DNA of 64,000 nucleotides from Actinernus sp. WN-2022 (Eukaryota; Cnidaria; Anthozoa; Actiniaria; Actinernidae). The notes under the pieces are model-generated. The model was not told the origin of the DNA and ran no database searches. It saw only the letters and a program-made list of their open reading frames with translations. Location: assembly GCA_030867875.1 (NCBI GenBank), contig JAOWCC010001589.1, positions 73,927,537 through 73,991,536 of the forward strand, given 5' to 3'. Below, one piece after another: positions 1 to 64,000 of the stretch. The translations under genes and the position numbers were made by a program. How positions within the stretch are numbered: position 1 is the first letter of the stretch; each line of letters opens with the position of its first letter.

Positions 1-3000
1 GTTCTTCTACCGGAAGCCAGTGTAAATTGAACAAAACAGGTGTTATATGGTCACACTTACGGGTTAAGGTAACCACCCGGGCTGCGGCGTTTTGAACACT
101 CTGCAGACGGACAATAAGGTGTTTAGGTAAACCATACAGTAGCGAATTACAGAAATCTAACCTAGAAGTAACAAATGCGTGGACTAACGTTTCAGCAGAC
201 TGAAAGCTAAGGTGTTTTCTGATACGACTAATATTCCTAAGATGGTAGAAGCCAGATTTACAGACACTAGTAACATACCGTTCCATTGTCAAAGAAGAAT
301 CAAATAGTACACCAATGTTTCTAACAAGGGAGGATGGGCAGATTACTTCATCACAAACAGAGATGGAGTCAAGAGGTGGCAGCGGGCGATGGCGAGCATT
401 TAGAAGCAACAGCTCAGTCTTGTCTCCGTTCAGTTTTAATTTATTCCATGTCATCCAGGCATCTACATCACGGACACATGCCTCGATCTTAGATGTTGCC
501 ATGTCGAGTTCACTAGTGTCCGATGATTTAAAGGTGATATATAGCTGAGTGTCATCAGCATAGAGATGATAGTCCATGCTGTGTTGTCTAAGTAGATCAC
601 CGAGTGGAGTTGTATAAAGCGAGAATAGTATCGGTCCCAGAACGCTGCCTTGAGGAACACCGGAACGAAGGGTATACTTGGAAGATTGGCCCCCGCGAAC
701 ATTGACAGTAAACGTCCGGTCAGTCAGGTATGACCTAAACCAGTCATGGGCCTTATCGACAATCCCGAATCTTGAAGAGAGCCGGGACAACAGGATTTCG
801 TGGTCAACAGTGTCGAAGGCGGCTGACAGGTCAAGAAGTAGGAGAATCACAGACTTCTGATTGTCTATTGCTCTCAAGATATCGTTTTGAACCTTTACTA
901 ACGCAGTTTCCGTGCTGTGGCACTTCTTATAGGCAGACTGGTAAAGTTCATCCAAGTTGTTGTCATTAATGTGTAGGCACGTTTGAGCCGCTACAACTTT
1001 CTCAGTTGACTTGGAAATGAACTTTAGATTAGATATTGGGCGAAAGCTGCTAAACTCGTCTGTGTCCAGTGAAGCCTTCTTTAGACGTGGTTGCAGGGAA
1101 GCAACCTTTAAGCTCTCCGGTAAAACGGCATTTTGCAGTGAAGTGTTGACCATCTCGGTTATCACCGGAAGCAGATCACTGAAGCATTCTTTCAGAACCC
1201 GAGCAGGAATGGGATCGAGAGCACATGACTTGGCAGAGATTTTACCAATGAGTGCAGCCAGTTGATCGTCAGTTACTGGAGTAAAAGACCGAAGCTTGAC
1301 ATCACATTGCGGCAGACTTGAATCAGGTAGTGGGTTAAGTTGACCGGAACACTTCAGCGAGAGCTCATTTCTAATAACAGAAATTTTACTGTCGAAATAG
1401 TCAGCAAACCGATTGGCTAGCGCATCAGCAGAGTCACAAGATGGATATTGACTCTCCGTATTTCCCTGAAGTAATTTCTCTACAGTTTTGAAAAGTTCCC
1501 TTTGATCTGATCCACAACCATTAATCAACTCAGAGTAATAACCCATCTTTGCAGAGGATATTAGCTTATTAATATCACTACATTTCTGGGTGTACATCTC
1601 TCTGTCCACAGTTAAGTTTGTTGTTCTCCACCTACGCTCCAATCGCCTCCTTTCAACTTTCTGTTCTTGGATCTCTCTGGTGAACCAGGGGGTCGCAGGA
1701 CGCAGAGTAATAACCCTTTTCTTGACTGGGGCGTGGTTATCCAGCAATGAGGTTAGGGCTCTTTCATACTGTGCAACAAGGTCGTCTAGGGATGCGGAAG
1801 GTGAGTTGAAATTAGTCATGAGGCTACAGTTCATAATGTCATTTCGAAAACGAGGAAAATCAATTCCCTTCAGTCTTCTGTAAGCAACCTCTTTTCTCGC
1901 GAAGGGGGGTTTAGCCAATAAGACCTTGCAGTGAACAGCATGGTGGTCGGACAAAACAGGGTCAGACACAGACGTGTTGCATACAATCTTGTCTCCAGAT
2001 CTGGTAATAATTAAGTCCAATGTATGATTCCCCTTATGTGTTGCCGCATTAACATGTTGTATATAGTCAAAGGAATGAAGGATCTGAAGAAATCTCTTAG
2101 CAGGAACATTGTTTTCGTCGTCAACATGAAAATTAAAATCGCCCGCTATGAGCACTTCTCCGCTATCTGTAGCAAGCTGTTCAAGAAAGGTTCCAAATTC
2201 AGAGAAGAAAGATTCATTGTTTGAGCCATTAGCTTTCGAGGGTGGCGGCCGATATATTATAATAACCCGTAGCGATTTGGAGGAAGATTTCATTGCCATA
2301 TCAATAAGTTCAAACGATTTAAACCTTTTAGTAGATTTCGTTTTGAGGCTGAGCGATTTCTTGAACATTAAAGCCACTCCACCACCACGATCTTCTCTAG
2401 GAACATGCTTGAAGACATAGCCTCTAGGAGTAGTGTCATTGATAACAATTCTGTCCATATCACCCGGCAAAAGCCAGGTTTCTGTTAACGCCATTATATC
2501 GATACTGTTTTCAACAACAAAATCGTTTAATATTGCAGCTTTGTTCTTGATAGACCTAGCGTTGAGTAGACAGAAATCAATCGCCTTACATGGTTTGAAA
2601 GTGGGAGCCAAGGGTGAGCGAGAAATAGTAACCAAGTTTTGAGAATTGGCACTGTGTTGCTGTTTTGTAAAATGTTGATTTCGGCTATGCTGTTGCGAGA
2701 CTCGTTGGTTGCGGCGAACAGAAACCCTCACAGGGATAGGATGGAAGTGGTTTTCATTGTTTCGTACGTAAACACAGTTCAGAGCATTGCGAAAGATGTG
2801 TCGTGGTAAACAATAGCGAAGCTGAATACAAGCGTCTATTCTTTCAGTGACGCGAACAGGAATGTGAGATGTATTCAAAGCACTAGTAACGGCAATGCTT
2901 GAACTGTTCGTTTGCCGATTCACAGCAGTATCTGGTCCTGGAATCATACCTACTTGCCAACCGGGATTAAGCTCGATATCGCCGGAAAGGAGCAATATAC

Positions 3001-3421
3001 GCCTGGTAGCAGTCGTATTCGAATAATAAACGACACGGCTTTGCGAGAGTTTTGGTTTCCTGGAATTTCTGTACCTCATTGTGTGGCCAACGTATGTTGT
3101 TGTAAAGGTATTAAGACTCATTGTTCTGGCTGGTTTGAACAATAGTCGCTTGGCACCAAGTCTAGTAGGTGATACACAGGTCTTTCGTGTGCAAATTTCG
3201 GCAGTTTCGTTTCTAAACCTGACCCACTGAAGCGACCATTGATGAAATGAGTTTGTAGCCATAGAACCAAAAGTGCTGTCCATTTCAGGAAATAAGCTCC
3301 AGGAAGGGGTTGTCTTGGTGGTTATGCATTGAGCCAGCATAAACTCAGGAGAAGAACACTCCTCAACCAAATAGAAACTAAACAAAATCACGGAGACCAG
3401 GAAAACGTGTCTGGTCTCCAT
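1..3421 (-). CDS. CR1/L2-type LINE ORF: AP endonuclease + reverse transcriptase (partial)
   Basis: Minus-strand frame starting with ATG at 3421 and staying open to the left edge (about 1140 codons), so the 3' end lies outside. It encodes a non-LTR retrotransposon protein that nicks target DNA and reverse-transcribes element RNA. The N-terminal ~145 residues begin with a hydrophobic signal-like stretch and end in a 2A-like motif (GDIELNPGW, 2983-2957). An AP-endonuclease domain follows (about 2590-1900: LLNARSIKNK, TETWLLPGD, GDFNFHVDD, SDHHAVHCK), then RT (about 1300-1: AAFDTVDHEIL near 820, GVPQGSVLGP at 661-632, YADDTQLYI near 560 with both catalytic Asp). Intact over the visible length, so a fairly young insertion. 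The clade call rests on motif style and is less certain than the function. Confidence 0.93.
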   Translation of the reverse strand, partial: METRHVFLVSVILFSFYLVEECSSPEFMLAQCITTKTTPSWSLFPEMDSTFGSMATNSFHQWSLQWVRFRNETAEICTRKTCVSPTRLGAKRLLFKPARTMSLNTFTTTYVGHTMRYRNSRKPKLSQSRVVYYSNTTATRRILLLSGDIELNPGWQVGMIPGPDTAVNRQTNSSSIAVTSALNTSHIPVRVTERIDACIQLRYCLPRHIFRNALNCVYVRNNENHFHPIPVRVSVRRNQRVSQQHSRNQHFTKQQHSANSQNLVTISRSPLAPTFKPCKAIDFCLLNARSIKNKAAILNDFVVENSIDIMALTETWLLPGDMDRIVINDTTPRGYVFKHVPREDRGGGVALMFKKSLSLKTKSTKRFKSFELIDMAMKSSSKSLRVIIIYRPPPSKANGSNNESFFSEFGTFLEQLATDSGEVLIAGDFNFHVDDENNVPAKRFLQILHSFDYIQHVNAATHKGNHTLDLIITRSGDKIVCNTSVSDPVLSDHHAVHCKVLLAKPPFARKEVAYRRLKGIDFPRFRNDIMNCSLMTNFNSPSASLDDLVAQYERALTSLLDNHAPVKKRVITLRPATPWFTREIQEQKVERRRLERRWRTTNLTVDREMYTQKCSDINKLISSAKMGYYSELINGCGSDQRELFKTVEKLLQGNTESQYPSCDSADALANRFADYFDSKISVIRNELSLKCSGQLNPLPDSSLPQCDVKLRSFTPVTDDQLAALIGKISAKSCALDPIPARVLKECFSDLLPVITEMVNTSLQNAVLPESLKVASLQPRLKKASLDTDEFSSFRPISNLKFISKSTEKVVAAQTCLHINDNNLDELYQSAYKKCHSTETALVKVQNDILRAIDNQKSVILLLLDLSAAFDTVDHEILLSRLSSRFGIVDKAHDWFRSYLTDRTFTVNVRGGQSSKYTLRSGVPQGSVLGPILFSLYTTPLGDLLRQHSMDYHLYADDTQLYITFKSSDTSELDMATSKIEACVRDVDAWMTWNKLKLNGDKTELLLLNARHRPLPPLDSISVCDEVICPSSLVRNIGVLFDSSLTMERYVTSVCKSGFYHLRNISRIRKHLSFQSAETLVHAFVTSRLDFCNSLLYGLPKHLIVRLQSVQNAAARVVTLTRKCDHITPVLFNLHWLPVEE

Positions 3422-5296
3422 CTCACTACTTTAAATCATGTACCCATGATGCTTAGTGCAGTCAGTACAGACCTCAGGTTAGTGCGCCGACCTGACCAAT
3501 GGTTGTAAGCTGATTTTGTGAAAAATGCGAGTACGATAATAAAAAAGGTTGTTATATTATAATATTTATTAAAACTGTATTAACATTATCTTTGTTAGTG
3601 GGAAATTTAGAAAATTTTGCCTGATATTTAGAAAATTTTGCCTGATATTTAGAACTTTTTACGTGATATTCCGGAATGATATTTAGGCGATTTTACGTGA
3701 TATTTGTATCCAGGCCTAATTCCGATGATGCGTATACACACCGGAAATCAACTGTTAACTGAGATATGCTAACTGTGTTGACCCCACCGTGTCACTTTTC
3801 AAATTATAACTACTATTTATTTATTTTATTTTATCGAAAGTAATAGAAGAAAATAATTTCTTGCTAATCATGTTGATAAGAGGAGAGATTTTGGCCTTTG
3901 GAAATAATAATTATCTTCGCCCCAAACTATACGAACTAAACGACTCCAGTGACGCGTGGAGTAATCAACTCAGCCGCACAGTGATCCACATGTTGTGGGT
4001 TGGTAAACTTCACATCAATATGCGAGGTTTCAGTGTGAACATCACGCTACAGTGCACCGCGATACATGGCGTAGGCTAGGCGTGTGCACTGATGTGTTCA
4101 AATCTGAGAACGACGCTCAGAAACACTCGGTGGCTCAATTATAATCGACCATATTATTTTTTAAACAAGTAGCAACGACGAAAAACTAGTACATGCCTAT
4201 ACGCAATCGACCTGATCGACCAATTCACAAGGGATCGATCACCTTTTAGCTGAATCTATTTAACTCTCATGTTAGATCTATACGAAAGCAACACATTGAA
4301 TTTCTAATTGTTATGGAGGTTAAATCTTATATTCATCAGTCAACATATCGCGTACATAACACTCGAAGACGAAAGAGAAACCTCGGATACGGTGGCTGAT
4401 AAAACTGTGGCATTCTGACATGGCTGAAGAAGGCTTGACGATATTGGGTCATATATTCAATTACTGCTGCTAAGAATATTTAGTTAAATGGCTCGCGACG
4501 AGGAGGCGGCTGTCTTCTCAAGCTAGATACCAGTAGGCATAAATAATCTCTGTATCAGTAAATATTTCCTACCTCTGTATCGGACGATTGCAAGTAGTAC
4601 GAGTATTGATTTTCGTCCTCAACTGATCAGCGGCGGCAGATAATCACGGGCACATAAAGCAAAACGCAGAACTCACTGGACTGATAAATAAACACAGTAC
4701 AAATGCTAATTCGGGATAAATTATTCAACATTATGCCTGGTGTTGTTTTCAAACTTCCGTGTCATATTCAAATATGTAGATTAGTTAATCCCGGGGGTTA
4801 ATTCAGTGTAGTTTGGCTTAACTTGGATTAGGTTGCAACTGCTACTCATGCCGTATGGTCTAATTCCATTAAAATTTGGAAATCCTCCCCTATCGAGGAA
4901 CTTGGATTTCTCCAGGGATCTACCAAAACATGTCATGGAATTATTTAGGGTTCATCCCAAAAATATTAAATTATTCAGGGTTAAACACATCAGAGCATAG
5001 AAATCTTCATGGGTTCGACATAATCGGGCAATTTTTGGTGGATTTCTTCAGGGGTATAGCACATTTTCCAATTTCTTCAGGGGATTTGCGTTTGTGGTAT
5101 CCTCGAGAAGGGGAGGGGTACATTTTTTTAATGGAATAGCCCGATTCAAATTTAGATTTTTTGCCGGTGACACGACTCAGACCCCAGGGGAGAGGGGGGG
5201 GGGGGGACTCCCTAAAAATTAAGATGGGGGTGTGCCGTGTCTCAAAAGTCATATTACTAAACCAAGTAGCAACACATTGAATTTCCACTAAGTTGC
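3422..5296. other. Non-coding stretch upstream of the LINE
   Basis: About 100 bases next to the LINE start codon are probably its 5' UTR. The rest is AT-rich with scattered short open frames that lack recognisable motifs. A G-run lies near 5195-5208. I see no gene here beyond the tandem repeat listed separately. Confidence 0.6.
3606..3720. repeat. Short tandem repeat, ~21-bp unit
   Basis: The unit TTAGAAAATTTTGCCTGATAT occurs twice almost perfectly. It is followed by diverged copies in which CTGATAT becomes GTGATAT (tttttacgtgatatt, ttttacgtgatattt). It looks like a decaying minisatellite. Confidence 0.8.
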
Positions 5297-6087
5297 CTTT
5301 TATACGCAGATGACTTAGTTATTATGTCAGAATGTGCTGTTGGTTTACAAAATTAGTTAAACAAACTAGAGAGCTTTTGTAATGAATTTCAAATAGATGT
5401 GAACCTCGAGAAAACTAAAGTGCTTATTTTTAACAATAACGGCAAAAGAATGAACAATTACTGCTTTTACTATAAAGATAAGGAATTAGAAAATGCAAGA
5501 ACTTATAAATATCTTGGCCTCAATTTTAGTATCTACGGTAACTTCAACTTAGCCAGAGAAGAGTTAAAAAAGACTGCTCTGAAAGCACTTTATAAACTCA
5601 GAAAAGAAATGGGACGTTTTTTTTTAGAACAAATCTCAAACTTACAATGACACTTTTTGATGCATTAGTGAAACCTATAATCCTCTATGGAAGTGAAATA
5701 TGGGGTGCCAGACCAATCAGAAATATCAAACAGAAACAACTTGGAGGTCGTTCACATCAAATTTGTCAAGATGTTACCTGGAGCCGGAAAATATGCAAGC
5801 AATAACGCGTGCCGTGTAGAGCTAGGTCGATTTCCCCTAATCTAGATAACGTTCAAAAATTATCTTACTGTATCTATCATGAAACAAAAAACGAAAATAA
5901 CAAAGCGTACTGGAGTAAGAAAGTCAAAGAAATCATATCAAAGCCATTGCGTACAAAAGCCTACATATCGATATCGATGACTCACTTCCGGTATCGGGCC
6001 AGTCAAATCACTCGAAAATACATGGTTTGGGGAGCTATTTTGCCTTCTAAAACAAACAAAATGATTTATGAAAAATTTCTACCTTGA
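5297..6087 (+). pseudogene. LINE reverse-transcriptase fragment (C-terminal half)
   Basis: Plus-strand fragment of a non-LTR RT. LLYADDLVIMSE (from about 5300) is the catalytic YADD box. It is followed by the thumb region in the open frame 5399-5650 (NLEKTKVLIFNN, YKYLGLNF). After a frame break come ILYGSEIWGA (near 5690) and ACRVELGRFP (near 5810), motifs common near the C terminus of such proteins. Premature stops at 5353, 5650 and near 5840 show it is dead. Both ends are truncated and the clade is uncertain. Confidence 0.8.
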
Positions 6088-6678
6088 AATGAAAGTTAGG
6101 TAACATCTAATCTGCAGCGTGACAAAATGTACCTGTTTTGTTGTGCCTTTCAGTGTCATCCAGCTACACAACAAGACTTTTCAGACACTTTTTAAATTAT
6201 TCAACAGCAACAACATTTATTTACTCTAATTACAATTTATGACATTAATCTAAGATAAAGGAAGATAAGAGAGGGGTGGACCTGAAAAAAAACATGTAGG
6301 CTAAGTCAGGAACACTGATCGTTATAAGGGTCCGTCCCTATAAAGTTACACCTGATCATGAAGAGCACAAGACTTTGATGAATTACAGAGTGGGCTAGTA
6401 CTTGAAAAAGATATAATAATTTCAATTTCACATTAAAATATTTACAGAACTGCACATTTAATATTAGCGGTTACTGTTCGAATTGTAAGTCGATTTTTTA
6501 TGTTGCCTAGCACTTACGTGTTAGCAATTCAACTCATAGTTCCCTTTGCTTTTGCAATGGATCGTTTGCAAAGTGATTTGCTGTCTCGGGAGAGTTCTTG
6601 TTCAGCAAACGTTCGCTTCGCTCCTGATCAAGTCATTTCTCGTCGCTCCGCTCCTCGAACTCGAACCCCTGGCAACCA
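6088..6678. other. Unassigned stretch
   Basis: No recognisable gene. Two small overlapping open frames at 6500-6785 run into the adjacent palindrome and have no motif support. Confidence 0.5.
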
Positions 6679-6685
6679 GGGTAAC

Positions 6686-7117
6686 CACAGGCAGCCCAAG
6701 CTCAAGTTACGAAAATATAAGGGTTTGTATGGGAGCGAAGCGAACTCCGTTTACTAGTCAGAAATACTGTAAAATATTTGAATAAAATGACTTACCTTGT
6801 CACTGTGATGCCTTCTGTCGTGTTTCTCTCCTTGTTGGGCGGTTTTAAGCTGATTTCAGCCGGGTTTTTTTTTCGGAGCCCCTTCTGAATAAAACCCGGG
6901 TGAAATCAGCTTAAAACCGCCCAACAAGGAGAGAAACACGACAGAAGGCATCACAGTGACAAGGTAAGTCATTTTATTCAAATATTTTACAGTATTTCTG
7001 ACTAGTAAACGGAGTTCGCTTCGCTCCCATACAAACCCTTATATTTTCGTAACTTGAGCTCGCTACGCTCCCATACAAACCCTTATATTTTCGTAACTTG
7101 AGCTTGGGCTGCCTGTG
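6686..7117. mobile_element. Fold-back (palindromic) MITE with 7-bp target duplication
   Basis: Left arm 6686-~6870 and right arm ~6893-7117 are near-perfect reverse complements around a short spacer, so the DNA folds into a ~180-bp hairpin. The ends are CACAGGCAGCCCAAGCTC and its complement. The 7-bp direct repeat GGGTAAC flanks both sides (6679-6685 and 7118-7124), as expected for a transposed unit. The right arm holds an extra 44-bp tandem copy containing CGCTACGCTCCCATACAAAC. No coding capacity. It shares termini with the element at 36469-36893. Confidence 0.88.
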
Positions 7118-7124
7118 GGGTAAC

Positions 7125-7545
7125 GTTCGGTTGGCCATATGCATCAAAGGCAACGAACCTTGGCTCCACGAGTGTGTGTTATCAGTTTCGTTCGGCTAGT
7201 AGACAAAGAAAAACTTTATCTGTTGACTTTTGAATAAAATCGTTCTTCTGTTCAGTCATATGTTTAAACACATAACTTCTACTTCTACAAAATACTCGTT
7301 CTCATGCCGGAGTATCGGTTTATACTGGAAGGGATTTTTTTCGTAAAACCGGAAGAAAGCGCTATGCACAGCAACTGTTTTATTTTTCTCATCGCGCAGC
7401 CGATTTGGCTAGCTAATCAAATCTCGTACCCAGATCCCATTTGTTTCTTACTGCGCAAATGGGGTCTGGTGGGTCTGGTTGGGTCTGGGTCACCAGAGCG
7501 TCTGCTAGTTGAGGAGGCACTGGGAACGAGAATGTATGAGGCATA
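7125..7545. other. Unassigned stretch
   Basis: No gene recognised. A small imperfect palindrome (ACCCAGATCCCATTTG with CAAATGGGGTCTGG) lies at 7428-7466. Confidence 0.5.
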
Positions 7546-7554
7546 GTTACGAGC

Positions 7555-7705
7555 TAGCCTCCTCCGCAGGCATCTCTTAGTGTATAGGACCGCGAGAGAA
7601 AAAAAAAATTGTAAAAAAAAATTGGGTTACCTGTGCCTGCGGAAACCACAGGAAACCCGGTCTCGATTTTTTCGATTATATAGGAGATGCCTGCGGAGGA
7701 GGCTA
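7555..7705. mobile_element. 151-bp fold-back MITE with 9-bp target duplication
   Basis: Terminal inverted repeats of 22 bp match perfectly: TAGCCTCCTCCGCAGGCATC.. at 7555-7576 and its complement at 7684-7705. The direct repeat GTTACGAGC flanks it at 7546-7554 and 7706-7714. A 9-bp duplication is typical of Mutator-like elements, but that class assignment is inference. The interior is A-rich and non-coding. Confidence 0.85.
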
Positions 7706-7709
7706 GTTA

Positions 7710-7812
7710 CGAGCATAATTGCTGCAGTCAAGCATAATTTGGAGCATAATAGTCTGTTTTTGAGGGTGACGCCAAAAAGCATAATATACCGTGAAATTGA
7801 GGAGCATAATTT
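7710..7812. repeat. Clustered AGCATAAT motif
   Basis: AGCATAAT occurs five times within about 100 bp (7711, 7730, 7742, 7777 and 7802), mostly as GAGCATAATT-like units. Spacing is irregular, so it is not a simple tandem repeat. It lies 260 bp upstream of the SLC16 start codon. Function unknown. Confidence 0.75.
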
Positions 7813-8074
7813 ATCAACCCCTACCACCGTGTTGTGAGCTCCATTTATCAGGATCAGTAAATACTTGTAGTTCTCGTGCAGCTCTCGGTGATTCCCGGAA
7901 AGATCAGAGACTGAAACAATCCCCACGGGAAGAAACTCGGGAACTGATTGAAGGCCTCTTTGGGTTTAATACCAATTCCTTTGAAGGAGTATAAAGCTAA
8001 TAACATGCCTATCAGGCACGTCGACTGAAGCCTGGTATTAACTGACAAGGGAGCTTGTAAACAACAAACTAGAG

Positions 8075-8255
8075 ATGTGTGCGTGCTTATATAAGCAGAA
8101 CGACTCCAGTCGTCACCAAATCGATGGACGGTGGTCGTGGTTCATTTGCCTCACCGCTACAATCTCTAGTGGACTTCACATGAGTATATCCAACTGCTAT
8201 GCTATCGTATTGCCTGTACTCATAAAGAATTTCGACGAAACAAGAGAAAATGCAG
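8075..8255 (+). CDS. SLC16-like gene, coding exon 1
   Basis: Encodes the N terminus and TM1 (DGRWSW followed by a hydrophobic helix). It ends AATGCAG before donor GTAAGA, in phase 1. This fits exon 2, which starts CA to complete an Ala codon before WVGSIS. Confidence 0.9.
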
Positions 8256-11200
8256 GTAAGACTACTGTATTAAAGAAAAATGATACAAGTCTACAAGCTG
8301 AATATAATAAAAGAAAGCTAACTGTAATTCCTGAAAGAATATCCAGCGATTTCAAAGCGTTGTACACGATCCAACTTTGCACGATTCAACATTGTGCGAT
8401 TGTTTGTCATCCCATGTTCGACGATGGTAATCAGTTGGGTGAAGTTTGTTTTTGGTGACAGAGCGTTCGCTGCTGCAGCCCCGGCACTCTGGAATAAACT
8501 ACCAAGCGCAGTCAGAGGAGAGGTCAATTTTACGCGTTTTAAGAGACCATGCTCAAGATGATTTAATTCAGGAAAGCTTATTAGTAGTTATTATTATTCT
8601 ATGGTCATTTTTTAGGTGCATTAATTAGTATTCGTTTTTAGCATTAGAAGTTGTAAAATAACTTTTGAAAGTACAGGAGAACAGATACAAGCCTTTGTTA
8701 ATCTATTACCCGTAGAAAAACGAATAGCTTATAAGATATTACTTCTTACATATAAAGCTCTAAATAATCTGGCTCCTACCTACATTCGTAATATGGTGGA
8801 GTACTATACTCCTCCTCGTAATCTTAGGTCTGCCAATAAGTTCCTTCTGAAGGTTGCTACTGACAGTCAATTTAAAGAGCTATGGAGAAAGGGCTTTTTC
8901 CGTTATTGCGCCAAAATTGTGGAATTTGTTGCCACTTACTATTAAGTTATGCCCCTCGGTGGGAGTCTTCAAAGCTAAGTTAAAAGCATATTTATTTAAG
9001 GAAAGTTTTATTAGTTTAGTTATTGCTTAGGTCGTAAGATTTTATAGTTCTTGTAAATTGACTTGCCTGTTTTCCAGCTATATGTAAAGCGCCTTTGGAC
9101 GTTTAGGATTAAGGCGCTATATAAATGTGGAATTATTATTATTACTAATAGACAATCTGTCATGTTGGAACATTATTTTGAGATGAGTATAACTATATGT
9201 CAGGCATAGGCAGGAGCGAAAAAAGCACTCGAAATGTAACGAAATCCTTATTTCGAGAACTACATGATACTATTATCCCACGCCACGGTCTTTTTAACAA
9301 TAGTTCAACTGGTAATTTGCCTACTAAAAAATATCTTGATAAACTTTCTAGTATTCATGACTTAGATTTGTTTAGCTTAAATACAAATAACAATATTTAT
9401 CCTGATTATAATGTCCCTAATCAACAAATACGAAGTCAATATTATTCCCCTCATAGTTTCAGTCAATTTAAAAATAAGTTATCAAAGCCTGTCACTGATT
9501 CTAGTAGTTTTTCGCTGTTTCATAACAACGTAAGGAGCCTGAAACGTAACCTAGAAAATCTTCAAACTCATCTCTTACACGAACTCGATTTCTATTTTAG
9601 TGTCATAGGAATCACTGAAACAAGAATTACCAATGCTAATTCTCTTGATTTTAACCCTAAAATACCAGACTACGAATTTGAATACATCCCAACACCTCTA
9701 GCTGCTGGAGGTGTTGGAATGTACATTGATGAAACCTTAAAGTATACAGTGATAATAAAACAATATAATGAAGCTTTTCAGGCTCTATGGATTGAAATTC
9801 ACTTCACCAATAAGTCAAACATTATTTGTGGAGTAATTTACAGGCAAGACAACTCTCCCGAATGCTTTCAAACTTATTTCGACGAAATAATAGACACATT
9901 TAGTGCCTCGGGCAAATCTAATTATATCATGGGCGATTTCAACATTGATAAGGCCAAAAGTTCATTCTCTTCTCAGATCAGTAGACCGCTTACATGGCTC
10001 ATGAATATTAAGGATCCAATAGGTCGATTAGCGCGTTGGAGTTTGTTAATTCAACACAAGCCTGGTAAATTAAACACAAACGCGGACTCACTGAGTCGCA
10101 GACCTTAATCACACATAGGCGCACTAGATGTACCAGGTGTGGCGATTGACCAAATCCAGGACCTACAAAAGAGAGATTCAGCTCTTTATCCTATCATCCA
10201 GTATTTACAGGATGATATTTTGCCTGAAAATGACGAAATAGCAAGGAAAATATTACGCGAGTCTGCAGAGTATGTTTTTGATGACAATGGACTGCTTTAT
10301 CATTTATTTAAACCTACTGGGAGTAGACGAAAGGACATTCACGCACAATTAGTCATTCCAAAGACCTTACAATTTGAAATATTAGTCGCTACTCATGACA
10401 GCTCACTTGCGGGACACTTAGGCATTCATAAAACCTATGAGAAAGTGAGAGAACGTTATTTTTGGAAGGGTATGTTTAGAGATTGTGAGACGTGGGTCCA
10501 GTCGTGTGTAGATTGTTCAATGAAGAAGAATCCTAAAACAATACGAAATGCACCGATATTACCCATTCCAGTCGAATCAGCATTCGAACGAGTAGCTGTG
10601 GATTGTTTAGGACCTTTCCCTGTGACTAATTCAGGAAATAGACACATAGTCGTCTTCACGGACTACCTAACAAGATGGCCTGAAGCTTTTCCAGTACCTT
10701 CTATAGAAGCAGCCACAATTGCTAGACTTTTAGTAGACGAAATAGTATGTAGACACGGCGCTCCTAGAACCTTACTGTCTGATCGAGGTAAGAATTTCTT
10801 ATCGAAACTCATCAAAGAAGTTTGCTTTATGTTAAACACAAAGAAAATCAACACTTCTTCTTACCACCCGCAGACGAACGGGTTAGTCGAACGTTTTAAA
10901 GGGGGCCTCGCCCGTATAGGTCCTCTCTAAGTGTAGCCACATGTGAAAGCCCGTTCTATTTACTCTACGGTAGAGAACCTAGGTTACAAATATATGTCTC
11001 TCTTTTGTCTCCAACGAATCTATCACGCTCCGTAGCGGAACATCGCAAAATAATTGTACAAAATATTGAAATAGCACATGAGATCGCTAGAACTAATATT
11101 CAATTAGCACAGCAAGTAATGAAAGAACAACACGACCGCCATACTCGTACTCCAACTTTTCAAGAAGGTGACCGGGTTTGGGTATTTACGCCTAGACCCG

Positions 11201-14200
11201 CACCGGGTTTAACAAAGAAATTACGGCATCTATGGCACGGACCATATCGTATAGTTGAGAAACTTTCCCCAGTTCACTTTGCTCTCCGCACATGTGACAA
11301 CAGGCGCATTTCTGCTATTATTCACGCCAATAGATTGAAGCCATACTTTGACCCTGGTCAGAGACCGCTAGAGGTCCCCGTCGAAGCCGACGATTACGTG
11401 CATCACTGCCTATGTGAAGATGAATTACCTTTAGATAGTTTTGAAGATGAGCCTGTTATGGACCAACCAACCAACGAAGCACCCCCCACAGTAAATCAGG
11501 CCGAAATTCAATTAAACGCTTCGACAGATACAAATACCAATCAAACACAAACTGTTGTACAACCAGCGGAACACGACACGACTTCTAACGATATTTTTTA
11601 AGCAGAAAAGCTCCTTAAGAAAAGAGACAGGAAGGGAAAACCGCAATATCTAGTAAAATGGTTTGGATACCCACCTAAGGATGCTACATGGGAACCCCTA
11701 GAAAATATACTAGATAATAGGCTTATTGAAGAATATGACAAATCCCTTACGCCTGATCAGTAACATCCAACTAACTCATCACAACCTAGGTAACGTAGTT
11801 TTTTATTCATTAGATAACTATCTACACTTAGCCCGATCTTATTGTTCTGGGCCGGGTTGTTCAAAGCCCGATTAGTGTTAATCCTGGATTAACTCTGCAC
11901 AGAACCTATTGGTTGTCATGGAAATTAACCCTGGATTAGCACTAATCGGGCTTTGAACAACCCGGCCCTGGTTCACAATGGGACATATTAGTCTCGACAC
12001 CCTCAATCGAATCTTTTCTAAATACGGTTACTATAGGTCCCTGATTGACACTTCCTCATTAAACAATTAGTTTTTTCTTCTTCTTTACAGGCAACCTGGT
12101 AACACAATGTTCCTACCACTTGTACTAATTCTTATTAACTTCACATTAACCCAAGCTAATGATAATCTCGATAGCACGGGAAAACCAATTACCTATTATC
12201 CATCGGCTCTGGTGTTAGCACGCAATCCAAGGCCGTTAGTTATTTTCGAGGATACTGAACTTATCAATATAGTGATAAAACTTAAATCAGCTCCTTTAGG
12301 CAAAGAACCTTCTATCAAAACTACATGTTCAGAACAACAAAAGAAATTTATGATAAACCTTTTGCAAACAATCCGCCAAACCAATAAGGCTACTAGACGA
12401 CTCCTGTCCTTACCAGGGTTTTCCACTTAATAGAATGTGATTCATATCTTCGCCGTTACTACAGATATTCTACCAAGATTCCACCAAAGATGATCTGTCC
12501 CCGTGTTTATAAATCCTCACTGGACGAATGTAAATCGTGGGCACTTCGAAGATGTATGTTCATTTCACCCAATGAAAAATTGTGGTTATAGAATAAGCAT
12601 AGATCGAAACGCTTGGCTTGGGCATGCCACGCCGGCCTGTTCGGCATTGCTAAAGCCATTTATAAATCTACAGGCGGTACCTGCGAATCTAATAGCATCG
12701 CTAATCTAAAGGCCACTCTTCAGAAATTAACAAACGCAATGGAAGACGAACAAAGTCTTATCCGAACAGTTAACGGAAAAACAGTGTACCTCATCAAAGT
12801 CAACGACCAAATTACAACTAAAGTTAACCACCTGTCTGATAACATGAAAAGTTTAGACACCACCCTACAAAAATGGCAAAAGGGAATTAACCAATTTGCA
12901 AAAGAGGAACGTTGTCATTACGATTCTGCCCTAGAAATGTTTTCTAAAGTCTCTTTTGAAACAAACAAAGTGTTTTCGTCAATCTTACGTCTTTTTGAAA
13001 TCCAAGATACCGTGAACCAAATTTCGCGCTTTTAAGATAAGGAATTAATAGGTTACAATGATTTACCTAGATTTTTACTCTCCGCATTATCTGCCAGATT
13101 AAAAACCACATATAGCATTAACAGTCGAAGCCCTTGAGCAAGGCTATCCGCTACTCGTTAATCCAGGCCAGTCACAGAATATGAACACCGTGCTGGTAGA
13201 CAAATAAATTTGATTATTTTAGTGACCCTACCTAAACTTTTGAATAGGAATTCAATTTGCACAATAGAGTACTTAAGTGTTATTCAGGACCCCTAATACG
13301 TGACGAACTCGCCTTAATCACATGTCCTAACTCGAAAACTATTATCAAAGCTGACGCACTAACAAAGTGTTACTCTCAATACACACCGCGGCAAAACGTT
13401 ACGCGCATGCGTATTTGCTATTTCTTATCGGCGCGCGGCCGCCCCCAGTTTCCCGCGAAAACTGAAATGAAACAACAGGCACATACCCGTGATTTTAAAA
13501 TTTCTGCGTAAAAGTACTATTTGTGAACTGTTTTGTCAAAAAATAAGAAAACTACTTAAAAGATAAGCCTAAGACTTTAACAGGTTGAAGTTTTCTTAAT
13601 TTATAATTCACTGTGAGTTTACTAAGTTATAAAATTATTTACTAAAAAAGTTGAAACCCTCGGTAATTTGTATTTGATAGCAGAGCCTTCGTTCTTTTGG
13701 CCAGCGGAGCATACCGTTTTGCCGCGGTATGTTCTCAATATGGCACACATGTCTGTCCAACTAATGTACTAAAATTAGTCAAAAATATTGAGTGGCTTAT
13801 TGGAGTTACCTTGGTCCCCTGGATCCAAGATTGAGTTCTCGCGCAACCACAAGTCAACGTCATGTAGACATCTAAACCCACTACTTCATCTTGGTGGCCG
13901 CTATTACTTGTCGACTAAAAGCCAAACACTCCAATTACGAAACGGAACATTGGCTCTGACACCACTAACCATCTATAACATACCGTGCAATATGACCACG
14001 GCAACGATGGAAATCGGACTTGGGCAATGTCCCACTTCCCTTACCTTCACCTTGCCAATATTTACACACCACACCATCAAGTATGTACCGTGGCTCCCAA
14101 CATCAGATGACGTGACTCTGCAACTTCACTATAAGTCGTTGAAGATCATGCCAGCCCTGAAGTTTAACAAAAGTACCCTAAAAGAACTCGACGATACCTT

Positions 14201-17200
14201 CCAAACTATTGACGGCAGACTAACCACAAAACTCCAACAAATCAAGAAAGACATTAATCGCATCCACGAAACCACAGAAACCACAACCGTAGAAATTCTG
14301 GCGTACACTGCCTTCGCTCTAACTCTGGTCCACACAGTTGTGTTGATATTAGCGGCATGCTACGCCATGAAAAAACGGCGCGATCACTTGGAACTTCCTG
14401 CCAACAAACCTGACAACCCAGAGACTCGCCCTCTCAACGAATTCTGCTCAGACTGCAGTGGTCCGTTAACGGATCCAACGACTAACGTATAAGAACACAT
14501 AAATGCTATGGTCATCCCTTAACCTTGTTGCTACTATCACTTCCAGCAGTATGAACGGTCCAAACAATGAATGTCATATATGTGCCACAGTCACGTCGAC
14601 ACCCTTGCGATCGATGCCTTGCTGTCAGAACAGCTGCCACGAGGCATGCCTACATAAATGTTTCGAGGCATCGATCGCCAACAACCGCCAACTACGTGAA
14701 CCACCAAACCCATACCGATGTCCATTCTGTCGGCAGGCGCTCCTTCCGCTATGCCAATCAGATGTTAGCCGAGGGAGGGCCCCCCGTTACATTTACATTT
14801 TCAACGACCTCGCCTTACAGCCACTCCACCAATATCCCGCCCTCATCGACCAACATAATCACCACCACCACCACCATCATCATCATCACGACTTCATCGA
14901 GGCCCTACTGCCACAGCCGGACGGACGCCCACGATTCATTCCTCGCCGACCTCGGGTAGTCGTAGCGCCACAGCGACCTCCCATCGATTGGGCGGAAGTC
15001 AGACGGACACTGCCCGCCCATTTACGACGTCCCCCAGGCGAAGAAATCCCTAATGGACGACCAGGTTAAAGATTGACAAGGACTGAGGTTTTAAATCCTC
15101 CATGAACTGATATTTGAAACAAACATTATCTATAAGTATTATTCAGTATTACTATTTCAATATTTAACAGTATTTACTATTAACCATTTATTCAATTATA
15201 TATTATTATTCAACCATGGAATTTAGGATCACGCAAGAACGTAAAAAGGTATTTATTTATACGTTTACTTCTTTCACCTTACACTTGCTTGTGTTATCCA
15301 AAATTTCCATTTTAGCTATTATATTATTCACATTTATGATAAGTATTTAATCTCTAATCAACAAAAAAACAACGTAATTGTACAACATTTTACTATTTCG
15401 CAAAAGCTAAATAGATTTATCCTCTTATGGGTTACATATAATATATATATATAAATATAGTTACTACTTTCTTTCTCGCGGAGCTCGAATCTGAGGAAGG
15501 ACGTATGTTAAGGAAAAGGATCTTACGATTTTAGACAAAATCCTACTTTAGGAGAAACATAATAAATTAAACTGCTCTAGTTTTAGCCACGCTCGACGCA
15601 TCCAAAGTTGAGTTACTGTAATTAAATCGTTCTTTTGTTAAACTCGTTTGGTCACGAGCCTGTATTTACTAAGGTCGCTTTCGATCCATTGAGAACATTG
15701 AATAGAACTCATTTACCAACAACCTGTGTTGATACAGGAAACTAATTAAGTATTGATTATCTTAAGCTATCGGTACCAAGCGATCCCGACAACAAGCCAA
15801 TAAGATTTGAGTATTTCTAATTACAGTTCCGTGCTTTGTCAGGTACCAAATCCATTGAACTTCCCATCAATGCAAATTCGTCACCAACTTCAAGTTGGAT
15901 TTCTATGGAACATATCTAAAGACTCGTATAATGCTTTACGCTCAGACTGTGACATTTGATCTCTAGTTTCACCTTTGATATATCTTATCTATGTTGTCGG
16001 TCGGTTGAAGTACCTTTCTTTCAAGGTCAGTTTTGCTTTGTTTGGACAAAGACCCTACTTACAATAAGGGTCCATGTAAAGACACCTGCGTTGTTTAAGA
16101 ATTATTCTGGTCACAACATCTGTTCACCACAGAGACCATTGTTGTAAATGACATAAATACAGAACGAATACTCTTGTCAGTTGCCAGTCATTGAGACCAG
16201 TAATAAAAGTACGTTAAGATCCAACCCTGGTTGTTGTCACTACAAGCTCTACGAGAATCCCCTCAGCTCAGAAAAAGACTCCCTGACATTTTAGTCAACA
16301 AAATTGAAGAAAAAGTCTTAAGTGGTAACATTGTTTCCGATATTAGTGATCATTATTCTTAATTTTGCATTATCTACTCATCGAAGGAGAAATTCAGGCC
16401 GCAACAAAATAAGATTCGTGACTACTCACGCTTTACTGACACAAATTTAAAAAAAACGAACTCTCGCAAATTGACTGAAACTATCATCTGTAAGGAGGGA
16501 AAAGATGCTGACAAACTCTTTTCTACTTTCTACAACAAATTAAATAAAGTCATAAATAAGCATGCTCCCCATAAAACTGTATCGAATCGTAAAGCTAAGC
16601 AATTATCTAAACCCTGGATAAGTAGCAGATTAATAACATCGATAAAAAAAATGCGCTGTTTCATTAAGGAGACATGGATAAATATAAACTATATAGGAAT
16701 AAAATATTTACCCTTACCCGTATAAGTAAAAAACCTTTATTATCATGATTACTTTAATGCCAATATGAACAACATGAAAAAGATTTGGGAAAGGAGGAAA
16801 AAAATCAAAGCTTATAACCGCTCTTAAAAACAATATCCTCAACAAACACTTCGCATCAGTCGGGCACAAATTAGCATCTAAACTACCTCATTCCAAAGGC
16901 CACTTTAGCGATTATCTAACCGATCTTAATTATTCTGACTCTTTCTTTTTTTATCCTGTCACTCCATCCGAAATATAATTTGAAATATTGTCCATACCTA
17001 TCAATAAAGCTCATGGATTATATTCTTGCCTAACCCGTATTTTGAGATGTGCGAGAAATATCATTGATAAACCTTTAGCAGAATTAATGAATACATCAAT
17101 TCAGACAGGCATTTATCCTTCTAAACTCAAACATGCTAAAGTCATACCTGCTAAGACATGTTTTACGACAAAAAAAACTATTTATAAAAACGATGACGAA

Positions 17201-20200
17201 ACTACTGACCTAGGTAACTACAGACCGATTTACCTACTCTCAATCTTCAACCGAATTTATGAAAAGCTCATCGTCTCAAATCCTTTGTTGAAAAAAATTA
17301 CGTTTTATATAAAGCCCAATATATATGGTTTTCGGGAGAAACATTCTACGCAACACGCAATCTTTGATATAGTGAACAAAATACAGAACAGCATGGATCA
17401 GAACATGTTCTCATGTGGTATATTTATCGAGTTAAGAAAGGCATTCGATACAGTGGACCACTCTAACCAAATTACAACATTATGGAATTAGAGGCATTAT
17501 TAATGATTGGTTTTCCTCAGATCTATCAGGTCGAACACAAACGACTCTAAAATTTCAAATAAAGAGAAAACGCTATGCGGTGTCCCACACGATCTGTCTT
17601 AGGCCCTCTGCTGTTCTTAATATACATCAATGACATTTATAAATCCTCGGATAAATTCCATTTTTATTTATTTCCTGATGACACGAACTTATTATATGCC
17701 GATAGAAATATAAAGTCACTAGAGACGACTGCTAATAAAGAATTGACAAAAGTGTGTGACTCGGCTAAAAGCAAATAAATTAACACTAAACGCAAAAAAA
17801 TCTAATTTTGTCATTTTTGATCCTTCCCCAAAAAGCTCGAATATCAAATAAATTTATAAATATTCGACAACAGTATTAATCATTACACTTCACTTGAGCG
17901 CAAAGACTATGTTAAATATCTAGGAATATTAATTGACAGTAATCTTACCTGGAAGCACCACATTGTCTACATCGCGCCAAAGATCAGTAAAACGGTCGGT
18001 ATTATTGCTAGATTAAGACATTATGTACCTCTCCAAACTCTTCTAGACATTTACCGCTCTCTGATTTCTCCCTATATTTCGAATGGTATAGTCGCCTGGG
18101 GTCAAGCTGCTCAGTCACAATTGAACAAAATGTTACCTCCCAAAACGTGCCCTTCGCTTGATGCACTTTGCTAATAATGGAGCACACGCCATTCCCCTAT
18201 TTATCTATACAAAAATTATTCCAATAAACATGCTTTGCTACAAATCGGTTGCCAGCTTTATGCATGATATCTTTATGCATGATATCTTCAAATATCTTCA
18301 AATTTACCTATTCAAACGAAATACACTCTACTATACCAGATTCGCTGCCACTGGCAACTTCTACATAAAACACTCTAGATTGAACCTACTAAGCAAGTCT
18401 TTTGAGAGACTTGGGGCAAAGATATGGAATGGTATCCACCGTGAATTTCGTAATCTTAAGAAGAAAAAATTTTAAGAAAAAAAATTACGGTATACTTATG
18501 AAAATGTTAAAGGATGAGGATATCTATGTTGACATACCCATTCTTATCCAAAAAATTGCCCATCAAAAGTTACCATAATATAGTACTCAATAAATCCACT
18601 ATCTGCACTTTGTAACTAAATATTTCCGAGTCTTACACTTATATTATATTGTTAAATCATTCTGTTTTCTTTTTCTTAAATTATATAGTTTTGTACAATC
18701 ACCCTCTCAGCAATCTAGTTAAATATGTAACATTGCTATACTTGCGGGTTAGTGCTAACTTAAACTCATATTAGGAGTGAAAATAAAATTGAAGTTGAAT
18801 TGAAGTCATGATCGGCCCAGGCTTTTTCTTACGCGGTCATGGGTCAGGAAAGGTCACATTTTTACCATTTCAAACAAGCATAGAACATAAAGTATTCTTT
18901 GTAAGCCAAAAATTTCTTCGCAGAAGTACTCAAAACTTTTCAAAGATTTATATGTATAAAAATTGCAATGGGGGTTAGGTGCACTTTAAGATACCAGGTA
19001 AAACATTAACTGATCAAAATTTAAGGGATATAGCTGTGCTGGTAACCGTGCAATCGTGTTTTCAGTTTTCCATACACCTCGCTTTCAATATGGGATAAAA
19101 CTTTTAATATTTATACACGGTGTGTCCTTCAGGCTTAAATATATATAATAATGTAATATATAATAACAATATAGATAGATAGATAGATAGATAGACTGGT
19201 TTATTTGAGTCACTTCGCAGTAAGAAAACTGAATTGCGTAACTATTACAAATTGTGTACAACTCTAAATGATGATATAATAATAATAATATATTTAACTG
19301 CTATAAAAACTAAGTACTACTATGAGAACTACTATAGCTAGAATTATTATAAAAATTATGGCATTAAACGAATTCCTACATAACTACTACCAAATGTATG
19401 ATACTGAGCTGTAGCCTAATAACACGTTGTAGGCATTACAACTGGAAATATTAAACGATTTAGAGAATCGTTTGTTTTTTGTGCATGGGGCCGAAATAAG
19501 CCGTTTTTTGCTGAGGTTATTATACCTAGTATTGGAGTTAGCTTTGGGTAGGAGATGTTTCAACTTACTCTCAGGATTCTTGCTTATAGCTTGGAACTGT
19601 TTCCTAGCAAAAAAGTGCTTCCTATAAAGTCAAAAGATAAGAATAAAATAGCCATAATGATTTGCATCGAATACTAATAATTCTAATGACACTAATAATA
19701 CTCGAATAATACCATAGTACTACTAGAAACTAAACTACACGATCAAACAAACTAAACTGATCCTGCTTTACAAAGACGCTGTGTTTCAGTCGCGTGTCAT
19801 TATTTATAAGTAATACCATGACTAGAGGGAAATTAGTGATTAAATTTCCCCGCAAGCCGACGGAGAGTTTGTTGAGAGGAAATTTAAACACTAATTTCCC
19901 GAATTGTCATGGTATAACTTTGATATACTCTGACCGGCGCCGAGGAACGGAACAAATCTCTGAGAAGTTTAGTTTTCTCTGCCTAAACTAAAGACGTCGC
20001 AGTTGAGCTGCATTCGAAAACGTTTTAATGCTCGATTGAATGACCTTGGCTTCCCCTGGGGACACGTGTGTTTTTTAGAAGAATAGCAGTAAAACACAAT
20101 GTAATTATGTGCTTGACTAAATATTTAAAGGTCATGCGTATATGATTTTAAGTATCCCACATGGAAGAAGCGGGTTTGAGAAATAAGAGTAGAACACGCA

Positions 20201-23200
20201 GATTGAAATATGTGATCCCACATGGATTACGTTGAAGGTTATGATGAAGCCCGGTCAGTTTGGGTTCAATTTTTACATCCAGGAGTGCAGGGCTAGTCGT
20301 GCCAGAGGGCAGCAAGAGTTGATGCTTTTCACTCTCACGTCCAGCCTGCAATGTCTTCTAATATTCCCTCATTACGATGCAAGGGAAAATTAGAAATATG
20401 AATTGTTCTTGCAGGGATATTTAGAAATTTCCCTGTCGAAGACAATGCATATTTCTAAATTTCCTTGTAGTGGGGCGGATATGTGCGATAATTGTTCACT
20501 TTTGGCTAAAAGCACGAAATTTGGCACAGAGATGGGTTTTGATGTGCTAATCGATATCTGATATGGTGCCATCGCGAAAATTAGTGCGTAGTCAAGTTAA
20601 GAGGATGTTTTCAAAATGGCCGCCATCTTGGACCGGAAGTAAAATTTCATTTGATTAAAAACTCTCTTAACTCTTGTGGTTGTACTTAAAACGGCCAAAT
20701 AATGTCTTCAACCATCTATACCAGCTAGGTAAATATTTTGTTTGATATTTCAAGCAACACAGGACAAGATTTGTACAAGTATAACCAAATGTTTATAATG
20801 GCTGCCATCTCAAACCGGAAGTAGCTGCAGGCAGTACCGGAAGTACATTAAAAAGCCGACTTACTGTGACATGTTTTTACCGAAATTGATCCCACTATTA
20901 TAAGTAATTGATTTAACACGCTAGCTGATCTTCGAACCCCACAATAGCAAAGAAATAACAGTACTCAGATGTTCTTCATATGTTTTATATGGTATTTACT
21001 TACACTATGGCAGTAAATCAGTTTAGTCAGTGTACATATACTAAGAACATTCTTGATATGTGCAATATGCACCATGTTATTCATACATGTAGCTCAAATG
21101 CATTTTTCTAAAGAATACATCTTTATTACTAAATCTAAATGGTTACGACCTTTTAAGCCCTTCAAACCAGGTTGTTACCATGTAAGAAGAGCGTTCTACT
21201 CATCTGTTTCCACATTCATCAGTGCACGAACAGAGTGCGGTGCAGTGCAGGTCAACCTTCACACAAGAACAGTTTCCCCGACATCCTCTCTTGCATCCAC
21301 AGCGGACGAGCTGCCGACACGACTTTGTGATCTCAGGAAGTGCTGTCCAGAATGGCTTCCAACGGCCTTCATCTGATGTCCAACCCCACTGCTGCGGACT
21401 TGGTAGCACTGGACGTGGAGTAAGGGCTTGTCCCCAGCAGTAACCTGCCTGGTAAGCGGTGCGTTTTGCGTGTTCTAGTAGAGATGCTCTGGTTGGGGGT
21501 ATTGCATCCAGGGCCCTACCTTTCTGGGCAAACAACTGCTTCCTTGCCTCGTTCACTGTGGTCTTGCTGCTGGTCCTGTCATACAAGAGTACCACGAAGC
21601 GCTCAAGGTGCTGCATGCAAGTATCGTTAATGGTAGTTGGGCAGTTGGCTAGAGAAAGAAACGCCTCAGTGACCTCTGGGTAGCATTTCCACGCTTCGAG
21701 AGCTGTTTTCTTCCCTCTTCCACCAAAACAAGACACGGTATCACAGCCAGTGAAGGCGTGGAACACAGGGAGTGCCTTTGATACTTGTGGACCCAGGCTG
21801 CTAGACAACTCGTGTGCAGGGATATAGCGCAAATGAGCACCAGTTCCCAACGCCACCCACAACTCAAGTTGAGCATGCCCTGGAAGCTGTGTGAACACCG
21901 CGACTGCCAGCACAAGTATATCTGTGTCTACAGTTCTGAGCAAGATCTTATGGTAGCCCTGTTGAACTGCGTCCTGTACGTGAAGCAACATTCTGGTGTC
22001 AGCTTCCTCATGCGTGTACGGGGACAGGCTTGATACATTACGTGGCAGAGTGCATAGTACTCCTTCTCCACATGTGGTGATCACTTGCTTCTCTATGTTG
22101 ATGGCGGCTATACATCCTGCCAAGAACTTGAATAACTCACTCTTGTTCTCATTCACGCGTAGGAAGTCATTCCATTTCCGCGACTGAATCTTGTGGTGGC
22201 TTTCAGGCTGTTGTCAACATATTCGTCCCACACGACATCTAGACGATCAACACGATGAGCTTGCGCCTGTATGTAGGGTAGAATGGACTGTGTCGCATAG
22301 TCGGAAAATGTTCTCTCTGTTGCGCCTGGCCTTATCATATTCACGAGTACAGCTCCGTCGATGATGATCACATCATTTTGTTCAGGCATCTCACTTCGGA
22401 CTGTGATACTAGCTTGGAGGCAGTCCGCCATCTGACTTCTTCCTTGGAAGACGTAAGGTGCCCAGACTAGAGATGGATGGGGGACACGCTTGGTTCTCGT
22501 GCCTGAAGAAATCATCAATGTTGCCATCCCGTGTCTGGCAAGATATGAATAGCCTTGCAAAAAGAGAACAGTCACTCTTCACTGACGATAACTGCTGCGC
22601 TGCCTTTGACGTCTTTGGCGGAGATGAACAGAACAAGCTGATTTTATTTCGCTTTATTGGAACGTAGATGGATTTCTTGCGTTGCATCAAGCACTCAGAT
22701 ATAAAGCTGTCACGCTGATTTCTGCCGACTGATTCAATCTCATGCAATCGAGTCACCGCATCTGGCCCTGCAAGCTGCTTAGTATCGATGGTCGACTATC
22801 TTCCAGGAAGGGATTTCCTAGGTCTTCCATGCTTGCCACCAGAGATTTTACATCTTTGAAAAAGGATACTTGATGGCTTCTCTGCGTCTCATGATGACTG
22901 TCTTTACACACATCTTCTGTATTTGTGGACATGCTTGCTTCAAACTCGTTAACAAGCCTTGCTATCTCTGGGCCGGACGTCATCCATCTCCGAAGAGCAG
23001 CTGGGTTTTCCGTGAGACCTACAGCGCCGCCATCACCTTTCACCATGGCATTATTTTGCTCATGAGCCTGGTCAATGCCAATTGCCGAGAAGCGTCTCGG
23101 CGACTTGTGGACAGTGAAACATCCCTTCTCAAACTGCGAGGCGACGTCTGGAGCTGTCTTCTCGAGGGTGACCATGTCGCGAAAATGGACGGAAAGCCAG

Positions 23201-26200
23201 CGCGCATAGTTCGTATGGTTAAGGGCAAAAAACCAAGGCAGCATGTCATAGATAGCGTCAATGTAAAGTGCGAAGTTCCATTGACGAAGTGATTTAATAT
23301 ACGTCAACAGAAGCAGCTCAAGCTGGAATGTGGTATACCAGTAGAGGAATTGTGGCGCGGCTGAGGCCTGCTGCTTACACCAGTTGTCAAAGGGAAGGGC
23401 GTTGTCTTCACTTGTCATGTCCTCTTTGTACTTGGTATATGCCTTTTGGAGCAATATGTACAGACTGCTTGCCGTCACTTGATGAGCTCGTCGAGTACGG
23501 GTAACGTTTGCCGCCTTAAGAAAAGACTTCGCTGTTCCAGCTGATGCAACATCTGCGTCTACCAATGCTGCAGTCCATCCGCTATCCTCCAGCCAATTGC
23601 CGATGGCTTTTAGAAAAGCCATTTCGATATGCAAGCCTCCAAACATGATCACAAACTTCTGCTCCCCATAACGTTCCGGCCAGTTCCACTGAATTTCATT
23701 TGCTACAGCATACAGCGGCTGATCAACAGCAATTACTGGATGTTGACCAGGATTCAGGTAATGCACAGCTGCCTTGATCACATCCATAGCATGTCGGATC
23801 ATTGATATTGACTTAGCCTGATCAGGGAAAAGAGGCAGAAGAGCAGATATGGCAGATGAGCGTGTGTGATGCTCTTGATCCCTGGTCGAGTGATACGCTG
23901 ACCACGATACATTTGTGCCATCCTCCAGACACTCACTATCAGCGACATTCTGCTCTGCATTTTGCAGCCACCCCTTTTCTTCTCCGAGGGCGCGGTCAAT
24001 TGCACTTCCATCTTTTTGAAGTTGGTTACTGATTTCTGGGACCACGGGTTTGGTGCTTTGCATAACCGCCGGTGTAACTTCCGTGTAGGACTTGGGTAGC
24101 TCTGCCACGGTTTTGGAACCAGCGCTCACTGATTGCTCAATACCAATTTGCGCTCGAGCAATCCCAGGAGCGTCGGGAGTGACATTCTGGAATAGATATA
24201 TCCCTGTCCCGTGGAATGAATCGTGTGCAGTAGTAGAACTGGGATTGTGATCAATGTTATCGACAGCAGAGGTGGTAAACAAACCCAGGCGAAGATTTGA
24301 AGGGCAAACAACATTATCTTCTTCATAGCGTCGACAAATGGCATTCCCCAAATCTGTTGAGATGGCGAGAACTCTGTCGTAGGAAACACTGAGACCCAGA
24401 CTGTGCATTATTTCAATTAGATCACGACTGCGCGTCTTTGCATGGATGGACAGTCCAGTGTATATGGCCAGTGGCGTCTCGCGGGCTTTGTTCCTGCGCT
24501 CTCGCTTTACGTCTCCTTCCCGCCGACGAAGGTAGCTGTTGAATTGCATCAACTGGGCTATAGTGAGACCTGCTTGTGAATTAGACGCAGTGCTGGCTTG
24601 ATTTTCAATATTTGGGCCGTATAGAATCATATTCACGAGAGATACTAGGGATGCGGGGACTGAGTTTGCCTGGCAGTTGGTCTCGAATGTCCCATCAAAT
24701 GAATATTTCATTGCCAGCATATCTTTACGGACAATACTGGCGGCCTTGGCAAGATGTATGGCCTCATCATCGCAGTCTTCTTGGTGAACTTTCTGGATCA
24801 TACGTCCGAGATCATCTTTGAAGGCAAGAAAAACATCACGGCCACTGCTGTAGTCCTCTAAACCAGGAAGGTGAGAGAGAATTCGTTCCTTCAATCGTGT
24901 GGTATTTACTCGTGCAGTCGTAGTAGTAATACCAAGCTGCTCCAGGCGGGACTTGTATGCTTTAGCTAAATCTGCAAGTTTGAAAACTGTGAGATCCGAC
25001 TCTTCAATGTAGAGAACAAGCTCTGCTAGTGCAATCCCTTCAGAACCAATGCTATTCTCATTATCTAGTTCATCATTGCACGCCGATGTCTTGGCTTTTT
25101 TATACAGATCAGTTAAACACGAGGCGTGATATTTCGCTTCGAGCGCTACAAGGTCTCCTCCCTCGCTAAGTTTAGTTATCAGCTTTTGATCTTGTAGAGC
25201 TAATGCACATTCACGAACTCTGGAATCCAAGCCGAGGGTCGAAACGTTGTGAAGGGGCTTGTTTCGAGCCGCAGGATCGTCGCATAAAAAGCAAGTGCCA
25301 GTACTTTCTACAGAGACAAACGAGGCGGAGCGTGTGCACTTTCCCCCGACTTGAAGCTCCTGTTCTTGTGCGCGCCTCTTCTCCGCTCTTTTGAGTTTGG
25401 TGGAATTGAAAAGGGCGTAGCAGCTTTTGTGCCAGCAAGCTTTATGCCGTGAAAAAGTATCCTCGATCCCCTCCCCTTCGTCAAGCCTAGAAAGATTTAC
25501 ATCGCTTGGCATACAATCGAGGTCGTGAAACTTTGTTATATTGGAAGCCAAAGTTCTGTAGCCTGCCCCAGCATCAGACTGGCGCTTGGTATCAGCTGGG
25601 CACTGCAACGGCTCCTTGGTTATTTGCTGGCAAATAACACAACGAGACCAGTCTGTCTTCTCTAAGCCTTGGTCACCGCTATTAGACATCAGTGACAGTT
25701 CCTTCAATGAAATCGAAAATTTTCGATTATAGGCTAAGCTCGATGAAAATTAATCTGAATGAATTGTCAAACAATTCAATGAGCTCCATATCAACAAAAT
25801 TAATAATATAATAACTTCATGACTATGCCAGAAAAACGTCTTTTTTTACCATCCGTTTATATCAGTAGTAGTTTTAACTACAATTTTTTCTCCCTAATGG
25901 TGAATTTCATTCTTTAATTACATTTCCTCGAGTGATATGAGAGAATCTTTACACAAGAGAACGCTCCATTTTGAATAAAACAACTCATATAGCAGGCGTA
26001 AAATATGTACTTACAGTGCATCCAGTGTAGTTATCTGTTCAGGTCTTCTTACGATGCATGCCAAATAACTAAAAACACTGTCTCTTTTACATCTCTTATC
26101 AATTTACATACTTACATGTTGCGCTATTTTTTGTTTTCTGACAATTAACCTAGCTTATAGCTTGCAAAAATCCTTCCCTCCTTTCGTCAGAGAAAAAGAT

Positions 26201-29200
26201 GGCGGACTTGAAATGCAAATTAGTTTCCCGCTAGATTTCTGGGTAATTTACCAGTCTATCTCGGCATCATTTCTTTAAAATTTAATAACAGGAAATCATA
26301 TTTGATAATTGTGGATTAAATGTTTGATACATGTTGTAAATGGTACTGTTTCGTATCACGTCCGGTTACAGTGCAGCACACGCAGTATTTACGTAAATCA
26401 CCAAGCATGCTAAGGCTTGGCTTGCTGGCGAAATATGCTAATTAGGTGCAAATTTCAATTTCGGTTAATATCTCTTTAGGTTTAACAGTTAGAGCAACCA
26501 AAATTGGCCACAAGGTGTTGTTTGTTACATTACAATTTTTCCAGTACGTCGTTACCATGGCAACATCAATTAAGGGGGCTCAGCCGGGAACTTCTGATTT
26601 TGTAAATGGGGCACAAGAACACTAATCTTTTTCTGATATCAGTTCATAAATGTGTTAGTTAAACAAAGACACAACTTTTGGTGCTTGGCATGCTTGTACT
26701 TAAATCACGTGACCGTGAGAACAGTAGCCATAGCAACATACTTCATTTAATATATCTGTTACTAGATATACTGGACAACCATACGAGGCAGAAATGGATG
26801 TAGACACACTCTTTACTTGATACTGAAATAAAAGTTTGGAGAAGGGAGTATGTTCTATAGACCCCATTTTTACTTAAACGCTGAAATATTAAATTGAGAA
26901 AAGAACACCCTTAGATCTAGTTTCCATGGCAACCAAGTGTTCAGAAATTATATGGGCCACGAGACCAAGATAACTGCCAAGTTTAGTTCCCATAGCTTAT
27001 TCCTGTACCGAGATATTGAAAAAACACTACTTATCCGCGTATAAGCCCCTAAACAAAGCCTTGACATGCTTGAAATAAGGGCCTGTTTCGTTTTTTGGGG
27101 CGATTTTGAAAAAAATACCCTCAAACATTAGAAGTAAATTACTTTTGCAGAGGTTAGGATAAACTGTAGTTATTTTTTGCTAAGTTAACACAACTTCCGG
27201 TGACGACAACTCTCACTTCCGGTCCAAGATGGCGGCCATTTTGAAAACATCCTCTTAACTTGACTACGCACTAATTTTCGCGATGGCACCATATCAGATA
27301 TTGATTGGCACATCAAAACCCATATCTCTGCCAAATTTCATGCTTTTAGCCAACAGTGAACAATTCAACCTAAAATCTGCACCTATCCGCTCCACTATTG
27401 CATTTGTAATGAGCCGGAGAATTTAGAGATTAAATGTGCGTGAACAAACAAACTTACTATGCGCGCGGCACGGTTTTGAAGTTTTTGGAGCTTTTTAGAA
27501 AGGCCTTTGTTAGGAGTCGTCCGGTTTAGGGGTTCATAATTATTTAGATTACTGGTCAGTAGCTCAGTTGGTAGAGCACGGTCTAGAGTGCGGGAGGTCG
27601 GGGGTTCGAATGCCGGCCGCGTCCTTGGTCAGGGGCATATAAGCCGTTGGACTTGTCTCCTTACTCTTCTAATCTACACGAGGGGGACGTAAAAGAACCT
27701 GTTGTGTTATTTCGAGAAAGAGTAGGGGATTGTCTCCCGACACAACAGCCTGGTATTCTGAGGTACTAACAATCACTCATGATTGTAAACTGCACGGCAG
27801 CACATTGCGCCACAATAGCAGTCCGTATCACAAAAATAACCTTGTGAAGCGCATTTGAATATATTCATATAGAGTTTGCGCTATATAAATGAATACCTGT
27901 AACCTTGTTTTTTAGGTTAAGGTTATTTTACTCTTCGTGACAGTGTTTGATGTGGTTGCATGTCTTTTTTAAATAGAAGGAATCACTTTATAAATGCAAA
28001 ATTTGTGTACCTTTTATGGGTCAACGTCATTATGGTTTTTAAACCTCCTTTAATTTTTGCGTACCGGAATTTCGCTATCGGAATTACATTAAGCTCTTTC
28101 GTCTGCTTTTTGTTTGCGATTTGCAGTTTGCGCGTAGGAGATTGTTATTAAAGGAAATGCAGTTTACTATAATTATAATCGTCCGCCTCAGAAATAGCCC
28201 AACAGCTTACCACTTTACATCGCATTCTTTACACCTCAGAAATAGCTCAACTGACATAGCTAGCTCAGGTCATATACTGATGTAATCGTTCTTTTCATTT
28301 CACATTTAAAGCATGGGTTGGATCTATCTCAGACGCCCTCATCTTCCTGGCATCGCCCCTGGCTACTGCAGGTTGCATACGGTTAGGTTGCCGCGTTGTC
28401 GCCGTGGCTGGAGCAGTAACATGCGGTTTTAGCCTCGTCATCTCATCGTTTGCTCCGTCCCTTCTGCTAATGTACTTCTCTCATGGCATCTGCTATGGCG
28501 TAGGCTGCAGTTTTCTTCACACATCAGGCCTTCTAATAACGACTAAGTACTTCTACAAGAGGCGTTCTCTAGCCACTGGGATCGTAGCAGCTGGAGTAAG
28601 CATCGGTGTACTTACGCTAGGGCCATTACTTCAGGTCTTGATTGACAGTTTAGGATGGAGAAATGCATTGCGGTTTATTGGGGGACTGTTTAGTGTGGTT
28701 CTTGTACTAGCACTCATTAGCTATGATCCCAATGTGGGAGAAGAATGCGATGAAACGACAAGAAGTTCGACAACCGACAGTAGGAGAATCCGTCAAACTG
28801 TGGCGAGGAAAGCGAGGAAGAAAACCCGTATTGACTGTTCTATCTGGAGCTTTCCTGCTTATTCCATTGCAGTTGCTGCTATTATCTGCGATTCGTTCGG
28901 CGCTTATGTGCCCCTGTTTCATCTGGTAAGTTGTGTTTAGGCTTTAGGGGAGGGAGGTGGGGGTGGTGCTAGTGGTTAGCGCTTTGTCTCTTAACACTGT
29001 GGCCTGGGTTCGAGCTACGGTAACGGCACGTGAGTTGGGCTAGTTTGTTGGTATCTCGCCCTTGCTCAGAGGGCTTTCTCCGGTTTTCTTCTCTCCACAA
29101 AAACCAACACGCTAAACTCCACTGCGATCTGTGGTTTATCCGTGGCCTGACTTTGATCATCCCCTATGGCTGTTTCAGATCCCGTAAAAAAATGTGTTCT

Positions 29201-32169
29201 TCTTGTGTCGGTATTACCATCCCGTCATTTTTACCAAATTGTATTTAACATCCGAATTCCAAATCGGTCTAGATATCAGTATGCAAAATGAACAGTTATA
29301 TAGATATGCCATATTTTTTTCTTTTTGAAAATCTCTCGATTTCTTTCGTATAGATCAAGCATTGTCAAGAAATGGGTTTGTCATCCGACATCGCTTCCTC
29401 TCTCTTCATTTCCATGGGTGTTTCATCTCTTGCGGGTAGAATTCTCGCAGGTCGTCTGTGTGACCATCCACGAATTTCTCCCGTCTACGTTCATCAGGCC
29501 TCCGACGTTATTATTGGTGCATCAATGTTTTTGATCTCATTAGCGAGAGATTATAAAGACTTCGTCGTGTTTTCTGTTTGCTTTGGTTTTGGCAATGGAA
29601 TGTATGTTACCACACTAATGTTAATCTTCCTGAATACCGTGGACGCTAAGAGAAGACCAACAGCCTTTGCTGTAGCTGAGGTCATAGATTCCCTACCTAT
29701 AGCACTTGGTGCTCCAATGGCAGGTAAGCGCAGTTGAGAGATGATCTCTCTTTAGACTGAGAAAATCAGACGCATCTCTCGCTCCACTATAGCTCCCACA
29801 CACAGAGAGAGAGAGAGACTCTGGAAGTGGAGAAAGAGAGACTCTGGACATTAGTGGAGAGAGGCGTCTGATTTTCTCAGGCTACCCTCTCTTTAGGACC
29901 TGACAGGAGGAGAAGTACGTGGGGGTGGACGTATGGGAATGGGTGGACCTTTCACAGACCAAAATTTCCACACCCTTTTTTAGACCTGCCCTCAAACCCA
30001 GTTACATTTGTTACCCTATTTTCGAGCAAAGTATGGCACGGTAACGGGTGGGGTACGTATGGTACGCTACGACGTTACAATCGGCTTCTCTGATTCTTTC
30101 CTTCCAATCAGTCTTTTTATTTGTCGTCTTCCTTTCCCCAGATCCCAATTATCCGAGAGGAGCCCATTACCCGGAGCATCCATCTCCCAATTACTACGTC
30201 TATGATGCACCGTTGTCAGTATGTTTCCCGCGAGTTCGGTTTCCGCTAGCCAATCACAAGAGTTTACGTTAAAAAAATTGAAATCTAAAAATAACCGCCC
30301 GGTCTGGGAAAATTCTGTATCACGAATTAATATATGACATATGTAGCGGCCTCCTTCAAAGGTAGCTCACACTATATCGGTCACCTCAAGTGCGTATGCC
30401 TGGTTCAGGGATCAAATTTACTCCTTATTTCAGCACAGCCGAGTACAGCCGAAGGGCGCCAAGTTTCTCACGGTAATAGATATCGCATCATTCTTGACTC
30501 CCTTGTGCGCAGTAAAACGCGTCACGTGCTCTGTCGGGTGACTTCGATCACGAAATCAGTGAATCGAAAACACGGCTCCGAGTTTAAAAGAAACAGTGAG
30601 GACAATGACTGGATATGGTTAAGGTTAAAGCCGTTTCCTATTTCAGCTTAGGAAAGATGCCAACAATAATAATGTTTCGTTGACGAGTTATTAAGGCGAA
30701 ATTATGCGAAATAGGTCACGTGACTTTTTGTACGCTTGATATTTCCTTATCTTTACTTGATAGTCATATTATCTTAACCTGCTATGTAGACGTATTTTTT
30801 CACTCTCATAAATTCGAAGAAAAATAACGTCTGCTTACCCGAGCGCTTAATTAGTTTCCAATGTGCATGCATGACGTCAGTACGTTTGTTTTATTTTTCT
30901 GCCCAATCAATTTTAGTGAATCGGCGCGCCAGTGAACACTCTCCTATGATTGGTCAATGGCAAATGTATCGTCTGAATCCTTTTAAATGCAACATTACGT
31001 CACTTTCCAGGATATGGAAGGTAAAATCTGATTGGTCCATAACACAATGAGGTGTGTATATTGGAAACCAATTAAGCGCTCGGGTAAGCAGACGTTATTT
31101 TTTTCTTCGAATTTATGAGAGTGAAAAAATACGTCTGCATAGCAGGCTATATTCTCTAAGCGTGGTCTAAAATATTTCTCTAATTATGACGTCATCGATC
31201 ACGTGATACGACAGTCATCCACTTAAGGAATTTAAGAAAGTAGATGTTAGTATTGTGGTGTGAACAGACTTTGTGTACAATGTTGTCCTTGTTGCTGCCA
31301 CAGCGAGCGAGCCTGAAGCGAGCGAGCAAGGCAGCAGTTCTAATCCCTGATAAGCGGGTCCAAATCTCGATTTCTTTTTTTACCACAATGCATCTCTTCT
31401 ATTGTCTTTTTTTGCCACAATGCTTTGCACGGATCTGATCGTCACGTGACATTACACGAGGTGGAAGCTAACTACGTTCAACCGTTCTTTAACGCATTTC
31501 TGTGTATGCGATCCTTGTGTAATCATGAATTTGTTGACGCGTAGGCGAACTCTGTGTTACAATTACATTTTCAATTACAGTTGATTTCCGGTGTTTAAAC
31601 TTTACCGGGGAGAACAGAAGTTTTTTGTGCCGGGAATCTTAAGAAATTGTCGGGAATTGGTAGGCTCAGGGGATTTACCGGAATATCGTTGATATGTCGG
31701 GAAAAATGAAAATAAATCGGGACAACTTTTGAGATACACACCTCAGCTTAAACAGTATTTAGTCGCTCGTTCGCGATATGATACGAAAACCTCGTGAATA
31801 AAAACGAAATCAAGCTCTTAACATGTAATAATCTCTATATATTATATAGCGTCGTCTACGGAGGAAGCTCTGAGACGCTCCGGGTAATGGGTTCCTGCTA
31901 TCTCTCGGTTATTTATAATTGTTATTAATTGAATGTATACTTCCTCTGAAGGCCTCATGGCAGACAGGATGGGTTCGTACATTCCTTCTTTCTACACTGC
32001 TGGTGGTATGGTGTTGATGGGTGCCGTTATTCCATTTCTACTCCTTTGTTTTAAGAAGAAAGAAAGTGGTACAGAGGAGCACATGGAGAGTCTCGGATTC
32101 TGCGAGAGCCGAGATGGACTTGATGATAGCTGTGAAACGGTTGTTATAGAGAAACTGACTGTTCTTTAG
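8075..32169 (+). CDS. SLC16 (monocarboxylate transporter-like) gene, 4 coding exons
   Basis: Coding exons 8075-8255, 28312-28925, 29354-29723 and 31952-32169 join in consistent phase (1, 0, 1) to 1383 nt, i.e. 460 residues, the usual size of the family. SLC16 proteins are 12-helix plasma-membrane carriers of the major facilitator superfamily that move monocarboxylates or related small acids. Sequence support: a degenerate [D/E]G[G/S]xxW motif (DGRWSW) at the start of TM1, AWVGSIS at TM2, the TM5 signature [17 protein letters not shown], and a short charged cytoplasmic loop between TM6 and TM7. The substrate cannot be told. Intron 1 is 20 kb and packed with transposons. The ATG at 8075 leaves a normal-length N terminus; a TATA-like stretch (GTATAAAGC) lies about 85 bp upstream. 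Confidence 0.93.
8440..8640 (+). pseudogene. LINE 3'-end fragment (C terminus of RT ORF)
   Basis: Around 8455-8545 one frame reads [17 protein letters not shown], the conserved C-terminal motif of CR1/L2-type LINE proteins. A short AT-rich tail follows. It is 5'-truncated, as is common for LINE insertions. Confidence 0.8.
8660..9150 (+). pseudogene. Second LINE 3' end with microsatellite tail
   Basis: Codes for the C-terminal LINE region: [20 protein letters not shown] near 8730, then [11 protein letters not shown] 3' UTR follows, ending GGCGCTATATAAATGTGGAATTATTATTATTA. It has several frame breaks. The tail resembles the 3' ends of the SINEs at 27552 and 46203. Confidence 0.82.
9197..9982 (+). 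pseudogene. LINE endonuclease fragment fused to the Ty3/gypsy remnant
   Basis: The open frame 9197-10108 is a chimera. Its first ~260 codons are a LINE N-terminal region and AP-endonuclease domain ([41 protein letters not shown]). From about 9983 the same frame continues as the end of a Ty3/gypsy RNase H. The LINE's RT is missing. Two truncated elements abut in frame; a working fusion is unlikely. Confidence 0.85.
10139..10930 (+). CDS. Ty3/gypsy integrase (zinc-binding and catalytic core)
   Basis: Integrase joins element cDNA to host DNA. An HHCC zinc-binding region ([24 protein letters not shown]) lies around residues 80-135. The DDE core follows: D in VDCLGPF, D in SDRGKNF, E in GLVERF. 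Just past the catalytic Glu the frame runs into an aberrant stretch and stops at 10930. A short deletion or frameshift has occurred here, because typical core residues ([10 protein letters not shown]) resume in another frame at about 10945. The protein starts downstream of the RNase H stop at 10106, so the natural polyprotein was longer. Confidence 0.9.
   Translation: MAIDQIQDLQKRDSALYPIIQYLQDDILPENDEIARKILRESAEYVFDDNGLLYHLFKPTGSRRKDIHAQLVIPKTLQFEILVATHDSSLAGHLGIHKTYEKVRERYFWKGMFRDCETWVQSCVDCSMKKNPKTIRNAPILPIPVESAFERVAVDCLGPFPVTNSGNRHIVVFTDYLTRWPEAFPVPSIEAATIARLLVDEIVCRHGAPRTLLSDRGKNFLSKLIKEVCFMLNTKKINTSSYHPQTNGLVERFKGGLARIGPL
10940..11763 (+). pseudogene. Integrase C-terminal region (GPY/F) plus chromodomain after an in-frame stop
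   Basis: This frame resumes at [10 protein letters not shown], passes [10 protein letters not shown] and the GPY module ([22 protein letters not shown]), then a polar linker to a TAA at 11599-11601. Reading on in the same frame gives 54 codons of a chromodomain ([20 protein letters not shown], then ATWEPLENI), ending TAA near 11762. Chromodomains at integrase C termini mark chromoviruses and steer insertion to particular chromatin. The stop falls right before the chromodomain core. Confidence 0.88.
11849..11968. mobile_element. Palindromic MITE (GGGCCGGGTTGTTCAAAGCC termini)
   Basis: The ends GGGCCGGGTTGTTCAAAGCC and its complement form a ~45-bp imperfect hairpin arm on each side. The element is 120 bp and non-coding. 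It is inserted between the chromodomain and env-like parts of the Ty3 element, so it is younger. No clear target duplication. Confidence 0.8.
12107..13035 (+). pseudogene. Env-like glycoprotein, N-terminal and central fragments
   Basis: Three pieces in different frames. 12107-12430 starts with an ATG and a signal-peptide-like helix ([13 protein letters not shown]). 12433-12600 has paired Cys. 12605-13035 has [15 protein letters not shown] near its start, reminiscent of a hydrophobic fusion segment, followed by a long amphipathic coiled-coil-like region. Together with the membrane-anchored piece at 13788-14492, this matches the general architecture of class I fusion envelope proteins of env-bearing Ty3/gypsy elements. 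The copy is broken by stops and frame changes and is not functional. Family-level identity is inference from architecture and position. Confidence 0.65.
13036..13787. other. Disrupted middle of the env-like region
   Basis: Multiple stops in all plus frames. Short Cys-containing frames (for example 13257-13400) may be env-derived, followed by a GC-rich patch near 13410-13450 unlike its surroundings. Probably decayed env plus small insertions. Confidence 0.5.
13788..14492 (+). CDS. Env-like C-terminal part with transmembrane anchor
   Basis: Open frame of 234 codons. The last ~90 residues contain a heptad-like polar segment ([16 protein letters not shown]), a hydrophobic membrane helix ([20 protein letters not shown]), a basic stop-transfer (MKKRRD) and a short cytoplasmic tail. 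This is the layout expected of the C terminus of a retroelement envelope protein. It lacks its own signal peptide and start context, so it is a fragment of the env-like region that begins at 12107. Confidence 0.65.
   Translation: MSGLLELPWSPGSKIEFSRNHKSTSCRHLNPLLHLGGRYYLSTKSQTLQLRNGTLALTPLTIYNIPCNMTTATMEIGLGQCPTSLTFTLPIFTHHTIKYVPWLPTSDDVTLQLHYKSLKIMPALKFNKSTLKELDDTFQTIDGRLTTKLQQIKKDINRIHETTETTTVEILAYTAFALTLVHTVVLILAACYAMKKRRDHLELPANKPDNPETRPLNEFCSDCSGPLTDPTTNV
14503..15069 (+). CDS. RING-finger protein ORF downstream of env-like region
   Basis: 188 codons, starting 10 bp after the env-like stop. A RING-type metal-binding pattern lies at residues ~24-75: CHIC, then [12 protein letters not shown], and CPFCRQ after a 25-residue gap. 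RING domains usually act as E3 ubiquitin ligases. The C-terminal half is Pro/Arg-rich with a ten-His run encoded by an imperfect CAC/CAT repeat. Position suggests it belongs to the retroelement, or was captured by it. The alternative is a host gene that the element neighbours, but no splice signals support that. The frame is intact while the env-like region is broken. Confidence 0.7.
   Translation: MLWSSLNLVATITSSSMNGPNNECHICATVTSTPLRSMPCCQNSCHEACLHKCFEASIANNRQLREPPNPYRCPFCRQALLPLCQSDVSRGRAPRYIYIFNDLALQPLHQYPALIDQHNHHHHHHHHHHDFIEALLPQPDGRPRFIPRRPRVVVAPQRPPIDWAEVRRTLPAHLRRPPGEEIPNGRPG
15070..15505. other. AT-rich 3' non-coding part of the Ty3 element
   Basis: No open frame of note. A purine-rich GAGGAAGGA (15493-15501) just before the candidate LTR could be the polypurine tract. 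Confidence 0.4.
15506..16244 (+). repeat. Candidate 3' LTR
   Basis: 739 bp starting TGTTA and ending ..CACTACA, i.e. TG..CA borders. It has an AATAAA at 16202 near the end and a purine-rich tract just upstream. A LINE starts directly after it. No 5' partner is present for comparison, so the borders are tentative. Confidence 0.4.
16263..18805 (+). pseudogene. Decayed LINE (endonuclease end + RT), plus strand
   Basis: Successive broken frames give the LINE pattern: [20 protein letters not shown] (16558), [17 protein letters not shown] (16996), [13 protein letters not shown] (17212), [12 protein letters not shown] (17323), KAFDTVDHS (17440), CGVPH near 17576, [11 protein letters not shown] near 17678, then C-terminal motifs to 18475. 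The tail is AATAAAATTGAAGTTGAATTGAAG. It resembles the better-preserved LINE at 49740-52810. Many stops and indels show an old copy. Confidence 0.88.
18810..19811. other. Unassigned AT-rich stretch
   Basis: No coding motif seen. It contains a GATA microsatellite (listed separately) and short ATA/AAT runs. Confidence 0.5.
19165..19196. repeat. (GATA)n microsatellite
   Basis: Seven consecutive ATAG units within ATAATATAGATAGATAGATAG... . Confidence 0.9.
19812..19917. mobile_element. Short fold-back element
   Basis: ATACCATGAC..GGGAAATTAGTG..TTAAATTTCC at the left pairs with GGAAATTTAA..CACTAATTTCCC..GTCATGGTAT at the right. The ~45-bp arms are imperfect, around a GC-rich loop. No target duplication is clear. 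Confidence 0.7.
19918..20467. other. Unassigned stretch left of the large DNA element
   Basis: No gene. Repeated TTTCTAAATTTCC/GGAAATTT-type words at 20390-20465 form a weak inverted repeat. Confidence 0.45.
20468..20640 (+). repeat. Left terminal inverted repeat of the 6.9-kb element
   Basis: Starts TAGTGGGGCGGATATGTGC and ends at the GGACCGGAAGT block. Within it AAAATGGCCGCCATCTTGG includes a YY1-like motif. It is the reverse complement of 27215-27397, with a few mismatches and one small indel near the outer end. Confidence 0.88.
20641..21199. other. 3' non-coding part of the CXC element
   Basis: Lies between the left repeat and the gene's stop. It holds another AATGGCTGCCATCT box and CCGGAAGT words at 20795-20850, echoing the inverted repeat. 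No gene. Confidence 0.55.
21200..22156 (-). pseudogene. CXC-element gene, 3' part: nuclease-like domain plus CXC cysteine cluster
   Basis: Open frame of 318 codons, the C-terminal third of the split gene. Acidic motifs follow in order: HEEADTRM (residues ~49-56), [12 protein letters not shown] (~74-85) and [18 protein letters not shown] (~135-152). These resemble, in order and spacing, the acidic motifs and helix-hairpin segment of FEN/PIN-type nucleases; that is my inference, not a database result. The last ~33 residues are a dense cysteine cluster ([20 protein letters not shown]) like the CXC/tesmin DNA-binding fold. The same reading frame extends upstream of the first ATG to about 22190, where it joins the preceding fragment by a frameshift. 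Confidence 0.8.
22195..22445 (-). pseudogene. CXC-element gene, fragment between two frameshifts
   Basis: This frame contains [20 protein letters not shown] and [19 protein letters not shown], which belong between the neighbouring fragments. It is entered by a frameshift near 22440 and left by another near 22190, where the next frame gives [15 protein letters not shown]. Confidence 0.78.
22409..22756 (-). pseudogene. CXC-element gene, fragment after the first frameshift
   Basis: Continues the 25707-22753 frame after a frameshift near 22785: the other frame reads [19 protein letters not shown] into this piece. Motifs [19 protein letters not shown] and [11 protein letters not shown] are typical of the family. 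Reading degenerates after LGTLRL (about 22450). Confidence 0.78.
22753..25707 (-). pseudogene. CXC-element gene, large 5' part (984 codons)
   Basis: ATG at 25707 or 25689. The N-terminal ~220 residues hold two Cys/His modules (CVICQQ ~23, [18 protein letters not shown] ~89; CFLCDD ~140, [15 protein letters not shown] ~205), suggesting zinc binding. A long central region follows, and then the conserved segment at residues ~660-800 ([51 protein letters not shown]). I find no DDE triad or KDZ signature by eye. It ends in a frameshift stop at 22753. The length and motif order fit the family's ordinary full-length products, so loss of function is recent. Confidence 0.85.
25708..27214. other. 5' non-coding part of the CXC element
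   Basis: 1.5 kb between the gene's start and the right repeat. It probably holds its promoter and 5' UTR. AAAGATGGCGGACTT (26197) repeats the YY1-like box of the terminal repeats. No coding motif. Confidence 0.55.
27215..27397 (-). repeat. Right terminal inverted repeat of the 6.9-kb element
   Basis: Reverse complement of 20468-20640, from ACTTCCGGTCCAAGATGGCG to ..TATCCGCTCCACTA. The inner ~130 bp match with very few differences. A 6-bp gap separates the copies near the outer end. Confidence 0.88.
27552..27903 (+). mobile_element. tRNA-derived SINE, copy 1
   Basis: The head has RNA polymerase III boxes: A box TAGCTCAGTTGG (27560-27571) and B box GGTTCGAATGC (27603-27613), at tRNA-like spacing. 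A ~290-bp non-tRNA body follows, ending TTGCGCTATATAAATGAATAC. The tRNA acceptor stem is not closed, so it is not a tRNA gene. A second copy lies inverted at 46203-46605. Confidence 0.87.
28312..28925 (+). CDS. SLC16-like gene, coding exon 2
   Basis: 614 nt covering TM2 to TM7. Acceptor TTTAAAG|CA, donor CATCTG|GTAAGT. It carries WVGSISDA, the family signature [26 protein letters not shown], and a basic loop (RKARKKTR) before the next helix. Confidence 0.93.
28926..29353. other. SLC16 intron 2
   Basis: 428 bp, GT..AG. A degenerate tRNA-like head (GGTGCTAGTGGTTAGCGCTTT at 28971 and GGTTCGAGCTACGG at 29007) suggests an old SINE remnant. Otherwise nothing seen. Confidence 0.5.
29354..29723 (+). 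CDS. SLC16-like gene, coding exon 3
   Basis: 370 nt covering TM8 to TM11. Acceptor TTCGTATAG|ATC, donor ATGGCAG|GTAAGC (phase 1). It contains [12 protein letters not shown], conserved basic/acidic residues of the TM8 region, and [10 protein letters not shown]. Confidence 0.93.
29757..29880. mobile_element. Fold-back element in SLC16 intron 3
   Basis: CTGAGAAAATCAGACGC..TCTCTC pairs with GAGAG..GCGTCTGATTTTCTCAG. A GA-rich interior includes (GA)n. It starts 34 bp past the exon 3 donor site, so it may form a stem next to the 5' splice site. Confidence 0.8.
29881..30384. other. SLC16 intron 3, unassigned part
   Basis: No gene or clear repeat seen between the fold-back and the repeat starting at 30385. 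Confidence 0.5.
30385..31265 (+). mobile_element. Copy of the 39503-40177 element, truncated and split
   Basis: Starts CTCAAGTGCGTATGCCTGGTTCA, like the terminus CTCAAGCATGTTAAGGCCTG of the copy inside the Penelope element. It then matches it through the CCTTATTTCAGCACAGCCGA block and the GACGTCATCGATCACGTGAT block. It is interrupted by the MITE at 30777-31149 and lacks the right terminus beyond about 31265. Confidence 0.8.
30777..31149. mobile_element. MITE with ~100-bp inverted repeats nested in another repeat
   Basis: The arms (CCTGCTATGTAGACGTATTT.. and ..AAATACGTCTGCATAGCAGG) match over about 95 bp, including GAAGAAAAATAACGTCTGC and CCCGAGCGCTTAATT. The interior is ~180 bp. It sits inside the 30385-31265 repeat, as comparison with the uninterrupted copy at 39503-40177 shows. 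The target duplication is unclear. Confidence 0.85.
31292..31764. repeat. Dispersed repeat, copy A
   Basis: Matches 33099-33690 at high identity: CAGCGAGCGAGCCTGAAG at the start, ATCTGATCGTCACGTGACAT in the middle and TTAAACAG near the end. Copy A lacks a ~118-bp segment present in copy B. Class unknown. Confidence 0.85.
31952..32169 (+). CDS. SLC16-like gene, coding exon 4 (C terminus)
   Basis: 218 nt. Acceptor CTCTGAAG|GC completes the Gly codon in [13 protein letters not shown]. It encodes TM12 and a ~45-residue charged cytoplasmic tail ending at TAG 32167-32169. Confidence 0.92.
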
Positions 32170-32285
32170 ACTTTACAGAACCGGGGGGAAGGGGGAAGGG
32201 GGGGGGGAAGCACTTGTATGATAAATGGATAGGTATGTGCGGCTATGGTGTATAGCACCGGACCCGGTTTTACGAAAAAAATAGG

Positions 32286-32410
32286 GTATATACTTCATGG
32301 TAGTGTTTCGTCCCATATAGTCTCCCTGCATAATCATTTCCTCTACTGTTTTATTTACAGTATTATGCAGGGAGACTATATGGAACGAAACACTGCCATG
32401 AAGTATATAC
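32286..32410. repeat. Near-perfect inverted repeat just after the SLC16 stop
   Basis: GTATATACTTCATGGTAGTG..CCCTGCATAAT pairs with ATTATGCAGGG..CACTGCCATGAAGTATATAC, ~50-bp arms with a 24-bp loop. If transcribed in the 3' UTR it would fold into a strong hairpin. It may be a MITE. Confidence 0.82.
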
Positions 32411-32678
32411 CGAAAATAGCTCCAAAACCCGGATTTCCAAGTTAATTATTCACATATTATATGAATTCCGACATTCTTAACATGTTATATGATATGTTTT
32501 CTCGTTTGTCAAATCTATTAACATCTAGTACCTGAAGTACAATATTCTGTCTGATACTATTAAAGTTGTATCAGGTTTGTCTTAGTCTTTCGACTTGTCA
32601 TTTACATTATTTTTAGGAGGATGTTCCGGTCAACCTTCAAACCTTTAGTTATCATTTCGACTCTATCAATTGATAAGT

Positions 32679-32802
32679 TACCCTGGGTGCTAGAGGATCT
32701 ACTGCTCTCTCCAAGCCAAAGTTTAGATCGACGAGAAGCCTTTAGGTCGATCTAAACTTTGGCTTGGAGAGAGCAGTCGGAACCAATCTGGCACCCAGGG
32801 TA
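32679..32802. mobile_element. Fold-back MITE with probable 8-bp target duplication
   Basis: TACCCTGGGTGC..CTGCTCTCTCCAAGCCAAAG pairs with CTTTGGCTTGGAGAGAGCAG..GCACCCAGGGTA. TGATAAGT occurs on both flanks (32671-32678 and 32804-32811), which suits a hAT-type 8-bp duplication. Confidence 0.82.
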
Positions 32803-33098
32803 CTGATAAGTGTAACTTTATAGTTAATATGATTAATCATATACATTAAAAAAAATATCGATTCTGATTGGCTAAGAGCAGTGCAGTTCAAATGTAATTC
32901 AGTGCAAAAAAGTGTAATTCAGTGCAATTACAAACAAGGTTAAAATTGTTAATTTTTTAATGTATATGGAGTAATAAGTAATTATACGTTTTTCTCACTC
33001 GTATGTTTTTCAAATATCTAAAATTGCGTTTGCACTTGGAAACAAGTGAAGCTTTATCTGCCTATCCTCATTAAATAAAGTATTGTTATTATTATTAT

Positions 33099-33690
33099 TG
33101 CTGCCGCAGCGAGCGAGCCTGAAGTGAGCGAGCAAGGCAGCAGTTCTAATCTGTAAGCGGGTCCAAATCTCGATTTCTTTTTATACCACAATGCATCACT
33201 TCTATTGTCTTTTTTTACCACAATGCTTTGCACGGATCTGATCGTCACGTGACATTACACGAGGTTGGAGCTACTACGTTCAACCGTTCTTTAACGCATT
33301 TCTGTGTATGCAATCCTTGTGTAATCATGAATTTGTTGAACTCTGTGTGAACTATCAGTTTCCAAAGAGCAAGATCTCTCGGCTGTTATCAAGGTCTATC
33401 AAGATGGTGAGCAGCAAATCATTTTCTTCTATTGACCTTCGATAAAGTCAAGCAGCCGGTTCAAAACACAATTAGCATTGACAATTACATTCTCAATTAC
33501 AGTTGATTTCCGGTGTTTAAGCTTCACGGGGAGAACAGCAGTTTTTTGTGCCGGGAATCTTAAGAAAATGTCGAGAATTGGTAGGCTCAGGGGCCGGATT
33601 TACGGAGATCGTTGATATGTCGGGACAGAATGAAAATAAATCGGGACAACTTTTGAGATACACACCACAGCTTAAACAGGATTCAGTCGG
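33099..33690. repeat. Dispersed repeat, copy B
   Basis: Second copy of 31292-31764. It contains an extra ~118 bp (about 33352-33478) and is otherwise nearly the same. It is preceded by AATAAAG and a (TTA)n run, which could mark the SLC16 poly(A) site or a repeat tail. Confidence 0.83.
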
Positions 33691-34147
33691 ACGATAGCGC
33701 CAAAACTACAAAATATATTCATCCTTGATATTTTTATCACCCAGTAATATATTTTTCCTGCCAAAGTACTACCAGTGGCGTAGACAGGTTTTTAAAATTT
33801 GTAGGCCCAAACAACCGCTCCGTAAGGGTCGCTTCTTTAGGGGTCCGGGAGCATGCTTCCCGGGAAATGTTTAGATTTAGACTTTCGCAAATGCCTTCTG
33901 CTGCACTTTCAGGTCATGTTTTGTGTATTTCGACAGCTCCTCAAGCCCAACATTCACTTGTAATAAGACAAGTAGGCTGTAAAATGTGTAGGCCCAGGCC
34001 TACGGGCCTATAGGCTAGATACGCCCTTGACTACTGTAGGTTCTCTTCTAATACACTTCCTTAACTGAGCGGAGCAGCATTCACTACCTGTTAGGTATAC
34101 TAGTATATTATTCCTGCCAAAGAGCTACTGTAGGTTCTCTTCTAATA
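33691..34147. other. Unassigned spacer between the two host genes
   Basis: It has a repeated block CTACTGTAGGTTCTCTTCTAATAC at 34031-34054 and 34128-34151, the second broken by the MITE that follows. No gene seen. Confidence 0.55.
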
Positions 34148-34646
34148 CAGTGGAACCTCGATATAACGATACTCGATATAACGATGTTCCCGGTATAACG
34201 ATCAACATTTGACAGCCCGGCAAATGTTACAGTAAATGTATGGAGAAAAATCCCGATTTAACGATACTTGATATAACGATATTCCCGATATAACGATCAC
34301 AATCTGGCAGCACAAACGTAAATTTTACCCCGATATAACGATAAAATCAAATGCGTGAACTCAAAAAGGAACATTATATGGACAATGACCAAGATGTTAT
34401 TTCAAATGTTAAAGTTTTATAGTTTTCCAGTATGTGTGTACACACAATACTAAAGTTTATCCTTGGAAAGATGGAAACCAAGAACAACGGCAATAATAAA
34501 TTACACAACGGACACTACATGAAAAATCAATTATTAACAATACCCCGATATAACGATATTTTTGGCTCTTTTCACGGTCTCCCGATATAACGATCTAATT
34601 TGGTCAGTCCCTTGGTACATCGTTATATCGAGGTACCACTGCACTG
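34148..34646. mobile_element. pogo/Tigger-type MITE, 499 bp
   Basis: The ends CAGTGGAACCTCGATATAACG and the complement of CAGTGGTACCTCGATATAACG are the known terminal sequence of pogo/Tigger-like elements. TA lies on each side (34146-34147, 34647-34648). The interior has about ten copies of CGATATAACGAT-like words near both ends. No transposase. It ends 142 bp before the FAS1 gene start codon. Confidence 0.9.
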
Positions 34647-34788
34647 TATTATTATATCGACAACGCATTGAACATGTTGACTGACATACCACAGAATGAC
34701 CAGAGGATCATGTATCACTGACGTAGATCCGGACAAAGGTTTATTATCGACCCTCGAGCGACTCTCTTGATTCACTCTTCGTTCGATC

Positions 34789-34991
34789 ATGGCCAAAGCA
34801 TTCACGTTGCGAAGTCTAGTGTTTCTCGTCGTGTTAACGTGCTTTATTGGTTGTGTATGTCCCACGTGGTGGAATCCGCTAGAATGGCGAGTGTACTGGA
34901 AAGATGCGCTGCGAGATAGAGATTACGAGCGGGAAGCACAGCCACAACAACCTCATCTCGGAAGATCAGAAAAGCCTTTGAAGAAAGATGG
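34789..34991 (+). CDS. FAS1 gene exon 1 (signal peptide)
   Basis: ATG context ATCATGGCC. Hydrophobic core LVFLVVLTCFIGC, then a charged, Trp-containing segment. It ends GATGG before GTAAAT, phase 2, matching the EMI exon. Confidence 0.82.
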
Positions 34992-37120
34992 GTAAATATG
35001 GAATGCTACTTCATGATAATAATTCTTATACCGTAATTGGACTGTTAATTACAAGAAGTGACATTTTCCATATCATTTTGTCAGTATCGCAGGTATCGAA
35101 ATCCATCAGTTCAAAATGATTGTGTAGTTTATTAATTGAAATTCATTGAAGCGACGCTAGCGAAATCTTTATCCCTTTCCTTCGACTTTGAAATGCCCAT
35201 CCTCTCAAGGTTTAATTAGGAGTATTTAGCTCGGCGAGATTGTGAAGGCGCCCCTAACTCGGGCAATTCAATCGTTACTTTAATTCAGCTCAGGGGTGGA
35301 CCATCAGAAATCAGGGAAGAAGGTGGCAATTCCAAACAACACCGTGCAAGGGTCCCCAAAAAATCCTGCAAGCACTTGTTTACCCAAACAAATTTCGTTC
35401 AAGAGAACATATACGGGTCCTGGGAAATACAGTATGAAAAAAAACATGCACAGTTCACATAGTGCAAAAAAATCGCGAAGAGCTAAGATGGCCCAAAAAA
35501 GTGTCATCCAAAAAAATTTCCACCCCCTCCCCTGATTTCTAATGGTCCAATGAGTACAGTGAGTAGTATCTCAGAAGATTGTACTTTGCCAAGAGAACAA
35601 AACTCCTAGGCTAAAATGTTTGAGAACTAACTTAAGTTTGTGTCCTTAACGTTTCTTATTCGTCTTATGAGAATAAACACTTGCGCTGTCAAGATCCCAA
35701 CGTCAGTCACTCGTGAGTGCCATTCCGTGGTGGGACGACGACGATTGAAATGCAGGTAGGATATGTACTCTATGAGCCAGTTTGGACAAACTGAAATAAT
35801 GATTTTATAAGAGAGAGAGAGAGAGAAAAATATAGGGTGGGAGGAAGCGAGAGAGAGAGAGGAGAGCGAGAAAATACAAAACCGCTCCAAAACACCATTC
35901 CAAGCTCTAAGAAAACCACCCTAAAGGACACACGATGCCAAACTGCACTAGGTGTGATGGAATCGTTATATTGTAACTTGTTCACACGGTGTTTCTACGT
36001 TATGTTTTGAGCTTATAAAACTCAGCCGAAGTGAAACACTTAGTTCAGCACTAAACAAACTGAACTGAAAGCCAGGAGTCCTACACACAGTAACAGTGAA
36101 TCTGAATTGAATATAATCAATGACATGCCTGACAAGGTAAATCCACGGAAAATTGCACGAGAAAACCAATTACCTCGTCACGCATGTGATTTTCCTTGAA
36201 TCGCATAGTCCGATGAATTACTTGATGATGTAGGACTTTTGTTGATATTTTGCTAAGTTATAAATAGCGCACATACCTGCTCATAGCCTACAGTGGTGAT
36301 TCAGCTGTGACTAACGCTGAGGGGTGCATTAACTCGTATAGGAACTGAAGTGAAATGCTTCCGCTCGCGCTTAAGCTCACACAATATATATACTGGCTGT
36401 AATCCAGAATAAACAGCTACATGCGACTGGCCGTTACCCTTACTGCCCAATGAACTTGCTTGTTTTAGCACAGGAAGCCCAAGCTCTGTTTATGTAAATT
36501 TGATTTTATAAGTGTTTGTATGGGAATATAAAAATCTAGCTTTTCGATAAATATACTGTAATAAAAATGAATAAAACTTACCTGGTGTCTATAAGCTGTG
36601 TGTTGGCTGTGTCTGTACGTAGTTTCAGCTAATTTGGGCGAATTAATTTTACATATATTTGTATTTCTCATTAACCCTCCAAGTAAACAATTTCTTCTTT
36701 AGTATGTAGAGTAAGGGATGTAAAATTCGCTGAAACGACGTACGTACAGACACAGCCAAGACACAGATTATAGGCACCAGGTAAGTTTTATTCCTTTTTA
36801 TTACAGTATATTTATCGAAAAGCTAGATTTTAAAATTCCCATACAAACCCTTATAAAATCAAATTTACATAAACAGAGCTTGAGCTTCCTGTGGTTTTAG
36901 CCTGGTTTTCATGTCGGCGAAAATCCCAGACGATAGGGGATTTAGATGTTTCCCCGACCATCTCCGATATTTGATAATTGTGAATCAAATCACATGCTTC
37001 ATATCGCCTTATCGGGCAATACAGTTGATTCAATAACTGTGCTCATTTAGCATTAGCATATGTTGTCCAGATGAACACTCAAAGATAACTATCTCTGCGC
37101 GCCATATGCATTATTCTCTA

Positions 37121-37156
<36 letters not shown>

Positions 37157-40100
37157 CATGCACTTACAAATAATGTTCACAGCTTATGAAACAACTTTAA
37201 TAATGCTAATGTGAACCAAGATTTGAAGTTAGAGGTGCCACAAACCAGTGACATATCTGGCTGGCACATAACATAACATGTACATTAATATGCCTTTCAG
37301 TGACCCCTTACACGCACAGCCAGTCTATATATCAGACCTGAAACCAGCGAGCAAGAGAGGAATTAAAAGGGCGGGAGCGAGGTAGAAAAAAATAACGCAT
37401 TTCATGATCAAATCGAAATTCATCATATCGTTTTAAGCAATGTGTACTCAGGTATAACTCGGGTAAATTATCAAAATAACTTCAGTGGTAATATTTGTAT
37501 GGCCATTTTTATATATTTCGCTTTGATAGTAAATAGAACTGAACATTAGCATCAAAAGGGGAATTACTGAAGCATATTTTACACCGTACAACAACAACAG
37601 CAACATCAGTGAGATGTGGGTATTAGGCCTGTTTCAGACTGCGAAACGTTCATGCGTCGAATAGGACTTTTGCAGGAAACAGTCACAGGGGCGGATCCAG
37701 GATTTTTGAAGGGGGGGGGGGGGTGTGGCTGGCATATATTATTTGTTTGGGAACATACAGGGGGTGGCTGTCATCGATTCTTTGTTCAGGAACATGCATT
37801 GCCTCTGTAAAATGCTGCAATTTGGCCAGTCCAACCAGCCCAAAGGGGGGTGGCTAGCCACCCAAACCACCTCCCTAAATCCGCCCCTGAGTCACGTGTT
37901 GATATATCACTTCAATAACCAATGAATTGAGCTCGTGATGTTTACTGGAAACAGTCACGTGCTGACGGATATATCACTTCAATCACCAATGAATCAGTGA
38001 GCTCGTGATCCCATTGGGAAAGGCTTTACTAGAAACAGTCACGTGCTGATATATCACTTCAATAACCAATGAATCAGTGAGCTCGTGATCCCATTGGGAA
38101 AGGCTTTACTAGAAACAGTCACGTGCTGATATATCACTTCAATAACCAATGAATCAGTGAGCTCGTGATCCCATTGGGAAAGGCGTTACTAGAAACAGTC
38201 ACGTGCTGATATATCATTCCAATAGCCAATGAATGAGTGACCTCGTGATCCCATGGGAGAGGCTTTACTAGTTCGAAAACAAACTGCAGAATGCTGTTTT
38301 AGAATAAGTAGAATGAAGAATAACCAATACGACGTAGAATTATACGGATTTAATGTAGCACAATATTTCGACTAGCCATACTAGTCTTCATCAGGTGCTT
38401 AGGAGCTTTTACAATGTGACTTGACAATATATAATGGTAAAACGGAAATGACGTAAAAAACATAATATGATAACGAAAGATAACTAACGGTGTGGCTGAT
38501 TAGTAAGTCTCATCGCGTTTGTTAAGGCCATTAGGTTCAAGAGTGTTAGCACGTGTTATGAGATAAGCTTCTCTAGCTTTGCGAATAGCATCACGAGAAG
38601 AGAAAATATGTTCTAAAGGAATTAAAAGAATATTAGATGCAGAGTGGTCAGGGTTAGATAGAAAATGTTCAGATGCAGTGGTGGGTTTGGATTTACTGGA
38701 AGGTTTGTCAACTGTTCTACGATGTTCGTTGAAACGGTCTTTAAGTCTACGTTTGGTTTCACCAATGTACTGTTTGTTACATTTAGTACATTGAATCATG
38801 TAGATGACGTTTTTAGTGTTGCAGTCCATGTGTGTGGTAATGGTTCTGGTTTCACCCGTAGAAGTAAAAGTATATTGGGTGCAGTTATCAGAAATGTAAG
38901 GGCAAGTTAAACAGTTTTGTCCACAACGAAAAGAACCTGGATTGTTGTTGGAAGCAGTGTTGGAGTTATCTGAAGGTAGTTTGGATTTGACTAGCAAATC
39001 ACGTAGATTGGACGAACGTCGGAAGGCTACAAAAGGGCGTTGGGGGGAAATAGTTTTGCAACGCACGGAGGAATGTAGAAGATCAAAATGTTTCTCAAAG
39101 ATAGGAAAGATAGATGGAAGTGACGGATTATAGGTGACTATAAAGGGAATACGGTGAGAGGAATTAGATTTCTGTTTAGGTTGTAGAGCAAGATTACGAG
39201 GGATATCGGCAGCGCGTTTAGTTTGTTTAGTGAGTAAATCACGGCTGTAACCTCGTTTAAGGAGATAGGAGATGAGTTCAGAGGTACGGTTTTTAAAAGC
39301 TTCATTAGTGGAACAAATACGTCTGAGACGGAGAGCTAAGCTGAAAGGAATGGCTTTTTTAGTATGACTAGGATGACAAGATGAAAAAAGCAGATGCTGA
39401 TGTTTATCGGTGGGTTTACAATAAAGGTCAGTTTCAATGACTCCATTATTAAGGGATACATTGACATCAAGAAACGGGACATTACTAGAAGAGTGAAAAC
39501 TGCTCAAGCATGTTAAGGCCTGGTTCAGGGGTCAAATTTCGGGTAAAAACTCTTTTCCTTATTTCAGCACAGCCGAGTATGGTAAGTACGCCAAGTTTCT
39601 CACGATAATATATATCGCCATTCTTGACTACCTTAAGTGGTTTTTGTGTAGTAAAACGTGTCTGTCACGTGACTTAGAACACGAAATCAGTAAATCAAAA
39701 ATGCGGCTCCGAGTTTAAAACAGCTAGGATGATGAATGGATATCTTTAGTTAAGGTTGAAGCCTTTTACCTAAATCAACTTAGAAAAGATGACTACAATG
39801 TTTCGTTAACGAGTAATTAAGGCGAACATATGCAAAATAGGTCACGTGACTTTTTGTACCCTTAATATCTCCTTATCTTTACATGATAGTCATGTTTTCT
39901 AAGCGTGATCTGAAACACTGCGGCAGGAGTAATGTTTTAGCAGGGTTACTTTATGTTCATATGTTATCGTCGCAGCCGCATTTCACTGAAACGATTTTAT
40001 ATAATTATGACGTCATCGATCACGTGATATGACAGCCATCCACTTAACAAATTTAAGGAAGTTGATATTAATATTACAGTGTAATTAGTTTTTGTTTAAA

Positions 40101-43100
40101 CTGTTATTTCTGTCAGAAAACATTTTTTAACGTACATCTATTTTCCGTTAAATGAACCAGGCCTTAACATGCTTGAGTGGTAAATTTGATAGTAGGATGA
40201 ATATTATTAAGATAATCGATGAAAGTTTTGAGGTTATCCGGACCTTCCGTCCAGACCATAAAAATATAATCGATATATCTAAGCCAAGAATAGGGAGTGA
40301 AAGGGGCTTTGTTCAAAGCATTGGCTTCAAAGTAACCAAGAAAGAGATTAGCAAAGGAAGGTGCCATTTTGGTTCCCATAGCAGTACCATGAATTTGTAG
40401 GTAGTTGTTATTATTAAAAGTGAAGTTATTCATGGTAAGAATCATACGGATAAGATCACATAAAGTACTAGTAGGGATAGTTTTATCAGAACGAGTGCTA
40501 AGAAAATGATAACATGCATTGATACCGTCATTATGGGGAATGTTGGTATAAAGAGAGGACACATCTAAAGTGACAAGAAGAGCATTGTCCGGAAGGTCAC
40601 GGAGGAGGGAGAGTTTATGAAGGAAATCATTAGTGTCTTTGACATAAGACGGAAGTTTGCTAACTAAAGGTTGGAGGTAGTAATCAACGAATTCCGAAAT
40701 ACGTTCGGTAGGATGACTGTTGGAAGAGACAATAGGACGACCAGGATTACCTGGTTTGTGAATCTTAGGCAGAATATAAAAGCGCCCTGGTTTAGTATCG
40801 CGTTGAATAAGATATTTACGGGTTTTATCGTCAATGTAATGGCTATGGAACATTCTGTCTATGTATTCGGTTACACGTAGTTGGATATGTGTGGTCTTGT
40901 CTTCGTCATGCAGTGGTCGGTAGAATTTGGTATCGTTAAGTTGTCGGTTGCATTCGTCAATGTACCATTGTAAGTTCATGACAACAGTCCCAGAACCTTT
41001 GTCGGCAGGTTTGATGACTATGTCAGGTCGTTGTTTCAGTCCTTGTAAAGCTTGTCGTTCAGAATTGGAAAGGTTATCAAGAGTTCGTTTGGGTTTGATA
41101 TTAGATATGTCAAGTTTGACAGCGTCAAGAAAAGTGTTAAGAGATAGTTCCCTGTCGGTCGGGGGAGTCCAGGTACTTTTGTTGCGAAAACGAAGGTGAT
41201 CGTCATTAGTCTTGTCTTTGTTAAAGTCATAAAAGTATTCAGTCAGTCGCATACGTCTAGAAAAATCATATAAGTCAGCTGAAATCTCAGTCCAGTTAAT
41301 TTGTCGAGGTGTGGGACAGAAAGTGAGTCCACGAGAAAGAATAGAAATTTCGTCAGTGGTTAAAGGAGTGTCAGAAAGATTAATAACAGAATTAGCATCG
41401 GGGACAAAAGAGAAAGGTTTAGTTTTACGGCGTGTGCGTTTCTTATTGATCTTATTAGCAGAAGACAAAGTGTTAATTGAGTTGATGTTAGGCGTGTCAC
41501 TGGCAATGTTATCTATGTTAACATTAGTGTTGCGGTGAAAGGCAGAAACGGAAACGTGATTAGAGCCATTACACAAGCAAGAAGATTTAGAAGCACGTCG
41601 GTTAGCAAGAACATTATCAAGCGATGAGGTCATGGAATTAAGCCTAGATTGGTAAAATAAAAAAACTTCTGGTGTACAAGATTTCTGAAGCAAATCAATA
41701 TAAATATTCAGTTCAGAGGTTAAATAACAAATAGTGTTCTTACATTCTTTGATGAGCAGTCTGAGATAACGGCGGGCGGCAAAATGCGAAATGAATCTCC
41801 AGCGACGATGAAAAGTCTCATTTTGAGTGTTTATAGGTGGTATGCTTGTAAATAACGATTTAGGGATAATGGAATGTACTTGGTAATACTTGAAGTTCAG
41901 GAGGTGATGTTGATAGCGGGTAAGTTTAAGTTGAATACGTTTGGTCTTGTTGAAAAGGCTGGAGAATCTGTATGTAGTAGGATCGGTAAGGTTGGCAGCA
42001 ACGTGTGCAGAAGCCAAATTAGTAGAGGTTGAAGAAGGACCAGGGTTGGGTTCAATATCCATGCAGATAGTTAAAGCAACAGCAACAGCAAATAACATGA
42101 AAATAAGAGCATATTTGAGTGGTCTGGAAGTCATCGTTATCATATTATGTTTTTTACGTCATTTCCGTTTTACCATTATATATTGTCAAGTCACATTGTA
42201 AAAGCTCCTAAGCACCTGATGAAGACTAGTATGGCTAGTCGAAATATTGTGCTACATTAAATCCGTATAATTCTACGTCGTATTGGTTATTCTTCATTCT
42301 ACTTATTTCTTAATCTGCGAACCATTTAGATCATTGTTTGATCCGACGTATACCAGTGGAGTGTTGTTCGTGGTCGCTCATTTATAAACTGTTTTAGAAT
42401 GATCGAAAATCAATTGGAGGTGGAAAATGGCATTTACGAACTGGTTTTGCTAATATAATTACCGATCTCGTACAAGTGCTTTAAATAAACGAAGTCAGAT
42501 TTTTTGCCATCCAGTACAACTACGTGATTGCATTCCTGCAAAACGCCCATTCAATCAGTTCTAATGATCCATAACAATAGATGTATTCATTAATAATTCG
42601 GCGCATGAAAACTTCGCAGTCGGAGACTGTCCGAGAATCGGACCCAAGACTTGCTGATTTTTCATATGGCTTGGTTTTCTTTCTTCTTTCACGGTAATGT
42701 ATCTCCTATTTTCACATCACACCTCAGTTTCTTTGTTCTTTGTGGGAGAATATATATATTATTTTCTCTTTGTATGTAACAGTACTTTGATATGTTCCCC
42801 TTGCATTTTAACAATGTTTTAATCTATAAATCCCCTTGCATTTTTATTTATATTCCCCTCGACTTATTCCCTCAGCTTTTTCTAGCACTTAGAAACTAGT
42901 AACTTGAAAGGCAATGATGGGAAAAGACGGCCGGTAATTTCATGCAACAAGAAACCAAGCAATGAATGCTTCCTAATGATTTATAAAAAGTGATATTGTT
43001 GTTGCGTTCAATGAGAAAACCTCGCCATTGTAAAAAATAAGCCATTTATCGGCCTTCCGCTCGGGGCGTATATGATTATTCACCGCCTGCGTTTGCACCC

Positions 43101-46100
43101 TCGGCGAATAAATCACATACCCTTCGCTCTAGGCCAATAACCCTTACTTAGCCAACAATGAGGCGGTTCAGAAAGTGGAGTCATTTGGGGACGAAGTCTA
43201 CTCAGTTCATGTAGCCTGTTAGCGGTTTTTCTGGGCTTTCTTTCGTATTGGGTTACCTGTGACCTCGCGCCACAGGTAGCCCAATGCGAAAGCTACAGTC
43301 ATGATGACAGAAAACTCTGCAAAATTGTATCGGTATCATATAAAATTACCAGGAGACACTGAATTAATTATGCCCTTTCTGTTCTCTGTTTTAATTTGCT
43401 CAAGATTGTGATTTATAATTAAACTTAGCGGACTACAACTCTGCTGTAATGAACTTGTCACAGGTAACAACAATGACCAAAATCTCTCAGTTTGACAAAA
43501 TATTCTATTACTTTAAAATGAAATGCCGGTTCTCCCTTCATGTAGGCAGACATGAATTACTACCAAATTGTATTGTGTTCTATTGTATTGTGTATTTCGT
43601 TCTATTGTTTTGTATTGTGTTAATTCTATGGTATTTTGATAGCAATTCATGTGTTGCCTACATGAAGGGATCACCGCCATGCCGTATAATCAGGTCAAAC
43701 AAGGCAGAACATACAGTGTTTTTATGAGAATCTGGTGTCAAATATTTTGTCCAAACTTATCAGTATATTTGAAACATTTCGAATCCCAAAACTAAAGATC
43801 TGTTGATAAGATTTCACGGCTGTAAGCATCCTATTAACGATTCTGTTCTTTTTTTTTGGTAACATTTTTTTATTAGCATTTTTCAATATATTCACAATAA
43901 GTTTTACAAGACATATATCTAACACTCACACATACCGCACACACGCCTACAAAAAAAACACTAATAACACATCAATATATTAGACTTACACTACCTGATA
44001 AGTGCCGTGCAACCTCTCCTTATCCATTCGCTTTTAATGCTTTCAATAATTTCTCCCATTTCCTATAATGGTTCACAAGGCAGCCTTTCGATTGAGACAA
44101 TTTTAAACTCTATTTTTTCCAAATAGTCTAAATAATTTTTGAATAAATTTAATGTAGGCGTTTTCCTAATTTTTCTTGCCTTATATAATATTGGCTTATA
44201 CATAACAATTAAATAGTTAATTGGTAACTCCCCATCATGATCAACTCCCAAAATTATATTCAAAATATTGGATTCGGGTAGGAAAATTCCGAATCATTAG
44301 CCAGTTCCTAATTTCTAAATAGAAATTTTGGAATCAAGACAGTTAACAAAAAAATTGTCCACTGTCTCTGGGAAAGTAAAACAAAAGGAACATGAATTCG
44401 AACAATTCTGTTCTGTTTTAAATTGCCCACATATTTCTTGTTAAAAGCCATGATCAAATTACAAGCAAACGTAAGGAAAAAGCTAAACCGGATAGCAGGG
44501 TTTCCAAGATGTCTATTACCCTCAAATATTATCAGCAAAATCTTTTACCACACACCTTTAGTTCTGGGATTCGAAATGTTTTAAAAATAGAATTTTGGGC
44601 AAAATATCAGACACCAGTAGTTTCCGCCATATTTGCCCTGATAATGAAAATGTGAACTCCTCTATTATATGCAGTTCCAAGGTGTATTACGTAACCAAAT
44701 ACGAATGTTGCCCGGGTTACGAGGGCGTGGAAGGCAAGTCTGGATGTCCTAAAGGTGGGTTTATCTAACTTACTAGGGGTAAATGCTTTTGACACGTGCA
44801 CTGTGAAAATATGAATTAGTGGAAAATGAAGAGAATTACAAATATATTTGCGAATTATTAAATAGGATTGAGCTTGGTCCTGCTTGAGCTTGGTTTGAAA
44901 TAGGGTGTCATTTTGTTGTCGATCTTCAATATCTTTAGGAAGAGAAAAATCCACATAGAAAAATAAGGTCCCATGTTCTGTGATCAGGTCTAGAGAAGGG
45001 TAAGGAAATCACAGTTTTGAAACACAAACTGCCGTCACACCCTACCCACGTTTTCTGGGGAACAGAAACCCCCATCCAGTTGCTCCCATAGCAATGATTT
45101 CGTGAGATCTAATACGCGCACTCATTGGTTGAACCGGGGTCACGTGACAGTCGTCAAAACCAGTGTATCCCGCGCGATACAGCTATTTCAAAAAGGTTGT
45201 CCCGGACAAACGACAAGCGACATTCCCAGACCGAAATGGATTGTGGGTATAACTATCCAGTTGTGCGAAACGGATAAACTACAGTGTAATTCGACAATCG
45301 ATTCGCAGGGGACCATTAATATTCGTCTTAAAGTTTTTGACCCAAAAACAAACGAATTCACCATAATTTAAGCAACAACCACAATTAATTTCGGGCTGGG
45401 AGTGTCACTTGTCGTTTGTCCGGGACAACCTTTTTTGAAAAAGCTGTATACAATTGAAATGTATCCCGCCACTGAAGATTGTGTGATGTGTCGTGCGCGC
45501 CACTGGCTAGCTAAAGGCGCGTTTTGTTTCTCCTCGATGTTCCCCTCGACACCGTTTCGGGTAAAATCGCATATGTCTGGGAAGCAAAACTCACTCTTTC
45601 CCTCGGAGCCAGTCATTAAATGTTTAATAATCTAGTATCATACTGTAGTACGGTAATTACAGTGATGATCTCAATAAATACGTTGGTGTACTATGTCATG
45701 ACTCAGAGTACGAAGAACCCTCTACTGTTCACACCGATGCCCGAACAGTGAAACCGCCACAGCTAAATGAGATTCAAGTAGTCAAAGCTCTCTCAACTAT
45801 CAAGCGAACTGCTACCGTACCTGACCAGTTTCCATACTGGTTATGGAGAGATTTCGCTGGTGTTCTCACTACAGTTGTTGCAAAAATCTGGAACCTGTCA
45901 TTAGCCACATCCACTTGGCCCGTCTAATGGAAAACAGCAAACATTAACCCGACACCGAAGGTAGAAACTCCAAACGATCGAGTACACTGTATTTCAGAGG
46001 AATTAATATAAACCCCGTTATGAAAGGACTATTCAGTATCGCTACTTCTCTCAGGAGGTTCTTGAAGAACAGTTATGCGTTCCGCAATTGCTTTATTAAA

Positions 46101-49100
46101 GGTACAACACTTCTTCTTGAAGGTTCTCCACGATAGTAATAGTAGGGCCGTAAGATTGTTTGCCATGGACTTCTCTAAGGCCTTTGACAGCGTAAACCAC
46201 AAGTTTAATAATAATAATAATAGCCATATTTATATAGCGCCATATACCACAGTCTCATGGCGCTTTACATTTTACTGACATATCCCGTCAGTGATTTTTT
46301 TGGGCTGCTATTACGGCGCTAATTATGGCTGCCACGCAGTTTACAATGTTGAGTGTGTGGTTATAGTGTAATGGCCAGGCTGCTGTACCGCGGGTGACAA
46401 TCCCCTTCTCTTTTTCGAGTAGTATAACAGGTTAGTTCACGTCCCCTTCAAATACTGATTAGAAGTAGAAGGAGACAAGGCCAACGGCTTATAAACATCC
46501 CTGCCCAAGGACGCGGCCGGGATTCGAACATCTGACCTCCCGCACTCTAGACCGCCGTGCTCTACCAACTGAGCTGACTAGTGAAGCTTCTGGTGACCAC
46601 GTACATCATTTAATTCCTACATTGTTAACTCAGTGGTATTTAAACTTCTTGAAATGGTAGTCCGCGATGGCAAAGTCAGTGGATGGTTAGAGGTCAACAA
46701 GGGACAACAAACGGCCGCGTCAGTGGACCCTACCTGTTTAATGTATTCCTGAACAACTTACTCATACACGAGCAGAATAAGGCAGTCCTCAGTTGACAAA
46801 TATACTGACGACTCAACGATTCAAGTTGCAGTATGGCAAAACTATACATGCAGATGAAGCACCTGTTTTCTTAGATCATTTTATGAGTTGGACTGTCATG
46901 TAATCAGAAAAACGGGTAACCGCAAAATACAATTGGATCCTAGGCATTACCTTCCAGTCCAACTGTAAGTTCACTGAACATATTAGGACCAAACTATACG
47001 AGGCCAACAAATGTTTATATGTCAATTCTTAGATCTCTTAGGAAGGTAGGTCTCAGTCAACACGAAATAAACACTCTTTTTAATGATTTAGTGTTTTATC
47101 CTCCTTAATACAGGGGAACTGTATTAACTTAACTACCTAATCTACATATTTAGTTTTTAGTATCATAGTATATCTTAATTTATCTGATTAATTTATCGTA
47201 CAGATAACACTTATGCCAAAAGAATTATGTAACTGTTGTAGAAAATCTATCCGTTCGAATCAAAAGGCAATCTTTTGTAATGTTTGTGTAAATTGGGTTC
47301 ATTATAAGTGCACTACTCTTACTTTAAATGATTACATTGTGCTTGGTAATTCAAATGATGATTGGTACTGTACTCCATGCCTTGCTATTATTTTTCCATT
47401 TAATCACTTGGATGATGATGATGAATTTCAACTGGCTCTCCGTGAATTCAAATCCGACTTTAAATTTAATCTAGATCCCTTTAAAGACTTGATATTTAAC
47501 CCTTTTTCTCAGGATGTCTCAATAACAAACATAAGTAACCTAGATCCTGATGAACAATTCTTTAACTCTTGTAGGTCAACAGATACTAATTATCTTCTCG
47601 AAGATGATTTTGTAGCCAAATACTCTGATAAAACTAGCAATTTTTCACTCATTCATTTTAATGCCCGCAGTCTTTCACATAACCTTGAGAGACTAACTAA
47701 TTATTTACAATTACTGAAACTCCCGTTCTCTGTAATAGGTGTCTCTGAAACATGGTTATCACCTGCTAATGTATCTCAATGTGAGCTTAGTTCTTATAAA
47801 CTTACCACTTGTAATCGTGAAAATAGACAGGGAGGTGGAGTTGCTTTATATATCAGAAATGACATTGATTACACTGAAATAAAGGAATTAGGCATTAATG
47901 ATGATAACATATGCCAATCACTCTTTATTGAATTACAATTAAAAGTCAACAAGAGCCCATCTGGGCTTTCAATCGGGCTACATTAGATTGAAGATGAAAT
48001 ACACTTTCATTTGAAATCCTCTTAATCCTCTAATATTAACCAAAGGGAAGAATTATTAGCTGAATTTAGCAGTCTTTAGGAGTGGCCAGTAGCGCGGTGA
48101 CTTTCATTCTCTGCTCCCCTAGTATATATGTAATTTAATAGTTTTCTTTTTCTCGTATGTTGACCTTTTAATTTAAACACTACTTATTCGTTTAACACAC
48201 TGCATTTGAGCAGGCATATATTCATTGTTTTGAACCCGAGAATTAACCGTACTACCGTACTTCATGGTCCCTTTCTTTAGTAGTGGGTTGTCGGTCAGGT
48301 GATTGTAAACTCTCGTCATTTAGCACAGAAAATGTATTCTGATGAATAGGGATCGGGTTGTCATGTAAGAAATATGGCTCTTGAACAAACTGATAAGCTT
48401 CAGTAGGTTGGGTAGTCTCGGAACATTGTCTTCTTTTTTGTATTCTTGATTTTTTTTTTAAGTTTGAAAGTCGGATCTCAGCTTTAAGTTATATCCGCTT
48501 TCAACTCGCCATTTTCAACTTCTAGGTCAATAAATTATATATTCGAGATGACAGCATGCATCTTGATTTCGGTCTTGTATATATTATCTTGCTGCACTAA
48601 TTTGTCTTCCAAATGACTGAGTTTGGTTTCTTGATTCGTGTTTTGATGTGACGAGAGTAAGAATTCATTACCCATATCAGTTAGGTCAGCCTCCATGTTA
48701 CAAATCAAGGTCGTTAAAGCAGCGAGAGAGTTCTTATTGCGGGCTAACAAATATTTTTATCCTCGTGAAGAATCTAAAGAATTCCGTCTCTTCCGGTTTG
48801 AATTTGACTCATGTGTATGTTGCTTTTGGAGTTTCAAGGATATGTTGATCCAAAACTACAGGCTCTTGGGGGTTTTCATTGACTTGTGAACTTGCAGGCT
48901 CTGTAATTTGTTTTCTTTTCTTAGTACAACATAAAGTGTTGAACATGTTCATGTTATCAAGCATGTCGCGCGTGACCTCTGTTTCTTCGTTCATTAAGTT
49001 CTCTACTTTCATCTGTAATCTGGGAAACTCTAACTTTGCCCATGCCTTGGCACATAACTATTCCTGTTGTTAAGTAGACGTGGATGATTATAAGTAAAAT

Positions 49101-52100
49101 CCTTCGACAGCTTGTACCGTTTCCGCGAGGTCAATATCCTCGCTGGAACGAAATAACTTGATCTCAATACTCTCTGAATCCAACTTACGGTAAATTTAAA
49201 TCTCTGACAGTTTTTAAGAGACTCATAATATTGGTCTTGAAGTGCCTTCACCCAAAATAAGATGTTCTCCTCGGATGTTTTAAATGCAGCACAGCGAGCC
49301 GATGGCTTATAGATTCCAATATGTATTTCTTCGAATTTTAGCTTTCCGGATCCTGGCCCCTACACTGGCTTCAGGTCGTCGTACGTGTCGTATAATATAA
49401 TCACTGGCCATCTGGGTAAAAAACGCGGTCCTTCGGCTCCGACAATAGCGCCAGTTGAAATATCCTGAGCCTGTTGGAAGGCTTTCGCTTACATTTGAGA
49501 GATGAGACTCCAAATTAGAGAGAAAGTTCCTCGCGGGTCTTCCGCCATCTTGCTTTACTGTATTAAATTATGTAAATAAATTAACCTGGCGATTGTTGCG
49601 TGACCAGCACAGTGCAATCTGATTGGTGTGAATTTGACCTTTAACGCATGCGCAGAAATTTTGCGACACCTAACAAAAAAAAAAAAAAAAAAAAACGACT
49701 TGCATTTTAAGACTCGGTGCTGCCACAGGCAGCCCGAGTAATAAAGTAACAGTTGGTATTATCTATAGACCACCAGATGCTAATATAAGCTTGTTTAATG
49801 AGTACATTGATAAAACTCTTGACCAACTAAATAAATCTAATAAGCTGAATCATATTATTGGTGATTTTAATATCAATCTCTTACAAATTGAAACCAGCTC
49901 AATAACTAGCGACTTTTTTGAAACTATGTTATCTTATTCATATTGCCCTACAATATTTAAGCCAACAAGAATAACTTATCACTCAGCAACACTTATTGAC
50001 AACTGTTTCACCAATGATTATGATCATGTAACTAACTCTGGCATTTTAATAACTGACATTTCTGATTACCTACCCATATTTTTTATTTCCGACATAGAAA
50101 CACCCACACCACCAAGATATAATAATAAGTTTTCAACCACAAGAGTAATAAATAGTGAAACAATCGATAAGTTTGCAGGTATTATTAACTCTTATGATTG
50201 GAACTTTGTTTATGAATCTCCTGATCCAAATACTTCTTATAACATTTTCCTGGATAATTTCATGGCTTTATATAATCAAACATTTCCTCTGAAAAGAACC
50301 AGAGTTAGAACTCATGCTCATAAACCCTGGATAACTCAGGGTTTACTAAAATCAATAATGCATAAAAACAAATTATATCATAAATACCTAAAACAAAAAA
50401 ATCCAGCTAGTGAGCATAGATTTAAAGCTTACAGAAATAAATTAAACCATATCCTTAAAATATCAAAAAAACATTATTATTCAAATAAACTAGAGGCTGC
50501 TAAATCTGACCTAAAAAGTACCTGGAGAATCCTTAAAGATCTCATTAACAAGCCCAAATCACGATCTAATTATCCAGAGTCCTTCAATCACAATAACTCT
50601 CTGATAACCGATCCACAAGTAATTTCTGACTCATTCAATTCATTTTTTACTGGGATTGGTTCTAATTTAGCTAGCAAAATCCCGAGTACTTCCTGTACAT
50701 TTACTCAATACCTGAAAGGCTCCTACCCCCAATCATTTGTCTTCTATGAAATAGATGATGATGAGATATCTAGACTTCTCACTGAGATTAATCCTAACAA
50801 ATCTCCTGGGCTGGACTCTATAGATCCACGAATAGTTAAACAACTTGCTAGTCCTCTAGCCCCTATCCTAACTAACATATTTAATAAATCATTGTTTACT
50901 GGTAGGGTGCCTGACAAACTTAAGGAGGCTTTGGTGATACCAGTCTATAAATCTGATGATCATAAGTCCTTTGGCAACTATAGACCAATATCTATCCTCC
51001 CAATATTCTCAAAAAATTTAGAGAAAGTTGTTTACGCTAGGTTATTGAATTATCTAGAGAAACTAAATATTTTATCCAACAGTCAATATGGATTTAGAAA
51101 AACTATTCAACCTACATGGCTTTAATCGAACTTATTGATAACCTCTCCCAATCTATTGATAACAAAGAGTTCACTGTGGGAATATTTGTAGATCTTTCCA
51201 AAGCTTTTGATACTGTTGATCACAAAATTCTTAAACATAAACTCAGTCATTATGGAATCAGAGGCACCCAACTCCAATGGTTTGATAACTACTTACTTAA
51301 CAGAAAACAAATTGTGAAATTTAATAGCACTTACTCGTCACAAAGGATTGTTACTTGTGGCGTCCCCCACGGCTCGATCCTTGGTCCCCTCCTATTTTTA
51401 CTTTATATTAATGACATTACAAGCTGTACTAGCCTTCTTCACTTTATTCTCTTTGCTGATGATACCAGCATCTACTCTTCAGATAAAGACCTTGTTTCAC
51501 TTATCAACAACACCAATAATGAACTTATTAAACTGTCGAACTGGTTTAAAGCAAATAAGTTATCTCTTAACCTTAAGAAAACCAATTATATTATTTTTCG
51601 TGCAAGAAATAAACTCATCCCTAACCTTACTAACTTAAGTATTTGTATTGATTCTCAAAACATTCGCCAGGTTTCCTCAATCAAATTCCTTGGTGTTTAT
51701 ATAAATGAACATATTGATTGGAAACCCCACATTGAACACGTTGCCCTCAAAATGGCTAAATCTATTGGTGTGATCAATAAAGTAAAATCTCTTTTAACCA
51801 TCCCTATCAGGCGAACCTTATATTGTTCTTTAGTGTTGCCGTATGTCCAATACTGTAATATTGTATGGGCTAAAACGTACCCCACCAGTCTTAATAAAAT
51901 TCTAATACTCCAAAAGCGAGCTGTAAGAATTATAGCCAATGTACAATACAGAGACCACACCAATCCTTTATTCCTTAAGCTCAAATTACTTGATGTATTT
52001 GACATCAATAAATATCAAACAGGATCCTTTATGTTTAAAACCTTTGACCGATTCTCTATTATACCTCAATGCTTTCGAGCCTACTTCATCCTTAATAGAG

Positions 52101-55100
52101 ACATACATTCTTATGAAACACGGAGTGCCAACAAAATTCACATCCACCAAGTTAGAACAACAACCAGGAAACACACCCTTAAGCACTATGGACCAACCTT
52201 CTGGAATTCCCTTGATAACACTATAACCCAAGCACAATCCTTAAATAGTTTTCAAGCTAGACTCAAATCACATCTTTTCCAACTAAAACAATGAACCCTA
52301 ATTATTGACTATTTGTTTTTTCTGTTCATAATCTATGTTATTTTGCTGTACCAATGTACTTCTACTCGCAGTGCTGATTTACCAATTATAAAATTTTGCC
52401 GCCCATGGGTGTCAGTGCCTGTACAAGCTCCTTGGAGTTTTTTCACTGAACACCTTCCATATATACGTACTTAAATTAAAGATAATATAACATATTCCAC
52501 TTAGATCTACAAATCGATATATTCAAAAGATACAAACAAACAAGCAAATAATCAAATAATAATACTGTATTATATATCCCATTGCGCATTCCGTGCACAC
52601 GATTCAACTTCTAGACCATATAAATTCGACTGTTCCATGTTATTAATTAACATAAGTTGCAGCATTCACCTGAAGAGTGTGGTTAGCTTCGCTTGCCATA
52701 CGAAACAGATTTTTAGTGAAACAAAGTTCTATGAAGTAATTAACCTAAGTTTGTCTTCTCGTTTTACATGTATTATATATATGGTAAATAAAGATTGATT
52801 GATTGATTGTACTACTGTTCAGTGCTCTTTAACCAGATGTTATAAACGTAGATATACTTCCAAATGTCTTAACATTTATGAATTAATGGAACGGAGCGAT
52901 AGGAGCATTTAAAAAAAATCGTACGTCTTCGAGCCACCCACTAGTGTACTAAGGCAAATGCTACCGACTGTAAGAGTCTTCTAGACGTCTGAGAAAGAAG
53001 GAAAGTTTGAGGCCTAAAGTTTCTACTGGACGTTTTAAAGATAGCTTTTTCAATATATATATTTTTAAATATTACTTAGCCGTAATGTAATAACCCTGTA
53101 CATATTTTTTAACAGCTTGATAGTCTTAATAGTTAGATGTTTATAATAATAGAAGCTTTTTAAAAATATTTTAGATACTCTTGTAAAGAGTGTGGTATGT
53201 ATTTTATCAAATCTATTGTAGATGGTATTATTATTATTATTATTATTATTGCGTTCGACGAAGGAGTCTGGTGTCCGTTGGGTTCCCTGTGTCTCACAGG
53301 CAAGAGACGCCATTTTGAAGCAATTAACTTCGATCGTTCTGGCGCGTGAAAATGCGCACGCGGTCGTTTGGAGTCGTTTCGTTTTTTTGCGCTGTGGTTC
53401 ACTCGGTAATTAAGTAATGTAATATTTCTTCAATCAAATGCAATGTTGTCTAAAAAGTACGTAGGTACGATTCATCAAAGCCTGAGAAAAGTGTGTACTA
53501 CTTCTGGGCCATTTCCAAAACCCCATTCTCGAGCTACAACAAGCATACACAGTCAGTGTTAGTACATCCCAAAATGTTTTCCTTTATCTCAGCAATTTGA
53601 TGAGCTGCATCCCTTTTATACAAGTTGTGTAACTTATTAGTGAAAACATTCAAAATTTTACACCCACAATAGAGTCAGTCAGTTATTATCAACAGTGTAG
53701 TCCAGAACACTGAAGCAATCTTTCAGTCTCCAAAGGGTTATGTTTGTTTTACTACAAGTAGCCAAAAACATTATGTCGAACGCACTTTAATAATCTATGA
53801 TTACTTCTCGTTATTATGATAACACAACCGACATCAATTTCAAACTAATTATCAGTTATCACGCGAAAACAAAAAGTTACGTGTGAAGGTATTCTAACCA
53901 CAGGAAGCCCACGTTCCGTATTTCCCTTCATAGAGCTGTATGTCTCCAAGAGGAACATTATCGAGCTAGCAAAGAACCTGGGTCTGAGTGAGTTCGTCAA
54001 ACTCGTCACCTTGGCTGACGTTGGATCGGAGCTTATTCTGGTACGTTACTTTCTACTCCCTCTACGCCAAAGTTAATCAGTGAGGAGCGAAGCAACGAGA
54101 AGTGGTGGCGACGGTTGAGAATCTCACTTCCATGACATGATCATGACATGACATGATAATGTACAAGTTTATACCTTGTCGCCGATTGGTTCTCTGTTAT
54201 TAAATCCAACAACGCCGTGCACGAATGGTAGAATCATGTCGCGTATAAAACCGTTAATGTTGTACACGTGACACGATTCTACCAATCGTGTACGGCGTAC
54301 CTGATCAGAGACATGGAAGTGAGATTCTCAACCGCTGCCACCAGAGGTTCTCTCGCCATTGCTGGCAGCATTTGCCCTAACTTTTGTGTAGGGAAACAGT
54401 ATATACTTTGGTACTCAAGGTATTGCACAAGCACATGACATATCAGAAACTAGGATTGTTGTCGAATAAACGATATCCGCATTCTTTTCTTTTTTTCCTA
54501 AACAGCTCTAGACTAGCTAATTTATCGGGTTCATTAAATGCGCTCGCTGTAGGACCGAGAGCTGTAATTCGCTGATTAAGTTATGGCATATTTTATCATC
54601 GAAGACGTCTATTGAATTGTGTCTCAGGGATATCAGTGACTGGATGTTACGCAACAAGATGAAGCTAAATCAGGATAAGACTGAATTTCTAATAATCAGT
54701 TCAAAGTATCGCCCAAGGCCCTCTCTTGAATACATTCAAACTGGAGATGATATAATTCAGTCCACTGCTAGTGCTAGGAATCTAGAAGTAATGTTTGATC
54801 AATGTTTTAATCTAAATGAACAATACAATACAATAATACAATTTTATTTCACGTGAACAGATACACTTAGCTGTAATTTACAGGTATTGCTGTTATCCTT
54901 AAAGACAAAGCGGACGGCGCGTTCGTTTACTTTCTTCCCTTGTCGGCTGATGTCTTGTTACAAAGTGCCAGGTCTGATCTCAGCGCAATAGCTGAAGTGT
55001 AGATCAATAAAAGATACATAAATACTCTTTCTTACATCGAGAGGAAGCATGTTCCTCGTGCGCTTTAACACAGCGATCTGTTGGGATACTTTCTTGTAGA

Positions 55101-58100
55101 CTTTAGCAGCATGTTTATCAAAAAAAATATTTATCATCAACGATAACCCCAACTGGCCGGCAGTTCGATCTCCTCACTGTTGGGAATAACTATGTTCTCG
55201 CAAGCAAAATTCAGGTTTAATCTGTGTTTTCCCATAACATTAGCTTGATACTTAGAATGGTTCCTTTTTATTCCATTTTCTACATACCATTTGTCGACCT
55301 TGGTTAAGTCAGAGTTAATGGTTTCTTGAACATTAATGGGATCTTTGTCTGCGTACGTAAAAAAATGCGTATCGTCAGTGTACGCCGACAAGTTGCTCTG
55401 GCTGATAACGTAGACAAGATCGTTCATGCAAATATTAAATATCAAAGGGCCTAGTGAACATGTTGAAAAGATCTGTAAGAACACCTTTTTTCATATTAGT
55501 AAATTATCTAAAATCAGAAAGTATTTAACCCAGGATACTGTAAGTTGAAGTAATTGTTCATTCTTTCATAACTTCAACTATCTGGTAAATATTACGCCTA
55601 TACTACATTGACTTCCTGTACATTTTAGATTCATCTTTAAATTACTATTATTAGTTTATAAGGCCTTAAATGACCTTGCGCCTAATTTATAATTACATCA
55701 GTGAGCTATTATTGAGTTATATAATATCATTATCATGTTCTATCTTGGATCTTCATCGAAGAAGTTACTTAACGGACCAGTTACTAAGATGAAAACGTAT
55801 GGAGATAGAACGAACGAACTACCACTTGTTAGAAGAGAATGCACATCGATTACTTTATTTAAAACTAAACTTAAGACCCACCTTTTAACGAAAGCTTTTT
55901 ATAATTAGCAATTTCGTTATATTTGACATTGCATTTTTATCGCCATATTATTTATATATTGTCTTCATTTTTAATTAACCTATTTTAATTGATATGTCGA
56001 TATTATTAATTTTAACTACTTTGGTATTGTAATAAAGCGCCATGCCGAACAATTAGTGGCGCTATAAAAATGGCTATAAAAAGGCGCAATTAATGGTAGG
56101 TAGAACATTTGTCAGGTAGATAGAACAATGGTAGGTAGAACATTTGTCAGAGTCCAAAACAGCGAATTTTACACCAATGTAACTTGTATTAAAAGAGATT
56201 TACACTCGTTCCAAAGCCCTACAGTGCATGGGCATTTGCATATGGCTGAACTGACCCCACGGTGGGGCATTTGCAACGCTGTGATATAAAAATGTCAAGA
56301 GAGGGTTACGGGGTTGGGTTAGAATAACTAGCCAATTCTCCAACATTATTATTATTTTCGATAGGATACCAAGTACACGGCCTTTATTCCTACCAACGAG
56401 GCATTCCAAGCTATGCCTTCATCGACACGCGATACTCTACTGAAGGACAAAGACCAACTCAGAGACCTACTGATGTTCCACGTCCTACCAGGAAAAGTAG
56501 TTGCCGAGTCACTCAAGAACAACATGATTTTAAAGACTATGGACGTTCCTAATAAACTTAGAGTTAATGTCGACAGAAAGAAAAAGGTGTGTTGATCGTA
56601 GCGTCCTTAAATATAGTCACTTCCTAGAGTAAAGTACAGTAGGAATAGAAAGTTTTTCATGTTGTCATCCGTCTTTGCGTTATTTAGCGCATGGGAATGC
56701 TAACAAAGGCGCTGCGATTTATGGTGGAAGGAGGTAAGACAAAATATTGTGCACGGTCATAGTTCATTAGCGTCCCCTGAACCCACACGTTTCTATTGGA
56801 TGATTGATTAACATATTGGAATTTCTATTGTGTTTTGTGCACGGTCACGGTTGAAAAAAGCGAACAAAGACATAACAAAGAAGGTCGCTTGGTTTCATAA
56901 CTATTTCACTCTATTAACTATGTTCAGTTAGACTCATTACTATAGCTGGTCTAACTACTATTCATTATTTATTTCACTGTACAGTTATTCCTTTATTTTA
57001 AGTGCATCAGCACAGTCCACGTGATCAGTGGTATCAGCCTTTGTGAATAATGCAAGTAGAAGTTTTCAGGATAACTTCGTATACCGTATTCTATAGCCTG
57101 GTTTCCATATAGACTTTTCTTGTTTTTCCGTGTTTTTCTCGTGTCGTTTTTTGTTGTGGAGATAGGATCAGTTCTATCTAAAAACACAGAAAAAACAAGA
57201 CAATTTTTAAGGCTATATATATATGTGGAACATTCTTAGTATCAAGCTAGTCACTCTCATTGTGTTGCCATATAATAAATGAGTCCACATTGTGCGACGT
57301 CTTCTTCGTGACTAATTAATTAACTTATTGTTTGTGGCTTTATTGTCGAAGTGAGCAAATCCTTAAATAAGGCCATTTTATTATTTTCATCAAGGTTTAT
57401 GTAGTTCAGGGATCAGTGGTAAGGAACGCAAACCAAGGTGCATCGAATGGCATTGTACATGTGATTGACAAGGTCATACGACCTTCATCCGGGAACTTAC
57501 GCAATTATTTGAAAGGTAAACACTCAAATGGCTTTTTCTTACACAGCCAATCAAACTAAAGAGCATGGTGCAGCCTTGTGCACGTGACTGGAAACTATTC
57601 ATTCTTCCTGCTTTATTGTCACTGCTTTTAAAGTGGAACTGAATCCTAAAATCAACCCGACGGCTATTCAAAGATGTATTGGAGAGAAATGTGTTCTGCT
57701 ATTTTATTTCTCTGGGTCTATGAAGAGAAAATTAGTCAGTTTCAAGTTCGAAAAATAACCGATTGTCCGCTGATAAATCTAGCCTGTGCGGCGGCTCAAT
57801 TCAGTGCAAATTTCCCCATATCGTACGTACCTAACACATACCAAGGACAAACAATCACACCTCCAGCAAAAAGTAAACGCACTTAGGAGCCGTTAGTCCA
57901 GCTTTCCCTGCCTTGTTCCCAGGAGTCTTATCAATCGACTAATGTACATATAAATAACTTATAGAGAGATAATTAAGATAAGGAATTACAATACATAGAC
58001 AGTTGACAATATAATATGATATAATAATATTTACAATTGAGTTCAGGTCATCCTAATAGCATAGGCTAATCGAGAAGATGACCCTACAATACTTAAGATA

Positions 58101-61100
58101 TAACAGCTTAAATTACTAATACAAATGACATATAATTTAGTATTTCTTCAGTTAAATAACGACTAAAAGTATGTAATATTCAAATAAATAATTATCTAGG
58201 ATGATAGAGCTTTTAATATTTTTACGAAAAAAGACGAGGGAGGTGTTTTTTTCTATCAGTAGGTAATGAATTCCGAGTGTCGCATACTCATGATTATCAG
58301 CTCCACCAACTGAAGACGGCGATTTAGCTTTGGCTCGGTTGTTATTCGGCATTTTGTAGATGGTTTAGAAGAAATAGATTCAAATTCAAACCAAATTAGG
58401 AGATGGAAAGAAACACGACCGACATTCCTGCTGACAAGAACGATGGTTCATCGCGCTCCGCGATTTTCAGACGCCTGGAGACGAGGCAGCAGCTTTTCAA
58501 TGTCGGCATGGCAACACTAAGTTATTCCCCGCTCCTGATTAAAGTGTACATAGTTTAGGTTGTGAGGACGATTTTCAGATTGTTTTTTCTCCGACGCGAA
58601 ACACAGAGAAATAAAATAGCAAAACTAATTTCTTTCTGTTTTGATTTATTTGTTTCAGCTAAACAAGGTCAAAAATTGTTCTTTCCACAGGCAACCCGAA
58701 GTTCAGTGTTTTTAATCAGCTTTTGCGCGACAGTGGCATCATCCTTAAGAATGTGACGGTATTTGCACCGAGTAATAAGGCTTTCGATAGTCTCCCGGCC
58801 GGTCGTCTGGACAAACTTCTGAGACAGGAGGAATGCGTAAAGGTGAGCCGCTTAAACTATTCGCGAGGGATTGTTTTGGCTTGCCATAGAAAATCGTTAT
58901 AGGAAGACTATTACACACACTGAGAGTACGCCTGTCATGAAAACACTTGGCATTATTCATGACTTTGAGAACGAGATTTCATCACTTTTACTGCTCCCAG
59001 CGATTTCTGGTTAGGACCAATTAAAAACACTCTTCTCCTGTCCGTTACCATAATTAAGAATACGTTCTTAAGAGCTCTAAACTATTGCTTCTTTCAGAGA
59101 TTTTTAAGCTACCACGTGCTTCGTAAACCGATCTACAGCCAGCTTCTGTATAGACATGTGACGATGGAAGGTCACTTCTTGGACGTCATAACTAAAGACA
59201 ATACAACACTGCTAGTTAACGATGCCATGGTAACGACAAGTGACGTCACTACTGATGACGGCATCGTCCACGTGATTGACAAGGTTCTCATGCCTTTTGG
59301 AGGTTAGTGACTTGGTTTCAGGTTGTGAGTTCTCTAACCCTCATATAGGTTTGCCATGTTGTCTTTCTAAACAGCTTAAACACGATGTTCCGGTATAAAC
59401 CGGTTAACGCCGTTTGAACTAAATTGCAGAGCAGTGAAGTAAGCAAGCGAGCATTCCCGCCCTCTTCTGTTAGAATGCCGTAAATTTCGAAGGTTTAATA
59501 CTAAACACGCAAAAAAAAAACTGAAAAAGAAGATAGTTGTGCATTAATGACAGTCAATGGTACTTTAACCAGACTCGTTCCTAGTCGCTACTAAAGAGTT
59601 GCGGTACTCGTGACACCACAACGCGTTCTCGAGGTTTAAAGTAACGATTATCATTACTTGTCAAATCGCTTTAAAGTAATGATAATCACTACGTACTCTA
59701 AGACAAATCCTAACCCGAACCACAAAACAAACCCTAACCATCGGACGAGTTCACGGATAAACGACAAGTTCTCACTCACCTAGAGCTAGCGTTCATAGGT
59801 AATAAGAAAAGAAGGTAAACGAGAGAATCAAGAGAAAGTTTTCTCGAGCGGTCCTACTGGGGCTCATAACCGTTTGCGTGTAGTGCAGGCGTCACGACCA
59901 CTACACTAAGCGGGTCTACCGCCGTTCGGAATGTGACAAATGTTTATCTTTATTCTCGATTGGTATAAGCGATTTGAGAAGTAATGATAATCATATATTT
60001 TGAATTTCGCAATTGATATTACTAATTATAGTATAGAGATCTTGACCAGTTGCTGTTAGTCGTGTGTCATCTGCAAACATCCTTATTGAGAAATAAGAGG
60101 AACATTCAGCTAAGTCATTTATGTAAATAAGAAAAAGCAAGGGACCTAAAATTGAACCGCTAGGTACTCCGTGTGAAATTAAGCAATACTCTGAAAAAGT
60201 TCCATTTACAAAAAATTGTCGTCTTTGGATGAGATACGATTAAAACCAATTAAAAGTTATATTCTTAAAGCCTAACTTTGCCAGGTTCATTAAAAGTATG
60301 TGGTGATCGACGGTATCGAAAGCCTTTGCAAGATCGATAAAGATAGTAACAGAAAAGTCATGTTTGTCCAGGTGATTAGTAATGTCGTCAATCAGATCTA
60401 GAAGTGCTAACCCCCTTACGAAAACCGAATTGTTTATAAGACAATGAATCATGCTGTAAAACATAATCCAGTATTTGGTTATAAATAACTTTCTCGTAAA
60501 GCTTAGAAAAAATGGGAATAATTGATATTGGTCTATAGTTCACGCTTTTTTTGTTACCTTTAAAAAAAATCGTAATATCATTTTAGCAATCTTAAGGAGT
60601 CGGGAAAAACTCCTGATGTAATAGACAAATTAACCACATATCCTAGGGGTTTGCATAGCTCCACTGCAGCTATATGTACTAGTCGAGGGTGAACAGCATC
60701 TATACCAAATGATTCTTTTTGTGTCAAGGTTTTTTTAGCATTACAAAAAAATCAACTTCATTTGTTTCACTTAAGACAAATTTGGATTTTCTCCCTCGTT
60801 GTGGAGTATTGTGTTTTCGCGAAGGTGCAGTTAGGTAATTTCGATGCTAACTTTTTAAGTATTTGTGAAAAATAATTGTACAGCAAGTTGGAAATATTGT
60901 TTTTTTTTGAACGATTTGTTTTCCTGCCTTATTCGATCAATCGAAAAGGATCGCTTATTTTTATTTATCGTAAGGTTTACATTTTCCATATTTTTTTAGG
61001 GTTAATTGTGTTGGCCATGATTAAATCATTATTATATAAAGTACGAGAGATCTTTTTAAAATCCGTAATTTTGTTCCTCGTTATGTTTTATATTTGGCAA

Positions 61101-63975
61101 GATACTCTGGATTCGTTGTTTTAAGCCATAGTTTGTAGGTTTTTAGGCCGTACGGGTACGAGTCTGATTTAAGACTGTTTACAAACTGTGTAGCGCTTAC
61201 TTTGTAGTTCAACATTTGCGTTAATTTGAATTTCGCGCGATAAGCAATCAGTAGGGAGTATAGACCCTACGCATAAGTCCTGGTAACTAGCATTTCAACA
61301 AGGCCGGTAGGTCCTATGGAATGTTGAAATTGAAGCGCCCGGGGAGATTGTGTAATGCACTGAACGAATGTTCAGTGAAACAATGCCGTTAATTTGCTAT
61401 GTGCCTGGCTGATTGTACTATAAAGAAAAATAAAGGATAAATGGGACAGATTAGCAACATTTTTCAACTAAACAATCATGTTCAACACGTTTCACACCTC
61501 CTGCTGGTATTTCAACTTCGACATTCCACCGGCCTCTTTTCGTGTTGTGACCGCGCGAGTTATGCAGTGTGTATACTCGAGCGGAACATCACGGAGATGT
61601 TCACTCCACAAAGGCTGATTGACAACTGAAGGTGGCAATAGCCTTGCCATGACTTTTCCTGTTTAAGAGGCAATATAATTAACTTTTTCACACTAGTTTT
61701 TTTTTCGCAAACAGACAAAGAAAACATCCCAATCAGTAAAGCTTATTTTTGGGTAGTTTATCTCTTCCAGGTTGTGTCAAACATATAATTTTGGTACCCA
61801 AATTCCGTTCACAATAGTCTTGAAGTAATGACGTCTTAAAGTACAGACATTCAACACCGCCGATTGGTCGTATTGTTTACAATTGACCGATGAACTTGTA
61901 CATTTGTTGTCCCAATACAAGTCACCTGACTATTCCCTTGAGTAATGTTTTTTTTCTGTATCCCAAGAGGAAATGTACGAATTTCTCTAATTGGAAAACA
62001 AAGCACTGAATCCCTGGAGAGCTGTCACATGATCTGAATTGGGAGCTAAATCTGTCTATTGTACTGTTTGCTTACTGTTCTACGTAGCAATGAACCTGTT
62101 GGAGGCTGTGAACTCGCTCAACCTCACCAAACTCGCCAGCCTATTCGACAGAAGCGGACTGGCTCGGGTGCTGCAGAACAGCGATATCCCCTTTACCTTG
62201 TTCGCTCCGACGGACGAAGCGTTCGAAGCCCTCCGTACTTCCGTTAAGACGGCCATCACATCTAACCCTGATACGCTACGAAAGGTATTGTCCTACCACC
62301 TCATCGATAGGCGGGTATGGACGTACGATTTTGGACGCGACACGCTTATCAAGTCTTATAATGGCACGAGGTTACGCTTGAACAGCTTCAGGTTTGGAAA
62401 GGTTGGTGTGACTTTCGAGTTTACGCTTTCGCGGATGGTATGCACACGAGTCTGATAAATAGTAGATAAAACTTGTTAGACAATTAGGAGAATTATTAAA
62501 AGACAAAAGTTGACAGAATGGCTCGAAATGGGAGGATGGGGGCTTTAGCCTACCCAATAATTCTTAACTTTTGACATACATGTATGGAATTAGATTAAAA
62601 AGCGCTAAGAAGCAAGCCGATTTTCAGTCTCAAGAACGCAGAAAATGGCGTTTGGGCGAAATCTCAATTTTTCAACAAGCTCGGGCCTTCGGCCCTCGTT
62701 GGTCAGCCCACCTAATGCTCATTTACTTCCGTCGTGCCTGGCCATAAGGTTGGTTGACTCTCCCCCTTTCGAAATAACGTTTGATAAAAGATCAGGTTAA
62801 CGACTAGTGACACCGAACAAGCTATTTAAACGGCATCGAAGTTATTTACACCATAAATATCTGTTACACTTATTCATCTAGTTTTGTTTCCTCTTGGATA
62901 CACTTGAACCTCTCGTAAGCGGCCAGCCTTGATGTCAAACGATGGTTGTCTCTTATTGTATTAATTTGACTAAGGAATAAACTAAACGGGTTTTTGAAAA
63001 CATGGTCGCTTATTAAAGAAAGGTAGGCGCTTACGAGGGGCGGTATAATTCAGAGTGGGATTTTCCAGCATTTTTGCAAGAATCTAATCGGGGTAGGCCA
63101 GGGGTTTTGGGTACACTGGTAACCAAGGGTTTTTAAATAGAGTATACGGTGGTTTTACATTGAAATATGGGTATTTAGTACATTTAAAGTTTGGTATTTT
63201 CTGCTATAAAGTATACGGCACGATTTTGGCATTATGATTTGAATGTTAGCCGAGGCTGTATATTCCTGGTCACAAATCAGTTTTCAACGAAACAGAGAAA
63301 GACGGAGATGGTGGAATTTCTTGGTCATCCTTCTTTTTTACGTTTTACTGAAGAGGTGCAATTAATTTTGTGACGTGTTTTTAACAGGTGCATGCTGCAA
63401 ATGGTGGCTGCGTTGTTCGAGCTAACCTGGGAACATGTAACAGCGTGGTCCACATCATCAATAAGGTACTTATCCCGGTAGAGGGCACCATATACAATTT
63501 ACTGAGCAGTGACCCTCGCTTCTCTACGCTAGTGCGCATAATCCAAGGAAGTAGTCTGCTGGCACTCCTGACCAACGTCAACGGCTCAACCACCTTCTTC
63601 GCGCCAACAAATAAGGCGTTTGTGCGCCTTGGAGAGCAGAACCCAGATATCCTCCAAGCCATTCAACACGATCCCCGTGCGGCAACTCAGATGTTAAAGT
63701 CCCACATGGTTGGCAGGACCATTTACAGCTGTGGCCTACAGTGCAAGTACAGTTATTGGTCGCTATTTGCTCGTCGATTCTCCGCGTTCTCCATGGCTCG
63801 CACGGTTTTGCGCCTTAGCGCCTCGTGGAATGGCAGGGTGTTTGTGAATGGGGTGCGCATTAGCAATGTGGATGTATCCGCCTCAAATGGTGTGATACAC
63901 GAGCTCGACAAAATCTTTACAGATACTTCTCTTCCCGCCTTTCATACCCACCACAGGTTTTGGAAGTTCGGGTAA
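34789..63975 (+). CDS. Secreted TGFBI/periostin-like gene: signal peptide, short EMI segment, four FAS1 domains
   Basis: Nine coding exons: 34789-34991, 44675-44754, 53934-54040, 56365-56586, 57395-57515, 58691-58842, 59098-59302, 62088-62401, 63388-63975. All junctions are GT..AG and in phase, giving 1992 nt and 663 residues, close to TGFBI-like proteins. FAS1 proteins are extracellular adhesion and matrix proteins that bind integrins and collagen in animals. Residues 1-25 are a signal peptide. The EMI-type exon gives YECCPGYEGVEGKSGCPK. The FAS1 domains show the H-box YH/FH motifs (MFHVLPG, LSYHVLR, LSYHLID, LKSHMVG) and the repeated VHVIDKV/VHIINKV end. Only the end of an EMI domain is visible, so its first half is missing or lies in an exon I did not find. 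Expected to be exported through the ER. Confidence 0.92.
35298..35549. mobile_element. MITE with ~21-bp inverted ends
   Basis: TGGACCATCAGAAATCAGGG at the left and CCCTGATTTCTAATGGTCCA at the right are near-complementary. The interior is ~210 bp, A-rich on the plus strand. The target duplication is not clear. Confidence 0.72.
35808..35870. repeat. (GA)n-rich simple repeat
   Basis: GAGAGAGAGAGAGAGA followed by purine-rich sequence and a second short (GA)n. Confidence 0.85.
36469..36893. mobile_element. Fold-back MITE with CACAGG termini and 7-8-bp target duplication
   Basis: CACAGGAAGCCCAAGCTCTG and CAGAGCTTGAGCTTCCTGTG form the tips. Long arms share TGTAAATTTGATTTTATAAG and AAATCTAGCTTTTCGATAAA. 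GTTTTAG(C) lies on both sides (36462-36469, 36894-36901). Same terminus family as 6686-7117, and both contain CCATACAAACCCTTATA. Confidence 0.87.
37118..37151. repeat. (TTA)n microsatellite
   Basis: Eleven consecutive TTA units or more. Confidence 0.9.
37686..37889. mobile_element. MITE with CAGGGGCGGATCC termini, 5-bp target duplication
   Basis: The ends CAGGGGCGGATCCAGGATTT and AAATCCGCCCCTG are complementary. AGTCA flanks both sides (37681-37685, 37890-37894). It contains a G10-type run and lies within the first unit of the minisatellite that follows. Confidence 0.82.
37891..38275. repeat. 80-bp minisatellite with E-box and CCAAT in each unit
   Basis: GTCACGTGCTGATATATCAC recurs at 37891, 37954, 38038, 38118 and 38198. 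The last full steps are exactly 80 bp. Each unit carries CACGTG, an ACCAATGAAT (CCAAT) word, GAGCTCGTGATCCCAT and GGGAAAGGC. Units are nearly the same, so the array is recent. Confidence 0.9.
38303..38476 (-). repeat. Left inverted terminal repeat of the Penelope-like element
   Basis: AATAAGTAGAATGAAGAATAAC.. to ..ATAATATGATAACGA. It is the reverse complement of 42134-42307. It lies downstream of the ORF on the coding strand. Confidence 0.93.
38357..38399 (-). ncRNA. Hammerhead-ribozyme-like motif (sense to the element)
   Basis: On the minus strand: AGCAC stem, core CTGATGA, an extra A, GACTAG-TATGG-CTAGTC stem II, GAAA, TATT, then GTGCT, which pairs with AGCAC. This is the type I arrangement with a very short stem III, as known from Penelope-like elements. 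The extra A between CTGATGA and stem II departs from the consensus, so activity is uncertain. Confidence 0.7.
38500..39507 (-). pseudogene. Penelope-like ORF, 3' part: RT end and GIY-YIG endonuclease
   Basis: 335 codons downstream of the inserted element. It begins at NVPFLDV (RT thumb region). It has a Cys motif (CGQNCLTCPY, CTKCNKQY) and then the GIY-YIG nuclease: NVIYMIQ, QYIGETKRRLKDRFNEHRR, SEHFLSNPDH, REAYLI. The GIY-YIG domain nicks target DNA. This part has no stops. It is cut off from its start by the insertion at 39503-40177. Confidence 0.92.
39503..40177. mobile_element. 675-bp element with perfect 25-bp inverted ends, inserted in the Penelope ORF
   Basis: CTCAAGCATGTTAAGGCCTG.. 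at 39503-39527 and its exact complement at 40153-40177. TG occurs on both flanks (39501-39502 and 40178-40179). Removing the element and one TG restores the Penelope reading frame exactly. Non-coding, non-autonomous. A diverged copy is at 30385-31265. Confidence 0.9.
40164..42143 (-). pseudogene. Penelope-like ORF, 5' part: signal/2A-like N terminus and reverse transcriptase
   Basis: 659 codons from ATG 42143. Residues ~8-27 are a hydrophobic helix (LKYALIFMLFAVAVALTIC), directly followed by the 2A-like motif DIEPNPGP (42059-42036). RT motifs: KPADKGSGTVV, YILPKIHKPGNPGRPIV, LDVSSLYTNIPHNDG, GTKMAPSFANL, and RYIDYIFMVW where the usual YIDD reads YIDY. It then runs into the inserted element, so the ORF ends with a foreign stop. 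The second catalytic Asp is lost, so this copy's RT is probably dead. Confidence 0.92.
42134..42307 (+). repeat. Right inverted terminal repeat of the Penelope-like element
   Basis: Starts TCGTTATCATATTATG and ends GGTTATTCTTCATTCTACTTATT, complementary to 38303-38476. It contains the ORF start codon on the minus strand. Confidence 0.93.
42211..42253 (+). ncRNA. Hammerhead-ribozyme-like motif (antisense copy)
   Basis: AGCAC-CTGATGA-A-GACTAG-TATGG-CTAGTC-GAAA-TATT-GTGCT on the plus strand, identical to the copy at 38357-38399 because the repeats are inverted. It is therefore antisense to the element's ORF. Confidence 0.65.
42400..43225. other. Unassigned stretch in FAS1 intron 1
   Basis: No gene or clear repeat seen. 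Confidence 0.5.
43233..43297. repeat. Small inverted repeat with CACAGG words
   Basis: CTTTCGTATTGGGTTACCTGTG and CACAGGTAGCCCAATGCGAAAG are complementary around a 9-bp loop. Confidence 0.75.
43534..43669. repeat. Fold-back repeat
   Basis: CCCTTCATGTAGGCA..ACATGAATT pairs with AATTCATGTGTTGCCTACATGAAGGG. The loop is rich in TATTGTG words. Confidence 0.78.
43850..44540 (-). pseudogene. L1-like LINE C-terminal fragment
   Basis: On the minus strand, ILGVDHDG, LIVMYKPILYKARKIRKTPT and LFKNYLDYLEKI resemble the post-RT C-terminal region of L1-type LINE proteins. ~200 bp of 3' sequence follows. Broken by stops and 5'-truncated. It lies just left of the EMI exon. Confidence 0.6.
44675..44754 (+). 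CDS. FAS1 gene exon 2 (EMI-type cysteine segment)
   Basis: 80 nt between acceptor TTATATGCAG and donor AAAG|GTGGGT. It completes a Gly codon from exon 1 and encodes VYYVTKYECCPGYEGVEGK and a following Cys-Pro. This is the end of an EMI/CROPT domain as in TGFBI. Entry phase 2 and exit phase 1 both match the neighbours. Confidence 0.88.
45177..45453. mobile_element. Fold-back MITE with ~75-bp arms
   Basis: AAAAAGGTTGTCCCGGACAAACGACAAG.. pairs with CTTGTCGTTTGTCCGGGACAACCTTTTT at the other end. The ~130-bp interior has no gene. Confidence 0.8.
45660..46202 (+). pseudogene. LINE RT fragment, 5' part (split by a SINE)
   Basis: Broken frames read VPDQFPYWLWRDFAGVLTT, KIWNLSLATSTWP, NINPTPKVETPND and RLFAMDFSKAFDSVNHKF, i.e. 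the fingers and palm of a non-LTR RT. It is interrupted at 46203 by the SINE and continues after 46605. Confidence 0.82.
46203..46605 (-). mobile_element. tRNA-derived SINE, copy 2
   Basis: Inverted copy. The A box complement CCAACTGAGCTGA is near 46566 and the B box complement GGATTCGAACA near 46520. The body shares GGGCAGGGA/AAGGACGCGGCC, GGAGACAAGG and (TTATTA) tail words with copy 1. The tail on the minus strand is GCGCTATATAAATATGGC followed by (TTA)n. Confidence 0.87.
46606..47110 (+). pseudogene. LINE RT fragment, 3' part after the SINE
   Basis: Reads GPYLFNVFLNNLLIHEQNKA and QIYTDDSTIQVAVW (degenerate catalytic box YTDD) in broken frames, then decays. It is the continuation of the 45660-46202 fragment. 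Confidence 0.75.
47213..47955 (+). pseudogene. LINE ORF N-terminal part: PHD-type zinc finger and AP endonuclease start
   Basis: Residues ~7-57 form a PHD-type Cys4-His-Cys3 finger (CNCC, CNVC, WVHYKC, WYCTPC), which in other proteins reads histone tails. From ~150: FNARSLSHNLERL, SETWLSPANV and GGGVALYIRND of the endonuclease. The insertion at 47956 cuts the domain before GIIYRPP, so the stop at 47983-47985 is not native. Confidence 0.9.
47956..49735 (-). mobile_element. Unclassified 1.8-kb insertion with hairpin ends
   Basis: GAG flanks both ends (47953-47955, 49736-49738). Removing insert plus one GAG restores the LINE reading frame. The left end folds as AGCCCA-TC-TGGGCT, the right end as CTCGG-GCTGCC-ACA-GGCAGC-CCGAG. 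Minus-strand coding remnants (49553-48500; for example MAEDPRGTFSLIWSLI, then frames with LFWVKALQDQYYESLKNC and HLEDKLVQQDNIYKTE) have stops and match nothing I recognise. An A22 run lies at 49674-49695. Confidence 0.72.
49739..52294 (+). pseudogene. LINE ORF, second part: endonuclease end and reverse transcriptase (one frameshift)
   Basis: Continues the 47213 frame: GIIYRPPDAN, IGDFNINLLQ, then RT fingers (NPNKSPGLDSIDPRIV, NYRPISILPIFSKNLEK) up to YGFRK near 51095. A one-base change in an A-run shifts into the frame opening at 51116: [58 protein letters not shown], and the C-terminal HYGPTFWNSL. Both catalytic Asp (FADD) are present. Stop at 52292-52294. Confidence 0.92.
52811..53933. other. 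FAS1 intron 2, right end
   Basis: No gene seen. An (ATT)n run lies near 53225-53251. ACCACAGGAAGCCCACG at 53898 matches the termini of the CACAGG fold-backs but has no visible partner. Confidence 0.5.
53934..54040 (+). CDS. FAS1 gene exon 3 (start of FAS1 domain 1)
   Basis: Acceptor CTTCATAG|AG, donor TTCTG|GTACGT. Encodes NIIELAKNLGLSEFVKLVTL, the first helices of a FAS1 domain. Phase 1 in, phase 0 out. Confidence 0.9.
54094..54355. mobile_element. Fold-back MITE in FAS1 intron 3
   Basis: CGGTTGAGAATCTCACTTCC.. pairs with GGAAGTGAGATTCTCAACCG. Arms are about 50 bp outside and a second pair (GTAGAATC..GATTCTAC) lies inside. No coding. Confidence 0.82.
54605..54860 (+). pseudogene. LINE RT fragment
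   Basis: LRDISDWMLRNKMKLNQDKT, then EFLIISSK and IQSTASARNLEVMFD is the region just after the YADD box in CR1/L2-like RTs. Truncated at both ends. Confidence 0.82.
54940..55490 (-). pseudogene. LINE RT fragment, minus strand
   Basis: SLGPLIFNICMNDL, SAYTDDTHFFTYADKDP (catalytic YADD degraded to YTDD), KRNHSKYQANVMGK, then after a frameshift near 55145 KVSQQIAVLKRTRNMLPLDV and KSIYVSFIDLHFSYCAE. Truncated both sides. Confidence 0.83.
55560..56090 (+). pseudogene. LINE 3'-end fragment with tail
   Basis: HFRFIFKLLLLVYKALNDLA (near 55620) and TYGDRTNELPLV-like motifs near 55795, then a 3' UTR with AATAAAGCGCC and GGCGCTATAAAAATGG tail words. CR1/L2-like. Confidence 0.78.
56365..56586 (+). CDS. 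FAS1 gene exon 4 (FAS1 domain 1, core)
   Basis: Acceptor TTCGATAG|GAT, donor AAAAAG|GTGTGT. Encodes YTAFIPTNEAFQAMP and LRDLLMFHVLPGKV, the FAS1 H1 and YH-type motifs. Length 222 nt, phase 0 both sides. Confidence 0.93.
56587..57394. other. FAS1 intron 4
   Basis: 808 bp. It holds one fold-back (57093-57216) and nothing else I recognise. Confidence 0.6.
57093..57216. mobile_element. Fold-back element in FAS1 intron 4
   Basis: ATAGCC..TTGTTTTTCCGTGTTTTT pairs with AAAAACACAGAAAAAACAAG..GGCTAT. Arms are imperfect. Confidence 0.65.
57395..57515 (+). CDS. FAS1 gene exon 5 (end of domain 1)
   Basis: VYVVQGSVVRNANQGASNGI then VHVIDKVIRPS, the closing strand of a FAS1 domain. Donor TTGAAAG|GTAAAC in phase 1. 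Confidence 0.92.
57516..58690. other. FAS1 intron 5
   Basis: 1.2 kb, AT-rich. No gene or clear repeat seen; short open frames have no motif support. Confidence 0.55.
58691..58842 (+). CDS. FAS1 gene exon 6 (FAS1 domain 2, first half)
   Basis: Acceptor TTTCCACAG|GC. NPKFSVFNQLLRDSG, VTVFAPSNKAFDSLP. Donor GTAAAG|GTGAGC, phase 0. Confidence 0.93.
59098..59302 (+). CDS. FAS1 gene exon 7 (FAS1 domain 2, second half)
   Basis: Acceptor TTCTTTCAG|AGA. FLSYHVLRKPIY, DGIVHVIDKVLMPFGG. Donor TTGGAG|GTTAGT, phase 1. Confidence 0.93.
59303..59984. other. FAS1 intron 7, left part
   Basis: No gene. A degenerate tRNA-like segment (next entry) and a small inverted repeat with TTTAAAGTAA words near 59637-59690. 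Confidence 0.5.
59835..59930 (-). repeat. Degenerate tRNA-like segment (possible SINE head)
   Basis: On the minus strand, TAGTGTAGTGGTCGTGACGC resembles an A box region and GGTTATGAGCCCC a degraded B box. No tRNA stems can be closed convincingly. Confidence 0.35.
59985..60790 (-). pseudogene. LINE RT fragment, minus strand
   Basis: On the minus strand: NYRPISIIPIFSKLYEKVIY near 60540, [33 protein letters not shown] near 60330, [20 protein letters not shown] near 60150, MFADDTRL near 60080. Frameshift near 60440. It is cut at 59985 before the C terminus. Confidence 0.88.
60791..62087. other. FAS1 intron 7, right part
   Basis: AT-rich. ATTTCAACA and TGTTGAAAT form a short inverted repeat at 61290-61332. 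No coding motif seen. Confidence 0.5.
62088..62401 (+). CDS. FAS1 gene exon 8 (FAS1 domain 3)
   Basis: Acceptor CTACGTAG|CA completes the Ala codon. LTKLASLFDRSGLARVL, PFTLFAPTDEAFEAL, LRKVLSYHLIDRRV, ending RFGK before GTTGGT, phase 0. Confidence 0.92.
62402..63387. other. FAS1 intron 8
   Basis: 986 bp, GT..AG. No gene or clear repeat recognised; a small palindrome GGGCCTTCGGCCC lies near 62682. Confidence 0.55.
63388..63975 (+). CDS. FAS1 gene exon 9 (end of domain 3, FAS1 domain 4, C terminus)
   Basis: Acceptor TTTAACAG|GTG. SVVHIINKVLIPVEG closes domain 3. Domain 4 follows: GSTTFFAPTNKAFVRLG, TQMLKSHMVGRTIY, SASNGVIHELDKIF. It ends at TAA 63973-63975 without an RGD or periostin-type C-terminal extension. 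Confidence 0.93.
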   Translation: MHAANGGCVVRANLGTCNSVVHIINKVLIPVEGTIYNLLSSDPRFSTLVRIIQGSSLLALLTNVNGSTTFFAPTNKAFVRLGEQNPDILQAIQHDPRAATQMLKSHMVGRTIYSCGLQCKYSYWSLFARRFSAFSMARTVLRLSASWNGRVFVNGVRISNVDVSASNGVIHELDKIFTDTSLPAFHTHHRFWKFG

Positions 63976-64000
63976 ATCAGTCATTGACTATTGTGATCAT

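Follow-up and report, generated by a model that had tools for sequence, protein, structure and literature searches.

The 64,000-nucleotide stretch of Actinernus sp. WN-2022 DNA analyzed here (the window) carries a DNA transposon that very probably belongs to the AcademX lineage of the Academ superfamily and whose transposase gene is broken in this copy; it represents a type already known, and a new class is improbable. It occupies positions 20468 to 27397 (6,930 bp), with termini TAGTGG...CCACTA and a TTG directly outside both of them. The left terminal inverted repeat (TIR; 20468 to 20640, plus strand, 173 bp) begins TAGTGGGGCGGATATGTGC, and the right one (27215 to 27397, minus strand, 183 bp) begins TAGTGGAGCGGATAGGTGC when read inward, both ends reading TAGTGG(G/A)GCGGATA in that direction. 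An inverted-repeat search delimited a TIR core of 158 nt at 20490 to 20647 and 27208 to 27365 with 94% identity, and the element coordinates and TTG-abutting repeats of the initial annotation, made from the letters of the window, proved exact to the base. The two TTG triplets (20465 to 20467 and 27398 to 27400) were recognized as target-site duplications (TSDs) by flank comparison and from empty sites.

Empty sites, for which the initial annotation had proposed a search, were found for the window insertion in at least 40 places. When the flanks were joined with one TTG, positions 2 to 182 of the joined sequence (junction at 130) matched these uninterrupted genomic places at 93 to 96%, a few of the 40 matches stopping or starting one or two bases short. 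At the base level, all four empty-site copies that were fetched read through the junction with a single TTG, three of them differing by one C immediately to its left. Since uninterrupted copies carry a single TTG at the junction, the window element is inserted within an interspersed repeat of ~181 bp and duplicated 3 bp of it. Genome matches to the joined flanks place the left part of this target repeat at 20339 to 20464 and the right part at 27401 to 27452 (both plus strand). For a second insertion, L012, 37 of 40 matches spanned the joined-flank junction at 77 to 89% (alignment level), and two of the three nonspanning matches were the insertion's own two flanks.

Other features of the repeats in the window were recorded alongside. 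The ~181-bp target repeat (20339 to 20467 plus 27401 to 27452) is partly palindromic and matches both strands. Perfect inverted repeats of 174 nt surround minus-strand frames of 664 and 343 amino acids at 38303 to 42307, which, judged by eye, resemble a Penelope-like reverse transcriptase that ends in an endonuclease of the GIY-YIG type, and an 80-bp tandem repeat of 4.1 copies (37941 to 38271) adjoins this presumed Penelope-like element. Two further inverted repeats are MITE- or foldback-like, one at 6685 to 7118 (173 nt, 99%, 16-nt spacer) and the other at 36469 to 36893 (153 nt, 95%, 119-nt spacer).

The left TIR matched at least 43 places in the 1.39-Gb assembly that contains the window, a lower bound obtained with 40 of 149 candidates scored. 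These matches group into at least 22 loci, of which 21 lie outside the window, and each was fetched at least partly. The initial annotation had asked whether the inverted repeats occur independently of the gene; with these 40 of 149 TIR candidates scored, all 22 loci contained transposase gene sequence, some of them only a part of it. Copies were selected for comparison of their duplications by the rule that both outer ends begin TAGTGG and that the flanks are unrelated. Thirteen copies have such ends, two of which form a segmental duplicate pair counted once, leaving 12, and no pair among these shares an 18-mer within 400 bp of flank per side. All 12 are bordered by identical triplets (in contig orientation TTG, TTA, TAA, TTA, AAG, CCA, ATT, GTA, TAA, TAT, CTA, and TTT), for which the chance expectation is ~1.6e-21 under an assumed AT content of 62%, the window itself having 61%. 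Further copies with the same ends and a constant 3-bp duplication, as the initial annotation anticipated, thus exist. The L024 triplet lies inside a CTA/ATA-rich flank and is weak taken alone, and L027 carries a small insertion immediately behind its right end. Outside this count stand 10 of the 22 loci: L017/L018 is a segmental duplicate of the counted copy L019; the ends of L014 and L026 are altered, and their triplets do not match (TAA/CCA and TAA/CTG, respectively); L028 no longer possesses a left end; in C1161, C945, and C942, one of the two junctions is rearranged; and L021, L022, and L025 show a single end within the fetched stretch. An insertion of ~2 kb is present at element position ~935 in L019 and L017/L018, and L021 is interrupted at the same position.

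The 12 selected copies are mutually 96.1 to 100% alike. Two of them, L010 and L012, are letter-identical across 4,909 bp and have in common one deletion of 2,051 alignment columns that removes the candidate catalytic residues D497 and D676, yet they lie on different contigs with unrelated flanks and different duplications. To judge from these sequences, the deleted derivative must have been moved recently by the protein of another copy, because it cannot encode the whole core. Likewise, L016, L020, and L023 are 99.86 to 99.91% alike and occupy three sites, and in all three the frame is broken after 597 amino acids. Recently moved copies are thus present in the genome. In C1161, C945, and C942, a left-end fragment abuts a right end head-on, with hardly any spacer between them, the junctions being located at 2099/2102 in L015, 8251/8254 in L029, and 8322/8325 in L031. 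Circular intermediates were considered as an explanation and rejected: the three contig stretches are mutual duplicates, the extra left piece is only ~170 to 400 bp long, and the junctions differ from one another as though the middle of a long palindrome had dropped out differently in each.

Across the element's interior runs the single minus-strand gene described in the initial annotation, split in the window copy into frames of 998, 128, 141, and 337 amino acids (21200 to 25689). This copy of the gene is broken because frame changes split the coding sequence; many relatives have one uninterrupted frame of ~1,500 amino acids. The 998-aa frame extends from 22753 to 25749, the start codon (25687 to 25689) was picked by eye, and the three shorter frames were attributed to the gene by likeness to an open frame. 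No other long frame was found within the window's element. Two N-terminal Cys/His clusters (25117 to 25644), with conserved C37, C40, H107, C110, C153, C156, H208, and C211, would bind zinc. They are followed, also on the minus strand, by a predicted RNase-H-like DDE core with a helical insertion (approximately 22930 to 24312), in which D497 or D500, D676, and E897 are the candidate catalytic acids, and by a FEN1/XPG/EXO1-type nuclease domain predicted by fold comparison (approximately 21400 to 22431, in two frames here). The nuclease model was built on L016:1240-2859:- rather than on the broken window copy, and seven acids of the predicted domain are conserved (42/42). The C terminus bears a conserved CXC-like cluster of cysteines (21203 to 21322, minus strand).

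Pfam searches with the window's four frames gave matches only at E values of 0.05 to 0.13, below the cut-off, and none with the P0121 and P0001 proteins. Searching the solved structures by sequence brought no convincing match, and with the central model Foldseek alone returned no transposase at an E value of 0.001 or below. Fold comparison found an RNase-H-like transposase core, closest to those of the P element, hAT, and Transib, together with the FEN1/XPG-type nuclease. The statement in the initial annotation that no familiar DDE signature is present is accordingly not supported; the predicted core was missed because Pfam gives nothing better than an E value of 0.05.

With the 1,498-aa frame of L019 as the query, at least 37 matches were obtained in the same genome (31 of 4,203 candidates scored), including open frames 64 to 66% and 47 to 49% identical. 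A member of the 64% family has ends TAGTAGAGCGGATATAG and a duplicated GTA, and a member of the 49% family has ends TAGTCCGGCAGAAT and a duplicated ATA (each read by eye in one member); because further inverted matches lie outside the ends of the latter, its border rests on terminus likeness. TAGT-ended TIRs accompanied by 3-bp duplications are seen in both diverged families (64% and 49% protein identity). A search of the public protein set, with 7,993 candidates scored, yielded 328 relatives, of which 120 were listed. Among the matches listed, the few named relatives come from cnidarians, a mussel, crabs, amphioxus, and a fish, and the labels are “hypothetical,” “uncharacterized,” or “predicted,” with two “Tesmin/TSO1-like CXC.” DUF6589 was matched by 11 of 30 homologs hand-chosen from the 120 relatives listed (best E value, 3.9e-6) and by two of five proteins in a separate scan, both just under its cut-off; these matches are a sign of a wider family only. 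Among the matches listed from the open literature, there was no relevant paper on DUF6589 and none on this CXC-domain transposase, and viral contigs scanned with P0004 yielded no relative. The proposal that the gene encodes the element's own mobility protein is borne out by the TIRs, the TSDs, the empty sites, the gene sequence, whole or partial, at all 22 loci, the diverged families of the same architecture, and the transposase fold.

AcademX elements carry a Cys8 zinc finger, and their nuclease is of the XPG type. The superfamily and the lineage reportedly go back to Kapitonov and Jurka (2010) and Kojima (2020). AcademX elements have 3- or 4-bp TSDs and encode a nuclease, AcademH elements have 9- to 10-bp TSDs and encode a helicase (PMC10045372), and curated bivalve Academ elements average 5,565 bp (PMC10294476). 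In the element described here, the TSD is 3 bp long in 12 of 12 copies and in one member each of the two diverged families, a DDD/E core is predicted from the fold, and the accompanying enzyme has an EXO1/FEN1/XPG fold, no helicase family being found among the Pfam matches of 30 members. AcademX fits because a DDE transposase, a nuclease, and a 3-bp TSD combine in one element, which is also of multikilobase length, and the undescribed transposon class suggested in the initial annotation is for the same reason not supported; the assignment was made from the published description of the lineage. AcademH, of the same superfamily, differs by its helicase and longer TSD.

The predicted RNase-H-like core, whose helical insertion precedes the final acidic residue, resembles those of the P element, hAT (Hermes), and Transib-RAG1, from which the present element differs by its 3-bp TSD and its extra nuclease domain. 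TSDs are 8 bp long in P elements and hAT and 5 bp long in Transib, and the P superfamily is typified by a THAP domain. The P superfamily was rejected on its TSD and on the lack of THAP among the Pfam matches of 30 members (E ≤ 0.1), and hAT was rejected on its TSD; no BED family was among the matches of the 30 members. EnSpm/CACTA elements do generate 3-bp TSDs but have CACTA-type termini, and they were set aside since the termini here are TAGT(G/A)G or TAGTCC. The nuclease domain has ~10 to 14% identity to FEN1/EXO1/XPG nucleases in the aligned part and differs in being fused to a transposase.

A DDE superfamily of its own, related to the P element/hAT/Transib/RAG1 branch, with the fused FEN1/XPG-type flap nuclease making the second-strand cut, appears unlikely. 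In other such DDE transposases, the second strand is cut through hairpins or by another DDE cut. Were such a superfamily real, it would mirror in eukaryotes the way in which TnsA and TnsB divide the work and would be spread over cnidarians, molluscs, crustaceans, amphioxus, and fish as “uncharacterized protein.” Its related form, in which an undescribed DDE superfamily resembles AcademX in its nuclease and 3-bp TSD by chance or through a remote relationship, is also rather improbable. No Pfam model fits the window's protein, the nearest folds are those of the P element, hAT, and Transib, and the likeness to Academ is known from descriptions instead of named sequences, all of which would suit a separate superfamily; nevertheless, a DDE transposase and a nuclease in one element with a 3- to 4-bp TSD is the AcademX description itself in the excerpted text of PMC10045372. 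The suffix of the family name Academ-1_NV denotes Nematostella vectensis. That this family is listed in an excerpt of PMC9004415 also argues for Academ, Nematostella proteins being homologous to the element protein and possibly corresponding to that family.

It is very unlikely that the gene is a host CXC-domain gene taken up as cargo by a TIR element with its transposase at another location. Such a capture would agree with the two database records that name the CXC end like host tesmin-type proteins, and with the existence of nonautonomous copies, but the predicted transposase fold lies in the same protein, this protein is found between TAGT-ended TIRs in three families (49 to 100% identical), and the window's element has no other long frame. 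KDZ (Kyakuja-Dileera-Zisupton) elements also carry CxC motifs, as would suit the CXC-type cysteines at the C terminus here, and Zisupton TSDs are 8 bp long. Pfam includes a KDZ model, yet no KDZ-named family appeared in the Pfam matches of 30 members, the TSD here is 3 bp instead of 8 bp, and a FEN1-type nuclease is fused to the protein, so that a KDZ element is almost certainly not what the window contains.

For the probable AcademX element, the comparisons demonstrate, at the level of sequence, a TIR-bounded unit that carries its own gene, inserts with a 3-bp stagger, and has been moved in trans. Through its N-terminal Cys/His clusters, the CXC cluster, or both, the ~1,500-aa protein would bind to the TIRs, and it would pair the ends. 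Its DDE core, predicted from the fold, would then cut and join the 3′ ends at a staggered target; the 3-bp stagger of this joining is shown by the TSDs. The fused nuclease, predicted to be flap or structure specific, may cut the other strand or trim a branched intermediate, and broken copies, as the internally deleted derivative indicates, would still be mobilized in trans by the proteins of others. TnsA of Tn7 is a restriction-enzyme-like, separate protein. In Tn7, TnsA and TnsB, one unrelated nuclease and one DDE enzyme, share the strand cuts, and the same division may apply here; the likeness is functional only, with no kinship to TnsA or TnsB claimed.

The contributions of this window are the precise borders of the element, its empty sites, its recent copies, and the fold kinship of the predicted core with the P element, hAT, and Transib; no statement of this kinship was found in excerpts of the Academ literature. 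Two nuclease folds, both with conserved acids, apparently reside in one protein, so which domain cuts which strand becomes directly testable. The many animal proteins of this family that are unnamed or carry labels such as “uncharacterized” are likely transposases, and gene sets that count its members as host genes would therefore be inflated.
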